A stretch of DNA of 64,000 bases from Blastococcus sp. PRF04-17 (lineage in GTDB: Bacteria; Actinomycetota; Actinomycetes; Mycobacteriales; Geodermatophilaceae). Position 1 is the first letter of the stretch. Each line of letters begins with the position of its first letter. The notes under the pieces are model-generated. The model had not been told where the DNA came from and did not search any database. It was given only the letters and a program-made list of their open reading frames with translations. The position numbers were made by a program, and so were the translations under genes. Of the stretch, positions 1 to 64,000 are shown one piece after another. The stretch covers positions 744,001-808,000 of the forward strand of contig NZ_CP095412.1 in the NCBI RefSeq assembly GCF_023016265.1. Reading direction: 5' to 3'.

Positions 1-2
1 GG

Positions 3-1427
3 GTGGTCCCGCGCGAGGCCCCGGCGACCTGGGGGGACGGCGCGGGGATCAACGCGCTGCGCGCCCAGGCGGTGGCCGCGCGGTCCTACGCCCAGGGGGA
101 GAACCGCACCGCCTACGCCAAGACCTGCGACACCACCACGTGCCAGGTCTACGGGGGTGCCGGGCTGAACGGCTCCTCGCTCGAGGACGCCCGGACGAAC
201 CGGGCCGTCGCCGACACCGCCGGGGACGTGCGGACCCTCAACGGGCAGGTCGCCCGGACCGAGTTCTCGTCGTCGAGCGGTGGATGGACGGCCGGCGGCA
301 CCTTCCCCGCCGTGGTGGACGCCGGGGACGTCGTCTCCCCGTACCACAACTGGTCGACCACGGTGACCCGGGCGCAGATCTCCGCCGCCTTCGGGGTCGG
401 CACGCTGCAGGCCATCCAGGTCCTCAGCCGCAACGGCCTGGGCGCCGACGGTGGCCGGGTCCTCACCGTGCGCGTGACGGGGTCGACCCGCGCCGTGACG
501 GTCAGCGGCCTGGAGTTCCGGACGGCGCTGGGCCTGCGGTCCGACTGGTTCTCCGTGGGGCCGGTCGTCGATCCGACGCAGTCGGACATCTCCCCGGTCC
601 ACGTGGCCGCGGCAAGGACCAACCTCGGCACCGTGGTCGCGTTCGTCCGGGGCACCAACGGATCGATCTACGCCAGTACGGGCACGGCGACCGCGTTCAG
701 CCCGTGGCAGCGCATCCCGTTCACCGCGTCGACGGGTCCGTCCGCGGTGAGCTGGGACGGCCGGCGGATCGAGGTCTTCGCGGTGGGCACCGACCGGCAC
801 CTGTACCACACCTCGACCGTCGTGGACAGCAACGGCCGGCCCACCACGTTCGCCCCGTGGGACTACGTGGGCGGGACGTTCACGACCGCCGTCACGGTGG
901 CATCGCTCGGCAACCGGCGGCTGCTGATCGCCGGGCGCGGCACGAACGGCCAGGTGTACGTGCGGTCCTTCGACAATTCGGGGTGGTCGGCCTTCCGGAG
1001 TGCGGGCGGGCAGGCGGTCTCCGCCCCGGCGGTCGACGTGCTGGCCGACGGCACCTACCGGGTGTCGGTGGTCGGGACCGACGGGGTGGTCTGGACCCGA
1101 GCGGTGTCCGGCACCGGTGCCACGCCGCTCGGTGCGTGGACCAGCACCGGACGCCCTTCGGGCTTCGCCCCCGGGGCCAGCGCCACCACGTGGTGGGCGG
1201 CGAACGTCCGGGCGCTCGCCGTCAGCAACGGGCAGAGCGTCCGCGAGGTCTGGGGCGACGGGCGGGTCGTCGACGTCGGCGGAACGGCGACGTCCGCGGT
1301 CGCGCTGACGGAGCAGGGGACCGGCGAGGTGTGGGCCTTCGTGCGTGGCCGGGACAACGCGCTGTGGGTGAACATCACCGACGGTGCCACCTCCACCTGG
1401 CGCAGCGCCGGCGGCCTCCTGGGCTGA
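3..1427 (+). CDS. SpoIID/LytB domain protein with C-terminal PLL-like beta-propeller, 5' partial
   Basis: The gene enters the window already open, so the N-terminus (probably a signal peptide) lies outside. The visible first ~190 residues are SpoIID/LytB-like: ALRAQAVAARSYA, a TCQVYGG segment and EFSSSSGGWTAGG are typical of this cell-wall amidase-enhancer/lytic family. From about residue 195 the protein has repeated blades with phrases such as RGTNGSIY, GTDRHLYH, RGTNGQVYVRS and RGRDNALWVN, which resemble PLL-type lectin beta-propellers. I infer a secreted peptidoglycan-binding or remodelling protein. SpoIID domains are common in actinobacteria that do not make endospores, so the name should not be read as sporulation. 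The family assignment is firm; substrate is unknown. Confidence 0.85.
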   Translation: MVPREAPATWGDGAGINALRAQAVAARSYAQGENRTAYAKTCDTTTCQVYGGAGLNGSSLEDARTNRAVADTAGDVRTLNGQVARTEFSSSSGGWTAGGTFPAVVDAGDVVSPYHNWSTTVTRAQISAAFGVGTLQAIQVLSRNGLGADGGRVLTVRVTGSTRAVTVSGLEFRTALGLRSDWFSVGPVVDPTQSDISPVHVAAARTNLGTVVAFVRGTNGSIYASTGTATAFSPWQRIPFTASTGPSAVSWDGRRIEVFAVGTDRHLYHTSTVVDSNGRPTTFAPWDYVGGTFTTAVTVASLGNRRLLIAGRGTNGQVYVRSFDNSGWSAFRSAGGQAVSAPAVDVLADGTYRVSVVGTDGVVWTRAVSGTGATPLGAWTSTGRPSGFAPGASATTWWAANVRALAVSNGQSVREVWGDGRVVDVGGTATSAVALTEQGTGEVWAFVRGRDNALWVNITDGATSTWRSAGGLLG

Positions 1428-1474
1428 CCGGTCGGGCCGACTGGGCCGTCCGGGCCGTCCGGGCCACACCGGGC

Positions 1475-1480
1475 TAAGGT
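1475..1480 (+). promoter_or_regulatory. Leaderless -10 hexamer TAAGGT
   Basis: TAAGGT ends 6 nt before the GTG start at 1487, so transcription would begin at or near the start codon. It matches the TANNNT-N6-8-start pattern seen repeatedly in this window. Confidence 0.5.
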
Positions 1481-1486
1481 CGCCCC

Positions 1487-1681
1487 GTGGTCTGGGTCGT
1501 CGCCGCGGTCGTGGTCGTGCTCGCCCTCGTGGTCCTCGGCGTCGTCGCGTTCCTCCTGTTCGGCGCGTTCGGCCGGCTGGGGCGGGAGCTCGAGGCGGTG
1601 GACCGCGAGGTGCGTCCCCTGGCCGAGCAGGCCCAGGCGACCGCGGCTCGCGCCGCAGAACTGGGCGCCGACCGCCGGTGA
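1487..1681 (+). CDS. Small single-pass membrane protein upstream of tatA
   Basis: A 64-residue protein. Residues 2-28 are one strongly hydrophobic helix rich in Val, Leu and Ala; the rest is a charged helix (RELEAVDREVRPLAEQAQAT) that could form a short coiled coil. There is no signal-peptidase or lipobox motif. The GTG start is supported by a leaderless -10 six bases upstream. It lies 74 bp before tatA on the same strand. I do not recognise a named family. The gross shape (membrane anchor plus amphipathic helix) resembles TatA-type and divisome-type small proteins, but no function can be assigned. Confidence 0.6.
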   Translation: MVWVVAAVVVVLALVVLGVVAFLLFGAFGRLGRELEAVDREVRPLAEQAQATAARAAELGADRR

Positions 1682-1755
1682 CGTCCGTGTTCGGCCCCGG
1701 GCACGAACACCTTCCGGCGTAGCATCGGCCCCTGCCACCCACTCCTGGAGGACCA

Positions 1756-2118
1756 GTGAACCTCGGCCCGCTGGAGATCGCCCTGATCGTCCTGGCGATC
1801 CTCCTGCTCTTCGGCTACAAGAAACTGCCGGACGCCTCCCGCTCGCTCGGTCGTTCGCTGCGCATCTTCAAGGGCGAGATGAAGGGCATGAAGGACGACG
1901 ACGCGGGTTCCTCGGCGGCCCAGGGCGTCCGCACCAAGGACGCCGCGCAGACCGCCCCCGTGCGGGGCGAGATCGTCGCTCCCGCCACACCCCCCAGGAC
2001 CACCGCGTCGGGGGACCTGACGGCCAAGCTGCACGAGGAGGCCCGCGTGGCCGAGGCGCGTGCCGCCGAGCTGCGCGCGCAGGCCGAGCAGAGCCGCGTG
2101 ACCGACGGTCCCCGCTGA
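1756..2118 (+). CDS. tatA: Sec-independent protein translocase subunit TatA
   Basis: TatA multimerises to form the pore of the twin-arginine pathway, which exports folded proteins. Residues 1-20 are the membrane helix (GPLEIALIVLAILLLFGYKKLP), followed directly by the FGYKKLPDASRSLGRSLRIFK hinge and amphipathic helix typical of the family. The C-terminal ~70 residues are Ala/Glu/Arg-rich and probably disordered. The GTG start has a clear GGAGG Shine-Dalgarno seven bases upstream. tatC follows after 22 bp, the normal actinobacterial tatAC arrangement. Length 120 is slightly long for TatA, due to the tail. Confidence 0.95.
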   Translation: MNLGPLEIALIVLAILLLFGYKKLPDASRSLGRSLRIFKGEMKGMKDDDAGSSAAQGVRTKDAAQTAPVRGEIVAPATPPRTTASGDLTAKLHEEARVAEARAAELRAQAEQSRVTDGPR

Positions 2119-2140
2119 CCTCTCCGCAGGCAGGACGACG

Positions 2141-3040
2141 GTGAACGAGGCCGGCCGGCGGCCGCGGCTGAGGCGACGACGCCCGCCGCGGGACGCCGAG
2201 GCGACGATGAGCCTGGTCGCCCACCTGACCGAGCTGCGCAACCGCATCGCCAAGGCGCTCTTCTTCATCGCGATCGGCACCGTCGTCGGCTTCATCTGGT
2301 ACGACAAGGGCCTGCTGGCCTTCCTCACCGAGCCCTACTGCGCGGTGCCCGCCGACCTGCGGCTCGACGGCGACGGGAACTGCAAGCTCGTCGTGCTCGA
2401 CGTCTTCGGCGGGGTCCTGCTGCGGCTCAAGATCGCCTTCATCGCCGGTATCGGCCTGTCGGCGCCGTTCTGGCTCTACCAGCTCTGGGCGTTCATCACG
2501 CCCGGGCTCAAGCGCAACGAGAAGCGCTACACGATCGGCTTCGTCGTCGCCTCCACGCTGATGTTCGCCGCCGGCACGCTGCTCGCCTGGGTGACGCTGC
2601 GCAGGGGCCTGGAGCTGCTGCTGCGCCTGGCCGGCGACGAGGTCGCCTTCCAACTCACCGCGCCGCTGTACCTGAGCTTCGTGATCAGCCTGCTCGTCGC
2701 CTTCGGGCTGTCCCTCGAGCTGCCGCTCGTCGCGGTCGCGCTCAACCTGGTCGGTGTCCTGAGCTACCAGACGCTGAAGCGGTCCCGCCGCTGGATCTTC
2801 TTCCTGACGATCGTGTTCGCCGCGTTCGTCACGCCGACCCAGGACCCGTTCACGATGCTCGCCATGGCCGGACCGATGATCCTGCTCTTCGAGCTGGCGA
2901 TCCAGGTGGCCCGCGTCGTCGACAAGCGGCGAGCCCGGCGCGAGGCGCTCGAGCACTTCCACGACCTGGGGGACGACGAGGCCTCGCCGCTCGACGCGCG
3001 ACCGTCGTCCCTCGACGACGCGCCGTCCCTCCGCCGCTGA
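2141..3040 (+). CDS. tatC: Sec-independent protein translocase subunit TatC
   Basis: TatC is the receptor for twin-arginine signal peptides. The hallmark MSLVAHLTELRNRI begins at residue 23, and the conserved SAPFWLYQLWAFITPGL segment follows near residue 107. Six hydrophobic segments are visible. The GTG at 2141 is preferred to the ATG at 2207 because mycobacterial TatC also carries a short arginine-rich extension before MSL. The C-terminal ~45 residues are acidic and polar. It lies directly behind tatA; the lipid kinase start follows 8 bp later, so the three are probably co-transcribed. Confidence 0.95.
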   Translation: MNEAGRRPRLRRRRPPRDAEATMSLVAHLTELRNRIAKALFFIAIGTVVGFIWYDKGLLAFLTEPYCAVPADLRLDGDGNCKLVVLDVFGGVLLRLKIAFIAGIGLSAPFWLYQLWAFITPGLKRNEKRYTIGFVVASTLMFAAGTLLAWVTLRRGLELLLRLAGDEVAFQLTAPLYLSFVISLLVAFGLSLELPLVAVALNLVGVLSYQTLKRSRRWIFFLTIVFAAFVTPTQDPFTMLAMAGPMILLFELAIQVARVVDKRRARREALEHFHDLGDDEASPLDARPSSLDDAPSLRR

Positions 3041-3048
3041 GCCGGGCC

Positions 3049-3984
3049 GTGGGCAGCACAGCGGACGTCGTCGTCCTGGCCAGTCCCGCGGCCGGGCGCG
3101 GCCGCGCCGGCACCGTCGCCGGCGAGGTCCTCCGGGCGTTCGGCGACGCCGGGTTCCGCGCCCGCCTGCTGCCGGCCACGTCCGGGGCCGAAGGTGAGCG
3201 GCAGGCGGCCGAGGCGGTCGCGGACGGTGCCGTCGCCGTGGTGGCCGTGGGCGGTGACGGCACCGTGCACGCCGCACTGCAGGCGGTGGCCGGGACGCCC
3301 ACCCCGCTGGCCGTCGTTCCTGCCGGCACGGGCAACGACCTGGTGCGCGCGCTCGGCATCCCGGCGGAACCGGCGGCGGCAGCGCGGGCCGCCGCGGCGG
3401 ACCTGGCCGGCGGCCGGACGACGACCGTCGACGCCGGGCGGACCGCGGACCGCTGGTGGGCGACCGTGCTCTGCTGCGGCTTCGACTCGGCGGTCAGCGA
3501 CCGCGCCAACCGGCTGCGCTGGCCCCCCGGCCGCCGCCGCTACGACGTCGCCGTGCTCGCCGAGCTCGCCCGTCTGCGCCCCCGCGAGGTCGTCCTCACG
3601 CTGGACGGCGAGTCGCAGACCGTGCCGGTGACCATGGTCGCCGTGGGCAACACCGCCTGGTACGGCGGCGGCCTGAAGGTCTGCCCGGGCGCCGACCCCA
3701 CCGACGGGCTGTTCGACGTCACCGTCGTGGGGGCCACCAGCCGGCTCGAGCTGATCCGCACCAAGCCGCTGCTGACCCTGGGCACCCACGTCGAGCACCG
3801 CTCGGTGACGGTCCACCGCGCCGCCCGGGTCGAGCTGAGCTCGCCCGGCGTGACGACCTGGGCCGACGGCGAGCCGGTGGCGCCGCTCCCAGCGGTCGCG
3901 GAATGCGTCCCGGGTGCCTTGCACGTGCTGGGGGCACGCCGGGTCCAGGGGGCGGCGCGAGCCGATCCGGTTCCGCGCGCCTAA
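3049..3984 (+). CDS. Diacylglycerol kinase-family lipid kinase (DagK/YegS-like)
   Basis: An ATP-dependent lipid kinase of the DAGK catalytic-domain family. The nucleotide-binding GGDGTVHAALQ motif sits at about residue 66 and is followed by PAGTGNDLVRALGIP, both diagnostic. The C-terminal half has the YegS-type beta-sandwich (GNTAWYGGGLKVCPGADPTDGLFDV). Length 311 is normal. The GTG start is 8 bp after tatC. The substrate (diacylglycerol, sphingoid base or a mannosylated lipid) cannot be told from sequence. No signal peptide; cytosolic or peripheral membrane. Confidence 0.9.
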   Translation: MGSTADVVVLASPAAGRGRAGTVAGEVLRAFGDAGFRARLLPATSGAEGERQAAEAVADGAVAVVAVGGDGTVHAALQAVAGTPTPLAVVPAGTGNDLVRALGIPAEPAAAARAAAADLAGGRTTTVDAGRTADRWWATVLCCGFDSAVSDRANRLRWPPGRRRYDVAVLAELARLRPREVVLTLDGESQTVPVTMVAVGNTAWYGGGLKVCPGADPTDGLFDVTVVGATSRLELIRTKPLLTLGTHVEHRSVTVHRAARVELSSPGVTTWADGEPVAPLPAVAECVPGALHVLGARRVQGAARADPVPRA

Positions 3985-3987
3985 CGT
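3982..3987 (+). promoter_or_regulatory. Leaderless -10 hexamer TAACGT of the helicase gene
   Basis: TAACGT ends 7 nt before the ATG at 3995 and overlaps the stop codon of the lipid kinase. No Shine-Dalgarno is visible in the gap, supporting leaderless initiation. Confidence 0.55.
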
Positions 3988-3994
3988 GGGCGGC

Positions 3995-6840
3995 ATGTCC
4001 AGCCCCGCTGAGCGGTACGCGGCTGCCCGGCGGCGGACCGCCCACCCCACCCTGGCGGACTTCACCGCCGAACTCGGGTTCTCCCTCGACCCGTTCCAGG
4101 TCGAGGCATGCGAGGCGCTGGAGCAGGGGTCGGGCGTCCTCGTCTGCGCGCCGACCGGTGCGGGCAAGACCGTCGTCGGCGAGTTCGCGATCCACAAGGC
4201 CCTGGCCGAGGGGCGCAAGGCCTTCTACACCACCCCGATCAAGGCGCTGTCCAACCAGAAGTACGCCGACCTCGTCGAGCGGTACGGGTCCGACAAGGTC
4301 GGCCTCCTGACCGGCGACAACGCGGTGAACGGCGACGCCCCCGTGGTCGTGATGACCACCGAGGTCCTCCGGAACATGCTCTACGCCGAGTCGCCGGCGA
4401 TCGACGGCCTGGGCTACGTCGTCATGGACGAGGTGCACTACCTCGCCGACCGGTTCCGCGGCGCGGTGTGGGAAGAGGTGATCATCCACCTCCCGCAGTC
4501 GGTCACCCTGGTCTCGCTGTCGGCGACGGTGAGCAACGCCGAGGAGTTCGGCGAATGGCTGGTCACCGTCCGCGGCCACACGACCGTGGTCGTCAGCGAG
4601 GTCCGGCCGGTGCCGCTCTGGCAGCACATGCTCGTCGGCAACCGGGTGTTCGACCTGTTCTCGCTGCGGCCCGCCGCGCACGCCGCCGAGCAGGGGACCG
4701 GCCCCCGCGAGCTGTCCACGCGCGAGCGCGGCACCTCCGTCGTCGACCCCGAGCTGGTGCGCTTCGTCCGCGAGCACGAGCGCCGGATCGACTCCTGGCA
4801 CGGCGGCGGCCCCGGCTCGCGGCGCCGCGACGACTCGCACCGGCCGCGCTACCGCCCGCCGGCCCGCTCCGACGTCGTCACCCGGCTCGACAACGCCGGT
4901 CTGCTGCCGGCGATCACCTTCGTGTTCAGCCGCAACGGCTGCGACGCCGCCGTCCACCAGTGCCTGCTGTCCGGCCTGCGGCTGACCGACGAGTTCGAGC
5001 GGTCCGAGATCGCCGAGATCATCGACCGGCGCACCGGCTCGCTGCTGGAGGAGGACCTGCACGTCCTGGGCTTCTGGGAGTGGCGCGAGGGCCTGCTCGC
5101 CGGGCTCGCGGCGCACCATGCGGGCCTGGTGCGGCGTTCAAGGAGACCGTCGAGGAGTGCTTCGTCCGCGGCCTGGTCAAGGCGGTGTTCGCGACGGAGA
5201 CCCTCGCCCTGGGCATCAACATGCCGGCCCGCAGCGTCGTCCTGGAGCGGCTGGTCAAGTGGAACGGCGAGGCGCACGTCGACATCACGCCGGGGGAGTA
5301 CACCCAGCTCACCGGCCGCGCCGGGCGCCGGGGCATCGACGTCGAGGGGCACGCGGTGGTCGTCTGGTCGCCGGGAGTCGACCCCGCCGCCGTCGCGGGC
5401 CTGGCGAGCACCCGGACCTTTCCGCTGCGCTCGTCGTTCCGGCCCAGCTACAACATGGCGGTCAACCTGGTCAGCTCGTTCGGCCGGGCCCGCGCCCGCG
5501 AGCTGCTGGCGAGCTCCTTCGCGCAGTTCCAGGCCGACCGGTCGGTCGTCGGGCTGGCCCGCGCCGCGGCCAGGCACGAGCAGGAGGCGGCGCGGGCGGC
5601 GAAGGAGATGCACTCCGACCGCGGCGACGTCGGCGCGTACGCGCTGCTGCGGCGCGAGATCGCCGACCGCGAGAAGGAGCTCTCCCGCGACTCGCAGGCC
5701 AAGCGCCGCATGGAGGCCGCCGACGCCCTCGCCGCGCTGCGCCCCGGCGACGTCATCCGGGTGCCGACGGGCCGCCGGCAGGGGCTGGCCGTCGTCCTCG
5801 ACCCCGGCATCACCGACCTCGCCGACCCCCGCCCGCTGGTGGTGACCGAGGACAAGTGGGCCGGCCGGCTGGCCGCCGTCGACTTCCCGACGCCGGTGAC
5901 GGCGCTGGCTCGCGTGCGCGTGCCGAAGAACTTCAACCACCGCAGCCCGCACGCCCGCCGCGACCTCGCCGCGACCCTGCGCAACGCCCGCGTGGAGAAC
6001 GACCTGGGCGCGCGACGGGTCAAGCACCGGTCGGCCGCCGCGGACGACCCGGTGCTGGCCGACCTGAGGGACGCCCTGCGGCGCCACCCCGTGCACCAGC
6101 TGCCCGACCGCGAGGAACGGGTCCGGGTCGCCGAGCGGTGGCTGCGCTCGGTGCGCGAGGCCGACGCGCTGCAGCGGAAGATGACCGAGCGGACCGGCTC
6201 CCTGACCCGTCAGTTCGACGCGACCTGCGACGTCCTCGAGGAGCTCGGCTACCTGGTGCCGGAGGCCGCGCCCCTGGTGCCGGCCGACACGGAGGTCGTC
6301 GGGGCGCTGGACGACGTGCCGGTCGTCACCGACGACGGACGGCGGCTGTCGCGGATCTGGTCCGAGGCCGACCTGCTGGTCGCCGAGTGCCTGCGCGAGG
6401 GCACCTGGCGCGGTCTGACGCCGGCCGAACTGGCCGCCGTGACGTCGACGGTCGTTTTCGAGGCGCGGCGGGACAACCCGTCGCTCCCCGCGGTGCCGGC
6501 GGGCAAGGTCGCGGCGGCGATCGGCGAGATGCGGCGCATCCGGCTCCGCCTGCAGGAGGTGGAGGCCGATCACGGCGTGCCGGTCACCCGCGACCTCGAC
6601 CTCGGCTTCGCCTGGGCCGCGTACCGCTGGGCCGACGGGCAGAGCCTCGACCGGGTGCTCGCCGGCGCAGAGCAGGCCGGCACCGAGCTCTCCGGCGGCG
6701 ACTTCGTCCGGTGGGCCCGGCAGCTCATCGACCTGCTCGACCAGCTGGCCAAGGTCGCCGAGGAACCGGTGGCACGGGTGGCGCGGGCGGCCGTCGACCG
6801 CGTGCGGCGCGGCGTCGTGGCGGTCGCCGTCGGCGGCTGA
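3995..6840 (+). CDS. helY: DEAD/DEAH RNA helicase, HelY/Ski2-Mtr4 type (frameshifted in this sequence)
   Basis: A superfamily 2 helicase of the Ski2/Mtr4-like group. Motif I is APTGAGKTVVGEFA (about residue 50), motif Ia TPIKALSNQKY, motif II DEVHYL, motif III SLSATVSN. After the frame break come FATETLALGINMPAR and QLTGRAGRRGID (motifs V and VI). The C-terminal ~400 residues have the family's helical domain. Reading frame is lost near 5131-5134, where GGCCTGGTGCGGCG should read CTGGTGCCGGCG (LVPAFKETVEEC): one C is missing. Because both sides are fully conserved, a sequencing error is likelier than decay. If real, the gene would be broken after ~380 residues. Confidence 0.9.
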
Positions 6841-6951
6841 CCAGCGATTCGCTGCGGCCTGCTCGGCCTCCAGGTGAGGCACAATGCCAGCGCCCCGTGA
6901 CCGGTCGTCGCGGGGCCACCGGACCGACGACGACCGAAACGGGGAACGACG

Positions 6952-7665
6952 ATGACGTACCCGCCCCAGGGCAGCGGAGAGCACGAGGACCCGGACCGGC
7001 ACGCGACGCAGCCGGCGCCGTCCTTCGAGCGGCCACAGCAGCCGGTCCAGCAGCCGGTCCAGCAGCCGCCCGCCGCGCCGTGGCAGGGACCCACGCGGCC
7101 GTACGGCCAGGCCTCGCAGTCCTACGGCGAGCCGTCGTCGCCGGCGTCCCAGCCTTCCTACGGGCAGCCTTCCCACGGGCAGCCTCCGTACGGGCAGCCT
7201 CCGCACGGGCAGCTTCCGCACGGGCAGCCTCCGCACGGGCAGCCTGCGTACGGGCAGCCGCAGTACGGCCCGCCCTCGTACGGCCGGTCGCCGTCCGTCC
7301 AGCCCTACGGTCAGCCGCAGTCCGGCCAGCCGTGGCAGCAGCCCCCGGCCCCGCCGCAGAAGTCGAAGGTCGGGCTGATCGCGGCGGTCACCGCCGTCAT
7401 CCTGCTCGTGATCGCCGGGGTGGTGGTCGGCGTTCTGACGCTGCAGTCCACGGTGCTCGACCCGGCAGCGGTCGAGCGCGACGTGGCGGCGCAGTTCGAG
7501 GAGCGCGAGGGCGTTCCGATCGACCTGAGCTGCGACGAGGAGATGACCGTCGACTCGGGCAAGACCTACGAGTGCACGGGGACGACCGCCGACGGCGAGG
7601 ACGTCACCCTGGAGATCCGCATCGAGGACGAGGACTCGGCCGCCTACACGTGGACCGAGCCCTGA
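6952..7665 (+). CDS. DUF4333 protein with Gly/Gln/Pro-rich repeat arm and membrane anchor
   Basis: The 237-residue protein has three parts. Residues 1-140 are low complexity and rich in Gln, Pro, Gly and Tyr, including seven (Y/H)GQP(S/P)-type repeats. One membrane helix ([22 protein letters not shown]) lies at about 143-164. A C-terminal domain of ~70 residues ([35 protein letters not shown]) has the DUF4333 pattern with two conserved cysteines. Topology suggests a cytosolic disordered arm and an exported domain. A Shine-Dalgarno-like GGGGAACG precedes the ATG. It overlaps the next, related gene by 16 bp. Function unknown. Confidence 0.8.
7159..7263 (+). repeat. In-frame 15-bp tandem repeat, seven units
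   Basis: Units of the form (T/C)ACGGGCAGCCTYCS run head to tail and encode (Y/H)GQP(S/P). Differences between units are mostly single bases, so the array can probably change copy number by slippage. Confidence 0.85.
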
Positions 7666-7982
7666 GCCGTACCCGGATCCTCGCCGGTGCAGGGGTCGCC
7701 CTCGTCAGCCTTGCCGCCGCCCTGGCCGTCGTCGCCTGGCTGCTCCGGCAGCCGCAGGACCTGGACGCCGCAGAGGTCGAGCGCGACGTCGCCGCCCAGT
7801 TCCAGGCCGAGCACGGCGTGGCCGTCGACCTGGACTGCCCGGACGAGATGCCGACCGGCTCCGGCGAGGTGCACCCGTGCGACGGTGTCACCCCTGACGG
7901 GGACGAGGTGTACGTCGAGATCCAGATCGCGGACCCGGAGGAGGAGTTCGACTACCGCTGGTGGACGTCCTTCCCCCGTTAG
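7650..7982 (+). CDS. Second DUF4333 protein, short form
   Basis: A 110-residue protein translated from the GTG at 7650, inside the end of the preceding gene. Residues 8-30 form a membrane helix or signal anchor ([20 protein letters not shown]). The remainder ([47 protein letters not shown]) is a DUF4333 domain clearly homologous to its neighbour, with both cysteines kept and the low-complexity arm missing. This looks like a tandem duplication followed by loss of the arm. The 16-bp overlap suggests translational coupling. Its stop overlaps the stop of the convergent exonuclease gene. Confidence 0.75.
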
Positions 7983-8914
7983 TCCAGCCGGACCGCCTCG
8001 GCGGACCAGCCCAGGGCCGCGCCGAGCCGCTTGACCGACGACTCCAGCCCGTGCTCGGCCGCGAGCTCGACCAGCGCAACGGGATCGGCGGGCGCCTCGG
8101 GCAGGTGGCCCTCGACCGGTGGCAGGTCGATGTCCTTGGCGACGGCGACGACGACGGGTGCGGCGTCGAGGTAGGCCGACGCCGCGTGCATCTTCTTCAG
8201 CACCGCGGCGGTGAGCGGCGGCTTGGCCACCACGGTCCGCGCGACCGCCTCGCGGATCCCGGCGAGGCTGCCGAACTCGTTGATCAGCGCCGCCGCGGTC
8301 TTGGCGCCGACCCCGGCCACACCGGGCAGGCCGTCGCTGGGGTCGCCGCGGAGGACGGCGAAGTCGGCGTAGGCCCGGCCCGGGATGCCGTACTTGGCGG
8401 TCACGACGGCCTCGTCGACGGTCTCGATGTCGGCGATGCCGCGGGCGGTGTAGAGCACGCGGATGCCGGCCGCGTCGTCCACCAGCTGGAACAGGTCGCG
8501 GTCACCGGTGACGACGTCGACCGGGCGTCCGGCGCGGGTGGCGAGGGTGCCGATGACGTCGTCGGCCTCGTAGCCGGGTGCCCCGACGCGGTCGATCCCG
8601 GCGGCGGCCAGGACGTCGACCAGGATCGGCACCTGCGGGCTCAGCTCGTCGGGGACGGTCTCCTCCGACCCGTCCGGCGCCAGCCGGTGCGCCTTGTACG
8701 AGGGCAGGGCCTCGGTCCGGAAGGCCGGCCGCCAGTCGTCGTCCCAGCAGGCCACCAGCCGGTCCGGGCGGTGCGCGGACAGCAGCCGGGCGGTCATGTC
8801 GAGGAAGCCGCGGACGGCGTTGATCGGCCGGCCGTCGGGCGTGGTGATGCTGGTCGGGACGCCGTAGAAGGCACGGAAGTAGAGGCTGGCGGCGTCCAGG
8901 AGCATTGTCGTCAC
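7979..8914 (-). CDS. 5'-3' exonuclease (PolA N-terminal nuclease family)
   Basis: A stand-alone homologue of the 5' nuclease domain of DNA polymerase I / FEN family, 311 residues. It shows MLLDAASLYFRAFYG at the N-terminus, the acidic metal-binding motifs YEADDVIGTLA and VTGDRDLFQL, and a helix-3-turn-helix (GDPSDGLPGVAGVGAKTAAALI) for DNA binding. Expected role: flap or RNA-primer removal in replication and repair. GTG (8914) is chosen because a TACCGT -10 lies 8 nt upstream; an ATG three codons downstream is the alternative. Convergent with the DUF4333 pair, overlapping at the stops. Confidence 0.93.
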   Translation of the reverse strand: MTTMLLDAASLYFRAFYGVPTSITTPDGRPINAVRGFLDMTARLLSAHRPDRLVACWDDDWRPAFRTEALPSYKAHRLAPDGSEETVPDELSPQVPILVDVLAAAGIDRVGAPGYEADDVIGTLATRAGRPVDVVTGDRDLFQLVDDAAGIRVLYTARGIADIETVDEAVVTAKYGIPGRAYADFAVLRGDPSDGLPGVAGVGAKTAAALINEFGSLAGIREAVARTVVAKPPLTAAVLKKMHAASAYLDAAPVVVAVAKDIDLPPVEGHLPEAPADPVALVELAAEHGLESSVKRLGAALGWSAEAVRLD

Positions 8915-8922
8915 GGTGGCGG

Positions 8923-8928
8923 ACGGTA
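8923..8928 (-). promoter_or_regulatory. Leaderless -10 hexamer TACCGT of the exonuclease gene
   Basis: On the minus strand TACCGT ends 8 nt before the GTG start at 8914. Divergent from the promoter at 8970-8975. Confidence 0.45.
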
Positions 8929-8969
8929 GCGGTCCGGCGACGTGTGCGGAGATCGTCGTCCGCCCTGAC

Positions 8970-8975
8970 TAGTCT
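8970..8975 (+). promoter_or_regulatory. Leaderless -10 hexamer TAGTCT of the M24 peptidase gene
   Basis: TAGTCT is followed by 6 nt and then the GTG start at 8982, with no room for a Shine-Dalgarno. Confidence 0.5.
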
Positions 8976-8981
8976 GCGCCT

Positions 8982-10130
8982 GTGGCAACGGCTACCTCTT
9001 CGAGCGGTGAGCTCGTGACCATCGACCGCGTGCACGCCGCCCGGGAGATCGCCGAGGAGACAGGCGTCGACCTCCTGGTCCTCACGCCCGGGTCGGACCT
9101 GCGCTACCTGTGCGGCTACGACGCCCATGCGATGGAGCGGCTGACCGCGCTCGCGGTGCCGCGTCGCGGCGAGCCGTTCCTGGTCGTGCCGCGGCTGGAG
9201 GCGCCGATGGTGGAGGTGAGCCCCGCCGGCGGACTCGGTCTCGAGGTGCTCGCCTGGGACGAGACGGACGACGCCTTCGCCGTGCTGGCCGGGGCCGTCA
9301 CCGCACGGCTGGGATCGGCGCCGGCACGGGTGGCGGTCGGCAACCGCACGTGGGCGGAGCACGCGCTGGGGGTGCAGCGGGCCCTCCCGGGTTCCGCGCT
9401 CGAGCTGGCCGCCCCGGTCGTCGACCGGCTGCGCATGGTGAAGTCGGCCGCCGAGATCGAGGAGCTGGCGTTCGCCGGCGCCGCGATCGACCGGGTGCAC
9501 GCGCGGATGCACTCGATGCTGAAGGTGGGCCGGACGGAGGCCGAGGTCGGTGCCGACATCGCCCGGGCGATCCTCGAGGAGGGTCACGTGGGCGTGGACT
9601 TCACCATCGTGGGGTCCGGTCCCAACGGCGCCAGCCCGCACCACGAGCTCTCCGACCGGGTGGTCGAGGCCGGGGACGTCGTCGTGGTCGACATCGGCGG
9701 CGAGACGGCGACCGGCTACCGGTCGGACTGCACGCGGACCTACGTCGTCGGCGGACCGCCGAGCCCGGCCGTCGCCGAGTGGTACGCGGTGCTCCAGACC
9801 GCCCAGGCGGCGTCGAGCGCTGCCGTCCGCCCAGGGGTGACCGCCGAGGCGATCGACGCGGCCGCCCGGGACGTGATCGACCAGGCCGGTTGGGGGAAGC
9901 ACTTCATCCACCGGACCGGCCACGGCATCGGCCTCGACACCCACGAGGCGCCCTACATCGTCGCGGGGAACGACATCCCGCTGGTGCCGGGCATGGCGTT
10001 CTCCGTCGAGCCGGGCATCTACCTGGCCGGCGAGTGCGGCGCCCGCATCGAGGACATCGTCGTCTGCACCGAGGACGGCGTCCGCACGCTCAACGAGGGC
10101 CCGCGTGAGCTCGTCGAACTCCCCGGCTGA
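8982..10130 (+). CDS. M24 family Xaa-Pro peptidase (aminopeptidase P / prolidase-like)
   Basis: A pita-bread metallopeptidase cleaving Xaa-Pro bonds. The N-terminal creatinase-like domain covers residues 1-150 (PGSDLRYLCGY). The catalytic domain has the metal ligands in VVDIGGETATGYRSDCTRTY (two Asp), HRTGHGIGLDTHEAP (His) and SVEPGIYL and GARIEDIVV (two Glu), so it should be active. Length 382 is typical. No signal peptide, so cytosolic peptide turnover. Its last 26 nt overlap the start of an Lrp/AsnC regulator, implying co-expression. Confidence 0.92.
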   Translation: MATATSSSGELVTIDRVHAAREIAEETGVDLLVLTPGSDLRYLCGYDAHAMERLTALAVPRRGEPFLVVPRLEAPMVEVSPAGGLGLEVLAWDETDDAFAVLAGAVTARLGSAPARVAVGNRTWAEHALGVQRALPGSALELAAPVVDRLRMVKSAAEIEELAFAGAAIDRVHARMHSMLKVGRTEAEVGADIARAILEEGHVGVDFTIVGSGPNGASPHHELSDRVVEAGDVVVVDIGGETATGYRSDCTRTYVVGGPPSPAVAEWYAVLQTAQAASSAAVRPGVTAEAIDAAARDVIDQAGWGKHFIHRTGHGIGLDTHEAPYIVAGNDIPLVPGMAFSVEPGIYLAGECGARIEDIVVCTEDGVRTLNEGPRELVELPG

Positions 10131-10590
10131 GCCGGGCGGCGAGGCGCCGGCTGCCAGGGACGTCGACCGTGCGCTGCTGGCTGCCCTCGCCCGTGACGGG
10201 CGCGCCAGTTACACCGACCTCGCGGAGCGGGTCGGTCTGTCGGTGTCCGCGGTGCACCAGCGGGTGCGGCGCCTGGAGCAGCGCGGTCTGATCACCGGCT
10301 ACCGGGCGATGCTGCAGCCCAAGGCGCTCGGCCTGCCGCTGACGGCGTTCGTGTCGATCACGCCGATCGACGTCGCCCAGCCCGACGACGCCCCCGCACG
10401 GCTGGCCCACCTCAGCGCGATCGAGGAGTGCCACTCGGTCGCCGGGGTGGAGAGCTACATCCTCAAGGTGCGGGTGGCGTCGCCCGACGGCCTCGAGGCG
10501 CTGCTGCAGGAGATCCGGGCGGCGGCCAACGTCACCACGCGGACGACGGTGGTGCTGTCCACGTTCTACGAGGACCGCCCGCCGATCTGA
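10105..10590 (+). CDS. Lrp/AsnC family transcriptional regulator
   Basis: A 161-residue Lrp-type regulator. The winged helix-turn-helix (ARDGRASYTDLAERVGLSVS, then VHQRVRRLEQRGLI) covers about residues 20-70. The ligand-binding RAM domain covers about 72-155 (TAFVSITPID, CHSVAGVESYILKVRV). These proteins sense amino acids and control amino-acid genes. It starts inside the M24 peptidase gene (26-nt overlap), which suggests it is linked to peptide or proline use, an inference from position only. Confidence 0.9.
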   Translation: MSSSNSPAEPGGEAPAARDVDRALLAALARDGRASYTDLAERVGLSVSAVHQRVRRLEQRGLITGYRAMLQPKALGLPLTAFVSITPIDVAQPDDAPARLAHLSAIEECHSVAGVESYILKVRVASPDGLEALLQEIRAAANVTTRTTVVLSTFYEDRPPI

Positions 10591-10606
10591 GAGGTCCCCG
10601 TTCTGG

Positions 10607-10947
10607 ATGACCAACCGGCTGGCCAATCCCGTGCTGCGCCGGCTGCCGGGCACCCGCCTGGGACGGCGGCTCGGCCGGCGGCTGACGGTCAGTGGCAGAA
10701 CCTGCGCACGCCCGCCGAGGTGGACCTGTGGCTGGCGGGGGAGCGCCGGCACGCCCGCGCCGTGGCGGTGGTCGGTTCGGAGCGGCGGCCGAGGCACGAC
10801 GAGGGCTGGTCGCCTACCTGTCGCAGACATCCGCCGCCGTTCGCGCGTTCGGGCTGCGCTCGCTCACCGACACCCATGCGCTCGCGGGCCCACGAAGTCG
10901 TGCTGGTGCGCGCCGACCTCGTTCCCGACCCGGACGCGGTGGCCTGA
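10607..10947 (+). pseudogene. Remnant of a deazaflavin-dependent (DDN-type) nitroreductase
   Basis: Fragments in several frames line up as one decayed gene. MTNRLANPVLRRL opens in frame 2, then LRTPAEVDLWLAGERRHARAVAV is read in frame 1, then ARRGLVAYLSQTSAAVRAFGL in frame 3, then HEVVLVRADLVPDPDAVA in frame 1. This order (basic N-terminus, WxNLR-type strand, AARAFGL helix, VLVR strand) fits the F420-dependent nitroreductase fold. The central segment that should carry the TTTGRRSG-type loop is missing, so a deletion and several shifts are present. This differs from the single-base breaks elsewhere. Identification is tentative. Confidence 0.5.
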
Positions 10948-11011
10948 CCGATGATTCATCCGCGCCGTGCGGGTCTGAACGCCGAATACCGACTCCCGGG
11001 AGATTGACGCG

Positions 11012-11575
11012 ATGCGGAAGCTGGCCTTCGCCATGAACGTGAGCCTGGACGGCTACACCGCCGCGCCCGGCGACGACCTCGGTTGGAGCGTCCCGAGCGA
11101 CGAGCTGTTCCAGTACTGGTCCGACCGGGTGGGAGCGACCGGCCTGGCGCTGTACGGGCGCAGGGTGTGGGAGGGGATGAGCTCCCATTGGCCGACGGCC
11201 GACCAGCAGCCGGACGCCACACCGGCGCACGTCGAGTACGCCCGTCGTTGGCGGGAGATGCCGAAGGTGGTGTTCTCCTCCACGATCCGCAGGGTCGACG
11301 GGAACGCCCGCCTGGTCAGCAGCGACGCGGTCGCGGAGATCACCCGGCTCAAGGCCGAGGACGGCGGCCCGATGGACATCGTCGGCTCCACGCTCGCTGC
11401 GGCGGCGATGCGGGCCGGGCTGATCGACGAGTACGTGCTGGTCACTGCGCCGGTGCTGGTCGGCGGCGGCACGCCGTTCTTCACGGCTCTGGACGAGTGG
11501 GTGGACCTGCGGCTGGTCGAGACCCGGACGTTCCCCGACGGCGTGCTCCTGACCAGGTACGAGACCAGGCGCTGA
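11012..11575 (+). CDS. Dihydrofolate reductase-like / RibD C-terminal domain protein
   Basis: A 187-residue protein with the RibD-C/DHFR-like fold: MRKLAFAMNVSLDGYTAAPGDD at the N-terminus, YGRRVWEGMSSHWP (about residue 48), KVVFSSTIRR, and DIVGSTLAAAAMRAGLIDEYVLVTAPVLVGGGTPFF. Such proteins are NADPH-dependent reductases of unknown substrate and are usually single-copy accessory genes in actinobacteria. A Shine-Dalgarno-like GGGAG lies about 11 nt before the ATG. No operon partner: the radical SAM gene downstream has its own control site. Confidence 0.88.
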   Translation: MRKLAFAMNVSLDGYTAAPGDDLGWSVPSDELFQYWSDRVGATGLALYGRRVWEGMSSHWPTADQQPDATPAHVEYARRWREMPKVVFSSTIRRVDGNARLVSSDAVAEITRLKAEDGGPMDIVGSTLAAAAMRAGLIDEYVLVTAPVLVGGGTPFFTALDEWVDLRLVETRTFPDGVLLTRYETRR

Positions 11576-11616
11576 CCGCCAACCGCAGGTCGTTGGCCTG
11601 CGCACTGGACATCGCT

Positions 11617-11632
11617 TCGAACGTGTGTTCGT
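11617..11632 (+). promoter_or_regulatory. LexA-type SOS box upstream of the radical SAM gene
   Basis: TCGAACGTGTGTTCGT matches the actinobacterial LexA operator TCGAAC-N4-GTTCGA at 11 of the 12 fixed positions; only the last base differs. It ends 9 nt before the ATG at 11642, where bound LexA would block transcription. This predicts DNA-damage induction of the downstream gene. Seen directly; the regulatory meaning is inferred. Confidence 0.7.
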
Positions 11633-11641
11633 ATCGAAGGC

Positions 11642-13816
11642 ATGCGGTGGGATGCGCAGCGGCTGGACGTCGACGATCCGACGACGTTGCCCGGCATGCC
11701 GAGCATCCGGGGCTTGCTGCGCAGCGTTCAGGTGCCGGAGTTCCCGGGCGTCACGTTCCACGAGGTGCGGGCGAAGAGCGCGCTGAACCACGTGCCCGGC
11801 GAATCGGCGATGCCATTCCCGTACACCATCAATCCGTACCGCGGATGCATCCATTCCTGCGTCTACTGCCTGTCCGGGGACACGCAGGTCCTGCTGGCGG
11901 ACGGCTCGCAGAGGAAGATCGCCGACCTTCGTGTCGGTGATCGCATCATCGGTACCGAACAGCGAGGGAGATATCGGCACTACGTCGAGACGGACGTCCT
12001 CGCACACTGGTCGACGGTGAAGGAGGCGTACCGAGTCACGCTCGGGGACGGAACTCGACTCGTCGCGAGCGGGGACCACCGTTTCCTGACCGGGCGCGGC
12101 TGGAAGCACGTCACCGGCGCGATGAGCGGGGCCGATCAGCGGCCGTACCTGACCACCAACGACAAGATGCTGGGCTTCGGCCGAACCGTCGCCTCGCTCG
12201 AGCCGTGCGACCAGTACCGCCGCGGTTACCTCACCGGCATGGTGCGCGGCGACGCCAATCTCAAGGTGTACCGATACCAGAGTGCCGGCCGCGCACATGG
12301 AGACGTCCACCGGTTCCGCCTGGCCCTGGCCGACGTGGAGGGTCTGCAGCGCACCCACGACTACCTGGCGCTGGAAGGCGTCGCGACCGACTGGTTCGAC
12401 TTCACGGCGGCGACGGACAAGCGCCGGGCCGTGACAGCGATCCGAACGTCATCCGCGGCGTCAGTTGCACGTATCGGCGAGCTGATCCAGTGGCCGGACG
12501 CACCGACCGAGGCCTGGCAGCGAGGGTTCCTCGCCGGCATCTTCGATGCCGAGGGCAGTCGAAGCCAAGGCGTCCTCCGGATTTCCAACACCGATGGCGA
12601 CATCCTCGGACAGGCGTCTGCTGCGCTGCAGCGCTTCGGATTCGATGTGGCGCGCGAAGACCTGCGGCTGGCGAACGGCCTGATCTCGCTGCGGGTGCGC
12701 GGCGGCCTGCGCGAGCACATGCGCTTCGTGCACCTGGTCGACCCGGCAATCCGTCGGAAGTGCCAGGTCGCCGGAACAGCGGTGAAGAGCGACGCCGATC
12801 TACGTGTGACCAGCATCGAGCCGCTCGGCATCGAGATGCCGATGTTCGACATCACCACTGGCACGGGCGACTTCATCGCCAACGGGGTGATCAGCCACAA
12901 CTGCTTCGCCCGGCGGACCCATGAATGGTTGGAGTTCGATTCCGGGCAGGACTTCGACACGCAGATCGTCGTCAAGACGAACCTCGTCGAGGTGCTGCGC
13001 CGTGAGCTGGCCCGTCCGTCCTGGACGCGGGAGCATGTGGCGCTCGGCACGAACACCGATCCGTATCAGCGGGCCGAGGGCCGCTACCGGTTGATGCCCG
13101 GTGTCATCCGGGCGCTGGCCGACTCCGGCACGCCGTTCTCGATCCTGACGAAAGGCACCTTGCTGCGGCGGGACATCCCGCTGCTGGCTTCGGTCTCGAC
13201 GGATGTGCCGGTCGGGCTGGGGATCTCCATGGCGATCTGGGACGACGCCCTGCACGAGGCGCTCGAGCCAGGGGTCCCCACACCCCGCGCGCGGCTGGAC
13301 GTCGTGAAGGCGGCGACGGACGCCGGCCTGCCATGCGGGGTCTTCCTCGCTCCGGTTCTGCCCGGCCTCACCGACGACGTCGAGTCGCTCGACGCGGCGC
13401 TGGCCGCGACCGCCACGGCGGGCGCCACGGGGGTCACGGTCATCCCGCTGCACCTGCGCCCCGGGGCGCGGGAGTGGTTCATGGCCTGGCTGCGCCGGGA
13501 ACACCCGAGCCTGGTCCCGCGGTACGAGCAGATGTACGCCCGCCGCGCATACGTGTCCGCCGAGTACCGCACCTGGCTCCAGCAGCGCGTGACGCCCTTG
13601 CTGCGACGGCACGGGCTCGACCGCCAGTCCGGCGGCACTGCCCGTGGCGCGTCCGACCCCGGCACGGCAGGCGTGCCCGGCGACGAGGAGGCTCGCTTCC
13701 CGGAGGGCAGCCTTCCCACCGGCGGCCTGCCGGGCGTCCGGCCCAAGGGCGAACTCCCGGCGCATGCCCAGGTCGAGCCGGCCGCCGCGTGCGCGGAGCA
13801 GCTCTCCTTGCTCTAG
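11642..13816 (+). CDS. Intein-containing Rv2578c-family radical SAM protein
   Basis: The host protein is a radical SAM enzyme of the Rv2578c / spore-photoproduct-lyase-related group. The 4Fe4S motif begins CIHSC at residues 69-73; its third cysteine is supplied only after protein splicing. A 345-residue intein (residues 76-420) sits between VY and CFARRTHEWLEF, so splicing rebuilds CIHSCVYCFAR. After it come GTNTDPYQRAEGRYRLMPGV and SILTKGTLLRRDI, typical of the group. Spliced length is ~379. The C-terminus, AEQLSLL, resembles a beta-clamp binding motif. The SOS-like box upstream points to DNA repair. The real substrate is unknown. Confidence 0.93.
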   Translation: MRWDAQRLDVDDPTTLPGMPSIRGLLRSVQVPEFPGVTFHEVRAKSALNHVPGESAMPFPYTINPYRGCIHSCVYCLSGDTQVLLADGSQRKIADLRVGDRIIGTEQRGRYRHYVETDVLAHWSTVKEAYRVTLGDGTRLVASGDHRFLTGRGWKHVTGAMSGADQRPYLTTNDKMLGFGRTVASLEPCDQYRRGYLTGMVRGDANLKVYRYQSAGRAHGDVHRFRLALADVEGLQRTHDYLALEGVATDWFDFTAATDKRRAVTAIRTSSAASVARIGELIQWPDAPTEAWQRGFLAGIFDAEGSRSQGVLRISNTDGDILGQASAALQRFGFDVAREDLRLANGLISLRVRGGLREHMRFVHLVDPAIRRKCQVAGTAVKSDADLRVTSIEPLGIEMPMFDITTGTGDFIANGVISHNCFARRTHEWLEFDSGQDFDTQIVVKTNLVEVLRRELARPSWTREHVALGTNTDPYQRAEGRYRLMPGVIRALADSGTPFSILTKGTLLRRDIPLLASVSTDVPVGLGISMAIWDDALHEALEPGVPTPRARLDVVKAATDAGLPCGVFLAPVLPGLTDDVESLDAALAATATAGATGVTVIPLHLRPGAREWFMAWLRREHPSLVPRYEQMYARRAYVSAEYRTWLQQRVTPLLRRHGLDRQSGGTARGASDPGTAGVPGDEEARFPEGSLPTGGLPGVRPKGELPAHAQVEPAAACAEQLSLL
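11867..12901 (+). other. Intein with LAGLIDADG homing endonuclease domain
   Basis: The element runs from Cys76 to Asn420 of the precursor. Block A is CLSGDTQVLLADGSQ (Cys1 nucleophile), block B VASGDHRFL (His, with Ser in place of the usual Thr three residues before), block F MFDITTGTGDFIANG, block G GVISHN with the canonical His-Asn end, and Cys as +1 residue. Two dodecapeptides, GYLTGMVRGDAN (about residue 195) and GFLAGIFDAEGS (about 295), keep an acidic catalytic residue each, so endonuclease activity is plausible. Base composition looks slightly less GC-rich than the host gene, consistent with transfer. Confidence 0.95.
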
Positions 13817-13826
13817 GTCGGGCGTG

Positions 13827-14681
13827 TCAACCGGCCAGGCGCGGCGTCCGTGAGATCCGTGCGTGGGCGCGGGCGGCGCGGACGACTCCGCGCGGGGACA
13901 CCGGTGGCGCTCCGTCGGCCAGCGCCAGCCGGCGGTAGGAGTCGTAGGAGAGCTCGCGATAGGCCAGCGCCAGCGCTTCGGCGTGCTCCCGCTGCGACGG
14001 CGGAGCCGTGGCCCGAAGGTGCTGCGCCGTGCGCCTGGCGTGCTTGGCGAACGTGGTCTGCAGCGCCTGGTTCGACAACCGGCCGCCGATCTGCGAGTCG
14101 AAGCCGGGCCCGCGGCGCAGCGCCGGCAGCACCCACGCGCTCGCGGCCAGGGCGGGGAAGCGCGAGCGCACCGCTTCCCAGGCGTGCCAGGCGGTCAGCG
14201 CACCCGGCACCGTCCAGTCGCCGTCGTCGGTGGAGATCAGGAGCCGGCGGGTAGTAGCCCGTACCTGGTCGCGACGCAGTGACCGGAACGACGCGATCGG
14301 CGCCGGCCAGCCCAGGGCGATGGCGCACCAGGCGACCGCCCGCAGGTGCTCCGGGTCCTCGCTGCGGATCTGCGTGAGGGCCCGGAGGTCCAGCTCCGGC
14401 GGGTCCGGCTCGGGCGTCGGCGCGGCCGGCAGCGCGATCCCGCCGTAGCGGGCGACCTTGCTGTACAGCGCCACCGTCGCCGGCTTCCAGCCCCGCGCCG
14501 CGGCCAACGGTTCGAGCCCCGTCTCGCCCAACTGCTCCGGCCCCAGGCCTAGCTCGAGTGCGGCCTCCCCGAGCCGGCGCCACTGGGCCTCGTAGCCCGG
14601 AGGGGCATCCAACCGCCGCCAGGCGCGGGCCGGCGGCGGGGCCGGCATGTCGGGCAGCGGCTGCTGCCATCCACCTCGCAT
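13827..14681 (-). CDS. Hypothetical protein, 284 residues
   Basis: I do not recognise this family. The protein is Ala/Arg/Leu-rich and mostly helical. Order of features: a proline-rich start, EQLGETGLEPLAAARGW (about residue 55), SFRSLRRDQVRATTRRLLIST in the middle, SNQALQTTFAKHARRTA (about 210) and AYRELSYDSYRRLALADGAP near the end. The middle and late segments weakly recall tyrosine-recombinase helices, but the HxxR and catalytic Tyr context is not convincing. A TAGTGT hexamer 6 nt before the ATG suggests leaderless expression. The promoter contains one arm of the 15-bp inverted repeat. Confidence 0.55.
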   Translation of the reverse strand: MRGGWQQPLPDMPAPPPARAWRRLDAPPGYEAQWRRLGEAALELGLGPEQLGETGLEPLAAARGWKPATVALYSKVARYGGIALPAAPTPEPDPPELDLRALTQIRSEDPEHLRAVAWCAIALGWPAPIASFRSLRRDQVRATTRRLLISTDDGDWTVPGALTAWHAWEAVRSRFPALAASAWVLPALRRGPGFDSQIGGRLSNQALQTTFAKHARRTAQHLRATAPPSQREHAEALALAYRELSYDSYRRLALADGAPPVSPRGVVRAARAHARISRTPRLAG

Positions 14682-14687
14682 GACGGA

Positions 14688-14693
14688 ACACTA
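14688..14693 (-). promoter_or_regulatory. Leaderless -10 hexamer TAGTGT of the 284-aa hypothetical gene
   Basis: On the minus strand TAGTGT ends 6 nt before the ATG at 14681. The conserved 15-bp element abuts its upstream edge. Confidence 0.45.
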
Positions 14694-14707
14694 CCGTTAT
14701 CCCCAAC
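14693..14707 (-). repeat. 15-bp inverted repeat, left copy (GTTGGGGATAACGGT on minus strand)
   Basis: Perfect 15-bp match, in opposite orientation, to 14859-14873. Inward of both copies a further TCGCCC block is also shared. The copy abuts the -10 of the leftward hypothetical gene. Confidence 0.8.
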
Positions 14708-14858
14708 ATCAAGTCGCCCCGATTTCGGCGTCACCTGCCGAAGACAAGGCCCGCCGCCCTCCGGGCGGCATCGCAATAATCGCGGGAGCCGGCGGTGCGG
14801 TTGCAGGGTGACGAGGGGGAGCAGCGGGACCGCAGGGTCCCGGTCTGGGCGATTGCGA

Positions 14859-14873
14859 GTTGGGGATAACGGT
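14859..14873 (+). repeat. 15-bp inverted repeat, right copy (GTTGGGGATAACGGT)
   Basis: Exact inverted partner of 14693-14707, about 42 bp upstream of the -10 of the acyltransferase gene. The DNA between the copies also holds two small hairpins (GCCGCCC-TCC-GGGCGGC and GGGACC-GCAG-GGTCCC). Confidence 0.8.
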
Positions 14874-14915
14874 TCCTCCCCGATGTCCGCCCAGGCGGCT
14901 CGCAGGCTCACCGGC

Positions 14916-14921
14916 TAGATT
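14916..14921 (+). promoter_or_regulatory. Leaderless -10 hexamer TAGATT of the acyltransferase gene
   Basis: TAGATT, 6 nt, then ATG at 14928. Confidence 0.55.
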
Positions 14922-14927
14922 CCGCCC

Positions 14928-15787
14928 ATGTACACGGCCAGCTGGCGGGACGTCGTCCGCCCGGACCTCTTCGGGAAGACCCCGGTCCGGCGCGACCGCC
15001 CCTACCGGTTCGTCATCCGCGCCTGCCTGGTGGTGTTCCGGCTCTTCGGCTTCCGCTTCGACGTCCGCGGTGCCGAGCACGTGCCGCCAGCGGCGGCGCG
15101 ATCATCTGCAGCAACCACGTCAGCTTCTTCGACTTCACCTTCCTGGGCCTGGGCGCCCTGCCGCAGCACCGCCTCGTCCGGTTCATGGCGAAGGCCGCCG
15201 TCTTCGACCACTGGTTCGCCGGCAGGTTCATGCGGGCGATGCAGCACATCCCCGTCGACCGCACGGCCGGCGCCGCCGCGTTCGACCTGGCCGTCCGCGC
15301 GCTCAAGGACGGCGAGGTCGTCGGCGTCTTCCCGGAGGCGACGATCAGCCGCAGCTTCACCGTCAAGGACCTCAAGGCCGGCGCCCCGCGCATGGCCGTC
15401 CAGGCCGGCGTCCCGATCATCCCGGCGGCCGTCTGGGGCGGGCAGCGCGTGGCGACCAAGGGACACAAGGTGCAGTGGCGCCGCGGCACCCCGGTGCTGG
15501 TGCTCCTCGGCGAGCCGATCGTCGCCGAGCCGGGGGAGAAGCCCCAGGCCCTGCTCCGGCGCACCCGCGCGGCGATGGAGGCGCTGCTGGACGAGGCCCA
15601 GCGGACCTACCCCGAGCAGCCGTCCGGGCCGGAGGACCGCTGGTGGCTCCCCGTCCACCTCGGCGGCACCGCGCCGACGCCCGAGGAGGCCGCTGTCGCC
15701 GACGCCGTCCGCGCCGCCGGCAAGGGGCCCAAGGTCGTCAAGAAGTCGCCGCTCGCCCGCCTCAAGGGCCTGGTCGCCCGCCGCTGA
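14928..15787 (+). CDS. 1-acyl-sn-glycerol-3-phosphate acyltransferase, PlsC-like (frameshifted)
   Basis: Acylates lysophosphatidate or a related lysolipid at the membrane. N-terminal part MYTASWRDVVRPDLFGKTP...FRFDVRGAEHVPP is in one frame; GAIICSNHVSFFDFTFLG onward is in the next. NHVSFFD is the HX4D catalytic motif, and GVFPEATIS and AGVPIIPAAVWGGQR are the later conserved blocks. The break lies at about 15086-15089 and is repaired by one added base (CCGCC-AGCGGCGGC). Everything else is intact, so this is probably a sequence error. C-terminus is Lys/Arg-rich. Convergent, overlapping by 26 nt with a small minus-strand gene. Confidence 0.88.
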
Positions 15788-16055
15788 GTTCCAGACCGCG
15801 GTGTGCGCTCCACAGCTGCCCCGCGCGATCGGCCGCCTCCGTCACCAGCGCCGCCAGCTCCGGGCGGTCGGGCACGCGGAACGAGACGTACGCGCCTCGC
15901 CCGCCGGCGACCGGCCGGCCGTAGGCCTTGGCGGCGAGATGCCCGTCCGGCAGCAGCCGCACGTTGCGGGTCGTCAGGAGAAATTCCTCGCCGCGACGGA
16001 CCTCGGTCCACCGGAGCGGCTCGGGGACCGCCACGTTGACCGCCAGCGCGGTCAC
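15762..16055 (-). CDS. Small conserved-looking protein coupled to the upstream lipase
   Basis: A 97-residue protein from a GTG at 16055 whose first bases overlap the stop codon of the alpha/beta hydrolase (GTGA overlap), a sign of translational coupling. The sequence reads naturally (LRWTEVRRGEEFLLTTRNVRLLPDGHLAAKAYGRP, then YVSFRVPDRPELAALVTEAADRAG) and has balanced composition, unlike antisense shadows. Its 3' end overlaps the convergent acyltransferase by 26 nt. I do not recognise a family; no membrane segment or signal is present. Confidence 0.6.
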   Translation of the reverse strand: MTALAVNVAVPEPLRWTEVRRGEEFLLTTRNVRLLPDGHLAAKAYGRPVAGGRGAYVSFRVPDRPELAALVTEAADRAGQLWSAHRGLELSGGRPGP

Positions 16056-16936
16056 CTCGGCCGCGTCGGTGCTCCCGCGGTGACCGCTGCGACCACCCGC
16101 CGCGTGCCCTCGGCCCCTTCCGGCGCGGGCAGCAGCGGGTACACGTGCAGCGCGCCCTCGACGACCTCGATCTCCACCTCGGCGCCTGCCTTGCGCGCGG
16201 CCGCGACGAAGTCGGTGGAGTCGGGCAGGCAGAGCTCGCGGGTCCCGACCAGCACGGTCGTCGGCGGCAGGCCCTCCAGTGGGCCGTTGCCCGGGCTCAG
16301 GCGGGGCGCCGTCGGGTCGTCGCCGTCCGCCCACGCCGCCGCCGCCTCGTGCAGCCCCGGCGTCGCCAGCCACGGGTCCTCGATGGTCGCGAGGTCCGGG
16401 TGGCTCAGGGTCAGGTCCAGCCACGGCGAGATCAGCACCACCCGGCTCAGGTGCGGATCGCCGATCAGCTCCTGCGCGAGGCCGAGCGCCAGCCCGCCGC
16501 CGGCGGAGTCGCCGACCAGCGCGATGCCCTCCTCCGGGTTCTCCGCCGCCAGCTGCGCGTAGACCTCGTGCGCGAACGCGTAGGCCTCCCGGTAGCTGTG
16601 CTGCGGCGCCAGGCCGTACAGCGGCACCTCCACCCGCACGCCGGCATCGGCCAGCCGCCCGATCAGCGCCCAGTGCTGCGGCGTGATGCCGGCGATGTAC
16701 GCCCCGCCGTGCAGGTACACCGCGGCACGTCCCGACCCGGTGCGCGGGCGGACCGTCCACACCGGGAACCCGCCCACGGTCCGCTGCGTCACCTCGTGCC
16801 GGGCGGTCAGCTTCCGGGGCGGCGGCGCCTCGACCTTCGGCTGCGCGATCCGGCGTCGTCCCCTCTCCGCAGTCGCGAAGGCGCGCTTGCGCGTCGCCCG
16901 GAGCACCAGCCCCACCGCGGACATCTGCCAGCTCAT
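16052..16936 (-). CDS. Alpha/beta hydrolase, hormone-sensitive-lipase (HSL) type
   Basis: A 294-residue esterase/lipase. The oxyanion-hole motif YLHGGAYIAG is at about residue 73, the nucleophile elbow GDSAGGGLALG at about 142, an Asp in the C-terminal half, and the late His in GALHVYPLLPAPEG. All parts of the triad appear present. HSL-type enzymes hydrolyse short or medium acyl esters. No signal peptide is obvious, although the first 20 residues are mildly hydrophobic and basic. Directly coupled to the 97-aa gene downstream. Confidence 0.9.
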   Translation of the reverse strand: MSWQMSAVGLVLRATRKRAFATAERGRRRIAQPKVEAPPPRKLTARHEVTQRTVGGFPVWTVRPRTGSGRAAVYLHGGAYIAGITPQHWALIGRLADAGVRVEVPLYGLAPQHSYREAYAFAHEVYAQLAAENPEEGIALVGDSAGGGLALGLAQELIGDPHLSRVVLISPWLDLTLSHPDLATIEDPWLATPGLHEAAAAWADGDDPTAPRLSPGNGPLEGLPPTTVLVGTRELCLPDSTDFVAAARKAGAEVEIEVVEGALHVYPLLPAPEGAEGTRRVVAAVTAGAPTRPR

Positions 16937-16940
16937 TAGG

Positions 16941-17456
16941 TCAGTCCACCATGGCCGGCGCCATGAGCCGGAAGGCCTCCAGCTCGACGTCGTACCAGCG
17001 GCGCAGCCGCCCCAGCGGCTGCATGCCGAGGCGGGCGCAGACAGCGAGGGACGCGGCGTTCCCCGGGCGGACGACGGCGTAGACCTCGGGCAGCCCGGCG
17101 TCGAAGCCGCGGTCGATCACCGCCCGCGCCGCCTCCGTGGCGTAGCCGCGGTGCCAGGAATCCGGGTGCAGGTGCCAGCCGACCTCGATCTCACCCACCC
17201 CGTTGGGCAGCGGCTTGAACAGCACCGTGCCCGCCACCGTCCCGTCGGCGCACTCGATCGCCCAGCACCCGTGCCGGTCGTCGAGCCGGGACACGGTCGC
17301 CCAGCGCTCCACGAGCTCCGCCGGTGGCACCGTCGGCGTCCCACCCAGCCACCGGCTGACCTCGTCGCGGCTGTAGAGGTCGGTCAGCCGGGCGAGGTCC
17401 GCGGCGGACGCCGTCCACGCGCGCAGGCGCAGCCGGGCGGTCCGCAGCTCCTCCAT
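16941..17456 (-). CDS. GNAT family N-acetyltransferase (RimJ/RimL type)
   Basis: A 171-residue acetyl-CoA-dependent acetyltransferase of the Acetyltransf_3 group: MEELRTARLRLRAWTASAADLARL at the N-terminus, GCWAIECADGTVAGTVLF, then EVGWHLHPDSWHRGYATEAARAVIDRGF, which is the acetyl-CoA pyrophosphate-binding loop. NAASLAVCARLGMQPLGR closes the fold. Substrate could be a protein N-terminus or a small molecule. It lies 4 bp from the HSL hydrolase start on the same strand and is likely transcribed into it. Confidence 0.9.
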   Translation of the reverse strand: MEELRTARLRLRAWTASAADLARLTDLYSRDEVSRWLGGTPTVPPAELVERWATVSRLDDRHGCWAIECADGTVAGTVLFKPLPNGVGEIEVGWHLHPDSWHRGYATEAARAVIDRGFDAGLPEVYAVVRPGNAASLAVCARLGMQPLGRLRRWYDVELEAFRLMAPAMVD

Positions 17457-17509
17457 CGCCGGTGCCTACCCCCGCGCCGGGGGAGGACCACACGGGTCCG
17501 GAGGACGGA

Positions 17510-18918
17510 TCAGACGATCAGGTCGGCCACCGACGCGGCACGGGACGACGCCGCCTTCTTCTCGGCCGCCACCGGGTCGACGTTCCGCTCGGCCCACCAC
17601 GCCCGACCGCTCTCCGGCAGCGTGTGGATCGGGTCGTAGTAGGTGTAGCGCCGGTCCAGCGCCGCCTCGTCGCCGGCCTCGATCCCGGTGCGGTAGTTCT
17701 TCGTCCAGTAGCTGATGCCGCGCTCGCGGTCGTACTCGGCGACCTGGTGCACCCAGCGCTTACCGACATAGGGCACGTCGCACACGATCCGCGGCGTCGC
17801 GAACCCCGGCAGGTACCCCATGATGTCGTGCTGCAGCGTCTGGGCCTCGGCCAGGGAGAGCCGCCAGTGCTCGGCGCTGGGGATCATGTCGCACATGTAG
17901 AAGTAGTACGGCGTGATGGAGGCCCCGTCCTGCAGCGCGAAGCAGAGGTCGAGCAGCTGGGGTGCCGTCGCGTTGGCCCCCGCAGCAGGACGCCCTGGTT
18001 GCGGACGTCGCGGACCCCGGCCTCGAGCATCGCCCTCGCGGCCTCGGCCACCAAGGGCGTCACCGACTGGGCGGCGTTCACGTGCGTGTGCACGGCCAGG
18101 GAGACACCGCGGGAGCGGGCGGTCGCGGCGAGCCGGCCCATGCCCTCGACGACGTCGTCCTGGAGCCAGTGCTGGGGAAGACCCATCAGTGCCTTGGACG
18201 CCAGGCGGATGTCCCGGACCGACTCGATCTCCAGCAGGCCGGCGACGAACGCCTCGAGGTTCTTGAACGGCAGGTTGGCCACGTCGCCGCCGGAGACGAC
18301 GACGTCCCGCACACCGGGGGTGGCGCGCAGGTACTCGAGCATGGCGGTCTGCCGGTCGACCGGCTTGAGCTCGAACTTCAGCTTCGGGACGGCGGGCGTC
18401 GAGTTGCCGACCAGGTCCATGCGGGTGCAGTGGCCGCAGTACTGGGGGCAGGTCGACAGCAGCTCGGCCAGCACCTTGGTGGGGTAGCGGTGGGTCAGCC
18501 CCTCGACCGCCCACATCTCGTGCTCGTGCAGCGAGTCACGCGCCGCGTACGGGTGGCTGGCCGCGGCGCCGGCCAGCCGGTCCGACGCCACCGGCAGCAT
18601 GTACCGGCGCACCGGGTCGGCGAGCATCGCCGCGGTCGACGGCACCTCCGAGGGCACCATCGTGTTCAGCATCTGCGGCGGCAGCAGCAGCGACATCGTC
18701 GCCCGGCCGGCCTGGTCGGCCTCGACGTCGGCGTAGAAGGACTCGTCGAGCAGGTCGCCGTACACGCCGCGCAGCTGGCGGAGGTTCTTCACGCAGTTGA
18801 CGCGCTGCCACTGGGCGCTGCGCCACTGCTCGTCGGTCACATCGGCGAATCCGGGCAGCCGACGCCAGTCCGGCTCGACGAGTGGGCGCGCCGAGTACTC
18901 ATAGGGCTGTTCCAGCAC
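17510..18918 (-). CDS. kamA: L-lysine 2,3-aminomutase (radical SAM, PLP) (frameshifted)
   Basis: Converts L-lysine to L-beta-lysine, the first step of the 3,5-diaminohexanoate route. The radical SAM cysteines are in CPQYCGHCTRMDL (CX3CX2C) near residue 167. Later family blocks are GDVANLPFK, VHTHVNAAQSVTPL and YYFYMCDMIPSAEHWR. The frame breaks in a C5 run at 17977-17981, between RNQGVLLRG and NATAPQLLDLC; one missing base restores it. The GTG start has a GGAGG Shine-Dalgarno. It is divergent from kdd-kamDE-kal, which supplies the following steps. Confidence 0.9.
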
Positions 18919-18991
18919 GGTGGCTACCTCCGGGTCTCCGCAACACGGGTGACCTTACGGGAGAATCTTCGGTCAAGTAGGCCTCACGCGC

Positions 18992-18997
18992 TAGGTT
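18992..18997 (+). promoter_or_regulatory. Probable -10 TAGGTT for the kdd operon
   Basis: TAGGTT lies 35 nt before the kdd GTG, which has its own GGGAGAG Shine-Dalgarno (19021-19027). This operon therefore seems to have a short leader, unlike many genes nearby. Confidence 0.4.
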
Positions 18998-19032
18998 CTC
19001 CTGCAACGAACGGGTGAGACGGGAGAGAACGC

Positions 19033-20058
19033 GTGCACGGATCGACCGAACGCGCCCTGGGCGTGCACCGGGTCCTCGAGCCGGTCGGCGTCCTGCCGCA
19101 GGCCGCCCGGCGTCTGGACGCCGACCCGGCGATCGGCCCGGACGAGGTGCGCATCTCGGTACAGCGGCTGAATCTGGACGCGGCGTCGTTCCGGCAGCTG
19201 TCCGAGGCCTGTGGCGGGGACGGCAACGCCGTGCGCTCGGCCGTGCTGGAGATCGTGGCCACTCGCGGCAAGATGCAGAACCCGGTCACCGGCTCGGGCG
19301 GCATGCTCATCGGCACCGTCGACGCCGTCGGCCCGGAGTCGCCCCTGGGCCTGCTGGTCGGCCAGCGGGTCGCGACCCTCGTCTCGCTCACCCTCACCCC
19401 GCTCCGGATCATCGACGGCCTCGCGAACTGGGACGGCCGCTCCGAGCAGGTCCCCACCGAGGGGACGGCGATCCTGTTCGCCCGGTCGATCGCCGCCGTG
19501 CTGCCCGACGACCTGCCCGACGCCGTGTCGCTGGCCGTGCTCGACGTGTGCGGTGCCCCCGCGGCGACCGCCCGGGTGGTCGAGCGGGCCGGCGCCCGGT
19601 CGGTCGTCGTCCTGGGCGCGGCGGGCAAGTCCGGCTCCCTCAGCCTCGCCGCCGCCCGCGCCGCGGGCGCGACGCACCTGACCGGGCTCGTCCGGGACGA
19701 CGCCGAGGCGGGGGCACTCAGCGCTTCCGGCCTGGCCGACCGCGTCGTCGTCGCCGACGCCACGGACCCTCTCGCGGTCGCGGCAGCCGTGGGCACACCG
19801 GCCGACCTGACCGTCGTCTGCGTCGACGTGCCCGGCGCCGAACACGGCGCGATCCTCGCGACGGCCGACGGGGGCAGCGTGGTCTTCTTCTCCATGGCCA
19901 CGTCCTTCTCGGCGGCGGCCCTGGGCGCGGAGGGGATGGCTGCGGACGTGACGATGCTGGTGGGCAACGGCTACACGCCGGGCCACGCCGACCTGGCGCT
20001 GGAGCTGTACCGGTCGAACCCGGGCGTGCGCGCCCTGATCGAGCCTCGGGTGCACTGA
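19033..20058 (+). CDS. kdd: L-erythro-3,5-diaminohexanoate dehydrogenase
   Basis: NAD(P)-dependent oxidation of 3,5-diaminohexanoate to 5-amino-3-oxohexanoate in lysine degradation. The 341-residue protein matches this specific family: HRVLEPVGVLPQAARRLD, GKMQNPVTGSGGMLIG, and a Rossmann GxxGxxG-like ARSVVVLGAAGKSGSLSLAAAR near residue 193, ending in DLALELYRSNPGVRALIEPR. Neighbours kamA, kamD, kamE and kal make the assignment strong. Its TGA overlaps the next start by one base. Confidence 0.93.
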   Translation: MHGSTERALGVHRVLEPVGVLPQAARRLDADPAIGPDEVRISVQRLNLDAASFRQLSEACGGDGNAVRSAVLEIVATRGKMQNPVTGSGGMLIGTVDAVGPESPLGLLVGQRVATLVSLTLTPLRIIDGLANWDGRSEQVPTEGTAILFARSIAAVLPDDLPDAVSLAVLDVCGAPAATARVVERAGARSVVVLGAAGKSGSLSLAAARAAGATHLTGLVRDDAEAGALSASGLADRVVVADATDPLAVAAAVGTPADLTVVCVDVPGAEHGAILATADGGSVVFFSMATSFSAAALGAEGMAADVTMLVGNGYTPGHADLALELYRSNPGVRALIEPRVH

Positions 20059-21563
20059 TGGACCTGCTCGTCACCGACGTGACGGTGGGCGACCGGCCGG
20101 GCCGCGCGGTGCACGTGGCCGACGGCCGCATCGCCTGGCTCGGGGACGCCGCCGACGCCCCCGCCGGCGACCGGGTCGTCGCGGGGGAGGGGGCGCTGCT
20201 CACGCCGGCGTTCGTCGACGGCCACGTGCACGCGACGGCCACCGGGCTGGCGCTCGCCGGCCTCGACCTCCACTCGAGCTCGAGCCTTGCTGATGCGGTG
20301 CAGGCGATCACGGCGCACGTGGCGGCTACTTCGACCGGCATCGTCCTCGGCACCGGCTGGGACGAGACCGCCTGGCCGGAGGGCCGGGGACTGACCCGCG
20401 CCGACCTGGACGCCGTGGTGGGCGACCGGCCGGCGTACCTGGCTCGGGTCGACGTCCACTCCGCGACCGTCTCGACGGCCCTGTTCGACCTCGTTCCCGG
20501 GATCCGTGAGCTGCCCGGCTACCACAAGGACGGCCAGCTGCGGCTCGACGCGCACCATGCCGCCCGCACGGCCGCCTACGGAGCGGTCGGCGAGCAGCAG
20601 CGCCGTGAGGCCCAGCGGGCCACACTGCGTCAGGCGACGGCGCTCGGCATCGGCACGGTGCACGAGATGGCCGGGCCGGAGATCTCCGGCGTCGACGACC
20701 TCGCGCTGCTGCTCCGGCTGGCGACAGGGGCGCCCGGCCCGCGGGTGCTGGGCTACTGGGGCGAGCTGGCCGAGCGCGGCGGCCTGGACGTCGTCCGGGA
20801 GCTGGGGCTGGCGGGCGCCGGGGGAGACCTGTTCTGCGACGGCGCCTTCGGCTCGCACACCGCCGCACTGGGCAACGGCCCGTACGCCGACCGCCCGGAC
20901 ACCGCGGGGAGCCTCCGCTTCTCGACCGGGCAACTGGTCCACCACGTGCGGCAGTGCACGCTCGCCGGGATCCAGGCCGGCTTCCACGTCATCGGGGACG
21001 CCGCGGTCGCCCAGGCCATCTACGCAGTCGAGACCGTGGCCGCCGAGTTGGGCCGTCCCGCCGTCCGGGCGTGCCGTCACCGGCTCGAGCACGTGGAGAT
21101 GATCGACCGGCCGGACGTCGAGCGGCTGTGCGACCTGGGCATGGTGGCCAGCGTCCAGCCGGCGTTCGACGCCGCGTGGGGCGGGGACTCCGGGATGTAC
21201 GCCGACCGCCTCGGGGTCCGGCGGGCGCTGGCGACCAACCCCTTCGCCGACCTCGCTGACGCCGGTGTGGCCCTGGTCCTGGGCAGCGACGCCCCGGTCA
21301 CGCCGCTCGACCCGTGGGGCGGGGTGCACGCCGCCGTCGACCACCGGACGCCCGGGTCAGGCCTGCGGCCGTTCGACGCCTTCGACGCCGCCACCCACGG
21401 CGGGTGGCACGCCGCCCGCCGGGAGCACGCCGGAGGACCGCTCGCCGTCGGCGCTCCCGCCGACCTTGCGCTCTGGGCCACCGAGCAGACCCTGTCCGCC
21501 GTACTCGCCGAACGGGGCCGGCCGGACTGCCGCCTGCTCGTCGTCGAAGGGGAGCCCGTATGA
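20058..21563 (+). CDS. Amidohydrolase family protein (YtcJ-like) inside the lysine cluster
   Basis: A 501-residue metal-dependent amidohydrolase. PAFVDGHVHATATGLAL carries the HxH metal ligands (about residue 50), FHVIGDAAVAQAI and CRHRLEHVEMI provide later His ligands, and VLGSDAPVTPLDPWGG has the catalytic Asp. The ATG at 20058 is used; the frame stays open far upstream, but that part is a shadow of kdd. Overlaps kdd by 1 nt and kamD by 4 nt, so it is truly in the operon. It has no step in the textbook pathway; it could release lysine from an N-acyl or cyclic derivative (inference). Confidence 0.85.
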   Translation: MDLLVTDVTVGDRPGRAVHVADGRIAWLGDAADAPAGDRVVAGEGALLTPAFVDGHVHATATGLALAGLDLHSSSSLADAVQAITAHVAATSTGIVLGTGWDETAWPEGRGLTRADLDAVVGDRPAYLARVDVHSATVSTALFDLVPGIRELPGYHKDGQLRLDAHHAARTAAYGAVGEQQRREAQRATLRQATALGIGTVHEMAGPEISGVDDLALLLRLATGAPGPRVLGYWGELAERGGLDVVRELGLAGAGGDLFCDGAFGSHTAALGNGPYADRPDTAGSLRFSTGQLVHHVRQCTLAGIQAGFHVIGDAAVAQAIYAVETVAAELGRPAVRACRHRLEHVEMIDRPDVERLCDLGMVASVQPAFDAAWGGDSGMYADRLGVRRALATNPFADLADAGVALVLGSDAPVTPLDPWGGVHAAVDHRTPGSGLRPFDAFDAATHGGWHAARREHAGGPLAVGAPADLALWATEQTLSAVLAERGRPDCRLLVVEGEPV

Positions 21564-23178
21564 CCCGCCTCGAGCTCGATCCCGTCCTCGTCGCCCGCGC
21601 CCGGGAGCTGGCCGCCCGCGCGGCCCAGCCGGTCGTCGACCTGGCCCACCGGCACACCACGGTGTCCGTCGAGCGGGCGGTGCTGCGGCTGGCCGGGCTG
21701 ACCGGCACGGACCCGGTGACGGGGGAGGTCGGCGCCCGGGGAGGTGGGGTGGGTGGGAACCCAGTCGACCGGGTGCCGTGGGTGAACCGGGTCGTCGACG
21801 CCGTCCGCGACCAGGTCGGCCTCGAGGCCGGCGTCGCCCTTCCCGTCTGGCACGCGCTGTCCTCGGGCGGGACCCTCCAGTCGCTCGCCGAGGAGGTCGG
21901 CGCCGGGACGGCGCGCTTCCAGATCCCCAGCGGCGCGGACGCCGACCGCGCCCGCGAGGCCGCCCGGGACGCCGTCGCCCAGGGCATCGCCCGCATCGAC
22001 GCCAACCGGCGCCGCCGGGAGGAGCTCGTCGCTACGCACGGCGATCCGCCGCGCCGTCCCTGGATCTACCTGATCGTCGCCACCGGCGACATCCACGAGG
22101 ACATCCCGCAGGCACAGGCCGCCGCCCGCGCCGGCGCCGACGTCATCGCCGTCATCCGGTCGACCGGCCAGTCGCTGCTGGACTACGTGCCCGAGGGCGC
22201 GACCCGCACCGGGTACGCGGGCACCTACGCCACCCAGGAGAACTTCCGGCTGATGCGGGCCGCCCTGGACGACGTCAGCGCGGAGCTGGGCCGCTACGTC
22301 CGGCTGACGAACTACGCGTCGGGCCTGTGCATGCCGGAGATCGCCGTCCTGGCCGGTCTCGAGCGGCTGGACATGATGCTCAACGACGCGATGTACGGGA
22401 TCCTCTTCCGCGACATCAACCCGCGACGCACGTTCGTCGACCAGCGGTTCAGCCGGATGGTGCACGCCCGCGCCGGGATCATCATCAACACCGGCGAGGA
22501 CAACTACCTCACCACCGCCGACGCCGTCGACGAGGCGCACACCGTCACGGTCAGCCAGCTGCTCAACGAGACGCTGGCCAAGGAGGCCGGCCTGGAGGAC
22601 TGGCAGCTCGGCCTCGGCCACGCCTTCGAGATCCAGCCCGAGCGCGAGGAGTCCTTCCGCCTCGAGCTGGCCCATGCGCTCCTCGCCCGCAGCCTGTTCC
22701 CCGACGCGCCGCTGAAGTGGATGCCGCCCACCAAGCACATGACCGGCGACGTGTTCCGCGGCTACCTGCTCGACGGCTTCTTCAACCTGGCCGGCGCTCT
22801 CACCGGTCAGGGCATCCTGCTGGTGGGGATGATGACCGAGGCGGTCGTCACGCCGTGGCTGTCCGACCGCGACCTGGCCCTGCGCAACGTGCACTACGTG
22901 CTGGACGCCGCGGGCAACCTGTCCGAGGACTTCCACCCCCGAAGGGCGGGTTCATCGACCGCCGGGCCGACACGGTGCTGCGCGAGGCCGTCGACCTGCT
23001 CCGCCGGATCGCCGACCACCCCGAGGGCCTCATCCAGGCGATCGCCGACGGCACGTTCGGCATCACCCGGCGGCCCCCGGACGGTGGCAAGGGCCTGGAC
23101 GGCGTCGTGGCGACGTCCGCGGACGCGTACAACCCCGCCCTCGAGCTGCTGGAGGTCCGCGAGGTGACCCGTGCCTGA
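21560..23178 (+). CDS. kamD: D-lysine / beta-lysine 5,6-aminomutase alpha subunit (frameshifted)
   Basis: Large subunit of the B12- and PLP-dependent aminomutase moving the terminal amino group of beta-lysine to C5. Family blocks: VVDLAHRHTTVSVERAVLRLAG, FQIPSGADADRAR, YLIVATGDIHEDIPQAQAAARAGADVIAVIRSTGQS (split here over two phrases), TYATQENFRLMR, PTKHMTGDVFRG. The frame breaks in a C5 run at 22936-22940 (SEDFHP / PKGGFIDRRAD), repaired by one C. ATG start overlaps the amidohydrolase stop by 4 nt; its own 3' end overlaps kamE by 8 nt. Spliced frames give ~539 residues. Confidence 0.9.
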
Positions 23179-23980
23179 CAACGACCCGACCCGCGGTTCC
23201 GGCTCCGAGAACGGCGACCAGAACCGCGGTTCCGGCTCCTCGGGGATGGGGATCGTGCGGCCGTACGGCGACACCACCGGCGACGGCATGGTGCAGACCT
23301 CGTTCACCCTCCCCGTGCCCGCCGGCCCGAAGGCCGACGGCGCGGCGCTGCAGCTGGCGAACAAGATGGGCATCGAGCCCGCGATGGTCGTGCACAGCCA
23401 CGCCATCGACGCGGGCTACACGTTCTTCGTCGTCTACGGCAGCGTGAAGCACCTGGTCGACCTCGATGCCGTCACCGTCGAGGAGCGGGCCTACCCGCTG
23501 CTGACCTCGTCGGAGATCAACGCGGCCATCCGCACCGGGCTCAATCGCAAGATGGTCGTCCTGGGCGCGTGCATCGGCACCGACGCGCACACCGTCGGCA
23601 TCGACGCGATCCTCAACGTCAAGGGCTTCGCGGGGAAGAAGGGCCTGGAGTACCTGCGCGAGATGGCCGTGACGAATCTCGGCGCCCAGGTCACCGTCCC
23701 CGAACTCGTGGCCACGGCACGCTCGGCCCGCGCCGACGCGGTCCTCGTGTCCCAGGTGGTGACGCAGAAGGACGCGCACCTGCGCAACACCCGCGAACTG
23801 GCCGCCGCGTTCCGCGAGGCGATGGGGGAGTCCCGGCCGCTCCTGGTCGTCGGCGGTCCTCGCTTCGAGCCGTCCATGGCGGCCGACCTCGGCGTCGACA
23901 AGGTCTTCGGCCGGGGGACGACGCCCGGCGAGGTGGCCAGCTATCTCGTGCACGCCCTCGTACCGAAGGAGTCCTCGTGA
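23171..23980 (+). CDS. kamE: Lysine 5,6-aminomutase beta subunit, B12-binding
   Basis: Small subunit of the adenosylcobalamin aminomutase, 269 residues. The cobalamin-binding DxHxxG motif is in GTDAHTVGIDAIL (about residue 136), followed by a Rossmann-like B12 domain to LVVGGPRFEPSMAADLGVDKVFGRG. The N-terminal dimerisation region covers residues 30-110 and precedes RKMVVLGACIG. The first 20 residues contain a repeated RGSGS phrase from a 16-bp direct repeat (23191-23206 and 23224-23239), outside the conserved part. The GTG start lies inside kamD, typical coupling of stoichiometric subunits. Confidence 0.93.
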   Translation: MPDNDPTRGSGSENGDQNRGSGSSGMGIVRPYGDTTGDGMVQTSFTLPVPAGPKADGAALQLANKMGIEPAMVVHSHAIDAGYTFFVVYGSVKHLVDLDAVTVEERAYPLLTSSEINAAIRTGLNRKMVVLGACIGTDAHTVGIDAILNVKGFAGKKGLEYLREMAVTNLGAQVTVPELVATARSARADAVLVSQVVTQKDAHLRNTRELAAAFREAMGESRPLLVVGGPRFEPSMAADLGVDKVFGRGTTPGEVASYLVHALVPKESS

Positions 23981-24363
23981 CCGACCCCCGGATCGGCCTC
24001 ACCGTCACCCACCGCCGCTACGTGCCCTACGCGCACGCCCACTACGGCGGCAACCTGGTCGACGGCGCCTACACCCTCGGCCTGTTCGGCGACGTGGCCA
24101 CCGAGGTCGCGATCCGCTCGGACGGCGACGAGGGCCTGCTGGCCGGCTACTCGGAGGTCCGCTTCCTCGGCCCGGTGCACGCCGGCGACGTCCTGGAGGC
24201 GACGGTGGAGATCACCCGGGTGGGCCGGCGCAGCCGGGAGCTGCGGTGCACCGCCCAGGTCGTCGCACGGGCCGAGCCGGAGCGCGGCCCGTCGGCGGCG
24301 AAGGTGCTCGACCCACCCCTGGTGGTCGTCGAAGCGGTCGCGACCCTCGTCGTCCCTGGGTAA
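23977..24363 (+). CDS. kal: 3-aminobutyryl-CoA ammonia-lyase, hotdog fold
   Basis: A 128-residue hotdog protein that removes ammonia from 3-aminobutyryl-CoA to give crotonyl-CoA, late in the lysine route. Family signature: THRRYVPYAHAHYGGNLVDGAYTLGLFGDVATE, EVRFLGPVHAGDVLEATVEI. The GTG overlaps the kamE stop by 4 nt. The preceding cleavage enzyme (Kce) and a CoA transferase are not found in this window, so the pathway is incomplete here. Confidence 0.87.
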   Translation: MTDPRIGLTVTHRRYVPYAHAHYGGNLVDGAYTLGLFGDVATEVAIRSDGDEGLLAGYSEVRFLGPVHAGDVLEATVEITRVGRRSRELRCTAQVVARAEPERGPSAAKVLDPPLVVVEAVATLVVPG

Positions 24364-24791
24364 CGATCGGATAACAGAAGGTCGTATCAGTCACCGTAAG
24401 TGTTCGCACAGAAGCGCCGAGTTCTTACAGTCCCTGGAGTTCCAACCGGGCGCACCGCTCCGTGCCCCTCCGGATCGAGTCGTGCGACCCCCCGGTCATC
24501 ACCGGACCGCGGGGGCGGCGCCTTGCCCGGAGGCAGCGTGGCGGCCATCCCGGCGGAGCCCGCCGACGATCCACGTCATCAGACAACGGTCGCGCCGCCC
24601 GCCCCCAGCGAGCGGCCGTCCGGCCCGAAGACGCCGACGTCGGCAGGGGAGTCCGCCGGCGTCAACCCGGTCGGGGGATCGACCAGCCGGACCGGCAGGC
24701 TGGGATGGGATGCTGGGTCAGGACCGCGGCAGTGGCGCGGCGGTCCGGACCCCGCCCGACCGGCGGGCATGACCGCTCGGGGAGGCTGTGC
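24364..24791 (+). other. Leader region between kal and lnt, no convincing gene
   Basis: About 430 bp. A frame from GTG 24400 to 24831 is open but its composition (Arg/Pro/Ser/Gly) looks like non-coding GC-rich sequence, and the lnt frame is itself open from GTG 24462 with an equally unnatural extension. No terminator hairpin for the kal operon is obvious. It probably holds the lnt promoter and 5' leader. Confidence 0.5.
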
Positions 24792-26389
24792 GTGCCGGCA
24801 GGACACGGTGCGTCGGGAGCGGGCACGCTGACCCGGCCCGCGGGCACGTCGCCGTCCGCACCGCCCGAGCGGCCCGGACGCCGGCTTCCCTGGCGGACCC
24901 TGCTCGCCGTGGTCGGCGGCCTGCTGCTCCTCCTGGCCTTCCCGGGGTACTCCCTGGTGCCCCTCGCCGTCCTCGGCCCCGCGGCGCTCGCGCTGGCCGT
25001 GCACGGTCAGCGCGTCCGCGCCGGGCTCTGGCTGGGCCTGGTGTTCGGGCTGGCCTTCTTCGTCCCCCTGCTGTCGTGGAGCGGTATCTACGTCGGCCCG
25101 GTGCCGTGGCTGGCCCTGGCCGGCTGGGAGGCCCTGCACCTCGCGCTGCTGGGTGGCGCGACCGCGGTCGTCTCCAGGCTGCCGGCCTGGCCGGTGTGGG
25201 CCGCCGCGCTCTGGGTCGCCGACGAGGCGCTGCGCGGCCGCTTCGTGCTCGACGGGTTCCCGTGGGGACGGCTCGGGTTCAGCCAGACCAGCGGTCCGCT
25301 GCTGTCGCTCGCGGCGTACGGCGGAGTGCCGCTGGTCAGCTTCGCCGTCGCCCTGACCGGCACGCTGCTGGCCGCGGCCGTGCTGGCCCTGGTCCGGGGA
25401 GGGACGTGGTGCGGGCGGTCCGCGCCGGGGTCGCCGCGCTCACCGTGCCGCTGGTCGGGGCGGTCGCCTGGCTGCCCCTGGCCGGTCCCTCCCTCACCGA
25501 GGGCGGCCCTACGTCGACGGTCGCGGTGATCCAGGGCGACGTGCCCCGCGCCGGCCTGGATTTCAACGCCCAGCGCCGCGCCGTCCTGGACAACCACGTG
25601 CAGCGGACCCTGGAGCTGGCCGAGGCGGTCGCGGCGGGGGAGGAGCCCCAGCCGGACCTGGTCCTCTGGCCCGAGAACAGCTCCGACATCGACCCCTACC
25701 GCAACGACGACGCGGCACGGCAGATCGACCGCGCCGCGCGGGCCATCGACGCTCCGGTGCTCGTCGGCGCGATCGTCCAGGGACCCGGTCGCTTCATCAG
25801 CAACACCGCGATCGTCTGGGACCCCGAGGACGGGCCCGGCGACACCTACGTGAAGCGACACCCCGTGCCCCTGGGGGAGTACGTGCCGGCCCGGAGCTTC
25901 TTCCGCTTCTTCAGCAAGCAGGTCGACCGGGTCACCGACCAGTACGCGGGCAGCGAGGTCGGCGTCCTGGACGTCGGCGGCGCCCCGGTGGGGAACCTGA
26001 TCTGCTTCGAGGTGGTCTACGACGGACTGGTGCACGACGTCGTCGCCGAGGGGGCCGGGATGATCGTCGTCCAGACGAACAACGCGACCTTCGGCTACAC
26101 CGACGAGAGCGAGCAGCAGCTGGCCATGAGCCGGCTGCGGGCCGTGGAGTTCGGCCGGACCGTCGCCGTGGTCGCCACGAGCGGCATCTCGGCGATCGTC
26201 GGGCCGGACGGCACGGTGCACCGGTCCTCCGAGCTGTTCGAGCCGGCGGTGTTCGTCGAGGAGATCGCGCAGCGGGATTCCCGCACCGTCGCGCTGCGCA
26301 CGGGCGCCGCGCCCGAGTGGGCGCTGACCGCGGTGGCGGTCGGTGCCCTCGCCGTGGCCGCCGTCCTGCACCGGAGGAGCGCGCGGTGA
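24792..26389 (+). CDS. lnt: Apolipoprotein N-acyltransferase (frameshifted)
   Basis: Adds the third acyl chain to lipoproteins in the membrane. After ~35 polar residues there are several membrane segments (LLAVVGGLLLLLAFPGYS, LGLVFGLAFFVPLLSWSG), then the nitrilase domain with Glu in LVLWPENSSDIDP, Lys in TYVKRHPVPLGEYVP and Cys in GNLICFEVVYDGL, so all three catalytic residues are present. The frame breaks near the G4 run at 25396-25399 (LVRG / RDVVRAVRAG); one missing G explains it. The GTG 24792 start is a judgement: the frame is open further upstream. Coupled to dpm1 by a GTGA overlap. Confidence 0.87.
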
Positions 26390-27147
26390 GCGACCGGGTG
26401 CTGGTGATCGTGCCCACCTACAACGAGGCCGAGAACCTCGGGCAGATCCTGGAGCGGCTGCAGGCGAGCGTCCCCGAGGCGCACGCCCTCGTCGTCGACG
26501 ACGGGTCGCCGGACGGCACGGGAGACCTCGCCGAGGCAGTGGCGGCGCGCGACGAGCGCGTGCACGTGCTCCGGCGCACCGCCAAGAACGGGCTGGGTGC
26601 CGCCTACATCGCCGGCTTCCGCTGGGCACGGGAGCGCGGCTACGACGTGGTCGTCGAGATGGACGCCGACGGGTCGCACGCCCCCGAGCAGCTGCCCCGA
26701 CTGCTCGCCGCGCTCGGTGACGCCGATCTGGTGCTCGGCTCGCGGTACGTGCCCGGCGGAGAGGTGACCGACTGGCCGGCGCACCGGTTGCTGCTCTCCC
26801 GGGCGGGGAACCGCTACACGCGCTGGGCGCTGCGGTTGCCGCTCAACGACGCGACAGGCGGCTACCGGGCGGCGCGGGCGGCGCTGATCGACCGGCTGCC
26901 GTTCGACGACGTCGCCAGCCAGGGCTACTGCTTCCAGGTCGACTGGGCCTGGCGTGCGGTGCGCGCAGGAGCCCGGGTCGCCGAGGTGCCGATCACCTTC
27001 ACCGAGCGGACGTTCGGCAGGAGCAAGATGAGCGGCTCGATCGTTGGAGAGGCATTGGTACGGGTAACCGTCTGGGGCGTCCGCGACCGGCTGGCCGACT
27101 GGCTGCCCGGCCGGGTCACCCGTCCGGTACCGGCACGGGTCCGCTGA
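26386..27147 (+). CDS. Polyprenol monophosphomannose synthase (Ppm1/Dpm1 domain)
   Basis: GT2 glycosyltransferase making polyprenyl-phosphate-mannose for lipoglycans and protein O-mannosylation. The 253-residue protein has VLVIVPTYNEAENLGQIL at the start, VVDDGSPDGTGDLA, a DXD-type EMDADGSHAPEQLP, VLGSRYVPGGEVTDWP and GYCFQVDWAWRAVRAG. In M. tuberculosis this domain is fused to Lnt as Ppm1; here they are separate but overlap by 4 nt, keeping the coupling. No membrane segments, as expected for the catalytic domain alone. Confidence 0.92.
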   Translation: MSDRVLVIVPTYNEAENLGQILERLQASVPEAHALVVDDGSPDGTGDLAEAVAARDERVHVLRRTAKNGLGAAYIAGFRWARERGYDVVVEMDADGSHAPEQLPRLLAALGDADLVLGSRYVPGGEVTDWPAHRLLLSRAGNRYTRWALRLPLNDATGGYRAARAALIDRLPFDDVASQGYCFQVDWAWRAVRAGARVAEVPITFTERTFGRSKMSGSIVGEALVRVTVWGVRDRLADWLPGRVTRPVPARVR

Positions 27148-27178
27148 GGAGCAGGGGAGAGCGCATGAGGGACCGCGC

Positions 27179-27703
27179 ATGAGAGCCGTCCTGGGACGGC
27201 GGATCCGGCTGGTCGCCGCGCTCCTGCTGCTGGCCGAGCTCGTCGTCTACGTGCTCGTCGCCGGCTGGATCGGCGTCGGCTGGACGATCCTGGCCACGCT
27301 CGCCACCACCGTCCTCGGCTGGGCGCTGCTGGCGCGTCAGGGCACCCGGGCGCTCGCCGACCTGCGGGAGCGGGCGCGGGTCCGCCAGGCGCCCGGCCGC
27401 GAGCTGGGGGACGCCGGGCTGGTCGCCGCGGGCGGCCTGCTCATGATCCTGCCCGGCTTCATCGGCGACCTGGTCGGGCTGCTCTGCCTGCTCCCCGGCA
27501 CGCGGGTCCTGGTGCGGCGGGTGCTGACCGCCGTCGTCCTGGCGCGGGTCCCCGACGGGCTCCGCGGGCCCGTGCGCGTGGAGAGCGTGCGCACGACGGA
27601 GTTCGGCCCCGGCGGCGCCGGAGGCAGCACGCGGGCCACCCCGCTGGTGATCGAGGGTGACGTGATCGAGCGGCCGCAGGACCGAGGCCCGGATCCCCGA
27701 TGA
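27179..27703 (+). CDS. FxsA family membrane protein
   Basis: A 174-residue FxsA-type protein. Three or four hydrophobic segments: LVAALLLLAELVVYVLVAGW, GWTILATLATTVLGWALLAR and LVAAGGLLMILPGFIGDLVGLLCLLP; the last contains the family-specific LPGFIGDxxG phrase. FxsA was named for suppression of F exclusion of phage T7 in E. coli; its normal role is unknown. It follows dpm1 by 31 bp and ends before a strong bidirectional terminator. Confidence 0.88.
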   Translation: MRAVLGRRIRLVAALLLLAELVVYVLVAGWIGVGWTILATLATTVLGWALLARQGTRALADLRERARVRQAPGRELGDAGLVAAGGLLMILPGFIGDLVGLLCLLPGTRVLVRRVLTAVVLARVPDGLRGPVRVESVRTTEFGPGGAGGSTRATPLVIEGDVIERPQDRGPDPR

Positions 27704-27807
27704 TCATCGGCACGTGGCTGTGCCCCCGCGCGGCGTGGCGGCAACCACCCGCCGATGATCAACAGCGCATGACCGCCGGAGAACCGCATGACCGCCGGAG
27801 GACGCAG

Positions 27808-27839
27808 AACGGCCCCGGTGGCGCACCACCGGGGCCGTT
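27808..27839. terminator. Bidirectional hairpin terminator between fxsA and rbpA
   Basis: Perfect 14-bp stem AACGGCCCCGGTGG / CCACCGGGGCCGTT with a 4-nt loop (CGCA), between the convergent fxsA and rbpA genes. No long T tract, as is usual in actinobacteria. Confidence 0.85.
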
Positions 27840-27852
27840 GCGCGATCTGCTG

Positions 27853-28197
27853 CTAGCTGGCGCGGGTACGCCGGCCGCGGAGCACGTCGAGGCGCTCGGC
27901 CAGGACCTCCTCGAGGTCCTCCACGGAACGCCGCTCGAGCAGCATGTCCCAGTGGGTCCGCGGGGGCTTGACCTTCTTGGGGGCCGGCTCGGCGCCGCCC
28001 ACGAGCTTGGCCGCGCCGCCGTCGAACTTGCACTCCCACGTGTCGGGGAGCTCGGCGTCGTCAGCGAACGGGACGGTGAACAGGTGGCCCGAGGGGCAGC
28101 GGTACTCCGCGTACTGCCGCTCGATCGGCGCGGTGTTCCGCTCGGTCTCGTAGCTGACGCTGCCCAGTCGGCTGCCGCGCAGTGAACGCTCGCCCAT
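27853..28197 (-). CDS. rbpA: RNA polymerase-binding protein RbpA
   Basis: Essential actinobacterial transcription factor that binds the principal sigma factor and stabilises open complexes. The 114-residue protein has MGERSLRGSRLGSVSYETERN at the N-terminus, a YRCPSGHLFTVPFADDAELPDTWECKFDG core (zinc-ribbon-like, here with two Cys) and the sigma-interacting tail THWDMLLERRSVEDLEEVLAERLDVLR. The ATG at 28197 is chosen from the conserved MGERSLRG start although the frame is open further upstream. A sigma-R type promoter lies ~92 nt upstream. Confidence 0.96.
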   Translation of the reverse strand: MGERSLRGSRLGSVSYETERNTAPIERQYAEYRCPSGHLFTVPFADDAELPDTWECKFDGGAAKLVGGAEPAPKKVKPPRTHWDMLLERRSVEDLEEVLAERLDVLRGRRTRAS

Positions 28198-28288
28198 GGC
28201 ACACCGTCCTCTCGTTCGTGGTGTCGGTCGCGACTCTGGGTGTCCGGCATGGGGACCCATACCCACGCGCCAGGGAGTCATCGTGATG

Positions 28289-28314
28289 AACGACAGAAAA
28301 CGCTGAAGGATTCC
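28289..28314 (-). promoter_or_regulatory. Sigma-R/SigH-type promoter of rbpA (GGAAT-N18-GTT)
   Basis: On the minus strand GGAAT (28314-28310) is followed by exactly 18 nt and GTT (28291-28289), the consensus for the thiol-oxidative-stress sigma factor SigR of Streptomyces / SigH of Mycobacterium. rbpA is a known SigR target in Streptomyces, which supports the call. Confidence 0.75.
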
Positions 28315-28331
28315 GTCGAATCGGCTGTTCA

Positions 28332-29138
28332 TCATCGCATGGGGTCAGATGGCGCGCGCCGGTGCCCCCCGGACGGGTGAGCGCGCAGGTCAGGGGAGTG
28401 CGAGCTGGCCCGGACCGGCCGGGGTCGGGCCGAGCTCCCCCGCACGTGATGCCGTCGGCAGAGCACCTGGTAGCGGACGGCGGGGGAGGATCCGGCGTCG
28501 GCACCGGGCAGACCTGCGGGGGCGGTGTCGGCGACGACGACGGTCTCGCCGGAGCGCACCATCGTGCCGTCCACGACTCGGGCGTTGAGCAGGCCGGGCA
28601 GGCCGCACCAGCAGAGGACCTCCACCTGGATCCGCTGCACGTCGTCGGCGACCTCCAACAGCCGCTGGGTGCCCGGGAACAGCCGGGCCCGGAAGTCGGT
28701 GGTCAACCCGAACGCGTAGACGTCGACGTGCCACCCGTCGACGAGGTCCGCGAGTTGGTCCACCTGCGGAGCGGTGAGGAACTGCGCCTCGTCGACGATG
28801 AGGTAGTCGACCCGGTACCCGCCGGCCCAGCGGCCGCGGACCAGCGTCCGCAGGTCGGTGGCGGCGTCGATCTCGGTGGCGTCGCGGGACAGCCCGACGC
28901 GCGAGCTGATCCGAGGCTGCGCCGAGCGATCGCCCTGGGTCACCAGCAGCCCGTGCCGGCCCTGCCGGCTCTGGTTGTGGTCGACCTGCAGCGCCAGCGT
29001 GGACTTCCCGCAGTCCATCGGACCGTGGAAGAAGCGCAGGTGGGCCGGCGCGGGGTGGCGCCGGCGGTCGCCGGAGGCCGGCACGGAGTCGGGCGTGGGG
29101 ACGACCCCGACCGGCCTTGGCGGCTCGCCAGCGGTCAC
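28332..29138 (-). CDS. Thymidine kinase (3' end probably frameshifted)
   Basis: Type II thymidine kinase, phosphorylating thymidine in the salvage pathway. The P-loop is GPMDCGKSTLALQ (about residue 38), the DEAQF motif is in YLIVDEAQFLTAPQVDQL (about 115), and VLCWCGLPGLLNARVVDG and RYQVLCRRHH follow, with zinc-binding Cys/His in expected order. The literal frame ends in a Ser/Arg/Pro tail, but one added G in a C5/G5 run at 28437-28441 would give HHVRGELGPTPAGPGQ and a stop at 28390, a more natural end. GTG start overlaps the MFS gene by 4 nt. Confidence 0.88.
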   Translation of the reverse strand: MTAGEPPRPVGVVPTPDSVPASGDRRRHPAPAHLRFFHGPMDCGKSTLALQVDHNQSRQGRHGLLVTQGDRSAQPRISSRVGLSRDATEIDAATDLRTLVRGRWAGGYRVDYLIVDEAQFLTAPQVDQLADLVDGWHVDVYAFGLTTDFRARLFPGTQRLLEVADDVQRIQVEVLCWCGLPGLLNARVVDGTMVRSGETVVVADTAPAGLPGADAGSSPAVRYQVLCRRHHVRGSSARPRPVRASSHSPDLRAHPSGGHRRAPSDPMR

Positions 29139-30397
29139 AGCTTCTCCGGCGGCACGTTGCCCGCCTCGATCACGGCCCGGCGCATCGGCAGCAGCGCCAG
29201 GGCGATGAACCCGGCCACGAAGAAGACGACCAGGCTGATGATCGCCAGCCGGTAGGAGCCGGTGAGCTGGAAGGTCAGCCCGAACGCCAGAGGGCCCAGC
29301 CAGCTGGTGCCGCGGTCGCTGATCTCGTAGAAGCCGTAGTACTCGGCCTCCTTCCCGGTCGGGATCAGCTGGCTGAACAGCGACCGGGACAGCGCCTGCG
29401 TGCCGCCCTGGACCAGGCCGATCACGGCCGCGAGCGCGTAGAACTGGGCCACGGCGCCGGTCTGCAGGAAGAAGGCGGCGACCAGGACGCCGATCCACGC
29501 CACCAGGGCGCCCAGCACGACCCGCTTGGCCCCGTAGCGGCCGGCGAGGCTGCCGAGGCCGAGCGCCCCGGCGACCGCCACCACCTGGACCATGAGGATC
29601 GCGCCGGTGAGCACGTCCTGGGACAGGTCCAGCTCCTCGGTGGCATAGGTGGCCGACAGGGAGATGACGGTCTGGACTCCGTCGTTGAACAGCAGGTAGG
29701 CGCCCAGGAACCACAGCGTCAGCGGGAAGGCCCGCATCTCCCGCACGGTGGTCGCGAGCTGCCGGAAACCGGAGCGGGAGCGGACGGCGTCCGGGTCACG
29801 CACCGGGCGGTTGCGGAGGCGGGAGACCGTGAACAGGGTGAAGGCGCCCCACCACAGGCCGGCGGTGGCCAGGCAGATGCGCACCGCCTCGCCCGTGGTC
29901 AGCCCCAGCGACTCGGCGCCGACCACCAGACCGAGGTGGACGGCGAGGAGCAGCGCCCCGCCGACGTAGCCGAACGCCCAGCCACGGCTGGAGACCGCGT
30001 CGCGCTCGTCGGGTCCGGCCAGGTCGGGCAACCACGAGTAGTAGACGACGGTGGCCGCGCCGAAGCTGATGTTGGCCAGGGTGAACAGGACGCCGCCGAG
30101 CAGCCAGCGGCCGTCGGCGACGAAGAACAGGCCCGTCGTCGCCAGTGCACCCAGCAGAGCGAAGGCGGCCAGCATCTCCCGCTTGCGGCCGGTGCGGTCG
30201 GCCACGGCGCCCACGAGCGGGAGCACCAACACCTGGAGCAGCACCGAGGCCGACAGCACGTAGGAGAACCAGCTCCCGGCCGCGATCGGCAGGCCCAGGA
30301 AGGTGAGCCGCTCGTCGGGGCCGGCGGCATCCCGGGCCACGGCCGTGAGGTACGGGCCCAGGAAGACGGTCGTCACCGAGGTGTTGAAGACCGACAT
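29135..30397 (-). CDS. MFS transporter, UMF1/Atg22-like
   Basis: A 12-helix major facilitator. The MFS loop motif is present as GAVADRTGRKREMLAAF, followed by the characteristic YYSWLPDLAGPDERDAVSSRGWAFGYVGGALLL of UMF1-type transporters and EYYGFYEISDRGTSWLGPLAF in the second half. The ATG at 30397 probably is not the real start: ALKRERFGWYSYDWAMS, typical of the family N-terminus, is encoded upstream in frame. A GTG at 30498 would reach it if one base is missing in the G5 run 30453-30457. Substrate unknown; amino-acid or peptide export has been suggested for relatives. Confidence 0.87.
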   Translation of the reverse strand: MSVFNTSVTTVFLGPYLTAVARDAAGPDERLTFLGLPIAAGSWFSYVLSASVLLQVLVLPLVGAVADRTGRKREMLAAFALLGALATTGLFFVADGRWLLGGVLFTLANISFGAATVVYYSWLPDLAGPDERDAVSSRGWAFGYVGGALLLAVHLGLVVGAESLGLTTGEAVRICLATAGLWWGAFTLFTVSRLRNRPVRDPDAVRSRSGFRQLATTVREMRAFPLTLWFLGAYLLFNDGVQTVISLSATYATEELDLSQDVLTGAILMVQVVAVAGALGLGSLAGRYGAKRVVLGALVAWIGVLVAAFFLQTGAVAQFYALAAVIGLVQGGTQALSRSLFSQLIPTGKEAEYYGFYEISDRGTSWLGPLAFGLTFQLTGSYRLAIISLVVFFVAGFIALALLPMRRAVIEAGNVPPEKL

Positions 30398-30510
30398 GGC
30401 CCAGTCGTAGGAGTACCAGCCGAAGCGCTCCCGCTTCAGTGCCGGGTCGACCGGGGGAGATCGGGCCCGGCTCCGGCCGAGGCTGGTGCAGTCGTCACGG
30501 GCGCAGGCTC

Positions 30511-31458
30511 TCAGCCGGAACCGGACCGGTCCAGCACCGGAAGGGCGTCGTTCCCCGATCGGGTCTCACGGGACGTCGTCCGGCACGACGCCGCCCGGGT
30601 AGGCGGCCACCGCGGTCGTCGGTCGGGTGGAATCGACGAAGTGCGGGCCGTCTTCTTCGCCGCCCGCAGCGGCACCAGGCCGCGGGTGATCGCGGCGGCG
30701 ATCCGGTAGCGGGCGCGGTTGGCGTCGCCGACCCGGCCCATCCGCAGGTCGTCGAGCTTCACCGGCGGGCCGACGTGCACCTGGAGCCGCGGACGACGGA
30801 CGACGGCCCGCAGCAGGGTTCGCAGCTTGCCCCAGTCGTTGCCGTACTGGAGCACCTCGTGGGCTCCCCACTGGCTGACCGGGATCACGGGGACGCCCAT
30901 GCCGAGGGCCATCCGCGCCATGCCGGTACGGCCTCGTTCGGGCCAGCCGTCGGGCGCCAGCCCGACTCGCCCCTCCGGATAGGCCACCACGTGGCCGTTG
31001 TTCACCAGCGCGACCTCGGTCACCCGGACGGCGTGCCGGGCGAGTTCGGTCCCGCGTTCGACGCGGATCGCCCCGGTGCGCTCCAGCAGCGGCCCGGCGA
31101 CGGGGGCCGAGATGATCCCGCCAGTGGCCATGATCCGCGGCACGACCCCCACCTTGTGCAGCGCGACGGCGATGACGAAGGGGTCGAAGTCGCCGATGTG
31201 GTTCGCCGCGAACAGCAGCGGCCCCTTGCAGAGCTCGGGCGGGACGGCGCCGGTGACCTCGACCCGGCCGAAGATGCTCACCAGCCAGGAGAACCGGCGC
31301 AGCATGAAGCGCCAGAACCACCACGGCGGTGCGGCGGCGATGGCCATCTCGCGGGCGAACCACTCCGGATCGTCGGGCTTGACGAGGGCCGCGAGGTCCT
31401 CGGGCAGCGGCGGCGGCGTCGGGCGCCAGGTCCGCAGCCGCTCACCCAGGCCGCTCAC
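30511..31458 (-). CDS. Lysophospholipid/phosphate acyltransferase (PlsC domain)
   Basis: PlsC-type acyltransferase with HX4D in ANHIGDFDPFVIAVAL (about residue 96), ERTGAIRVERGTELARHAV, AYPEGRVGLAPDG (the FPEG-type block) and VPVIPVSQWGAHEVL. GTG start overlaps the stop of the glycerophosphodiesterase by 4 nt. The last ~45 residues in the literal frame are unnatural. One added G near 30651 would give KKDGPHFVDSTRPTTAVAAYP and end at 30566, which reads better, so the true 3' end is probably 30566. Confidence 0.88.
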   Translation of the reverse strand: MSGLGERLRTWRPTPPPLPEDLAALVKPDDPEWFAREMAIAAAPPWWFWRFMLRRFSWLVSIFGRVEVTGAVPPELCKGPLLFAANHIGDFDPFVIAVALHKVGVVPRIMATGGIISAPVAGPLLERTGAIRVERGTELARHAVRVTEVALVNNGHVVAYPEGRVGLAPDGWPERGRTGMARMALGMGVPVIPVSQWGAHEVLQYGNDWGKLRTLLRAVVRRPRLQVHVGPPVKLDDLRMGRVGDANRARYRIAAAITRGLVPLRAAKKTARTSSIPPDRRPRWPPTRAASCRTTSRETRSGNDALPVLDRSGSG

Positions 31459-32231
31459 CGCGCCGTCCACTGGCCGCGCTTCTCGAGCAGCTCCCGCAGC
31501 ATCGCGGGCCGGTCGGTCATGACACCGTCGACGCCGAGGTCGAGCATCGCGGTGCACTCCTCGACGGTGTCGACGGTCCAGACGTGCACCTGCAGCCCCC
31601 GGGCGTGCGCCGCCGCGATGAACCGCTCGTCGACCAGGGCGCGGCCGCCGAGCTGCAGCGGCACCTGCGCGCAGCCGGCCTGGATCCGGACGAGGCCCGC
31701 GGCCCGGGGGGAGTAGGACGACAACCGCAGCGCCGCGACCCCGCGCGGCCCGAGGGAGGTGCACACCGACGGCCCGAACAGGCGGCGCGCGGCGGCGATG
31801 CGGGCGTCGGAGAACGACCCCAGGCAGATCCGGTCGGCGATGTCCATCCGGCGGACGGCCCGCGCCAGCGGGGCCAGGACTCCGGCGGCCTTGATGTCGA
31901 GGTTGAACCGGACGTCGGGCCAGGCGCCGAGCAGCTCCTCGAGCCGCAGGATCGGCTCCCGGCCGCCGATCCGGGCCTGCGACACCTCGGCCCAGGGCAG
32001 GTTGTCCACGCGTCCCGCCCGGTCGGTGACCCGTTCCAGGGTGGCGTCGTGGAAGACGACCAGCACGCCGTCCGCGGTGACCCGGACGTCGGTCTCCAGG
32101 TACCGGTAGCCGAGGTCCACGCACGCCTGGAAGGCCGGCATCGTGTTCTCGAGGTGCTCGATGGCTCCACCCCGATGCGCCATGGCGATGGGCGTCGGCC
32201 CGTCGAGGAAGGCGAACCGAGCGGGGGGCAC
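31455..32231 (-). CDS. Glycerophosphodiester phosphodiesterase
   Basis: GDPD TIM-barrel enzyme hydrolysing glycerophosphodiesters to glycerol-3-phosphate. AHRGGAIEHLENTMPAF (catalytic His/Arg and Glu, residue ~18), YLETDVRVTADGVLVVFHDATLERVTD (metal-binding Glu/Asp and second His; read as two phrases), and the C-terminal VHVWTVDTVEECTAMLDLGVDGVMTDRP are all present. 258 residues, cytosolic (no signal). Coupled to the acyltransferase downstream, suggesting a phospholipid turnover pair. Confidence 0.93.
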   Translation of the reverse strand: MPPARFAFLDGPTPIAMAHRGGAIEHLENTMPAFQACVDLGYRYLETDVRVTADGVLVVFHDATLERVTDRAGRVDNLPWAEVSQARIGGREPILRLEELLGAWPDVRFNLDIKAAGVLAPLARAVRRMDIADRICLGSFSDARIAAARRLFGPSVCTSLGPRGVAALRLSSYSPRAAGLVRIQAGCAQVPLQLGGRALVDERFIAAAHARGLQVHVWTVDTVEECTAMLDLGVDGVMTDRPAMLRELLEKRGQWTAR

Positions 32232-32237
32232 GTCGTC

Positions 32238-32243
32238 ACGCTA
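32238..32243 (-). promoter_or_regulatory. Leaderless -10 hexamer TAGCGT of the glycerophosphodiesterase gene
   Basis: On the minus strand TAGCGT, 6 nt, then GTG at 32231. Confidence 0.55.
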
Positions 32244-32254
32244 GTGGGAACCGG

Positions 32255-33439
32255 TCAGCGGCTGTCGACGGCGTCCGCCATGCGGTCGACGATGGTCCTC
32301 AGCACGGGCCGAGGGGTGGCGAAGTTCAGCCGCACGTGCCCCGCTCCCGGGCCGCCGCACTCCGGCCCGTCCACCAGGGCGACCCCCGCCCGCTCGAGGA
32401 AGAAGTCACCGGCGGACCCTGCCAGGCCGAGCTCCCGGCAGTCCAGCCAGCCCAGGTAGGTGCCTTCCGGCGGGTCGTAGCGCACCTGCGGCAGGCGCTC
32501 GGCGAGCAGTTCGCCGAGCAGCCGGCGGTTGCCGTCGAGGTAGGTCAGCACGTCGTCCAGCCACGGGCCGCCCTCGTCGTAGGCCGCCGTGCTGGCCAGG
32601 ACGCCGGGCGTGGAGGCGCCGTGGCCGAACAGGACGCCGGCCTCGGCCCAGCGCGCCGCGTCGTCGGCGTCGGACAGCAGCAGCTGGGCGGCCTTGAGGC
32701 CGGGCAGGTTCCACGCCTTGGACGCCGACGTGGCGGTGACCGTGTGCCGCGCGGTGGCCGGCGTCAGCGACGCATAGGGCCGGTGGACCGCCCCGGGATG
32801 CACCAGCGGTGCGTGGATCTCGTCGGCGAACACCCGGACACCGGCCGCCGCCACGACCTCGGCCAGGGCCAGCTGCTCCCGCTCGTCGAAGACCCGCCCG
32901 AGTGGGTTGTGCGGGTTCACGTGGACGAACAGCCGGCCGCCGCGGTCGAAGGCCCGGGCGATGCCGTCGAGGTCGTAGGTCATCCGCCCGTCGTCCCCCC
33001 GGATCATCGGGACCTCGAGCAACTCCCGTCCGAGGATGGCGGGGACGGTGAGGAACGGCATGTACGCCGGTGTCGGCAGGACGACGGCGCTGCCCGGCGG
33101 GCTGAAGTGCTCGATGGCCGCCTGCAGGCCCGCGACGACGTCCGCGAGAGGCGAGATGCGCTCGGCCGGCAGTGACCAGCCATACCGGCGCGCCTGCCAG
33201 CCCGCGCAGGCCCTCGCCATCCCGTCGGCGGCCTCGGTGGTGAGGTAACCCAGCCGGCCGCGGTCGACGGCGTCGTGCAGCGCGCGGGTGACCACCGGAG
33301 CGGTCCCGAAGTCCATCTCGGCGACGAACGCGCCGAGCGCCGGCCCGTAACGGGTCCACTTCAGGCTGCCGGTCGCGCGGAGCGCGTCCTCGCTCAGGGC
33401 GTCGAAGCCGAGCTGCCCGTCGGGGGTGCCACCGGACAT
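32255..33439 (-). CDS. PatB/MalY-type PLP-dependent aminotransferase or C-S beta-lyase
   Basis: Fold-type I PLP enzyme of 394 residues in the MalY/PatB subgroup, whose members cleave cystathionine-like C-S bonds and sometimes transaminate. GSLKWTRYGPALGAFVAEMDFGTAPVV is the subgroup N-terminus; NPHNPLGRVFDEREQLAL, ADEIHAPLVHPGAVHRPYASL, and the PLP lysine in TATSASKAWNLPGLKAAQL follow. The C-terminal AGVALVDGPECGGPGAGHVRLNFATP is typical. Whether it acts in methionine synthesis or sulfur recycling cannot be told. Confidence 0.9.
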   Translation of the reverse strand: MSGGTPDGQLGFDALSEDALRATGSLKWTRYGPALGAFVAEMDFGTAPVVTRALHDAVDRGRLGYLTTEAADGMARACAGWQARRYGWSLPAERISPLADVVAGLQAAIEHFSPPGSAVVLPTPAYMPFLTVPAILGRELLEVPMIRGDDGRMTYDLDGIARAFDRGGRLFVHVNPHNPLGRVFDEREQLALAEVVAAAGVRVFADEIHAPLVHPGAVHRPYASLTPATARHTVTATSASKAWNLPGLKAAQLLLSDADDAARWAEAGVLFGHGASTPGVLASTAAYDEGGPWLDDVLTYLDGNRRLLGELLAERLPQVRYDPPEGTYLGWLDCRELGLAGSAGDFFLERAGVALVDGPECGGPGAGHVRLNFATPRPVLRTIVDRMADAVDSR

Positions 33440-33500
33440 CGTGGGGTGCCTCCTCGTCCGCTCTCCTGGCGTGTCCCCGGGCGCTGTCGGTCCGGACGTC

Positions 33501-33506
33501 TACCGT
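33501..33506 (+). promoter_or_regulatory. -10 hexamer TACCGT of the zinc-finger-like gene
   Basis: TACCGT, 8 nt, then GTG at 33515; fits the leaderless pattern. Confidence 0.45.
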
Positions 33507-33514
33507 GCCGAGAC

Positions 33515-33922
33515 GTGGCAGAACGACACGCAACGGGCACGGTCACGGAGCTTCCCATCACCCCAATCCCCAACCGGGGGAGCGGTGAACAGCGACGATG
33601 TGGCTGGTGCCGCCGAGTGCTGCCCGAACAGGGATCGGTGGGCAGGCCGCGGCTGTACTGCGGTCAGGCCTGCCGGCAGCGCGCGTACGAGCAGCGCGCC
33701 GCCACCGCGAAGGCCGGACTGCCCGGCGACGTCGTGCTGGTCTCCCGCGCCGAGCTCGACGGTCTGCAGGACCGGCTCTACCAGCTGCGCTGCGCCCTGG
33801 AGGACGCTCAGACACTGCTGACCGAGAAGCCGACCAAGGCCGAGCTCGAGCAACAGCTGGCCGAACTCGTGCGGTCCACCGGCCGGCTCGACCGGCTGTG
33901 GGTGGCCGAGCGCTCCGGCTGA
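33515..33922 (+). CDS. Small zinc-ribbon/coiled-coil protein
   Basis: A 135-residue protein. Residues 28-55 hold RCGWCRRVLPEQGSVGRPRLYC plus GQACRQRAYEQR, a CxxC...CxxxC arrangement likely to bind zinc and strongly basic, similar to fragments found in small actinobacterial DNA-binding proteins. The C-terminal half (LVSRAELDGLQDRLYQLRCALEDAQTLL, then KAELEQQLAELVRSTGRL) is predicted coiled coil. GTG 33515 is selected from the -10 position; GTG 33543 is an alternative. Function unknown; DNA binding is an inference. Confidence 0.65.
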   Translation: MAERHATGTVTELPITPIPNRGSGEQRRCGWCRRVLPEQGSVGRPRLYCGQACRQRAYEQRAATAKAGLPGDVVLVSRAELDGLQDRLYQLRCALEDAQTLLTEKPTKAELEQQLAELVRSTGRLDRLWVAERSG

Positions 33923-33932
33923 CCCGGACCCC

Positions 33933-33951
33933 TTACGTCACCGTGACGTAA
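33933..33951. repeat. 19-bp palindrome TTACGTCACCGTGACGTAA
   Basis: Perfect 9+1+9 palindrome lying exactly in the 29-bp gap between convergent genes and touching the lipoprotein stop codon. A near copy (one arm mismatch) is at 34255-34273. Could be a protein-binding site or part of a terminator. Confidence 0.8.
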
Positions 33952-34194
33952 TCAGTCCGGGTCCTGCTGGTCGTCGCCGTCGTCCTCGTCGTTCGGCTCC
34001 TGGTTGCTGTTGTCCGGCAGGTTCTCCCGGTCGGCGTCCTCGTCGGACACGTCGCTGCCGCCGTCGTTCTCGCTGTCATCGGTGGTGCCGTCGTTCTGGT
34101 CCTGCCCGGCCGCGCTGCACGCGGTCATCGAGGCACCCCCGCCGAAGAGCGCCAGAGCAGTCACGAGAGCGGCGATCGGACGTCGGATCTGCAT
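33952..34194 (-). CDS. Small acidic lipoprotein
   Basis: An 80-residue lipoprotein precursor: basic start MQIRRP, hydrophobic LVTALALFGGGASM, then lipobox TAC with Cys26. The mature part of ~55 residues is almost entirely Asp, Glu, Asn, Ser and Gln, so it is an acidic, disordered surface chain. A TAGGGT hexamer 6 nt before the ATG indicates leaderless expression. The gene is bracketed by the two 19-bp palindromes. No family recognised; a calcium- or cell-wall-facing spacer is only a guess. Confidence 0.7.
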   Translation of the reverse strand: MQIRRPIAALVTALALFGGGASMTACSAAGQDQNDGTTDDSENDGGSDVSDEDADRENLPDNSNQEPNDEDDGDDQQDPD

Positions 34195-34200
34195 GACTCG

Positions 34201-34206
34201 ACCCTA
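34201..34206 (-). promoter_or_regulatory. Leaderless -10 hexamer TAGGGT of the lipoprotein gene
   Basis: On the minus strand TAGGGT, 6 nt, then ATG at 34194. The second palindrome lies ~49 bp further upstream, a position suited to an activator. Confidence 0.55.
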
Positions 34207-34254
34207 CGAACACCCGGCCATCACCGCCCGGTGAACCGCCCAGATCTCCACTAC

Positions 34255-34273
34255 TTGCGTCACAGTGACGTAA
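34255..34273. repeat. 19-bp near-palindrome TTGCGTCACAGTGACGTAA
   Basis: Differs from the copy at 33933-33951 by one base in an arm and the centre base. The central GTCACNGTGAC core is identical in both. Confidence 0.75.
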
Positions 34274-34703
34274 GGGGGCAGGTGGAGCCAGAAGGGGGAG
34301 GAGGCGTCGGGCGGTATCCCGACGACTCGGAGACCGAGGGCGAGCCCGGGCGGGTGAACGCATCAAGATCGTCAAGAGCAAGATCGACATCGGGGAGGGT
34401 GTCTCCACGGCGGACCCGCCGCGACGTGTGGCCGCCGACTGTGGAACGACGCGGGCGGCCAGGGCCCCACTGGGGCGCGCAGCCGGCGGCATGCGTGTCG
34501 GAAGGTGCCGCTCGTCGCCGGAGGCAGGTCTGGGCCGGGGGCAGGTCTGGGCCGGGGTAGGTCTGCGTCGGCTGCCATCGGCCGCTTCCGGCGCCGGTCC
34601 CTCGACCGCCGATAATGCACATTATGTCAACCCGAGGGCCCTTGATCGAACAGCGGGGCGCGGTGAGCGCTGAGCTGGCGAAGACGGGCCCGTCAAGGTG
34701 CGT
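34274..34703. other. Gene-poor gap before the TIR gene
   Basis: About 430 bp with no frame that reads like protein. It contains a 17-bp tandem repeat (34523-34556). The stretch marks the junction between the lipoprotein and the less GC-rich TIR gene region. Confidence 0.5.
34523..34556 (+). repeat. 17-bp tandem repeat (GGCAGGTCTGGGCCGGG, two full copies plus a partial)
   Basis: Two exact head-to-tail copies followed by a degenerate start of a third (GGTAGGTCTG). Not in a supported gene. Confidence 0.75.
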
Positions 34704-35629
34704 TCAGCCGACCCTGCCTCTCACGTAATTCAGAATTTCATCGACTCGACTTGCTGGCTTGACGCTGTTGAACGTGACGCTGGTCTCCGGCGTGGTGACC
34801 ACTATGCTCCAGTAACCACTCAATGGCCCTCTGCGCACCCTCACCAGAGTCTCGAACGGGATCGATGTGATTCCTTCTGACTGGATCCGAGGGCTGAACA
34901 AGAACCGTCGCGGCGTGATGGCCAGAACACCGAGAAAGAGCTCGTTGTTGAAGGTAGCGAGCGCGAGATCCACGACCTCCTCTTCTGGGTCCAAGTTGTC
35001 CACGATGGCGTCCAACTGAGCGCGAAAACCGTCGACACGCCGCCATGGAACAGCGCCGATCTTGGAAGACGCGTCCTCGAGGCGCGTCGTGAACAGTTTC
35101 GCGAGCGCGGAGAACTTCGCCTCACGACGGGTCTTCTCCGGGCCGAGGTGCTCGCGATTCGTCGGCATCGACTTCGTGAGCCGGTCCATCAGTCGCCGGG
35201 CGTCCTGCACGAATGTCTCGTCTCGCAGGTGTGCGGCCTCCACTTCTGCAAGACCCCAGATCGATGACGGCAGATCTCTCCTCGCGGGCATCCGGGCACC
35301 ACCCACCAGCACCGGGATTGTGGCGATCCGCCTCTGAAGTGCCGTCTCGACCTCGATGCGCACCCAGTCTTCTGGATTGTCGAGACGCCGGCCCCCGTGC
35401 CCTCGTCCTTGGCATCCAGCCACGACGGCCCGATGACGATGAGTGCCGCGGTGCATCGAGCAATGGCCTGGGCGATGCGAGTGGGAAAGTGCTCGCCCTC
35501 GTTGATGGACCCCACATCACGGAAGATGTTGGAAGGCCCGAACCGCTCCGCTAAGAGGCTGGTCAACCAACTCGCGTACGCAAGACTGTCCGACCGGCGG
35601 TATCCGACGAATATCGTCGTAGCGCCCAT
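34704..35629 (-). CDS. TIR-domain protein with C-terminal PH-like domain (frameshifted)
   Basis: The N-terminal ~130 residues are a bacterial TIR domain: TIFVGYRRSDSLAYASWL, FGPSNIFRDVGSINEGEHF, CTAALIVIGPSWLDAKDEG, then, after a frame break, RRLDNPEDWVRIEVETAL with the WxxxE catalytic-glutamate context of TIR NADases, and IPVLVGGARMP. The break is in a C5 run (35392-35396); one missing base repairs it. The C-terminal ~90 residues (VVDLALATFNNELFLGVLAITPRRFLFSP, TSIPFETLVRVRRG) look like a bacterial PH/YokE-type domain. Base composition is clearly less GC-rich than neighbours, suggesting transfer. Possible NAD-hydrolysing defence or signalling protein. Confidence 0.78.
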
Positions 35630-35883
35630 GTGGGTCTGCCTCTCGGCACCAGCGTGACACTTCGGAGCGCAGTCGCACGAACCGTACCCCTGGAGCCTCG
35701 GTCGAGGCGCTGCTGTTGTCGCGGATCCTGAGGCGACTCGCACGGCATATGTGCAGCACCCGACTCTGCGACACCTACCTCCTGGTGGTCGTGACGATGC
35801 CCCCTCCCTCGGCCGACTCCTGTTGACCCGCGCATGCCAGGTAAGTCCAGTCGAGGCGGGCATCGGCCTGCGGGACGCGTACG

Positions 35884-36438
35884 TCAGTCTGCGAAGCTCA
35901 CATTCCCCGTCTCCGTCACCGCGGCGCTGCGGCCGGGGGCCGACTGCTCCTGCCAATACATGTTCGTGTGCGCGATGACCTTGTCCGGCGGCGGCGCGCC
36001 CCAGGCGCTGAGGTCCTCCGTCGTGTGCGCGTCCCCGACGAGCGTGACGTCGTAGCCGCGCGTGAAGGCGCCGTGGATGGTCGACCGGATGCAGGCGTCG
36101 GTCTGCGCACCCGTGACGACCAGCTTGCCGACGCCGGCGCGCTCGAGCACCCGCTCGAGGTCGGTGCCTTCGAACGAGTCGCCGAACGTCTTGTGCACCA
36201 GCGGCTCGGACTCCTGGCGCTGCAGTTCGGGAACGTACTGCCAACCGTCGCTCCCCTGCGGAAGGCCGTCGTCCGAGTGCTGGACCCATACGATCGGCAC
36301 GCCCTCGTCGCGCGCCTTGTCGACCAGCACGCCGATGTTGGCGACGACCGCGTCGCGATCGTGTGCCTCGCCCACGACACCCTGCTGCACGTCGATCACG
36401 ACGAGGGCGGTGTGGGGACGGTCGGGCAGCGTGGTCAT
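35884..36438 (-). CDS. Isochorismatase-family cysteine hydrolase
   Basis: A 184-residue hydrolase of the isochorismatase/nicotinamidase fold. The triad is Asp in ALVVIDVQQGVV (about residue 16), Lys in EPLVHKTFGDSFEGTDL (about 83) and Cys in VVTGAQTDACIRSTIHGAFTRGYDV (residue ~114; read as two phrases). Substrate unknown; nicotinamidase-like or ureidoacrylate-like activities occur in the family. An AGGGACCCGAC leader before the ATG gives a weak Shine-Dalgarno. Confidence 0.92.
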   Translation of the reverse strand: MTTLPDRPHTALVVIDVQQGVVGEAHDRDAVVANIGVLVDKARDEGVPIVWVQHSDDGLPQGSDGWQYVPELQRQESEPLVHKTFGDSFEGTDLERVLERAGVGKLVVTGAQTDACIRSTIHGAFTRGYDVTLVGDAHTTEDLSAWGAPPPDKVIAHTNMYWQEQSAPGRSAAVTETGNVSFAD

Positions 36439-36503
36439 GTCGGGTCCCTCCGGTCGGCTCCTGGGCGGATCCTAGGGAGCGTCACCGACGATTCCGGCGT
36501 CCC

Positions 36504-37166
36504 TCACTGCTCCGCCGCCAGCGCCACCCGCTCCATCGCGTCGTGCATACGCGCCCGCAGCACGTCGCGGGTCTGCACGTCGGGCAGGTTCTCCAGGGAG
36601 GCGTTCAGCCGGGTGCGGCCCGGCGCCGTGGGCGTCAGCGCGATCTGCAGGGTGGCCGGCGTGGGCCAGTCCTCGGGCTGCCAGCTCATGCGCAGCCGGT
36701 CCCCGGGCTTGACCACGACGATCTCGCCGGTCACCCGGGCCCACAGCTCGCCCGGAGGCACGTGGTAGTGCTCCCCCGGCTCGAAGACCACGGCCGCGCC
36801 GTCGCCCAGCCAGAGGTCGGGGCGGCTGACCAGCACCTTCCAGAGGTGTGCCGAGGACGTCGCGACGCTGCGCTGCGCGCCGACGTGGAGGGCGCCGGCC
36901 GTTCGCCCGGTCACCCGCTTCCCCCGGGCACGCTCGTAGGCGACCGCGAGCGACTGCTGCCACCACCCCGGCACGTCGGGATGCTCGCGCTCCAGGAAGT
37001 CGACGATCCCGCGGTGGTCCCAGTCCCTGGCACCGGCCGCATCCAGGACGCCGAGCCACTCGGCCCAATCCCGTCCGGTGCCCTCGCGGACCCGCTGCGG
37101 CGTCAGCCGGCCCAGCGCGCGGTCGACGGCGGTGGCGGTGTTGTCGAGCTCGGTCTGCGCAGTCAT
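36504..37166 (-). CDS. DUF4287 plus SRPBCC (AHSA1-like) protein
   Basis: Two domains in 220 residues. Residues 20-80 (REGTGRDWAEWLGVLDAAGARDWDHRGIVDFL, then WWQQSLAVAYERARG) match DUF4287. Residues 85-215 form a START/SRPBCC hydrophobic-ligand fold (SVATSSAHLWKVLVSRPDLWLG, RMSWQPEDWPTPATLQIALTP, GRTRLNASLENLPD). The ATG at 37166 starts the natural sequence; the frame upstream is a shadow. Function unknown; relatives bind small hydrophobic molecules. Confidence 0.85.
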   Translation of the reverse strand: MTAQTELDNTATAVDRALGRLTPQRVREGTGRDWAEWLGVLDAAGARDWDHRGIVDFLEREHPDVPGWWQQSLAVAYERARGKRVTGRTAGALHVGAQRSVATSSAHLWKVLVSRPDLWLGDGAAVVFEPGEHYHVPPGELWARVTGEIVVVKPGDRLRMSWQPEDWPTPATLQIALTPTAPGRTRLNASLENLPDVQTRDVLRARMHDAMERVALAAEQ

Positions 37167-37416
37167 GCCGCTCCCCCTCCCCCGAGCACCATGATGTCGC
37201 CACGGCCGACGAATTTCAGCGCGTCGTGACGCCATACCCGAAGGAATCGCCGCCGTCCCGAGGAGCGCCCGTCGGCGCGTGAACCACAGGAGGCCCCTCG
37301 GCCCGAACACCGCCCCGAACGCCGCGGCGGGCTTGCTGCGCTCGTACGCACCGGCGGTTCGTCTCCGCAGCTTGGAGCCTGGTTCCGACCGTGGCGCGGC
37401 GGGTAGCGGATCCGGC

Positions 37417-37611
37417 ATGACCGAGGAGCGCCCCGACACCGACGAACGGAACGAGCCCGGCGGCACGCCGTCCCCCGGCCCCGACGACCTGATCGCCAAG
37501 CCGGTCACCCCCGGCGACGACGACGCGGGCACACCCACCCCAGCGCCCGGCACCTACCAGGCCGACGAGGCCGAGCGGCAGCGCGGCGAGGCCGTCAAGC
37601 CGGGCAACTGA
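37417..37611 (+). CDS. Small acidic disordered protein
   Basis: A 64-residue protein rich in Asp, Glu, Pro, Gly and Thr (MTEERPDTDERNEPGG, PGDDDAGTPTPAPGTY, ADEAERQRGEAVKPGN). No hydrophobic core, so probably disordered and cytosolic. The ATG is supported by the sharp change from shadow-like to natural composition and a TAGCGGAT stretch just upstream. I do not recognise a family. It converges tail to tail with the LysE gene with no gap. Confidence 0.55.
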   Translation: MTEERPDTDERNEPGGTPSPGPDDLIAKPVTPGDDDAGTPTPAPGTYQADEAERQRGEAVKPGN

Positions 37612-38244
37612 TCAGCGGCTCGCGGCCGCCACGCGCAGACCGAGCGCCACGAGGACGGTGCCGCTGACCGCGTCGAGCCGCCGCCGGATGCGCGGTCGCC
37701 GGAACCAGGTCCCCGCCCGGGCGACGCCCGCAGCCAGGGCCAGGTAGAGCCCCGTCTCGACCGTGACCTGCAGCAGGCCCAGCAGGGCGGTCGTGGCGAA
37801 CACCGGACCGTCGGCCGGCACGAATTGCGGATAGAAGGCGATCATGAAGACCGCCGCCTTCGGATTGGCCAGCTGGACGACGACGCCCTCGGCGAAGGCG
37901 CCCCACCAGCGGCGCCGACCTGCAACCGGGTCGGGCTCGACCGCCGGGGCGCCCCGCCAGGCCGACCACAGGGCTCGGGCACCGAGGTACAGCAGCGCCG
38001 CCGCACCGAGCACGCGCAGGACCAGGTACGCCACCTCGGAGGCCGCGACGAGCGCCGCGAAGCCGGCGCCGGCGAACAGCGCCCAGAAGAAGAGGCCCAG
38101 CTCCAGCCCGAGCACAGTGGGCACGGCTCCACGCAGCCCGCGCAGGGCGGCCCGCCGGAAGATCAGCGCCATCGCCGGTCCCGGCGAGGCGGAGATCAGC
38201 AGCACGGCCAGCACGAAGGCGGGCAGCGACGACAGCACGTCCAC
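37612..38244 (-). CDS. LysE/RhtB family amino-acid exporter
   Basis: A 210-residue, six-helix exporter. The family motif is in FVLAVLLISASPGPAMALIFRRAALRG (residues ~10-35; read as SASPGPAM) and the second half begins at VVVQLANPKAAVFMIAFYPQF, another LysE landmark. GTG 38244 is preferred because VDVLSSLPAF is the usual short N-terminus. Substrate unknown (basic amino acid, homoserine or threonine in relatives). Confidence 0.9.
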   Translation of the reverse strand: MDVLSSLPAFVLAVLLISASPGPAMALIFRRAALRGLRGAVPTVLGLELGLFFWALFAGAGFAALVAASEVAYLVLRVLGAAALLYLGARALWSAWRGAPAVEPDPVAGRRRWWGAFAEGVVVQLANPKAAVFMIAFYPQFVPADGPVFATTALLGLLQVTVETGLYLALAAGVARAGTWFRRPRIRRRLDAVSGTVLVALGLRVAAASR

Positions 38245-38285
38245 GACGGCATGCTGGCACCTGTCCACCGCCGGCCGCGAACGAC

Positions 38286-39367
38286 TTACCCGGCGACGGT
38301 CAGCCCCAGCCAGCGCGCGAGGTCCTCGATCTCCCGGTGCACCGCGTCGGCCATGGCAGGGGTGAAGTGGATGTCCTCGTGCAGCGCGTGCACCACGAAC
38401 CGGCCGCGCTTCCGGTCCGCCGTCGCGTCGAGCTTGCCCACCAGCCGGTCCGAGTGCAGCACCGGCAGCGCGAAGTACCCCCAACGCCGCGCGGCCTTGG
38501 GCTTGTACATCTCCAGCTGGTACTCGAAGTCGAACAGCTGCTGCGCGCGGACCCGGTCGTACACGAGGCGGTCGAACGGTGACAGCAGCGCCGTGCGCCC
38601 CTCGAACGGGCGGCCGACCGCGTCGGGGTCCACCCGCCAGCCGCCCGGCACGCCCTCGACGGTCGCCGGCACGCCCGCCTCGCCGACGACCACCGGCTCG
38701 ATGGGCGACGCCGTCCCCGTCGACCGTGCGATGCCCAGGGCCCGTAGCCGCCGCTCGTCGCGCACCCGGAGGGCCTCCTCCTCCGGACGACGGGGACGTC
38801 GGACGGGTACACCCGCTCCGCGAGGTCCCAGAGGCGCTGCCGCCCGCGCCGGCCGGCGATGGCCACCTCGCCGCGGAGCATCATGATCTCGAGCAGTTGC
38901 GTCACGTTGCGGTTGCTGGTCCAGCCGCTCGACTCCCACGGCACCGCGCACGTGTCAGGTATGTCGCGGGACAGCAGCGGCCCCGAGGTTCGCAACCGGG
39001 TCAGCACGTCTCGCCGAGCCCCGTCGTTGGCGGCCAGCCATTGCCGAGCGCCCTCGCTGCGCGGCCGCGTCGCCATGTCGGCCAGGAAGAGCCCGAGGTC
39101 CTCCATGGGACGGACGAGCGCGCCGAACTCGAAGAGCGTCCGCTCCTCCTCCAGCCCCCGCGTCAGGTCCTCCCGTCGGTAGGCCTCGCCCAGCCGCGTC
39201 CACGCGACCAGGTCGGCGTTGGGCGCGACGGCAGCCGTGGGGTCCACCTGGAGCAGGGTCAGGTGCCGCACCGTCTCGAGCAGGTCCACCGGACGTCGGG
39301 CGTCCAGCAGCTGGGCCCGGACCGCGATCGCACGGGCCTCGTCCCGGTCCAGCCTGAGCTCCGCCAT
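38286..39367 (-). CDS. Winged-helix DNA glycosylase-like protein, YcaQ/HTH_42 family (frameshifted)
   Basis: Member of the YcaQ-type group, which includes interstrand-crosslink repair glycosylases. MAELRLDRDEARAIAVRAQLLDA and LTLLQVDPTAAVAPNADLVAWTRLG open the protein; NRNVTQLLEIMMLRGEVAIAGRRG is the winged helix; LLSPFDRLVYDRVRAQQLFDFEYQLEMY and RRWGYFALPVLHSDRLVGKLDATADRK (read as phrases) close it. The frame is lost at about 38785 (VPVV / PEEEALRVRDERR), one missing G on the plus strand. A TACCCT hexamer sits 6 nt before the ATG. Confidence 0.85.
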
Positions 39368-39373
39368 CGGCGG

Positions 39374-39379
39374 AGGGTA
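39374..39379 (-). promoter_or_regulatory. Leaderless -10 hexamer TACCCT of the YcaQ-like gene
   Basis: On the minus strand TACCCT, 6 nt, then ATG at 39367. Confidence 0.5.
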
Positions 39380-39446
39380 GCGAGGGTGACCGACACGTGC
39401 CGTCCGAGCACGGGGACGCACAGCGGCGTGCGGTTGACTCGGCTGC

Positions 39447-40151
39447 GTGGAGGTCCTCGGCCGGTTCAGGGCGCGCGTGACCACCAGCGTCCCCGACCTT
39501 CCGCTGGAGATCATGCTCGGGACCGGCGTGGTCGCCGCCGTCCTGGTCCTCTCCCCCACCCTGTGGCGGCCGACCCGCCACGTCGTGACCATCGCGCACG
39601 AGGGCGCGCACGGCCTGGTCGCGCTCGCCGCCGGACGGCGGCTGTCGGGCATCCGCCTGCACTCGGACACCTCGGGGCTCACCGTGTCCGCGGGCCGGCC
39701 CACGGGCCCGGGCATGGTGCTGACCTGCGCATCGGGCTACGTCGGTCCCGGCCTCTTCGGCCTGGGCGCCGCGGCGCTGCTGGCCGCCGGGCACGCAGTC
39801 GGGCTGCTGTGGGCGCTCCTGCTGCTGCTGGCGCTGCTGCTGGTGCAGATCCGCAACTGGTACGGCCTCTGGTCGGTCCTGGCCACCGGCGCCGTCGTCT
39901 TCGCCGCCACCTGGTGGCTTCCGCCGGAGGGTCAGGCCGGCTTCGCCGCCGTCGCCACCTGGTTCCTGCTGCTCGCCGCGCCCAAGACGGTGCTGGAGCT
40001 GCAGGCGGCGCGGCGCCGGCGGCGGGCGCCGGACTCCGACGCCGACCAGCTGGCGCGGCTGACCCGCGTGCCCGCCGTCGTCTGGGTGGGCGCCTTCCTG
40101 CTGGTCGACGTCGGAGCGCTCCTGCTCGGGGCCAGCTGGCTGCTGACCTGA
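39447..40151 (+). CDS. M50-like membrane metallopeptidase
   Basis: A 234-residue membrane protein. TIAHEGAHGLVALAAGRRLSG contains the HExxH zinc motif as HEGAH (about residue 51), followed by LHSDTSGLTVSAGRP, typical of the compact actinobacterial M50-type family. At least five hydrophobic segments are visible, including LLWALLLLLALLLVQI and AVVWVGAFLLVDVGALLLG. Distant second metal ligand is not obvious, so activity is not certain. Start GTG 39447. Intramembrane proteolysis target unknown. Confidence 0.85.
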   Translation: MEVLGRFRARVTTSVPDLPLEIMLGTGVVAAVLVLSPTLWRPTRHVVTIAHEGAHGLVALAAGRRLSGIRLHSDTSGLTVSAGRPTGPGMVLTCASGYVGPGLFGLGAAALLAAGHAVGLLWALLLLLALLLVQIRNWYGLWSVLATGAVVFAATWWLPPEGQAGFAAVATWFLLLAAPKTVLELQAARRRRRAPDSDADQLARLTRVPAVVWVGAFLLVDVGALLLGASWLLT

Positions 40152-40165
40152 GGCTGAGCGTCCCT

Positions 40166-42522
40166 CTACTTTCGGGCGCGCCGCCGGGGCTCGCATCCGA
40201 CGGGCTGACTCACCGGGTCGGGCTTCGGGCCCTCCGGGATCGCCAGCACCACGTCCTGGTGGTCGACGGTGATCTGCCGTCCGTGGTGCCGGATGTCGAG
40301 CGGCTCACCCTCCACCAGCCGGTAGGTGGCCGCCTCGTGGGTGACGTCCACCGTCAGCTTCCGGCCCCGGTAGACGACGCGGAAACGCATGCGCGTGATG
40401 CGCTCGGGCAGCCTGGGCCCGAAGGTGAGCTCGCCGTTGTGGTCCCGCAGCCCGCCGAACCCCGCGACGGCGACGGTCCAGCCGCCGGCCAGCGACGCGA
40501 TGTGCAGACCGTGGCCGGAGTTGTGGTGCAGGTTCTGCAGGTCGGTGAGCGCCGCCTCGGCCCAGTAGTCGTAGGCCAGGTTGAGGTGGCCGGTCTCCGC
40601 CGCGACCACCGCCTGCTGGCTGGCCGAGAGGGACGAGTCCCGCGTCGTCCGCGCCTCGTAGTAGGCGAAGTTGGCGATCTTCTCCTCGAGGGTGAACGCG
40701 TCCCCGCGCAGGTGCAGCGCCATCACCAGGTCGGCCTGCTTGATGACCTGCTTGCGGTAGATCTCGAAGTAGGGGTAGTTCAGCAGCAGCGGATAGTTCT
40801 CCTTGGGCGTGTTCTGGAAGTCCCACTCCTCGTGGTGGGTGAACCCGTCGGACTGCATGTGCACCCCGCGCTGGGTGTCGTAGGGCACCGCCATCAGGGA
40901 TGCCGCCCGCAGCCACGTCTCGACCTCGTCGTCGGTCACGTCCAGCCGGCCGGCGACGTCGGGCTGGCGGCGCACCGCCTCGGCTGCCTCCCGCAGGTTC
41001 CGCTGCGCCATGAGGTTGGTGTAGACGTTGTTGTCGACCACCGCCGTGTACTCGTCCGGCCCGGTCACCCCGTCGATGCGGAACCCGTGCTCGACGTCGA
41101 AGTGCCCGAGCGAGGCCCACAGCCGCGCGGTCTCGATGAGCAGCTCGGCGCCGAAATCGCGGTCGAAGTCCTCGTCCAGCGTGGCGTTGTGGTAGCGGAC
41201 GACGGCGTCGGCGATGTCGGCGTTGATGTGGAAGGCCGCCGTCCCCGCGGGCCAGTACCCCGACGTCTCCTCGCCGCGGATCGTCCGCCACGGAAACGCC
41301 GCGCCCCGCCGCCCAGCACCCGCGCCCGCTCCCTGGCCAGTTCGAGGGTCGAGTGCCGCCAGCGCAGCGCGTCCCGGACGGCGTGCGGTGCGGTGTAGGT
41401 CAGCACCGGCAGCACGTAGGTCTCGGTGTCCCAGAAGGTGTGGCCGTCGTAGCCCGGGCCGGTCAGCCCCTTGGCCGGGATCGGCTGGCGCTCGCCCCGC
41501 AGCCCCGCCTGGAGGACGTGGAACATGCCCACCCGCACGGCCTGCTGCAGCTCGTCGTCCCCCTCGATCTCGACGTCGGCGTCGTCCCAGTGCTGGTCGA
41601 GCACCTCCCGCTGCTCACGCACGAGGCGGTCCCAGCCGGCCAGCTTCGCCGTGGCGAGGGCGGCCTCGACTTGGTCCCGGAGTGCCGGGCTCGACCGGCG
41701 CGACGACCAGCCGTAGGCGAGGAACTTGACCAGCTTCAGCACGCCGCCCTCGGGGATGCGCGCGGCCAGGGTGTAGCGGGCCAGGTCACCGGCGGCCTCG
41801 ATGTCCTCGGTGCTGCTGTCCGGGATTTCGATGACGTGGTCCATGCCCGCGGCCATGCGCAGCTGGCTGCGCCGCGTGCGGTGCACCAGGACCGCCTTGC
41901 GGCCCTTGGCGACCGCCGACTCGCACTGCAGTGGCTTGGCCAGGGCCGCCGCCGCGCGCGGGTCGTCGTCGTCGGTCGGCACGTCCTCGTTGGCCAGGAG
42001 GTCCGACTGGAGGGCGACGTACAGGTCGCCGAGGTCGTCGGTGACCTCGACCTTGTACTCGATGGCCGCGATCGACCGCCGCGCCAGGGACACCAGGCGC
42101 GTGCTGGTCACGCGCACCGTGCGGCCACCCGGCGAGCGCCACTCGGTCGAGCGGCGCAGGACGCCGGCGCGCAGATCGAGCGTGCGCGTGTGGTCGATGA
42201 TCTCGCCGTAGTCGAGGTCGAGGGGTGAGTCCTTGACCAGCAGCCGGATCAGCTTGCCGTCGGTGACGTTGACCATGGTCTGGCCCTGCTCGGGAAAGCC
42301 GTAGCCGGCTTCGGCGTAGGGCAGCGGCCGCTCCTCGAAGAAGCCGTTGAGGTAGGTGCCGGGGACGACGACCGGTTCGCCCTCCTCGAAGGACCCCCGC
42401 ATGCCGATGTGCCCGTTGGTCAGCGCGAACACCGACTCGTGCACGGCCAGCGACGCGTGATCGAGTCCGACCTCGGTCAGCGACCAGGGCTCGATGGGGA
42501 AGCTGGCGCGCCCCTCGGTCAT
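40166..42522 (-). CDS. Glycoside hydrolase family 65 phosphorylase (frameshifted)
   Basis: GH65 enzyme (trehalose, maltose or kojibiose phosphorylase), splitting an alpha-glucoside with phosphate to beta-glucose-1-phosphate. N-terminal domain: FALTNGHIGMRGSFEEGEP, GTYLNGFFEERPLPYAEA. Catalytic barrel: KGLTGPGYDGHTFWDTETYVLPVL, RIDGVTGPDEYTAVVDNN with the general-acid Glu. The frame is lost near 41307-41313, between ERARVLG and RGAAFPWRTIRGEE, and one C repairs it. Total ~785 residues, normal. The ATG overlaps the stop of the beta-phosphoglucomutase gene by 4 nt, which fits a shared sugar-phosphate route. Confidence 0.9.
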
Positions 42523-43262
42523 GACTGCTCCCCCATGAGTTGCTCCAGGTCGGTGACGACGACGTCGGCACCGGCTGCCCTCAGCGCCTCGGTCTGCCCG
42601 ACGCGGTCCACACCGACGACGTACCCGAACCGGCCCGCCCGGCCGGCCTCCACGCCGGAGATCGCGTCCTCGTATACGACCGCAGCCGACGGCTCCACGC
42701 CCAGCAGGCGCGCGCCGGCGAGGAAGGTGTCCGGTTCGGGCTTGCCGCGCAGCCCGTCGCGGGCGGCGACCAGCCCGTCGACGCGGACGTCGATGAGGTC
42801 GGCGAAACCGCCCGCGGCGATCACCTTCTCGCCGTTGGCCGAGGCGGTGACGACCGCGGTGGCGAGGCCGGCCGCCTTGACCGCCCGCAGATAGCTCACC
42901 GAGCCGGGGTAGATCTCGACGCCGTGCTCGTCCAGCTCCCGCAGGACCATCTCGTTCTTGCGGCTCGCGATCGCGTGGACGGTCGCCGCGTCAGGGGCGT
43001 CGTCCGGACCGCCCTCGGGCAGCTCGATCCCGCGGCTGGCCAGGAAGCCCCGGACGCCGTCGGCACGGTGCTTGCCGTCGACGTAGCGGTTGTAGTCGAG
43101 CTGGCTGAACTCGGCCTGCCCCGGCGCATACCGGTGCAGGAACTCGTCGAAGGTCCGCTTCCACGCGGCGAAGTGGACGGTCGCCGTCCGCGTCAGGACG
43201 CCGTCGAGGTCGAACAGGCAGGCACGGATCGAATCCGGGAGACCGAGGCCGGGGCTGGGCAC
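42519..43262 (-). CDS. Beta-phosphoglucomutase-type HAD hydrolase
   Basis: HAD-IA protein of 247 residues. Motif I is CLFDLDGVLTRTATVHFAAW, motif II VVTASANG, motif III KPEPDTFLAGA, motif IV VVYEDAISGVEAGRAGRFG. The DxD plus the long helical cap (YVDGKHRADGVRGFLASRG) identify the beta-PGM family, which converts beta-glucose-1-phosphate into glucose-6-phosphate. It is translationally coupled to the GH65 gene, whose product is its expected substrate. GTG start with TAGCGT six bases upstream. Confidence 0.92.
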   Translation of the reverse strand: MPSPGLGLPDSIRACLFDLDGVLTRTATVHFAAWKRTFDEFLHRYAPGQAEFSQLDYNRYVDGKHRADGVRGFLASRGIELPEGGPDDAPDAATVHAIASRKNEMVLRELDEHGVEIYPGSVSYLRAVKAAGLATAVVTASANGEKVIAAGGFADLIDVRVDGLVAARDGLRGKPEPDTFLAGARLLGVEPSAAVVYEDAISGVEAGRAGRFGYVVGVDRVGQTEALRAAGADVVVTDLEQLMGEQS

Positions 43263-43268
43263 GGGGCG

Positions 43269-43274
43269 ACGCTA
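43269..43274 (-). promoter_or_regulatory. Leaderless -10 hexamer TAGCGT of the pgm-GH65 operon
   Basis: On the minus strand TAGCGT, 6 nt, then GTG at 43262. Confidence 0.55.
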
Positions 43275-43430
43275 CCGGCGCGGGGGCCCCCGCACGTGTC
43301 GGAGCGGCTGCCACCGTGTGTCAGTTGCCGACAGGCGGGGCGGGTGTGGCCTGCCTAGGGTCGAGCCGCACCCGTGCGGCCCGATCCGTCCCCGCACGGC
43401 TTCCAGCAGAGTCTCGACGAGGAGGGCACC

Positions 43431-43976
43431 ATGGCCGACCGGCCGACGCCGCCGAACCCCTACGACTTCCTGCCGCAGGTGCCGAGCTTCCAGGTCACCA
43501 GCGACGACTGCGTGGAGGGCCAGACGCTCCCGATGCCCCACGTCAGCGGCGTCATGGGCGCCGGCGGCGAGGACCGCTCGCCCCAGCTGTCGTGGTCGGG
43601 GTTCCCGGAGGGCACGAAGAGCTTCGCGGTCACCGTCTTCGACCCGGACGCACCCACCGCGAGCGGGTTCTGGCACTGGGCGGTCGCGAACCTCCCGGCG
43701 TCGGTGACCGAGCTGCCCAGCGGCGCCGGCGACAAGGACTCCCCGCAGCTGCCCGAGGGGGCGGTCCAGCTGCGCAACGACGGCGGGTTCGCCGGCTACG
43801 TGGGCGCCGCTCCCCCGTCGGGCCACGGCGAGCACCGGTACTTCGTCGTGGTGCACGCGGTCGACACCGAGAAGCTGGACGTCGACGCGGACACCACCCC
43901 CGCCGTCCTCGGGTTCAACCTGTTCTTCCACACGCTCGCCCGCGCCACCCTGGTCGTCCGCTACGAGGAGGACTGA
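43431..43976 (+). CDS. YbhB/YbcL family Raf-kinase-inhibitor-like protein (PEBP)
   Basis: A 181-residue phosphatidylethanolamine-binding-protein homologue. Conserved blocks: [36 protein letters not shown] (the DPDAP anion-site motif), [30 protein letters not shown], and a C-terminal [24 protein letters not shown] Shine-Dalgarno precedes the ATG by five bases. No signal peptide. Cellular role of bacterial members is largely unknown. Confidence 0.93.
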
Positions 43977-44068
43977 CCCTCCGTCGCCGGACGGCCACCC
44001 TCGGGCGGCGACACCTGAGAGTCCTTGACAGGTCAACTAGTTGTGCCCCACGGGAGCACCATGGAGAC

Positions 44069-44952
44069 ATGGCGCGCCCCGGCCGCCGTCGCGGCCTGTT
44101 GCCCCTGCTGGCCCTCGCGGTGCTGGTCGGCGAGCTGGTGCTCGCCGGCGGGCGCCCGGCGCTCGCCCAGGGCACCCGGTCCCAGCAGCTGGTCGCCGCC
44201 ATCGCCTCGGCCTACGGTTCCGGCGGGACGGTGGCGATCGCCGTGGCCAAGCAGCAGCGGCCGATCGCCGGGCTGCCGCTGCGCGGCTACCAGACCCGTC
44301 GGATCGCGGCGGGGAGCGGCTCGGCGGACAACGGGTCCGTCGCCGGCCGGCCGTTGCCGACGGCGTCCATGGTCAAGCTGTTCGTCGCCGAGGACGTCCT
44401 GCACCGCGCCCGCGCCGGGGGCTCCGGCTCGCCCCCGACGACCCCGCTCTGCTGCGGGAGATGATCCGCAGCTCGGACGACCCGGCAGCCTCCGCGCTGT
44501 GGGTGCGCTACGACGGCGACCGCATGGTGCGCGACGTCGCCGCGCGCTACGGCCTGACCGGCACCGGGCCCCCACCCATCCCTGGCCAGTGGGGCCAGGC
44601 CACCACGACCGCCCGGGACCTGGCCCGCTTCCTGAGCCTGCTGCCGGTCGTGGCTCATCCGGACGACGCGGCCGCGCTGCTGGGCTGGATGCGCGAGGCC
44701 ACCGCGCGGGCGGCCGACGGATTCGACCAGCGGTTCGGGCTGTTCGGGACGGCGCCGGCGGGGAGCGCGGTCAAGCAGGGCTGGATGTGCTGCGTGGGTG
44801 GCAGCCGCCACCTGCACTCGGTGGGGGTTGTCGGGGCTCGGGTGGTCGTACTGCTCAGCGAGGTGCCGCGGGCGGTCGGGTACGGCGCGGCGCGAACGGC
44901 GCTCACCGCGGCGGCCGCGGCCACGGCCGTGCCGCCGCCCCGTGGTCCCTGA
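44069..44952 (+). CDS. Secreted serine hydrolase, class A beta-lactamase-like (frameshifted)
   Basis: N-terminal signal peptide (MARPGRRRGLLPLLALAVLVGELVLAGGRPALAQ, residues 1-33, AxA cleavage context). The catalytic SxxK is SMVKL in PLPTASMVKLFVAEDVLH. After a frame break in the C5 run 44432-44436 the protein continues DDPALLREMIRSSDDPAASALWVRYDG, where SSD replaces the SDN-type motif, and TARDLARFLSLLPVV. One missing C repairs it. Probably a cell-wall-related or beta-lactamase-like hydrolase; resistance activity is not proven. A TTGACA is present ~40 bp upstream with a CAACTAGTTG palindrome. Confidence 0.82.
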
Positions 44953-44972
44953 GCCGAGGCGGCGAGACCGGT

Positions 44973-45796
44973 CTATTCGGGACGGAGGTCAGCGACCGCG
45001 CTGGTGGCGAGCCAGGCGAAGCCGACCCGCTCGTAGACGCGCGCGACGTCGTCGTCCCCCGCGGCCAGGAACACCAGGTCGGCGGTCTCCCGGGCGTGGG
45101 CGACGAGGGCGGAGGTGAGGCCCGCGCCCAGCCCGCGCCCGCGCAGCCGCGGCAGCGTCGCCACCCCGACCACCTCACTGACCTCGGCGTCGCCGATGTC
45201 CACGGGTTGGTGGGAGCCGACGGCGACCGGGCGGCCGTTCTCGACCGCCACCATCATCACCGTCCGGCCGGAGGCGATCCGCTCCCGGAGGGCGGCGGTC
45301 CGGGCCGCCGCCTCCGCGGAGGTGTCCAGCGGGGCCACGTCGACCGGGTCGGGGTCGTCGTCGGCCACTCCCCGGGCGTCGCGAACGCCGTGGCGGCGAC
45401 ACGCTGGTAGTACGGCAGCTCCGGGTCGTCGGCGCCGACGACGTAGAGCCGCACCCCGGCCGGCAGGAGCAGGTCGACCTGGTCGACGGCGACCAGGAGC
45501 GGCAGCTCCTCGACGGTCAATCCGGCCGCCCGCGCCGCGGCCGCGGTCGTCGGCGACCGCTCAGGCACCCACTCGAGCGCTGCCGGCAGGCCGGCCGCGG
45601 TCTGCCGGGCCGTCGCCGTGCGGACGTCGTCGGCGGTCACCGGTCCACCGCCGGGTCGTGGCCGGGCGGGATAGGGCCACGCCGGGTCACCGATGGGCAC
45701 GTCGAGCCCGCCGACCGCCTCGATCCGGGCATCGCCGAGCGGCGCGGCGGCGAAGTAGCGCTCGATGCAGTCGAGCAGCCCGGGACGGGTCGGCAC
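44973..45796 (-). CDS. GNAT family N-acetyltransferase, two-part (frameshifted)
   Basis: N-terminal part (MPTRPGLLDCIERYFAAAPLG, LEWVPERSPTTAAAARAAGLTVEELPLLVAV) and C-terminal GNAT core (ASGRTVMMVAVENGRPVAVGSH, EVVGVATLPRLRGRGLGAGLTSALVAHA with the acetyl-CoA loop, YERVGFAW) are in different frames. The break is in a C4 run at 45370-45373; one added G gives ATPGGVADDDPDP. Combined ~274 residues is a known layout where the N-terminal half is a degenerate second GNAT-like domain. Substrate unknown. GTG start with TAGGGT six bases upstream. Confidence 0.83.
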
Positions 45797-45802
45797 GGTC
45801 CG

Positions 45803-45808
45803 ACCCTA
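45803..45808 (-). promoter_or_regulatory. Leaderless -10 hexamer TAGGGT of the GNAT gene
   Basis: On the minus strand TAGGGT, 6 nt, then GTG at 45796. Confidence 0.55.
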
Positions 45809-45917
45809 GACGCGGCACCCGCCACCGTCGGCCCCACGGGGCGCCGACCGGCCCGTACCCACCCGGCCGGGTGACCCGAGCGAACGCAGCGGGGGCGGGG
45901 AACGGCACGATGGGCCT

Positions 45918-46871
45918 GTGACGGTCGGTACCCGCTCCTCCTTCTCGCCGTACGCGGTGTTCGACCGCGACTCGTGGCGAGCGCTGGCGGAGGGCACCCG
46001 GCTGCCGCTCGACGCGAGCGAGCTCGACCGGCTGGCCACCCTCGGTGACCGCATCGACCTCGACGAGGTGGCCACGGTCTACCTGCCGCTGGCCGAGCTG
46101 CTCAGCCTGCACGTCGGCGCCAGCCGCCGCCTCTGGGCGGCGCAGAGCGAATTCCTCGGCGACACCACCGCCAAGGTGCCCTTCGTGATCGCCGTGGCCG
46201 GCAGCGTGGCCGTCGGGAAGAGCACCACCGCGCGCCTGCTCCAGACGCTGCTCTCCGCGGGACCGGGCTCGCCGCGGGTCGACCTCGTGACGACCGACGG
46301 CTTCCTCCTGCCCAACGCCGTGCTCGAGGCCCGCGGCCTGCTCGGCCGCAAAGGCTTCCCGGAGAGCTACGACCGGCGGGCCCTGGTCCGCTTCCTCGCC
46401 GACGTGAAGTCCGGGCGCGAGGAGGTGTTCGCCCCGGTCTACGACCACCAGTCCTACGACATCGTCCCCGACCGCCGGCAGGCGGTCGACCGGCCGGACA
46501 TCCTCGTGGTGGAGGGCCTGAACGTCCTGCAGGCCGGTCGCCGGGCCGACGGGACGACGCCGGAGGTCTTCCTGTCCGACTTCTTCGACTTCTCGGTGTA
46601 CGTCGACGCCGCCGAGGCCGACATCCAGCGCTGGTACGTGGAGCGCTTCCTCGCCCTGCGGCGGACGGCGTTCCGCGACACCACCGCCTACTTCCACCGC
46701 TTCGCCGATCTCAGCGACGACCAGGCGCGGGAGACCGCGCTCGGCATCTGGATCGCGGTCAACGGGCCCAACCTGCGGAGCAACATCGCCCCCACCCGGT
46801 CGCGTGCCCGGCTGGTGCTCCAGAAGGCCGCGGATCATTCCGTCAAGCGGGTCCTGCTCCGCAAGCTCTGA
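45918..46871 (+). CDS. coaA: Type I pantothenate kinase
   Basis: First step of coenzyme A synthesis, ATP-dependent phosphorylation of pantothenate. 317 residues. [25 protein letters not shown] is the prokaryotic PanK N-terminus; the P-loop is [20 protein letters not shown] (about residue 95); [37 protein letters not shown] (read as TTDGFLLPN and KGFPESYD) and [13 protein letters not shown] follow. GTG start; a CACGAT 6 nt upstream may be the -10 of a leaderless transcript. Not in an operon with neighbours. Confidence 0.97.
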
Positions 46872-47081
46872 ACCGGACGGACCGACACGCCGCGCCCACC
46901 TGGGGGACGGCGCGCGGCGCCCGGGCGCCTCGGCAGCACCTGACGACCCGTTGGGGTGATCTGGTGACCTGCATCACCACTTCCCGCTTCAGCCCGGGCG
47001 CAGAATTGTCGAACGGTAAACGGACGAGCACGGTACGTAATTCTCGGCGGCTGCCGGGATACCGACGGATTGGGAACCGCC

Positions 47082-47273
47082 ATGTGTCAGCACGTAACGC
47101 CCTGCCCCGACGTCGACAGCGAGGCGCGCGACCTCGCCGTGGTCGTGAGCAGCCACCCCGAGCAGGGCTGGCGCCTGCTGTGCAACGGCGTCGTCCTGTT
47201 CGACGACGACGGCGCACTGCTGCCCGACGGCCGTGCCGTCCCCGATCACCACGTCTGGCTGGCCCCCGCCTAA
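47082..47273 (+). CDS. DUF5999 family small protein
   Basis: A 63-residue protein, MCQHVTPCPDVDSEARDLAV, then VSSHPEQGWRLLCNGVVLFDDDGALLPDGR. The MCQH-CP start and the HPEQGW-LLCNGV core are the DUF5999 signature found in Streptomyces and relatives. Four Cys/His near the N-terminus could bind metal. The ATG is chosen at the conserved MCQH. Function unknown. The stop overlaps the convergent DinB-family gene by 4 nt. Confidence 0.85.
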   Translation: MCQHVTPCPDVDSEARDLAVVVSSHPEQGWRLLCNGVVLFDDDGALLPDGRAVPDHHVWLAPA

Positions 47274-47869
47274 CCAGCCGCCTGCCGCGCGGCGGCCTCC
47301 AGCCGTTCGCGGTACCCGGCCCACCACCGCTCGTCGGTGTCGGGCGGGAGGTTGTCGTTGCCGGCGCCCAGCCCGGCTGACCCGTCGATCTGCTCGCGCA
47401 CGATGTCGGCGTGCCCGGCGTGCCGGTGGGTCTCGGCGATGACGTGCACCAGCACCTGCTGCAGCGTCACCGCCCTCCGGTCGGGGTGCCACCAGGAGAC
47501 CTCGCCCGGCGCGTCGAGCGGCAGCGCCGCCACCGTCGCGTCGGTCACCGCCCACGCGCGCCGGTACAGCGCGACGATCTCCTCGCGGGGCTCGTCGGCC
47601 GTGGCCCACATGTCGGAGTTCCACTCGACGTCGTCGGCCAGCCACGGCTCGACCTCCGGAACCGGCCGCCGGAAAGTGGGCCCGAAGTACCCCATCTCCA
47701 CGTAGGCCAGGTGCTTGAGCAGGCCGAGCAGGTTCGTGCCGGTCGGCGTCATCGGCCGCCGGACGTCGTACTCCTCCAGCCCGTCGAGCTTCCAGAGCAG
47801 GGCATCACGCCCCGCCTGCAGGTAGCGGTGCAGGACGTCGCCGAGCGCTGGTGTCGTCACGCCGGTCAC
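47270..47869 (-). CDS. DinB family protein (DUF664)
   Basis: A 199-residue four-helix-bundle protein of the DinB/mycothiol-dependent superfamily. Candidate metal-binding histidines lie in GLLKHLAYVEMGYF (about residue 52), and QQVLVHVIAETHRHAGHADIVREQIDG (about 150; HxxxHxxH-like). WHPDRRAVTLQ and a terminal WWAGYRERLE are typical of DUF664. Possibly a thiol-dependent transferase. GTG at 47869 is the start used; GTG four codons later is possible. Confidence 0.88.
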   Translation of the reverse strand: MTGVTTPALGDVLHRYLQAGRDALLWKLDGLEEYDVRRPMTPTGTNLLGLLKHLAYVEMGYFGPTFRRPVPEVEPWLADDVEWNSDMWATADEPREEIVALYRRAWAVTDATVAALPLDAPGEVSWWHPDRRAVTLQQVLVHVIAETHRHAGHADIVREQIDGSAGLGAGNDNLPPDTDERWWAGYRERLEAAARQAAG

Positions 47870-47939
47870 CCTGCCACCCGTGGCCCCGTCCGGAGGCTCG
47901 CGCGAGCTTGCGAGCGACGAGAGGGACGGGGTCCTTCCA

Positions 47940-50954
<3,015 letters not shown>

Positions 50955-50961
50955 TGCTGCG

Positions 50962-50967
50962 ACGCTA
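50962..50967 (-). promoter_or_regulatory. Leaderless -10 hexamer TAGCGT of gcvP
   Basis: On the minus strand TAGCGT, 7 nt, then ATG at 50954. The ~170 bp upstream shows no convincing glycine riboswitch. Confidence 0.55.
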
Positions 50968-51125
50968 CCAGCGGAGCGCAGCTCTCCTGTGGCTGGATGA
51001 AGAGCCGAGACGGATGAGACGTGACCGTGCGCGGGTCCCGAGAGGTGGGACGGCAGGGCTCAGCTCATGGGGGTACGGCACCTGGCCGCGGTGTCGTCCG
51101 GAGGACGACGAATCACATGGACAGG

Positions 51126-51695
51126 TCACATGGCGCGGCGCCGGCGGCGCGCCGAGAGCTCGTCGTCCGCGGTGTGCAGCGGCGCCCCGTCGAGGCGCTC
51201 GGCGGGCAGCTCGGCGAGTTCGCCGGAGAGCTCCCGCAGGGCACCGGAGACGGCGATCCCGAAGACGCCCTGACCGCCGGCCAGCAGGTCGACGACCTCC
51301 TCCGCCGAGGTGCACTCGTAGACGGTGGCGCCGTCGGAGAAGAGCGTGACGTTGGCCAGGTCCTTGATGCCGCGGTTGCGCAGGTGGTCGACCGCCTTGC
51401 GGATGTTCTGCAGCGAGACGCCGGTGTCGAGCAGCCGCTTGACGACCTTCAGCACCAGGATGTCGCGGAACGAGTACAGCCGCTGGGTCCCCGAGCCGGT
51501 GGCCGAGCGCACGGACGGGGCGACCAGGCCGGTGCGTGCCCAGTAGTCGAGCTGCCGGTAGGTGATGCCCGCCGCGGCACACGCCGTCGGACCCCGGTAG
51601 CCGACGAGGTCGGTGTCGACCTCGTCGTAGGCGGGGGCTCCGACAGCGGCGTCGCTGAAGAGCTGACCCTGGGAGCCATTGCTCTGGTCGCTCAC
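51126..51695 (-). CDS. MerR family regulator, Rv1830-like
   Basis: A 189-residue MerR-type protein equivalent by position and sequence to M. tuberculosis Rv1830. Helix-turn-helix: GPTACAAAGITYRQLDYWARTGLVAPSVR (about residues 38-66), RLYSFRDILVLKVVKRLLDTGVSLQNIRKAVDHLR. The C-terminal half (LFSDGATVYECTSAEEVVDLLAGGQGVFGIAV) is the effector or dimer region. GTG 51695 has an AGGAGG Shine-Dalgarno, so this gene has a leader; the frame upstream is open but unnatural. TGACACCTGAGGTCA, an imperfect palindrome ~100 bp upstream, may be its operator. Confidence 0.9.
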   Translation of the reverse strand: MSDQSNGSQGQLFSDAAVGAPAYDEVDTDLVGYRGPTACAAAGITYRQLDYWARTGLVAPSVRSATGSGTQRLYSFRDILVLKVVKRLLDTGVSLQNIRKAVDHLRNRGIKDLANVTLFSDGATVYECTSAEEVVDLLAGGQGVFGIAVSGALRELSGELAELPAERLDGAPLHTADDELSARRRRRAM

Positions 51696-51943
51696 GTCAG
51701 CGTCCTCCTCTGGTCCCGTTCCGCTCGCGCGACGCGGGTCGACGGCTGGGCACCTGACCGGGTCTTGCACCCACTGACCTCAGGTGTCACACCGTTGTTG
51801 TTCGCCGACCGTAAGCCGGGCCAGGGAGCCGGTCAACTGAGCCGGGCGGCGTGTCGTCCCGCTCATCATTTCGAGTGGAGCCACCGGCGCCCCCTGCCGA
51901 TGTCAGCAGGATGCGCTCCTCGCGCCGAGGTCGAGCCGCGGTC

Positions 51944-52431
51944 CTAGGCTGCCCCGCCGGAACCGGAGCCGGCCCCGAAGTCCTCGGGCGAGATCTGGTC
52001 CAGGAACTCCCGGAACTTCTCGACCTCGTCCTCCTGCTCGTCGGGGATCTCGATGCCGACCTCGTCGAGCAGGTCGTCCGCGCCGTAGATCGGGGCGCCG
52101 GTCCGGACCGCCAGCGCCACGGCGTCCGACGGGCGCGCGCTGACCACGCGCTCGTCGCCGAAGACGAGCTCGGCGATGTAGATGCCGTCGCGCATCTCGG
52201 TGATGTTGACGGCCTCGAGGGTGGCGCCCAGGGCGCGCACGACCTCGCGGAGCAGGTCGTGGGTCATCGGGCGAGCCGCCGGACGCCCTGCTGCTCGAAC
52301 GCGATGGCGGCCGCCTCGACGGCGCCGATCCAGATGGGCAGGTACCGCTCCCCCTGCGTCTCCTTGAGCAGCAGGATCGGCTGGTTCCCGGGCAGTTCGA
52401 CCCGGACACCGACGACTCGAAGCTCCTGCAC
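51944..52431 (-). CDS. Bifunctional nuclease (BFN) family protein, Rv1829-like (frameshifted)
   Basis: Conserved actinobacterial DUF151/BFN protein. The first part, VQELRVVGVRVELPGNQPILLL, GERYLPIWIGAVEAAAIAFEQQGV, runs from GTG 52431 to a stop at 52264. The rest, MTHDLLREVVRALGATLEAVNI, FGDERVVSARPSDAVALAVR, EDEVEKFREFLDQISPEDFG, is in the next frame. One missing C at 52275-52282 (GGCGG for GGCCGG) restores VRPARPMTHDLL as in mycobacterial homologues. Nuclease activity was described for plant relatives; the bacterial role is unclear. Between ftsR and the MerR gene as in Mycobacterium. Confidence 0.88.
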
Positions 52432-52500
52432 GGTGCTGCTCCCTCGGGCTGCGCGCGGTTCGGACTGCGGGTGTTCGTTCGTCGTTCACGGTACGCCGGG

Positions 52501-53247
52501 TCAGGGGCGCAGGAGGTCGCGCAGGCGCGCCTCCAGCAACGCGGTGTGCAGCTGCGCGGACAGAGCCGCGAGCTCCCGCAGCTTCTCCGCGGCCCGCGCC
52601 CGCGCCTCCTCCGAGCGAGCCCGGAGGACCGGTGCGACCAGCTGCTCGACCAGCCCCGCCTCCCGCTCGACGCCACTGCGGTAGGCCCGCAGGTGCCGCG
52701 GCTCGATCCCGTGCCGCGCCAGCCCCGCGGCGGCGCGGGCCACCGGCAGATCGGCCGCCGGGTGCCGCCCGTCGGCGTCGGTGGCCAGCAGGCCGAACTG
52801 GACGCAGTCGGCCAGCTGGTCGGGCTCCAGCCCCGCGGCGCGGGCGAACTGCTCGGGCGTCAGGGGCGGGAGGTCGCCGGCTCCGGCCTCGTCCGATGCC
52901 GACAGGGGCGGCACCGGTCCGGGCCCGCCGGCCTGCCCGGGCAGCGGCTCGCCCCGGTCGAGGGCCTCCAGGTGCTCCTTGATCACCCGCAGCGGCAGGT
53001 AGTGGTCCAGCTGCGCGGCCAGCACGTAGCGCAGCCGGCTGACGTCGGCCTGCGAGAACTTGCGGTACCCCGACGGCGTGCGCTGCGGGTGCACCAGGTC
53101 CTCGGACTCGAGGTAGCGGATCTTGCTGATCGTCACGTCGGGGAAGTCGTCGCGAAGAACAGCCAGCACCTCGCCGATGGTCAGGCGAGGTGTGCGCTGG
53201 TCGGGGGCGGCGTCCCCGAGCGCACGTTCGCGCCCGGGCACGGTCAC
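52501..53247 (-). CDS. ftsR: MerR-type regulator FtsR, Rv1828-like
   Basis: A 248-residue MerR-fold regulator equivalent to Rv1828 / corynebacterial FtsR, an activator linked to ftsZ expression. RLTIGEVLAVLRDDFPDVTISKIRYLESEDLVHPQRTPSGYRKFS is the winged-helix DNA-binding domain (residues ~20-65; read as IGEVLAVLRDDFPD and KIRYLESEDLV). FSQADVSRLRYVLAAQLDHYLPLRVIKEHLEALDRG follows. The C-terminal half has a second helical domain with many Ala/Arg. The GTG start overlaps the end of the FHA gene. Confidence 0.92.
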   Translation of the reverse strand: MTVPGRERALGDAAPDQRTPRLTIGEVLAVLRDDFPDVTISKIRYLESEDLVHPQRTPSGYRKFSQADVSRLRYVLAAQLDHYLPLRVIKEHLEALDRGEPLPGQAGGPGPVPPLSASDEAGAGDLPPLTPEQFARAAGLEPDQLADCVQFGLLATDADGRHPAADLPVARAAAGLARHGIEPRHLRAYRSGVEREAGLVEQLVAPVLRARSEEARARAAEKLRELAALSAQLHTALLEARLRDLLRP

Positions 53248-53761
53248 TAGCGGGCGGCCGCTCGCCGGTGCGGGGACCGGTCAGGTAGACGAGGCGGAAC
53301 TTGCCGATCTGCACCTCGTCACCCCCGGCGAGCGTCGCGACGTCGACCGGCTCGCGGTTGACGTAGGTGCCGTTGAGGCTGCCGACGTCGTGCACGGAGA
53401 ACCCGCCGCCCTCGCGGTGGAACTCGACGTGCCGCCGGCTGACGGTGACGTCGTCGAGGAAGATGTCGCTGTCGGGATGCCGACCCGCCGTCGTGACGTC
53501 CTGGTCGAGCAGGAAGCGGCTGCCCGCGTTGGGCCCGCGCTTGACGACCAGCAGCGCCGAGCCGGCCGGGAGGGACTCGACCGCGCCCGCGTGCGCGTCG
53601 GCCGGCTCCGCCAGCTCGGGCTGGTCGCCGGTGTCGTCGCCGCCGACCTTGGGGATGACGCTGGTCGATTCGCCGACCCGCTCCTGCGAGAGGGCCGAGC
53701 CGCACTGGGCGCAGAAACGACTGCCCTCGGGGTTCTCGTGGCCACATCGAGTGCAGTGCAC
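53247..53761 (-). CDS. garA: FHA-domain protein GarA/OdhI-like with N-terminal zinc ribbon (3' frame damage)
   Basis: Regulator of 2-oxoglutarate metabolism in mycobacteria and corynebacteria. Residues 1-22, VHCTRCGHENPEGSRFCAQCG, form a CxxC...CxxC zinc ribbon. GESTSVIPKV corresponds to the phospho-Thr region (ETTS in GarA). The FHA domain is very well conserved: ALLVVKRGPNAGSRFLLDQD, TAGRHPDSDIFLDDVTVSRRHVEF, VGSLNGTYVNREPVD, EVQIGKFRLVYLTGP. The literal frame runs on through ftsR without stopping; one missing base at about 53250-53262 would end it at the TAG at 53249, abutting the ftsR GTG. Confidence 0.9.
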
Positions 53762-54016
53762 GTCTGTCTCCTCCGGTGCGAGGGGCCCCGCCGCGGCCCT
53801 CGGGACGGGCCGCGTGCGGCCGGCAGACGCCGGACCGGACGGTCCGGCATGGGTCGGCCGCCGCAGGCGGGACGGCGGGCCGTGGGTCATGGAACCAGTC
53901 GGTCGGCCCGAGGGTCAACCGGACGTACAGGGTGTGGAACCGCGCTGGTCACCGCGGGTCCGGCACCCCAGCGAGATCATAGTGACGGGTGCACCGACGG
54001 AACCGACGGCGCCCCG

Positions 54017-54433
54017 TCACGACGCGTCGACCAGGGCCTGGTAGGCGTCGGCGTCGAGCAGCGCGCCGGTCGGATCGCCGCCGTCGGCCGCCACGCTGAT
54101 GTCGACCAGCCAGCCCTCGCCGTACGGGTCGCCGTTGATCGTCTCAGGGGCCTCGGCGAGCTTCTCGTTCACGGCTGCGACGACGCCGGCCACCGGCGCA
54201 TAGACGTCCGAGACCGACTTGGTCGACTCGACCTCGCCGATGGGGGTGCCAAGGGCGACCTCGTCGCCGACGGATGGCAGCTGCACGAACACGATGTCGC
54301 CCAGCGCGTCCTGCGCGTGGTCGGTGATCCCGACGCGGACGACCGTCCTGGCCTCCGAACCGGTCCCGTCCGTGCCCTGCACCAGCGCCCACTCGTGCTG
54401 GTCGGTGTAGCGGCGGTCGTCAGGCGTGGCCAT
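54017..54433 (-). CDS. gcvH: Glycine cleavage system H protein
   Basis: Lipoyl carrier of the glycine cleavage system, 138 residues. RRYTDQHEWALVQG, VRVGITDHAQDALGDIVFVQLPSVGDEV and the lipoylation site GEVESTKSVSDVYAPVAG (Lys ~79) are canonical, ending NGDPYGEGWLVDI. ATG 54433. It precedes garA in the same direction, as in M. tuberculosis (Rv1826-Rv1827). A small insertion (TDGTGSEART) is present near residue 22. Confidence 0.97.
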   Translation of the reverse strand: MATPDDRRYTDQHEWALVQGTDGTGSEARTVVRVGITDHAQDALGDIVFVQLPSVGDEVALGTPIGEVESTKSVSDVYAPVAGVVAAVNEKLAEAPETINGDPYGEGWLVDISVAADGGDPTGALLDADAYQALVDAS

Positions 54434-54474
54434 GCGGCGATCGTCTCCTGGGGTGGTGGGCGGGAGCCGACGAG

Positions 54475-55203
54475 CTACTCGTCGGGCGAAGCGTATTGAG
54501 GCCGGTCGAGGGGCCGCAACGCGTCCACGACCACGCGGTCGAACTGGTCGATGGTGACCGTTCCGCCGCGGCCGGTGATGTGCGGGACCACGCCGCCCGG
54601 GATGTTCATCGCCGTCGCCATGTTCTGCGGCGAGCCGATGACGACGAACTCGTACGGGGCGGTGATGGGCTGCCCGTCGACCTCGAGCGCGCCGGCGCTG
54701 CCGGTGACGGCCGTGGACAGGCCCACGCGCACCCCGTCGATCTGCATCGTCTCCGCGCCCGCACCGCGCAGCTCCTGGATCGTGTCGACCAGGTCCGTGA
54801 CCCGCACCTCGCCCCGGGGGTCGCGGATGGTCAGCACCAGGCCCGGGCCCTCGGCCGCCACGGTGCCGGTGAGGATGCCGATCGCCTCGGTCTGGCTGCG
54901 CGCCGCCTCCAGCGCGGTCGACGAGCGGCCGTCGGAGCCCGAGAGTCGCCGCAGCTCGGCACGCTGGTCGGCGATCTGCTGCCGCAGCCGCGCCTCGCGG
55001 GCGTTGAGCTCGTCGAGGATGCGCACCAGGTCCTCCTCGCGGGCCGCGGCCAGACCCTCGTCGTCCCCGACGCTGCGGACCTGGACCGCCAGGGCGAAGC
55101 CGAGAACCAGCGTCAGGACGGCGATCAGCGCGGCCGCCAGCGGGTCGCGGCCCAGCCGCCGGCGCGGCGCGGCCGGGGCCGGATCGGCGGAGGCGTCGGT
55201 CAT
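54475..55203 (-). CDS. DUF881 family membrane-anchored protein, Rv1825-like
   Basis: A 242-residue protein with one N-terminal membrane helix (PLAAALIAVLTLVLGFALAVQVR, residues ~22-44), a coiled coil (EDLVRILDELNAREARLRQQIADQRAELRRL) and a DUF881 domain facing outside (GILTGTVAAEGPGLVLTIRDPRGEV, QIDGVRVGLSTAVTGSAGALEVDG, YEFVVIGSPQNMATAMNIPGGVV). Second DUF881 paralogue of this cluster. ATG overlaps the stop of the small basic protein gene by 4 nt. In mycobacteria these proteins are linked to cell growth. Confidence 0.92.
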   Translation of the reverse strand: MTDASADPAPAAPRRRLGRDPLAAALIAVLTLVLGFALAVQVRSVGDDEGLAAAREEDLVRILDELNAREARLRQQIADQRAELRRLSGSDGRSSTALEAARSQTEAIGILTGTVAAEGPGLVLTIRDPRGEVRVTDLVDTIQELRGAGAETMQIDGVRVGLSTAVTGSAGALEVDGQPITAPYEFVVIGSPQNMATAMNIPGGVVPHITGRGGTVTIDQFDRVVVDALRPLDRPQYASPDE

Positions 55204-55532
55204 GCCCGGAACACGTGCCTGCGGATCGCCGCGGCGTTGCCGAAGATGCGGATGCCGAGCACCACCACGACGGCGGTGGACAGCTGGGCGCCCACGCCGA
55301 GCTGGTCGCCGAGGAACACGATGAGACCGGCGACGACGACGTTCGAGACGAACGAGATGACGAACACCTTGGCGTCGAAGATGCCGTCGAGCTGGGCACG
55401 GAACCCGCCGAACACGGCGTCGAGCGCGGCCACGACCGCGATGGGCAGGTAGGGCTGCAGCCACAGCGGGACGGTCGGGTCGAAGATCAGGCCGAGCAGC
55501 ACGCCGGCGGCCAGCCCGAGGATGGGGATCAC
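55200..55532 (-). CDS. sbp: Small basic family membrane protein (DUF1290), Rv1824-like
   Basis: A 110-residue protein with three hydrophobic segments: IPILGLAAGVLLGLIF, YLPIAVVAALDAVFGGFRA and VFVISFVSNVVVAGLIVFLG. AALDAVFGGFRAQLDGIFD is the diagnostic block of Sbp/DUF1290, conserved from Bacillus (downstream of ylxX) to actinobacteria. GTG 55532 overlaps the first DUF881 gene, and its 3' end overlaps the second, so three membrane proteins are translated as a coupled set. Confidence 0.94.
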   Translation of the reverse strand: MIPILGLAAGVLLGLIFDPTVPLWLQPYLPIAVVAALDAVFGGFRAQLDGIFDAKVFVISFVSNVVVAGLIVFLGDQLGVGAQLSTAVVVVLGIRIFGNAAAIRRHVFRA

Positions 55533-56400
55533 TGGTCGGCCTCCGGTCGGGCGTTGCGCAGCTCCGGGATGTTCGCGGCGGGCAGGGTCAGCTCCTCCTC
55601 CCGGGAGAAGTCGAAACGAAGCCCGAGGGACGCCGAGAGCTCGGCCAGGGCGATCACCTCGGTGCTGGTGAGGAATTCCCGGGACAGGGTCTCGGGATCG
55701 CCGATGGCGCTGACCTCGTACGGGTTGGACACCGGACGGAAGTCGACGAGCACCGCCTCCCCGGCGAAGCGGATGGCGGTGGTCGGCCCGAGGCGCTGGC
55801 CGTTGATGCTGATCGCCTCGGCGCCGGCGGCCCACAGGGCATTGACCACCAGCTGCAGATCGCCGTCCTGGACGCGTCCCCGGGGATCCACCTCGGCGTC
55901 ACCGCCGACCGGGTCGTCGTCGGCCTTCGGATCGGCGTTCGCGAGCGTCACCAGCATGCCGGGGCCGGTCACGCGGACGGCTGCGGCCGACTGCTCGGCG
56001 ACCGTGAGCCGGTCCAGCGCCTCCTGCCCGACGGCGCTGGCGGCGAGCAGCTCGGCACGGCTGCTGGCCACCTCGGCCCGCAGCCCCTCGAGCTGGGCGG
56101 CCAGGTCGTCGCTGAGCGCCGACTCCTTCTGGATGTCGTCGACGAGCGCCGCGCGCACCTCCTCGCGCCCTGCCGCCGTGGCCGCCGCCTGGTCGTAGGT
56201 GACCGCCGCGAGCAGCCCGGCGAACGCCATGGTCGCGGCCACCAGGGCTCGGCCCCGCCAGCGCGGCCCCGGGGTCCCACCGCGCGCCGCCTTCGCCTCG
56301 GCGGCCTGCACGTACGCGGGGTCGAGCGTCTCGGCGAGGACGGCGTCGAGCAGCGAGGCACCGAGCGACCGGGGGCTGCCCCGCGCAGGGCGGTACTCAT
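55529..56400 (-). CDS. DUF881 family protein, Rv1823-like (frameshifted near 5' end)
   Basis: MSTALRGAA begins at ATG 56400; after a frame break in a G5 run (56371-56375, plus strand) it continues RSLGASLLDAVLAETLDPAYVQAAEAKAARG, a typical start. A membrane helix (ALVAATMAFAGLLAAVTYDQ) is followed by an extracellular coiled coil (ESALSDDLAAQLEGLRAEVA) and a DUF881 domain (RVTGPGMLVTLANADP, NALWAAGAEAISINGQRLGP, NPYEVSAIGDPETLS). The uninterrupted part alone runs 55529-56311. One missing C explains the break. Confidence 0.88.
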
Positions 56401-56410
56401 GACGGCCGGC

Positions 56411-57094
56411 TCACGTCGTCGTCCGGGCGGCCCGCTCGGCGCGGACGATGCCCGCCACCTGGATGACGTAGAACAGGCCGGCCAGCACGTAGAGGACCGT
56501 CCCCCAGATGGTGAAGGCCCACGCGAACGGCTCGATGACGGTGGCGAACCAGCTGTCGCCGTCGGCCAGCAGCAGACCCGGGAACGCGTACAGCAGCAGC
56601 AGCGTCGCCGCCTTGCCGAGGTAGTGCACCTGCAGCGGTGGATAACCGTAGTGCCGCAGGATCAGCAGCATGCCGCCGAGGACGAACTCGCGCCCGACCA
56701 GCAGCGCCACCACCCAGACCGGCACGATCTCGCGCAGCGACAGCGCGATCAGCGTGCTGACGATGTAGAGGCGGTCGGCCGCCGGATCCAGGAGCGCGCC
56801 CAGCCGGCTGCTCTGGTCCAGCCACCTGGCGAGCTTCCCGTCGAGCCAGTCGGTCACCCCGGAGATCATGAGGACGACGACCGCCCAGCCGTCGGCCTCG
56901 GGCACCAGGAGCAGCCAGAGGAACAACGGGACGCCGAGCAGCCGGAGCACGGAGATGGCGTTGGGCCAGGTCCAGATGCGGTCCGGCAACGTCTCCCGGT
57001 CGGTGACCGGCGGCGAGCCGTGGACCCCGGGCACCGGATCGCCGGGGTGGCCGCCGGGGAAGGCAGCCGCCGACGGACCGTTCGACGACGTCAC
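56411..57094 (-). CDS. CDP-alcohol phosphatidyltransferase (PgsA-like), Rv1822-like
   Basis: Membrane transferase condensing CDP-diacylglycerol with an alcohol such as glycerol-3-phosphate. The CDP-OH-P motif DGxxARxxxxxxxxGxxxDxxxD is present in DWLDGKLARWLDQSSRLGALLDPAADRL (read as DGKLAR and GALLDPAAD). Several membrane segments follow, including VGREFVLGGMLLIL. GTG 57094 is preferred over GTG 57112 because GGAGGA precedes it at good spacing. It heads the leftward Rv1822-1832-like block. Confidence 0.9.
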   Translation of the reverse strand: MTSSNGPSAAAFPGGHPGDPVPGVHGSPPVTDRETLPDRIWTWPNAISVLRLLGVPLFLWLLLVPEADGWAVVVLMISGVTDWLDGKLARWLDQSSRLGALLDPAADRLYIVSTLIALSLREIVPVWVVALLVGREFVLGGMLLILRHYGYPPLQVHYLGKAATLLLLYAFPGLLLADGDSWFATVIEPFAWAFTIWGTVLYVLAGLFYVIQVAGIVRAERAARTTT

Positions 57095-57155
57095 TGCTCC
57101 TCCACCCCGCACGACAGCCCGCTCACCGTGAGGCTAGTAGAAGGACCCTGTCGTC

Positions 57156-57181
57156 CTCGCCACTCCCAGGCTCGTGGCGAG
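57156..57181. terminator. Hairpin between the EF-G2 gene and pgsA-like gene
   Basis: Perfect 8-bp stem CTCGCCAC / GTGGCGAG with a 10-nt loop, ~40 bp beyond the end of the leftward EF-G2 gene and upstream of pgsA. Might be a terminator of the upstream strand or a leader hairpin; role uncertain. Confidence 0.45.
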
Positions 57182-57222
57182 CCTCTGGACGGGGCCTGGC
57201 GCGGGAACGGCCAGGCAGGGCG

Positions 57223-59301
57223 TTACGCGGACACCGCCAGGTTGGCCGGGGCGGGTTCGTAGCCCAGCGGTCGCCGGTCGAAGCTGCCGGTCCCGTGCGT
57301 GACCGAGCGGAGGACGCCGGGATAGGTCAGCAGCTCGACCTCCGGCACCTCGGCGCGCACCGTCGTGCGGTCTCGGGCCGGGTCGGCCTCGCTGCCGGTG
57401 ACCCGCGCCCGGCGGGCGGACAGGTCGCTCATCACCGCGCCGACGTACTCACCGGGGACGACGACCTCGACCTCGCACCAGGGCTCGAGGACCTTGGTGC
57501 CGGCCGCCGCCGCGGCCTCGCGCAGCGCCAGCGCGCCGGCGGCCTGGAACGCGGCGTCGGAGGAGTCGACCGAGTGCGCCTTGCCGTCGACGAGGGTGAC
57601 GTGGACGTCGACCAGCGGCCGGTCGCCGCTGATCCCCCGCTCGGCCTGGCTGCGGATCCCCTTCTCGACGCTGCCGTGGAACTGGCTGGGCACCGTGCCG
57701 CCGACGATCCGCTGCTCGAAGACGATGCCCGAGCCGGGCGGACCCGGTTCGGCGTCGACCACCACGACGGCGTACTGGCCGTGACCACCGGACTGCTTGA
57801 CGTGCCGTCCGGTGACCCGCGTGGCGCCCGCCAGCGTCTCGACCATCGGCACGCGCACGGGCACCGTGCTCACCGCGACCCCGTGCCGGGTCCGCAGCCG
57901 TTCGAGGAGCACCTCGGCGTGCGCCTCGCCGACGCACCAGAGCAGGAGCTGGCCGGTGTCCTGGCGGCGTTCGAGACGGACCGTCGGGTCCTCGGCCACC
58001 AGCCGGGCCAGCGCCGTGGCCAGCCGGTCCTCGTCGGCCCGCGACGCGGCCTCGACCGCGACCGGCAGCTGTGGCGTCGGCAGTTCCCAGGGCGCGACGA
58101 GCCGCGGGTCGTCCGGCGAGGACAGGGTGTCACCGGTCTCGGCGCTGGCCAGGCGCGCCACCGCGCAGATGTCCCCGGCCGGGCACGCCGCGACGGTACG
58201 GAGGGTCCCCCCGAGCGGCGCGGACACCGCACCGATGCGCTCGTCGACGTCGTGGTCGGGGTGGCCACGCTCGGCCATGCCGTGCCCGGAGACGTGGATC
58301 GGCATGTCCGGTCGCAGGGTCCCGGAGAAGACGCGCACCAGGGAGACGCGGCCCAGGTAGGGGTCCGTGGTCGTCTTCACGACCTCGGCGACGAGCGGGC
58401 CGTCGGGGTCGCAGTCCAGCGAGGACGGTGAGCCGCCGTCCGGCCGGGTGGCCGACGGGCAGCCGTGCTCCATCGGGCAGGGGAACGCCGGGACGAGGAG
58501 GTCGAGCAGCTCCGCGACGCCCACCCCGGTGAGCGGCGCCACGGTGAGGATCGGGTGGAAGTGTCCGCGCGCGACCGCCGTCTCGAGGTCGGCGATGAGG
58601 TCGGCGACGGCGAGCTCGTCCCCGGCCAGGTACCGGTCCATGAGCGTCTCGTCCTCGCTCTCGCCGATGATCCCCTCGATCAGCTCGGCCCGGAGGCGGT
58701 CGGCGTCGGGGATCCCGGTCGCCGAGTCGGGGTGCGGCTCGAGAAGTGACACGAGCCCGGTGACCGATCCGTCGGACCCGCGCTGCACGAGGTGCAGGCG
58801 GTGCACCCCCTCCCCCAGCATCGACTGGCACATGCGGACCGTCTCGTCGACGTCGGCGCGGGCCTTGTCCAGCTGGGTGACGACCACCGCCCGCGGCATG
58901 CCGACGGCCGCGCACTCCTCCCAGAGCTGGACGGTCGAGGCGTCGACGCCGTTCACGGCCGAGACGACGAAGAGGGCCGCATCAGCGGCCCTCAGTCCTG
59001 CGCGCAACTCCCCGACGAAGTCGGGCGACCCGGGGGTGTCGAGCAGGTTGATCTTGTGCCCGGCGTGCTCGATGCTCGCCACGCCGAGCGACACGGAGCG
59101 CTGCTGGCGGATTTCCACCTCCTCGTTGTCGAGGCACGTGGTGCCGTCCTCCACCCGCCCCGCGCGCGGCAGCGCCCCGGCGGCCACCAGCAGGGCCTCG
59201 GCGAGGGTGGTCTTCCCCGCGCCCGCGTGACCGACCAGGGCCACGTTCCGGACTTTCGCCGCCGCGCGGGGTGCCGGCGCGGTGCCGCTGTCCTTCGCCA
59301 T
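57223..59301 (-). CDS. Elongation factor G-like protein EF-G2
   Basis: A 692-residue EF-G paralogue. G1 is ALVGHAGAGKTTLAEALL (about residue 25), G3 LLDTPGSPDFVGEL; G4 is TQLDKARADVD in place of NKxD, a mark of the EF-G2 group, which is thought not to support normal translocation. Domains II-V follow (RVFSGTLRPDMPI, QRIVGGTVPSQFHGSVEKGI, VPGEYVGAVMSDLSARRARV). ATG 59301 matches the family N-terminus; the frame is open upstream. Its usual role is unknown, possibly ribosome-linked stress. Most of the domain order is intact. Confidence 0.95.
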   Translation of the reverse strand: MAKDSGTAPAPRAAAKVRNVALVGHAGAGKTTLAEALLVAAGALPRAGRVEDGTTCLDNEEVEIRQQRSVSLGVASIEHAGHKINLLDTPGSPDFVGELRAGLRAADAALFVVSAVNGVDASTVQLWEECAAVGMPRAVVVTQLDKARADVDETVRMCQSMLGEGVHRLHLVQRGSDGSVTGLVSLLEPHPDSATGIPDADRLRAELIEGIIGESEDETLMDRYLAGDELAVADLIADLETAVARGHFHPILTVAPLTGVGVAELLDLLVPAFPCPMEHGCPSATRPDGGSPSSLDCDPDGPLVAEVVKTTTDPYLGRVSLVRVFSGTLRPDMPIHVSGHGMAERGHPDHDVDERIGAVSAPLGGTLRTVAACPAGDICAVARLASAETGDTLSSPDDPRLVAPWELPTPQLPVAVEAASRADEDRLATALARLVAEDPTVRLERRQDTGQLLLWCVGEAHAEVLLERLRTRHGVAVSTVPVRVPMVETLAGATRVTGRHVKQSGGHGQYAVVVVDAEPGPPGSGIVFEQRIVGGTVPSQFHGSVEKGIRSQAERGISGDRPLVDVHVTLVDGKAHSVDSSDAAFQAAGALALREAAAAAGTKVLEPWCEVEVVVPGEYVGAVMSDLSARRARVTGSEADPARDRTTVRAEVPEVELLTYPGVLRSVTHGTGSFDRRPLGYEPAPANLAVSA

Positions 59302-59308
59302 CGGGCGC

Positions 59309-59506
59309 TCAGCCCCGGGTGGTCTCTGCGCGGACCACGCTGGCGGTGCCCTGGGGGAAGAACAGCCCCTCGTGCCCGTCCTCCCACCGCACCCGGTAGG
59401 GCGGACCTCCGCCGGGCTCGTGGCACTCGATGACCTCACCGGTGCGATCGGCTTCACCCTGGTGTGTCGAACGGACGACGATCCGATCCCCGAAATGCGC
59501 TTCCAC
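59309..59506 (-). CDS. DUF1918 family small protein
   Basis: A 65-residue SH3-like protein: VEAHFGDRIVVRSTHQGEAD, EVIECHEPGGGPPYRVRWEDG, HEGLFFPQGTASVV. The PPYRVRW-DGHEGLxFPG core is the DUF1918 signature of actinobacteria. GTG 59506 is preferred since CTGGAGGCCGCC gives a Shine-Dalgarno and matches the family start; a GTG at 59569 would add 21 residues from a CA-rich stretch. Function unknown; sits between EF-G2 and DUF2243 genes. Confidence 0.82.
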   Translation of the reverse strand: MEAHFGDRIVVRSTHQGEADRTGEVIECHEPGGGPPYRVRWEDGHEGLFFPQGTASVVRAETTRG

Positions 59507-59594
59507 GGCGGCCTCCAGGCGGCTGCTCTGTGTGTGGGCTGTGTGTTGTGCGTGTGTGGTGTACCTCACAGCCTGCCCGCCGCGGCGGGCGCGA

Positions 59595-60095
59595 TCAAGG
59601 GGCCTGCGGATGTGCCCGCGCGAGCAGCCGGCGCGCCCCCTGACGGTGCACCCACCAGCCCACCGCCACCAGGACGACGCCCGAGAGGAGGAAGCCCAGA
59701 TCCCAGCTCAGCGGCGCGCCGAGGTCGTCCCGCACGTGGTGGACGCCGAGGAGCTGGTGGTTGACCAGGCCCTCGACGAGGTTGAACAGGCCCCACCCGA
59801 CCAGCACCAGCCCCAGGTGGAAGCGGTAGTTCGGGGCGAGTCGCCCCTGCCGCCAGGCGGCGATCGAGGTCAGCGACGCGGCCACCACGAGCACCCACGT
59901 CGCCGCGTGGAAGAAGCCGTCGGCGACCGTGTTGAGCTCCAGGCCCGCGAGCGTGGTGGGAGACGTGCGGGCGCTGACCATGTGGTGCCACTGCAGGATC
60001 TGGTGCAGCACGATCCCGTCGACGAAGCCGCCCAGCCCGAGCCCGAGGAGCAGCCCCGAGGTCCGCGGCGGCGGCCGGTGCCGGGACGTCGTCAC
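59595..60095 (-). CDS. DUF2243 family membrane protein
   Basis: A 166-residue, four-helix membrane protein. LGLGGFVDGIVLHQILQWHHM (read as GFVDGIVLHQILQWHHM, about residue 22) is the DUF2243 hallmark, with conserved His residues that could bind metal; NLVEGLVNHQLLGVHHVRD repeats the pattern in the second half, implying an internal duplication. GTG or ATG at 60095. Family function unknown; relatives often sit near cytochrome or copper genes, but not here. Confidence 0.9.
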   Translation of the reverse strand: MTTSRHRPPPRTSGLLLGLGLGGFVDGIVLHQILQWHHMVSARTSPTTLAGLELNTVADGFFHAATWVLVVAASLTSIAAWRQGRLAPNYRFHLGLVLVGWGLFNLVEGLVNHQLLGVHHVRDDLGAPLSWDLGFLLSGVVLVAVGWWVHRQGARRLLARAHPQAP

Positions 60096-60126
60096 GTGGC
60101 CGCACTACCCGCCGTGGCCGCACCGC

Positions 60127-61317
60127 TCACCCGGATTCCAGAACCCGGGCGGCGACGTGCCGGCCGATGGCCAGCGCCGACGTGGCGGCCGGCGAGGGCG
60201 CGTTGCGCACCGTCACGACGGGCCCGATCCGGTGGATGCGGAAGTCGTCGACCAGCGTGCCGTCGCGGTCGACCGCCTGCGCCCGGACGCCCGACGGCGC
60301 CCGCCGGACGTCGGAGTCGCGGAGGGACGGCACGAACTCGCGTGCGGAGGAGAGGAAGGCCGACCGGGACAGCGAGCCGCGGAGCTCGCCGAGACCGGTC
60401 CGCCAGTGCCGCCGTGCCATGGCGCGCGTGCCCGGCCAACCGAGCGCCTCGCGCAGGTCGCGGAGGTCGACGTCCCGCCATCGGTAGCCCTCCCGGGCCA
60501 GCGCGAGGACGGCGTTCGGCCCGATGTCGACGCCCCCGCCGACGCGCCGGGTGAAGTGCACGCCGAGGAACGGGTACCGCGGGTCGGGCACCGGGTAGAT
60601 CAGGCCACGCACGAGGTGCTCGCGTTCGGGAACCAGGCGGTAGTACTCGCCGCGGAAGGGCACGATCGCCGGCTCGTCCTGGTCACCGGCCAGCCGGGCG
60701 ACGCGGTCGGACTGGAGGCCGGCGCAGACGACCAGCCGGTCCACGCCGAGTTCCCGCTCCGCGGCACGGACCACCACGCCCCCTCCCTGGCGGCGCAGCC
60801 TGGTCATCCGGAACCCGAGGAGGATCTCGTGGCCGCCCTCGCGCAGGTCCCGGGCGAGGGCGCGGGCGACGGCCGAGAAGTCGACGACGGCGGTGCGCGG
60901 CGAGTGCAGCGCCGCGCTCCCCGTCGCCGCCGGCTCGATCTCCGTCAGCTCGCCGGAGGTCAGCCTGCGGAGTCCCGGCACACCGTTCGCGGTCGCCCGG
61001 CGTTCGATCTCACGCAGTGCGGGCAGCTCGTCGTCCCGGCGGGCGACGACGAGCTTGCCGCACTCGTCGTAGGCGAGGCCGTGCTGGGCGCAGAACTCGC
61101 GCAGCAGCAGCCGGCCCCGGGTGCACAGCTCGGCCTTGAGCGACCCCGGCGGGTAGTACAGACCGGCGTGGACGACGCCGCTGTTGTGCCCCGTCTGGTG
61201 GGCGGCGACCTCGTCCTCCTTGTCCACCACGGTCACCCGCGCGTCGGGGCGGAGCTGGGCGAGGCTGCGAGCCACCGCGAGGCCGACGATGCCGGCGCCG
61301 ACGATCCCGATGCGCAC
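60127..61317 (-). CDS. lhgO: L-2-hydroxyglutarate oxidase
   Basis: FAD-dependent oxidase (DAO family) that oxidises L-2-hydroxyglutarate to 2-oxoglutarate. The FAD motif is IGIVGAGIVGLAVARSLAQL (residues 3-22). Family-specific blocks are HQTGHNSGVVHAGLYYPPGSLKAELC (read as HNSGVVHAGLYYPPGS), REYFRLVPEREHLV-type FRGEYYRLVPEREHLV, and FLGVHFTRRVGGGVDIGPNAVLALAREGY. 396 residues, normal. GTG start, divergent from pabB with ~46 bp between starts. It may feed 2-oxoglutarate metabolism controlled by GarA (inference). Confidence 0.93.
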   Translation of the reverse strand: MRIGIVGAGIVGLAVARSLAQLRPDARVTVVDKEDEVAAHQTGHNSGVVHAGLYYPPGSLKAELCTRGRLLLREFCAQHGLAYDECGKLVVARRDDELPALREIERRATANGVPGLRRLTSGELTEIEPAATGSAALHSPRTAVVDFSAVARALARDLREGGHEILLGFRMTRLRRQGGGVVVRAAERELGVDRLVVCAGLQSDRVARLAGDQDEPAIVPFRGEYYRLVPEREHLVRGLIYPVPDPRYPFLGVHFTRRVGGGVDIGPNAVLALAREGYRWRDVDLRDLREALGWPGTRAMARRHWRTGLGELRGSLSRSAFLSSAREFVPSLRDSDVRRAPSGVRAQAVDRDGTLVDDFRIHRIGPVVTVRNAPSPAATSALAIGRHVAARVLESG

Positions 61318-61363
61318 TCACCCATCGTCGGGGCGGCTCCCGGTCGATGCCAGCATCGACCCC

Positions 61364-63138
61364 GTGCGGAAGCCCTGGGCGCGGTTCGACGACCTGGTCG
61401 CCGGCCGTGGGCTGCTCTGCCCGCCCCCGCACCGGGTTCTCGTCGCGGACCGCCGGGAGGACGTCGTCCCGGTCCTCGCCGAGGTCGACCGGGCCACGGC
61501 GGCCGGCGACTGGGCGTACGGGTTCGTCTCCTACGAGGCCGCGCCCGGCTTCGATCCCGCGCTGACGGTGGCCCCACCGGCGGCAGGCGACCCTCCCCTG
61601 GCATGGTTCGGGCTCTGCGACCGCCCACGAGAGGTCCGCCCGGTCGCGGCGGCCGACGCCGCCGGGCCCGCGTCCGCCTGGACGCCCGCGTGGACCGCCG
61701 AGCAGCACGCACGGGCCGTGAGCCGGGTCCGTGAGCTGATCGCGGCCGGCGTCACCTACCAGTGCAACCTGACCGACCGGCTGCGCGCGACGGTCGACGG
61801 CGATCCGCTCGGGCTGTACACCGCGCTGTCGCTGGCCCAGCGCGGCGCGCACAACGCCTATCTGGACATCGGCCGGCACGTGATCGCCGGCGCCAGCCCG
61901 GAGCTGTTCTTCGAGTGGTCCGGCGACCGGCTGCGCACGCGGCCGATGAAGGGCACCACGGCCCGTGGCCGCACCACCGCCGAGGACGCCGTCGTCGCCC
62001 GCCGGCTCCTGGAGAGCCCGAAGGAACGGGCGGAGAACCTGATGATCGTCGACCTGCTGCGCAACGACCTCGCCAAGGTGGCCGCCGTGGGCAGCGTCGA
62101 GGTGCCCGCCCTGTTCGCGCTCGAGCGGTACCCGACCGTCTGGCAGCTCACCTCGGAGGTGACTGCAGACCTGCGGCCGGAGTGCGGGCTGGTCGACATC
62201 TTCCGGGCGCTGTTCCCCTGCGGCTCGGTCACCGGTGCACCGAAGGCGAGCAGCATGCGGGTGATCCGGGACCTGGAAGGCGGTCCGCGGGGCGTCTACT
62301 GCGGCGCGGTGGGTCTGGTGGCGCCCGGGACGAGCTTCCGGGCGCGCTTCGCCGTCGCGATCCGCACGGCCGTGGTCGACCGCGCGACGGGAACGGCCGT
62401 GTACGGCGCGGGCGGCGGCATCACCTGGGACTCCGACGCCGCCGCCGAGCGCGCCGAGCTGCTGACGAAGGCGGCGGTGCTGACCCGGCCCCCGGGGAGC
62501 ACGAGCTGCTGGAGACGCTCGCGCTCCGTCCGGGACGAGGGCCGGTCAACCTCGACCGCCACCTGGCGCGGCTCACCGACTCGGCGGCGTACTTCGGCTT
62601 CGCGTGCGACCCCGAGCACCTCCGTGCGGCGGTGCAGGACGCGGTCGCCGGTGTCGTCGGGCCGGCCCGGGTGCGGGTCCGTCTGGCCCGCTCCGGCGCG
62701 GCCACGGTCGACGTCGGCGAGCTCCCGCCGCCGCCGGAGCGCCCCGTCGTCCTCGCGGTGGACGACGACCCGGTCGACTCGGCCAGCCCGTGGCTGGTGC
62801 ACAAGACCACGCGCCGGTCGGTGTACTCGACCCGCGCCGCGCGTCACCCGGATGCCGATGACGTCGTGCTCGTGAACGAGCGCGGGGAGGTCACCGAGAC
62901 CACGATCGCCAACCTCGCGGTGCGCATCGACGGCCGCTGGTGGACCCCGCCCACCTCGTCGGGCTGCCTGCCCGGCATCGAGCGCGGCCGCCTGCTGGAG
63001 GTTGGCGCGCTGACCGAGCGCGTGCTGACCCCGGCCGACCTCGGCGCCGCGGAGGCGGTGGCCCTGGTGAGCTCGCTGCGCGGGTGGCGACCCGCCATGC
63101 TGGCTCCCAGGCACGCGCCGACCGGCGCGCGATCGTAG
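61364..63138 (+). CDS. pabB: Aminodeoxychorismate synthase component I fused to 4-amino-4-deoxychorismate lyase (frameshifted)
   Basis: Bifunctional folate enzyme. The N-terminal chorismate-binding domain has TYQCNLTDRLRA, PMKGTTARG, KERAENLMIVDLLRNDLAKV, GSVTGAPKASSMRVI and GAGGGITWDSD, all active-site blocks. The frame breaks in the C5 run at 62488-62492 after LLTKAAVLTRPP; one C restores GEHELLETLALRPG. The second domain is a class IV PLP aminotransferase/lyase (SPWLVHKTTRRSVYSTRAA with the PLP Lys, VNERGEVTETTIANLAVRI, GCLPGIERGRLLE). Makes p-aminobenzoate from chorismate with a glutaminase subunit not seen here. Confidence 0.9.
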
Positions 63139-63148
63139 GGAGGTCCGG

Positions 63149-63790
63149 GTGCAGGACCGGGGCGACGACGCCGGGGAGCTGGACCGCCAGCCTCTCGGGG
63201 AGTTCCTCGGGCAGCTGGCGGCCCGCATGCCGGCCCCGGGCGCCGGCGCGACCGCCGCGGTCGAAGCGGCGCTCGGCGCCTCGCTCCTCGCGATGGTCGG
63301 CCGGTTCACCACGGCGGAGGAGCACGCCGACACCGTTCGCGCGATCGTGGCGGCCGCCGACGCCGAGCGGGACGCCTGCCTGGCCGCGGCGGCTGCCGAC
63401 GAGCGGGCCTTCGGGGCGGTGGCCGACGCCATGAAGCTGCCGCGGGAGTCGCCCGGGGAACAGGAGCGGCGCCGCCGCTCGCTGAGCGCGGCGCAGCTCG
63501 ACGCGGCCGGGCCGCCACGGGCCGTGATCGGCTCCGCCGCGCGGCTGGTCGACCTGGCCGAGCGGATCCTCCCGATCGCGAATCCGAACCTGGTCAGCGA
63601 CGTCGCGGCGGCGACCGCCGCGGCCCGCGCCGCCGCGGGGACCGCGCGACTGGCCGTGGAGACGAACCTGCCCGGCATCTCCGACGAGCGGGCCCGCCGG
63701 GAGCTCCGGACGGCGACCGACTCCGTGGACGACCTGGCGCGCCGGGCCGACGGCGTCGAGGCCGACGTCCGCGCGCGACTGCGCGCCTGA
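63149..63790 (+). CDS. Cyclodeaminase/cyclohydrolase (FTCD_C/FchA) family protein
   Basis: A 213-residue helical protein of the formiminotransferase-cyclodeaminase C-terminal family, which acts on formimino- or methenyl-tetrahydrofolate. LGEFLGQLAARMPAPGAGATAAVEAALGASLLAMV (read as PAPGAGATAA) is the family start; RILPIANPNLVSDVAAATAAARAAAG and VETNLPGISDERARREL are further landmarks. It follows pabB by ten bases, giving a small folate-linked operon. Confidence 0.9.
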   Translation: MQDRGDDAGELDRQPLGEFLGQLAARMPAPGAGATAAVEAALGASLLAMVGRFTTAEEHADTVRAIVAAADAERDACLAAAAADERAFGAVADAMKLPRESPGEQERRRRSLSAAQLDAAGPPRAVIGSAARLVDLAERILPIANPNLVSDVAAATAAARAAAGTARLAVETNLPGISDERARRELRTATDSVDDLARRADGVEADVRARLRA

Positions 63791-63802
63791 CCGGCCGCCG
63801 AC

Positions 63803-64000
63803 TCACCCGCGGAGCGCGACCACCCGGTCGAGCCAGGCGAGCAGGTCGGCGACGACCTCGTCGCGGTTGGTCTCGTTGAAGACCTCGTGCCGGGCGCCCT
63901 CGTACACCTGCAGGGTGACGTCGGCGAGGCCGGCGTCCCGCAGCCGCTGGACCAGCCCGTGGACCAGCGCGAGCTGACCGTTGACCGGGTCCTGGTCCCC
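63803..64000 (-). CDS. Alpha/beta hydrolase (lysophospholipase/monoacylglycerol lipase type), 3' part only
   Basis: Only the C-terminal ~65 residues are in the window; the gene continues past base 64000. The frame reads GDQDPVNGQLALVHGLVQRLRDAGL, then LQVYEGARHEVFNETNRDEV and LLAWLDRVVALRG. GDQDPVN carries the catalytic Asp and GARHEVFNE the catalytic His of serine aminopeptidase S33 / monoacylglycerol lipase-type hydrolases. Convergent with the cyclodeaminase gene. Confidence 0.82.
   Translation of the reverse strand, partial: GDQDPVNGQLALVHGLVQRLRDAGLADVTLQVYEGARHEVFNETNRDEVVADLLAWLDRVVALRG

Follow-up and report, generated by a model that had tools for sequence, protein, structure and literature searches.

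Whether inteins in active sites serve as regulators, or lie there merely since such sites are conserved and essential, is a loosely posed question, to which the wider pattern around a gene of Blastococcus sp. PRF04-17 gives a definite form. The gene lies in a stretch of 64,000 nucleotides (here called the window), and the first-pass annotation of it had proposed that an intein splits the radical SAM cluster motif, that the precursor cannot assemble its 4Fe4S cluster, and that splicing may be a switch for the enzyme that is sensitive to thiol oxidation or metals. The reading that we consider probable is that of a mobile class 1 homing intein, from lineages that make use of the third [4Fe-4S] ligand cysteine, inserted there in a DNA-repair-like Rv2578c enzyme that resembles spore photoproduct lyase and whose gene has an SOS-type box. 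The features to which the text refers are as follows.

11617..11632, no strand assigned: LexA/SOS-type box TCGAACGTGTGTTCGT, with 9 nt between box and ATG
11642..13816, plus strand: intein-containing Rv2578c-family radical SAM gene, an open reading frame of 724 aa with family profile matches
11642..11866, plus strand: N-extein, 75 aa, containing Cys69 and Cys73
11846-11848, plus strand: codon of Cys69 in the N-extein, position -7 relative to the intein
11858-11860, plus strand: codon of Cys73 in the N-extein, position -3 relative to the intein
11867..12901, plus strand: class 1 intein, 345 aa, Cys1 to Asn345 (TIGR01445 match, conserved columns)
11867-11869, plus strand: intein Cys1, residue 76 of the reading frame
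11867..12181, plus strand: N-terminal splicing region (conserved columns over 83 inteins)
12077-12079, plus strand: His71 of the block B-like S68-G-D-H71 (conserved columns over 83 inteins)
12182..12766, plus strand: LAGLIDADG homing endonuclease region, bounds approximate (PF14528, motifs, model fold)
12227-12259, plus strand: LAGLIDADG motif 1, YLTGMVRGDAN
12527-12559, plus strand: LAGLIDADG motif 2, FLAGIFDAEGS
12848..12901, plus strand: C-terminal splicing block DITTGTGDFIANGVISHN, Asp328 to Asn345 (Asp328, His344, and Asn345 in 83/83 inteins)
12902..12904, plus strand: +1 Cys421, the third cluster cysteine once spliced
12902..13813, plus strand: C-extein, i.e., the remainder of the radical SAM domain and a tail past the family model

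Architecture of the split gene

Against NF038136 (intein-containing Rv2578c family radical SAM protein), the translated reading frame scores 863 bits (cut-off, 700), covering model positions 1 to 574 of 574; as the first-pass annotation had stated, such proteins are an already known class, named by NCBI. NF038135 scores 515 bits (cut-off, 430), its match stopping at residue 660, and PF04055 (Radical_SAM) scores 47.5 bits (cut-off, 29.5) over residues 454 to 579. The intein ends in His-Asn, and the +1 residue Cys421 is directly followed by FARRTHE. In silico deletion of positions 11867 to 12901 yields C69-IHS-C73-VY-C-FARRTH, so that the motif C69xxxC73xxC is indeed split with its third cysteine as the +1 residue. 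Judged by the predicted CxxxCxxC motif and radical SAM fold, the spliced product would be an Rv2578c/SplB-like radical SAM enzyme; the structure model of an intein-free homologue (L005) has spore photoproduct lyase as its closest match (TM 0.57). Residue 76, Cys1 of the intein, occupies the place of the third ligand next to Cys69 and Cys73, as had been claimed. Consequently, the statement that the precursor cannot assemble the cluster was too strong: the unspliced protein keeps a CxxxCxxC motif via Cys1, and failure of cluster assembly is an inference, not a fact of the sequence.

The class 1 residues C1, H71 (block B), D328 (block F), H344, N345, and C+1 are present in the window intein, and the first five occur in all 83 distinct in-frame Rv2578c inteins of the alignment. 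TIGR01445 (NCBIfam intein_Nterm) begins at residue 76 with 27.4 bits against a cut-off of 24.5, while PF14890 (Intein_splicing, Pfam) stays below its cut-off on the window intein (26.7 versus 35.8 bits). The threonine of the block B motif TxxH is absent, being replaced in Ser68-G-D-His71; serine is found here in 81/83 Rv2578c inteins, a conservative change that we did not treat as excluding class 1. Many inteins have a histidine in block F; its position is taken by Asp335 in the window intein and by aspartate in 82/83 Rv2578c inteins. With every conserved splicing residue in place and the frame open, the check for defective intein residues came out in favor of an intein that is apparently competent for splicing. 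Both LAGLIDADG motifs with their acidic residues are likewise present and look intact, PF14528 scores 28.5 bits (cut-off, 22.5), and the endonuclease region adopts an I-DmoI-like fold in the structure model (TMt about 0.7). The precursor model has a mean pLDDT of 87.5 and a pTM of 0.62; the loop following the third cysteine scores low in this model and in that of the intein-free homologue.

Insertion site and evolution among Rv2578c homologues

The comparison of intein-free and intein-bearing homologues suggested by the first-pass annotation gave a uniform picture. The insertion point at the third cysteine is identical in 83/83 distinct in-frame intein-bearing Rv2578c rows, each with C-7, C-3, Y-1, and C+1 flanking the intein, and cysteines at -7, -3, and +1 are shared by 78/78 distinct intein-free rows. 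The site locator, which required C-x3-C-x2-C, was passed by 176 of 178 sequences, the failures (L047 and L171) both being cut by contig ends; the intein position is thus not due to chance. Since Cys-3 is equally invariant in homologues that have no intein, the enzyme's own needs explain this residue. At the DNA level the site is well conserved, yet other stretches of the gene are more so: the 24-bp window at the insertion site ranks 97 of 921 in the gene, and therefore target conservation alone does not single out the site and only partly explains its choice.

Close relatives differ at this site: some are free of the intein, others have a mini-intein or a full one, and mini- and full-length versions occur within one genus. 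Mapped onto a tree of 162 host rows, of which 78 lack the intein, 63 carry one of 200 aa or more, and 21 carry a mini-intein, presence and absence require 30 changes, 16 of them forced by well-supported branches. The 21 of 83 inteins that have lost most of the endonuclease retain the key splicing residues. Most of the full-length copies show a conserved endonuclease. Comparing 17 full-length copies from Geodermatophilaceae in pairs and keeping the pairs whose dS was below 1.5, we obtained a median dN/dS of 0.167 for the host, 0.165 for the N-terminal and 0.215 for the C-terminal splicing region, and 0.251 for the endonuclease; host, splicing, and endonuclease regions are under purifying selection. 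Intein and host trees have 17 of 49 bipartitions in common, and of 13 intein bipartitions with good support, 3 contradict the host tree. Distances of intein and host correlate (Mantel r of 0.47 over 52 rows and 0.65 within the family), which argues for substantial vertical descent. Synonymous distances of host and intein give an r of about 0.07, but they are near saturation; given this and the real, partial congruence of the trees, we do not claim rampant transfer of the intein.

The promoter box and related inteins in other hosts

The box upstream of the start codon has one mismatch to TCGAACNNNNGTTCGA and is the sole match in the window with fewer than two mismatches; nine further matches carry two each. 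Box counts within the window alone prove little, since the 10 matches compare with a mean of 2.1 in shuffled sequence and two-mismatch sites are likewise commoner than in shuffles. Across the Blastococcus genome, TCGAACNNNNGTTCG gave 30 strand matches, counted as 21 sites, against 0 for the reversed control, and the sites include ones before recA and dinB and two before lexA. A box with at most one mismatch lies upstream in 109 of 159 distinct loci, compared with 8 of 5,905 background windows, which rules out a chance match; L143, L146, and L163, whose upstream sequence is missing, were omitted from this count, and for some distant loci the position of the start codon was a guess based on distance. 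Such a box precedes 56 of 78 intein-free and 53 of 81 intein-bearing loci. In the longer-intein set it is found in 34 of 61, being weak or absent in the rest, and 12 intein rows show more than three mismatches (92 intein and 82 intein-free rows, duplicates still included). The predicted LexA/SOS-type box before the start codon, conserved in most relatives, is a new observation.

DUF5131, QueE, SplB-like, and SPASM-type enzymes also carry related inteins, again at the cluster's third cysteine, and this recurrence across several radical SAM families, as recognized from sequence, is new as well; our searches of open-access papers turned up no description of inteins at one iron-sulfur cysteine across several enzyme families. 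Among 29 distinct hosts of related inteins, 25 match Radical_SAM, DUF5131, or DUF1848. The DUF5131 inteins include one on a Streptomyces plasmid and one in genome G268. The QueE intein of genome G156 has serine at position 1 by alignment, leaving its precursor without the third thiol, and matches NF045703 (tetraether lipid synthase Tes, intein-containing; NCBIfam) weakly; in the 296-genome search, the matches listed contained no further intein-sized gap in QueE. With the intein sequence alone as the search basis, Cys-3, Cys1, and Cys+1 occur together in 31 of 57 in-frame viral loci, a fraction that is no rate for inteins at large, the seed alignments being themselves of third-cysteine inteins. 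The window intein alone as query retrieved no relative from viral_contigs; relatives were found there only by alignments.

Some matches proved not to be of this pattern: the host in Virus Rctr197k, recorded as "radical SAM protein-like," appears helicase-like by eye and is without the motif; a stand-alone Natrialbaceae reading frame was matched; and a long DUF5131 gene (G240) has no intein, its length having another cause. A short DUF5131 match was seen in G281. A quick tree of 88 rows suggested one clade of third-cysteine inteins, whereas the mixture-model tree, built without 20 of these rows (17 of 29 Rv2578c rows, L178, L309, and L337), resolved three clusters with weak deep joins. Off-pattern loci fall among the third-cysteine inteins, namely L320 in both trees and L278 in the quick one. 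A single clade or common origin, which the mixture-model tree did not uphold, is not claimed.

Competing explanations and known systems

According to the homing interpretation that we prefer, the intein would splice largely constitutively, restoring CxxxCxxC, and would persist via homing. Radical SAM enzymes may offer a shared junction context, Cys-x-aromatic/Cys (slash, splice junction), which would explain why the motif suits such inteins: it would supply the +1 nucleophile together with an essential, conserved DNA target. SOS-linked transcription would yield the endonuclease while recombination is active. Any sensitivity of splicing to a Cys73/Cys1 disulfide or to metal is plausibly a by-product of the site rather than its reason. 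A rival account, in which the intein is simply selfish and splices rapidly whatever the conditions, has its first half in common with this interpretation, and the odds of the two overlap; it adds that the placement goes back to one or a few old insertions without functional meaning and that the SOS box is of consequence for the host enzyme alone. We rate it as possible, though not favored. The homing cycle as presented in PMC1654191 agrees with the patchy distribution, the mini-inteins, and the partial endonucleases, and loci without the intein have the box no less often than loci with it; that inteins recur at this cysteine in several families of hosts, however, suggests that the site matters, at least for compatibility.

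In another account the intein is a switch useful to the host: a disulfide, metal, or cluster at Cys1 and Cys73 (and Cys69) would hold back precursor splicing until conditions in the cell are reducing or iron is plentiful. An enzyme labile to oxygen would thereby be protected, a role that has also been suggested in the case of MoaA of P. abyssi. The joint presence of Cys-3 and Cys1 in 83/83 Rv2578c inteins and 31 viral loci agrees with this account, as do the MoaA disulfide and the zinc block of DnaBi1 splicing (both below), the loss of endonuclease rather than key splicing residues in mini-inteins, and the stress-type promoter box upstream. Yet any intein in a needed gene must retain its splicing residues, Cys-7 and Cys-3 are just as invariant without an intein, and the Ser1 QueE intein dispenses with the third thiol. 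The intein is, moreover, often missing in close relatives, and most full-length copies conserve the endonuclease; patchiness and purifying selection on the endonuclease fit a homing element better than a switch kept by the host, which we regard as unlikely. Of the proposed switch, the idea of thiol control retains a published analogue, but nothing here demonstrates conditional splicing. Decay of the intein in a dead gene is seen at most in L055 (Geodermatophilus sabuli), where the intein region is frame-broken; intein-bearing hosts are under purifying selection, and the window copy, with all key residues and an open frame, makes decay there so improbable that we regard it as ruled out.

A broader proposal, rather improbable in our estimate, is that the third cluster cysteine is a recurrent intein niche (SplB-like/Rv2578c, DUF5131/DUF1848, QueE, and SPASM-type hosts in bacteria, plasmids, and viruses) and that Cys1, in nearly all cases seen, completes a decoy three-cysteine site on which a cluster, metal, or disulfide gates splicing. 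If true, oxygen-sensitive enzymes would carry within them a checkpoint on their own maturation, SOS-controlled in Actinomycetota, with the Ser1 QueE intein as a natural ungated version. The occurrence of one Cys-x-aromatic/Cys junction in different host families, the Ser1 variant, and the presence of both mini and full forms in a single genus make the question posed at the outset testable. Through the SOS box, a connection of DNA damage with endonuclease expression and homing becomes testable as well.

Among known systems, MoaA is itself a radical SAM enzyme. In its P. abyssi intein (Callahan et al. 2011), a disulfide between Cys-3 and Cys1 blocks splicing, according to the reviews PMC10663303 and PMC3922620. 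The window intein likewise has a cysteine at -3 (Cys73) and the catalytic Cys1 (Cys76) but resides in another host family and another domain of life. The M. tuberculosis SufB intein is reported, in PMC5874633, to be a sensor of oxidative and nitrosative stress, and has Cys1 and Cys+1 as given in PMC8891592. It resembles the window intein in these residues and in its iron-sulfur-related host, which is, however, a scaffold protein and not a radical SAM CxxxCxxC site. Mycobacterial DnaBi1 is an actinobacterial intein like ours but has a P-loop helicase host and an N-extein that is not known to have cysteine ligands. Its splicing is blocked by zinc on the catalytic cysteine, as described in PMC7360933. 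Tes (NF045703) provides another radical SAM family with inteins. Within NF038136 itself we found nothing structurally different about the window copy, which is an ordinary member: the match extends over the whole length, and the intein site is identical in all relatives checked.

Gene anatomy and insertion site

The features considered are as follows.
11617-11632: LexA/SOS-type box TCGAACGTGTGTTCGT, ending 9 nt before the ATG, with one mismatch to TCGAACNNNNGTTCGA
11642-13816, + strand: ORF of the intein-containing Rv2578c radical SAM gene (724 aa)
11867-12901, + strand: intein of 345 residues, delimited by sequence reading

The ORF scored 863 bits against the NCBIfam model NF038136, "intein-containing Rv2578c family radical SAM protein" (cut-off, 700), in agreement with the first-pass annotation, which had described the class as known; NF038135 (Rv2578c family) scored 515 bits. 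Pfam assigned Radical_SAM to the C-extein and a LAGLIDADG domain to the insert, where both LAGLIDADG motifs are intact. The score for Pfam Intein_splicing was below the cut-off (26.7 versus 35.8 bits), whereas NCBIfam intein_Nterm passed (27.4 versus 24.5). The protein reads ...NPYRG-C69-IHS-C73-VY-[C1 LSGDT...GVISHN]-C421-FARRTHE (brackets enclose the intein), and Cys421 serves as the +1 residue and, once spliced, as the third cluster cysteine. The predicted precursor structure (mean pLDDT, 87.5; pTM, 0.62) features well-folded Hint and endonuclease parts, its best solved matches being inteins with endonucleases and I-DmoI. The adjoining 284-aa ORF (13827-14681, - strand) had no Pfam match at E 0.001. 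From 14928, an acyltransferase-like frame recognized by eye apparently shifts frame at about 15085-15110, reflecting either an assembly error or a pseudogene. Elsewhere in this genome (L178; G000:C1, around 3269068), DnaB apparently carries two more inteins, one located (by eye) at the P-loop, the other following DLRESG.

Together with the window, 177 loci formed a homologue set of 178 sequences. Two loci cut by contig ends (L047 and L171) were left unclassed, and the remainder yielded 162 distinct host/intein combinations, with the insert present in 84 and absent in 78. In one Geodermatophilus sabuli record (L055), the intein region of the Rv2578c gene is frame-broken, by sequencing error or decay; the other 83 inserts are in frame. 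The alignment of intein-free and intein-bearing homologues suggested in the first-pass annotation bore out the intein anatomy read there at the third cysteine: all 83 in-frame inteins lie between Tyr-1 and this cysteine, and positions -7, -3, and +1 are Cys; the same cysteines occur in 78/78 intein-free genes, the site locator having required C-x3-C-x2-C, which every uncut sequence passed. The splicing residues C1, H71, D328, H344, and N345 are likewise present in 83/83. Twenty-one of these inteins are mini-inteins (<200 aa), 10 span 200 to 334 aa, and 52 have at least 335 aa. The host family was matched in at least 174 of the 396 sampled genomes. Among the matches listed, 32 genomes besides that of the window showed an intein-sized gap inside one span; these were fetched, and all 32 carried an intein at the identical site. 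The intein was also seen in two genomes with a split match outside this set (G374 and G428). The intein thus extends deep into the Actinomycetota.

Third-cysteine inteins in other hosts

When the 396 genomes were searched with the intein sequence only, the best matches outside Rv2578c lay in the DUF5131 gene of G268 (171 bits) and the QueE gene of G156 (82 bits); a Streptomyces plasmid provided a further DUF5131 case. All three inteins are inserted at the third cysteine of the three-cysteine motif. In this analysis, DUF5131 is tied to radical SAM solely by this motif and a below-cut-off TIGR04471 match. The QueE intein (L248:998-1990, - strand) has Ser at position 1 by alignment and ends in Arg-Asn; its precursor consequently lacks the third thiol, so that this intein contrasts naturally with those starting with Cys1. 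Together, the related third-cysteine inteins outside Rv2578c comprise L212, L245, L248, and viral loci within L260-L337, the hosts being of DUF5131, DUF1848, QueE, SPASM-like, and SplB-like type.

Two alignment scans of viral contigs returned 76 and 13 loci; in the smaller set, 11 had already been found and a further one, L336, coincides with L272. Examination covered those 58 of the resulting 78 loci in which the match extends across the intein, the other 20 being left out. The intein was in frame and ended in Asn in 57/58; L298, the one locus uncounted, also has the N-side motif. Cys-3, Cys1, and Cys+1 were all present in 31/57, a fraction that, the scans having been seeded with third-cysteine inteins, describes the reach of the pattern among kin and not its frequency among inteins; Cys-7 was found in 27 and an aromatic residue at -1 in 28 of these 31. 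They represent 29 distinct cases (L268 and L336 are repeats), whose hosts matched Radical_SAM (20), DUF5131 (4), DUF1848 (1), or no host family (4) at a Pfam E value of ≤0.001. The Radical_SAM domain, divided by the intein, exceeded Pfam's own cut-off in 12 of the 20; QueE and SplB-like labels were assigned by eye from the motif. As a contrast set, 10 loci were scanned out of the 26 that do not show the pattern; none gave a radical SAM match, and three of them (L296, L304, and L320) lacked any host match. Two further observations concern viral proteins: a radical SAM-like protein (L293:829-4047) carries two inteins, at the third CxxxCxxC cysteine and apparently (by eye) at the first SPASM cysteine, and three inorganic pyrophosphatases (PF18823; L273, L282, and L294) carry related inteins at one common site, D|C[FY]xGP.

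In the trees, third-cysteine inteins cluster largely by host family. The mixture-model tree (68 rows) joins Rv2578c inteins with those of SplB-like viral enzymes and of the additional radical SAM hosts L279 and L284 (100/99), places DUF5131/DUF1848 inteins in one group (97/98), and places SPASM/QueE inteins in another (94/94), with L320 inside. As deep joins are weak, single and several origins are not distinguishable. A notable addition to the known class is that a single iron-sulfur cysteine, the third, recurs as an intein niche in different radical SAM enzymes; searches of the open-access literature turned up no paper on such a niche.

Upstream box and host function

The SOS box of mycobacteria is TCGAACNNNNGTTCGA. 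Within the window, TCGAACGTGTGTTCGT is the sole match with fewer than two mismatches to it; nine others have two. Genome-wide, TCGAACNNNNGTTCG gave 30 strand hits (21 sites; reversed control, 0), one site beginning 137 nt before recA, another 15 nt before a dinB reading frame, and two about 270 to 300 bp upstream of a lexA match. A box with at most one mismatch occurred within 120 nt upstream in 109 of the 159 distinct loci for which upstream sequence was available, mostly at -24 or -25, compared with 8/5905 background windows of the same loci. It is kept in most relatives, intein-bearing and intein-free alike (intein-free, 56/78; mini-intein, 19/20; longer, 34/61). Among solved structures, spore photoproduct lyase, a DNA-repair radical SAM enzyme, comes closest to the model built for L005, an intein-free homologue (TM, 0.57). 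A DNA-repair role for the host enzyme would fit, but for the Streptomyces homologue the repair link is termed speculative (PMC12924846).

Possible splicing control and homing

It had been proposed that the precursor cannot assemble its [4Fe-4S] cluster, Cys1 standing in for the missing ligand, and that splicing may switch the enzyme. Cys1 indeed lies exactly at the third-ligand position, so that the unspliced chain still reads CxxxCxxC; the precursor is therefore not short of a cysteine, which speaks against that part of the proposal. A cluster, metal, or disulfide at the precursor site would each occupy the thiol that initiates splicing. According to two reviews (PMC10663303 and PMC3922620), a Cys-3/Cys1 disulfide formed under oxidation blocks splicing of the P. 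abyssi MoaA intein, and PMC7360933 describes zinc on a catalytic cysteine stopping splicing of DnaBi1. Control of the proposed kind thus exists elsewhere and, judging from Cys-3 and the motif, the MoaA intein would also split CxxxCxxC at the third cysteine.

On the 162-protein host tree, 30 changes are needed to account for intein presence (shuffled mean, 54), and branches with good support force 16 of these; among Geodermatophilaceae neighbours the intein is absent, mini, or full. Purifying selection acts on the endonuclease region in 17 full-length Geodermatophilaceae copies, with a median dN/dS of 0.25 against 0.17 for the host. Host and intein trees have 17 of 49 bipartitions in common (Mantel r, 0.47 for 52 rows and 0.65 for Geodermatophilaceae), while 3 of 13 well-supported intein bipartitions conflict. 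The patchy presence, selected endonuclease, and partly conflicting trees argue against a switch kept by host selection. Regulation by the Rv2578c intein is a proposal that is plausible by analogy but unproven and that the evolution of the site does not favour; sensitive splicing may be compatible with homing-like evolution. Overall, the evolution of this intein resembles the homing cycle that Gogarten and Hilario discuss (PMC1654191).
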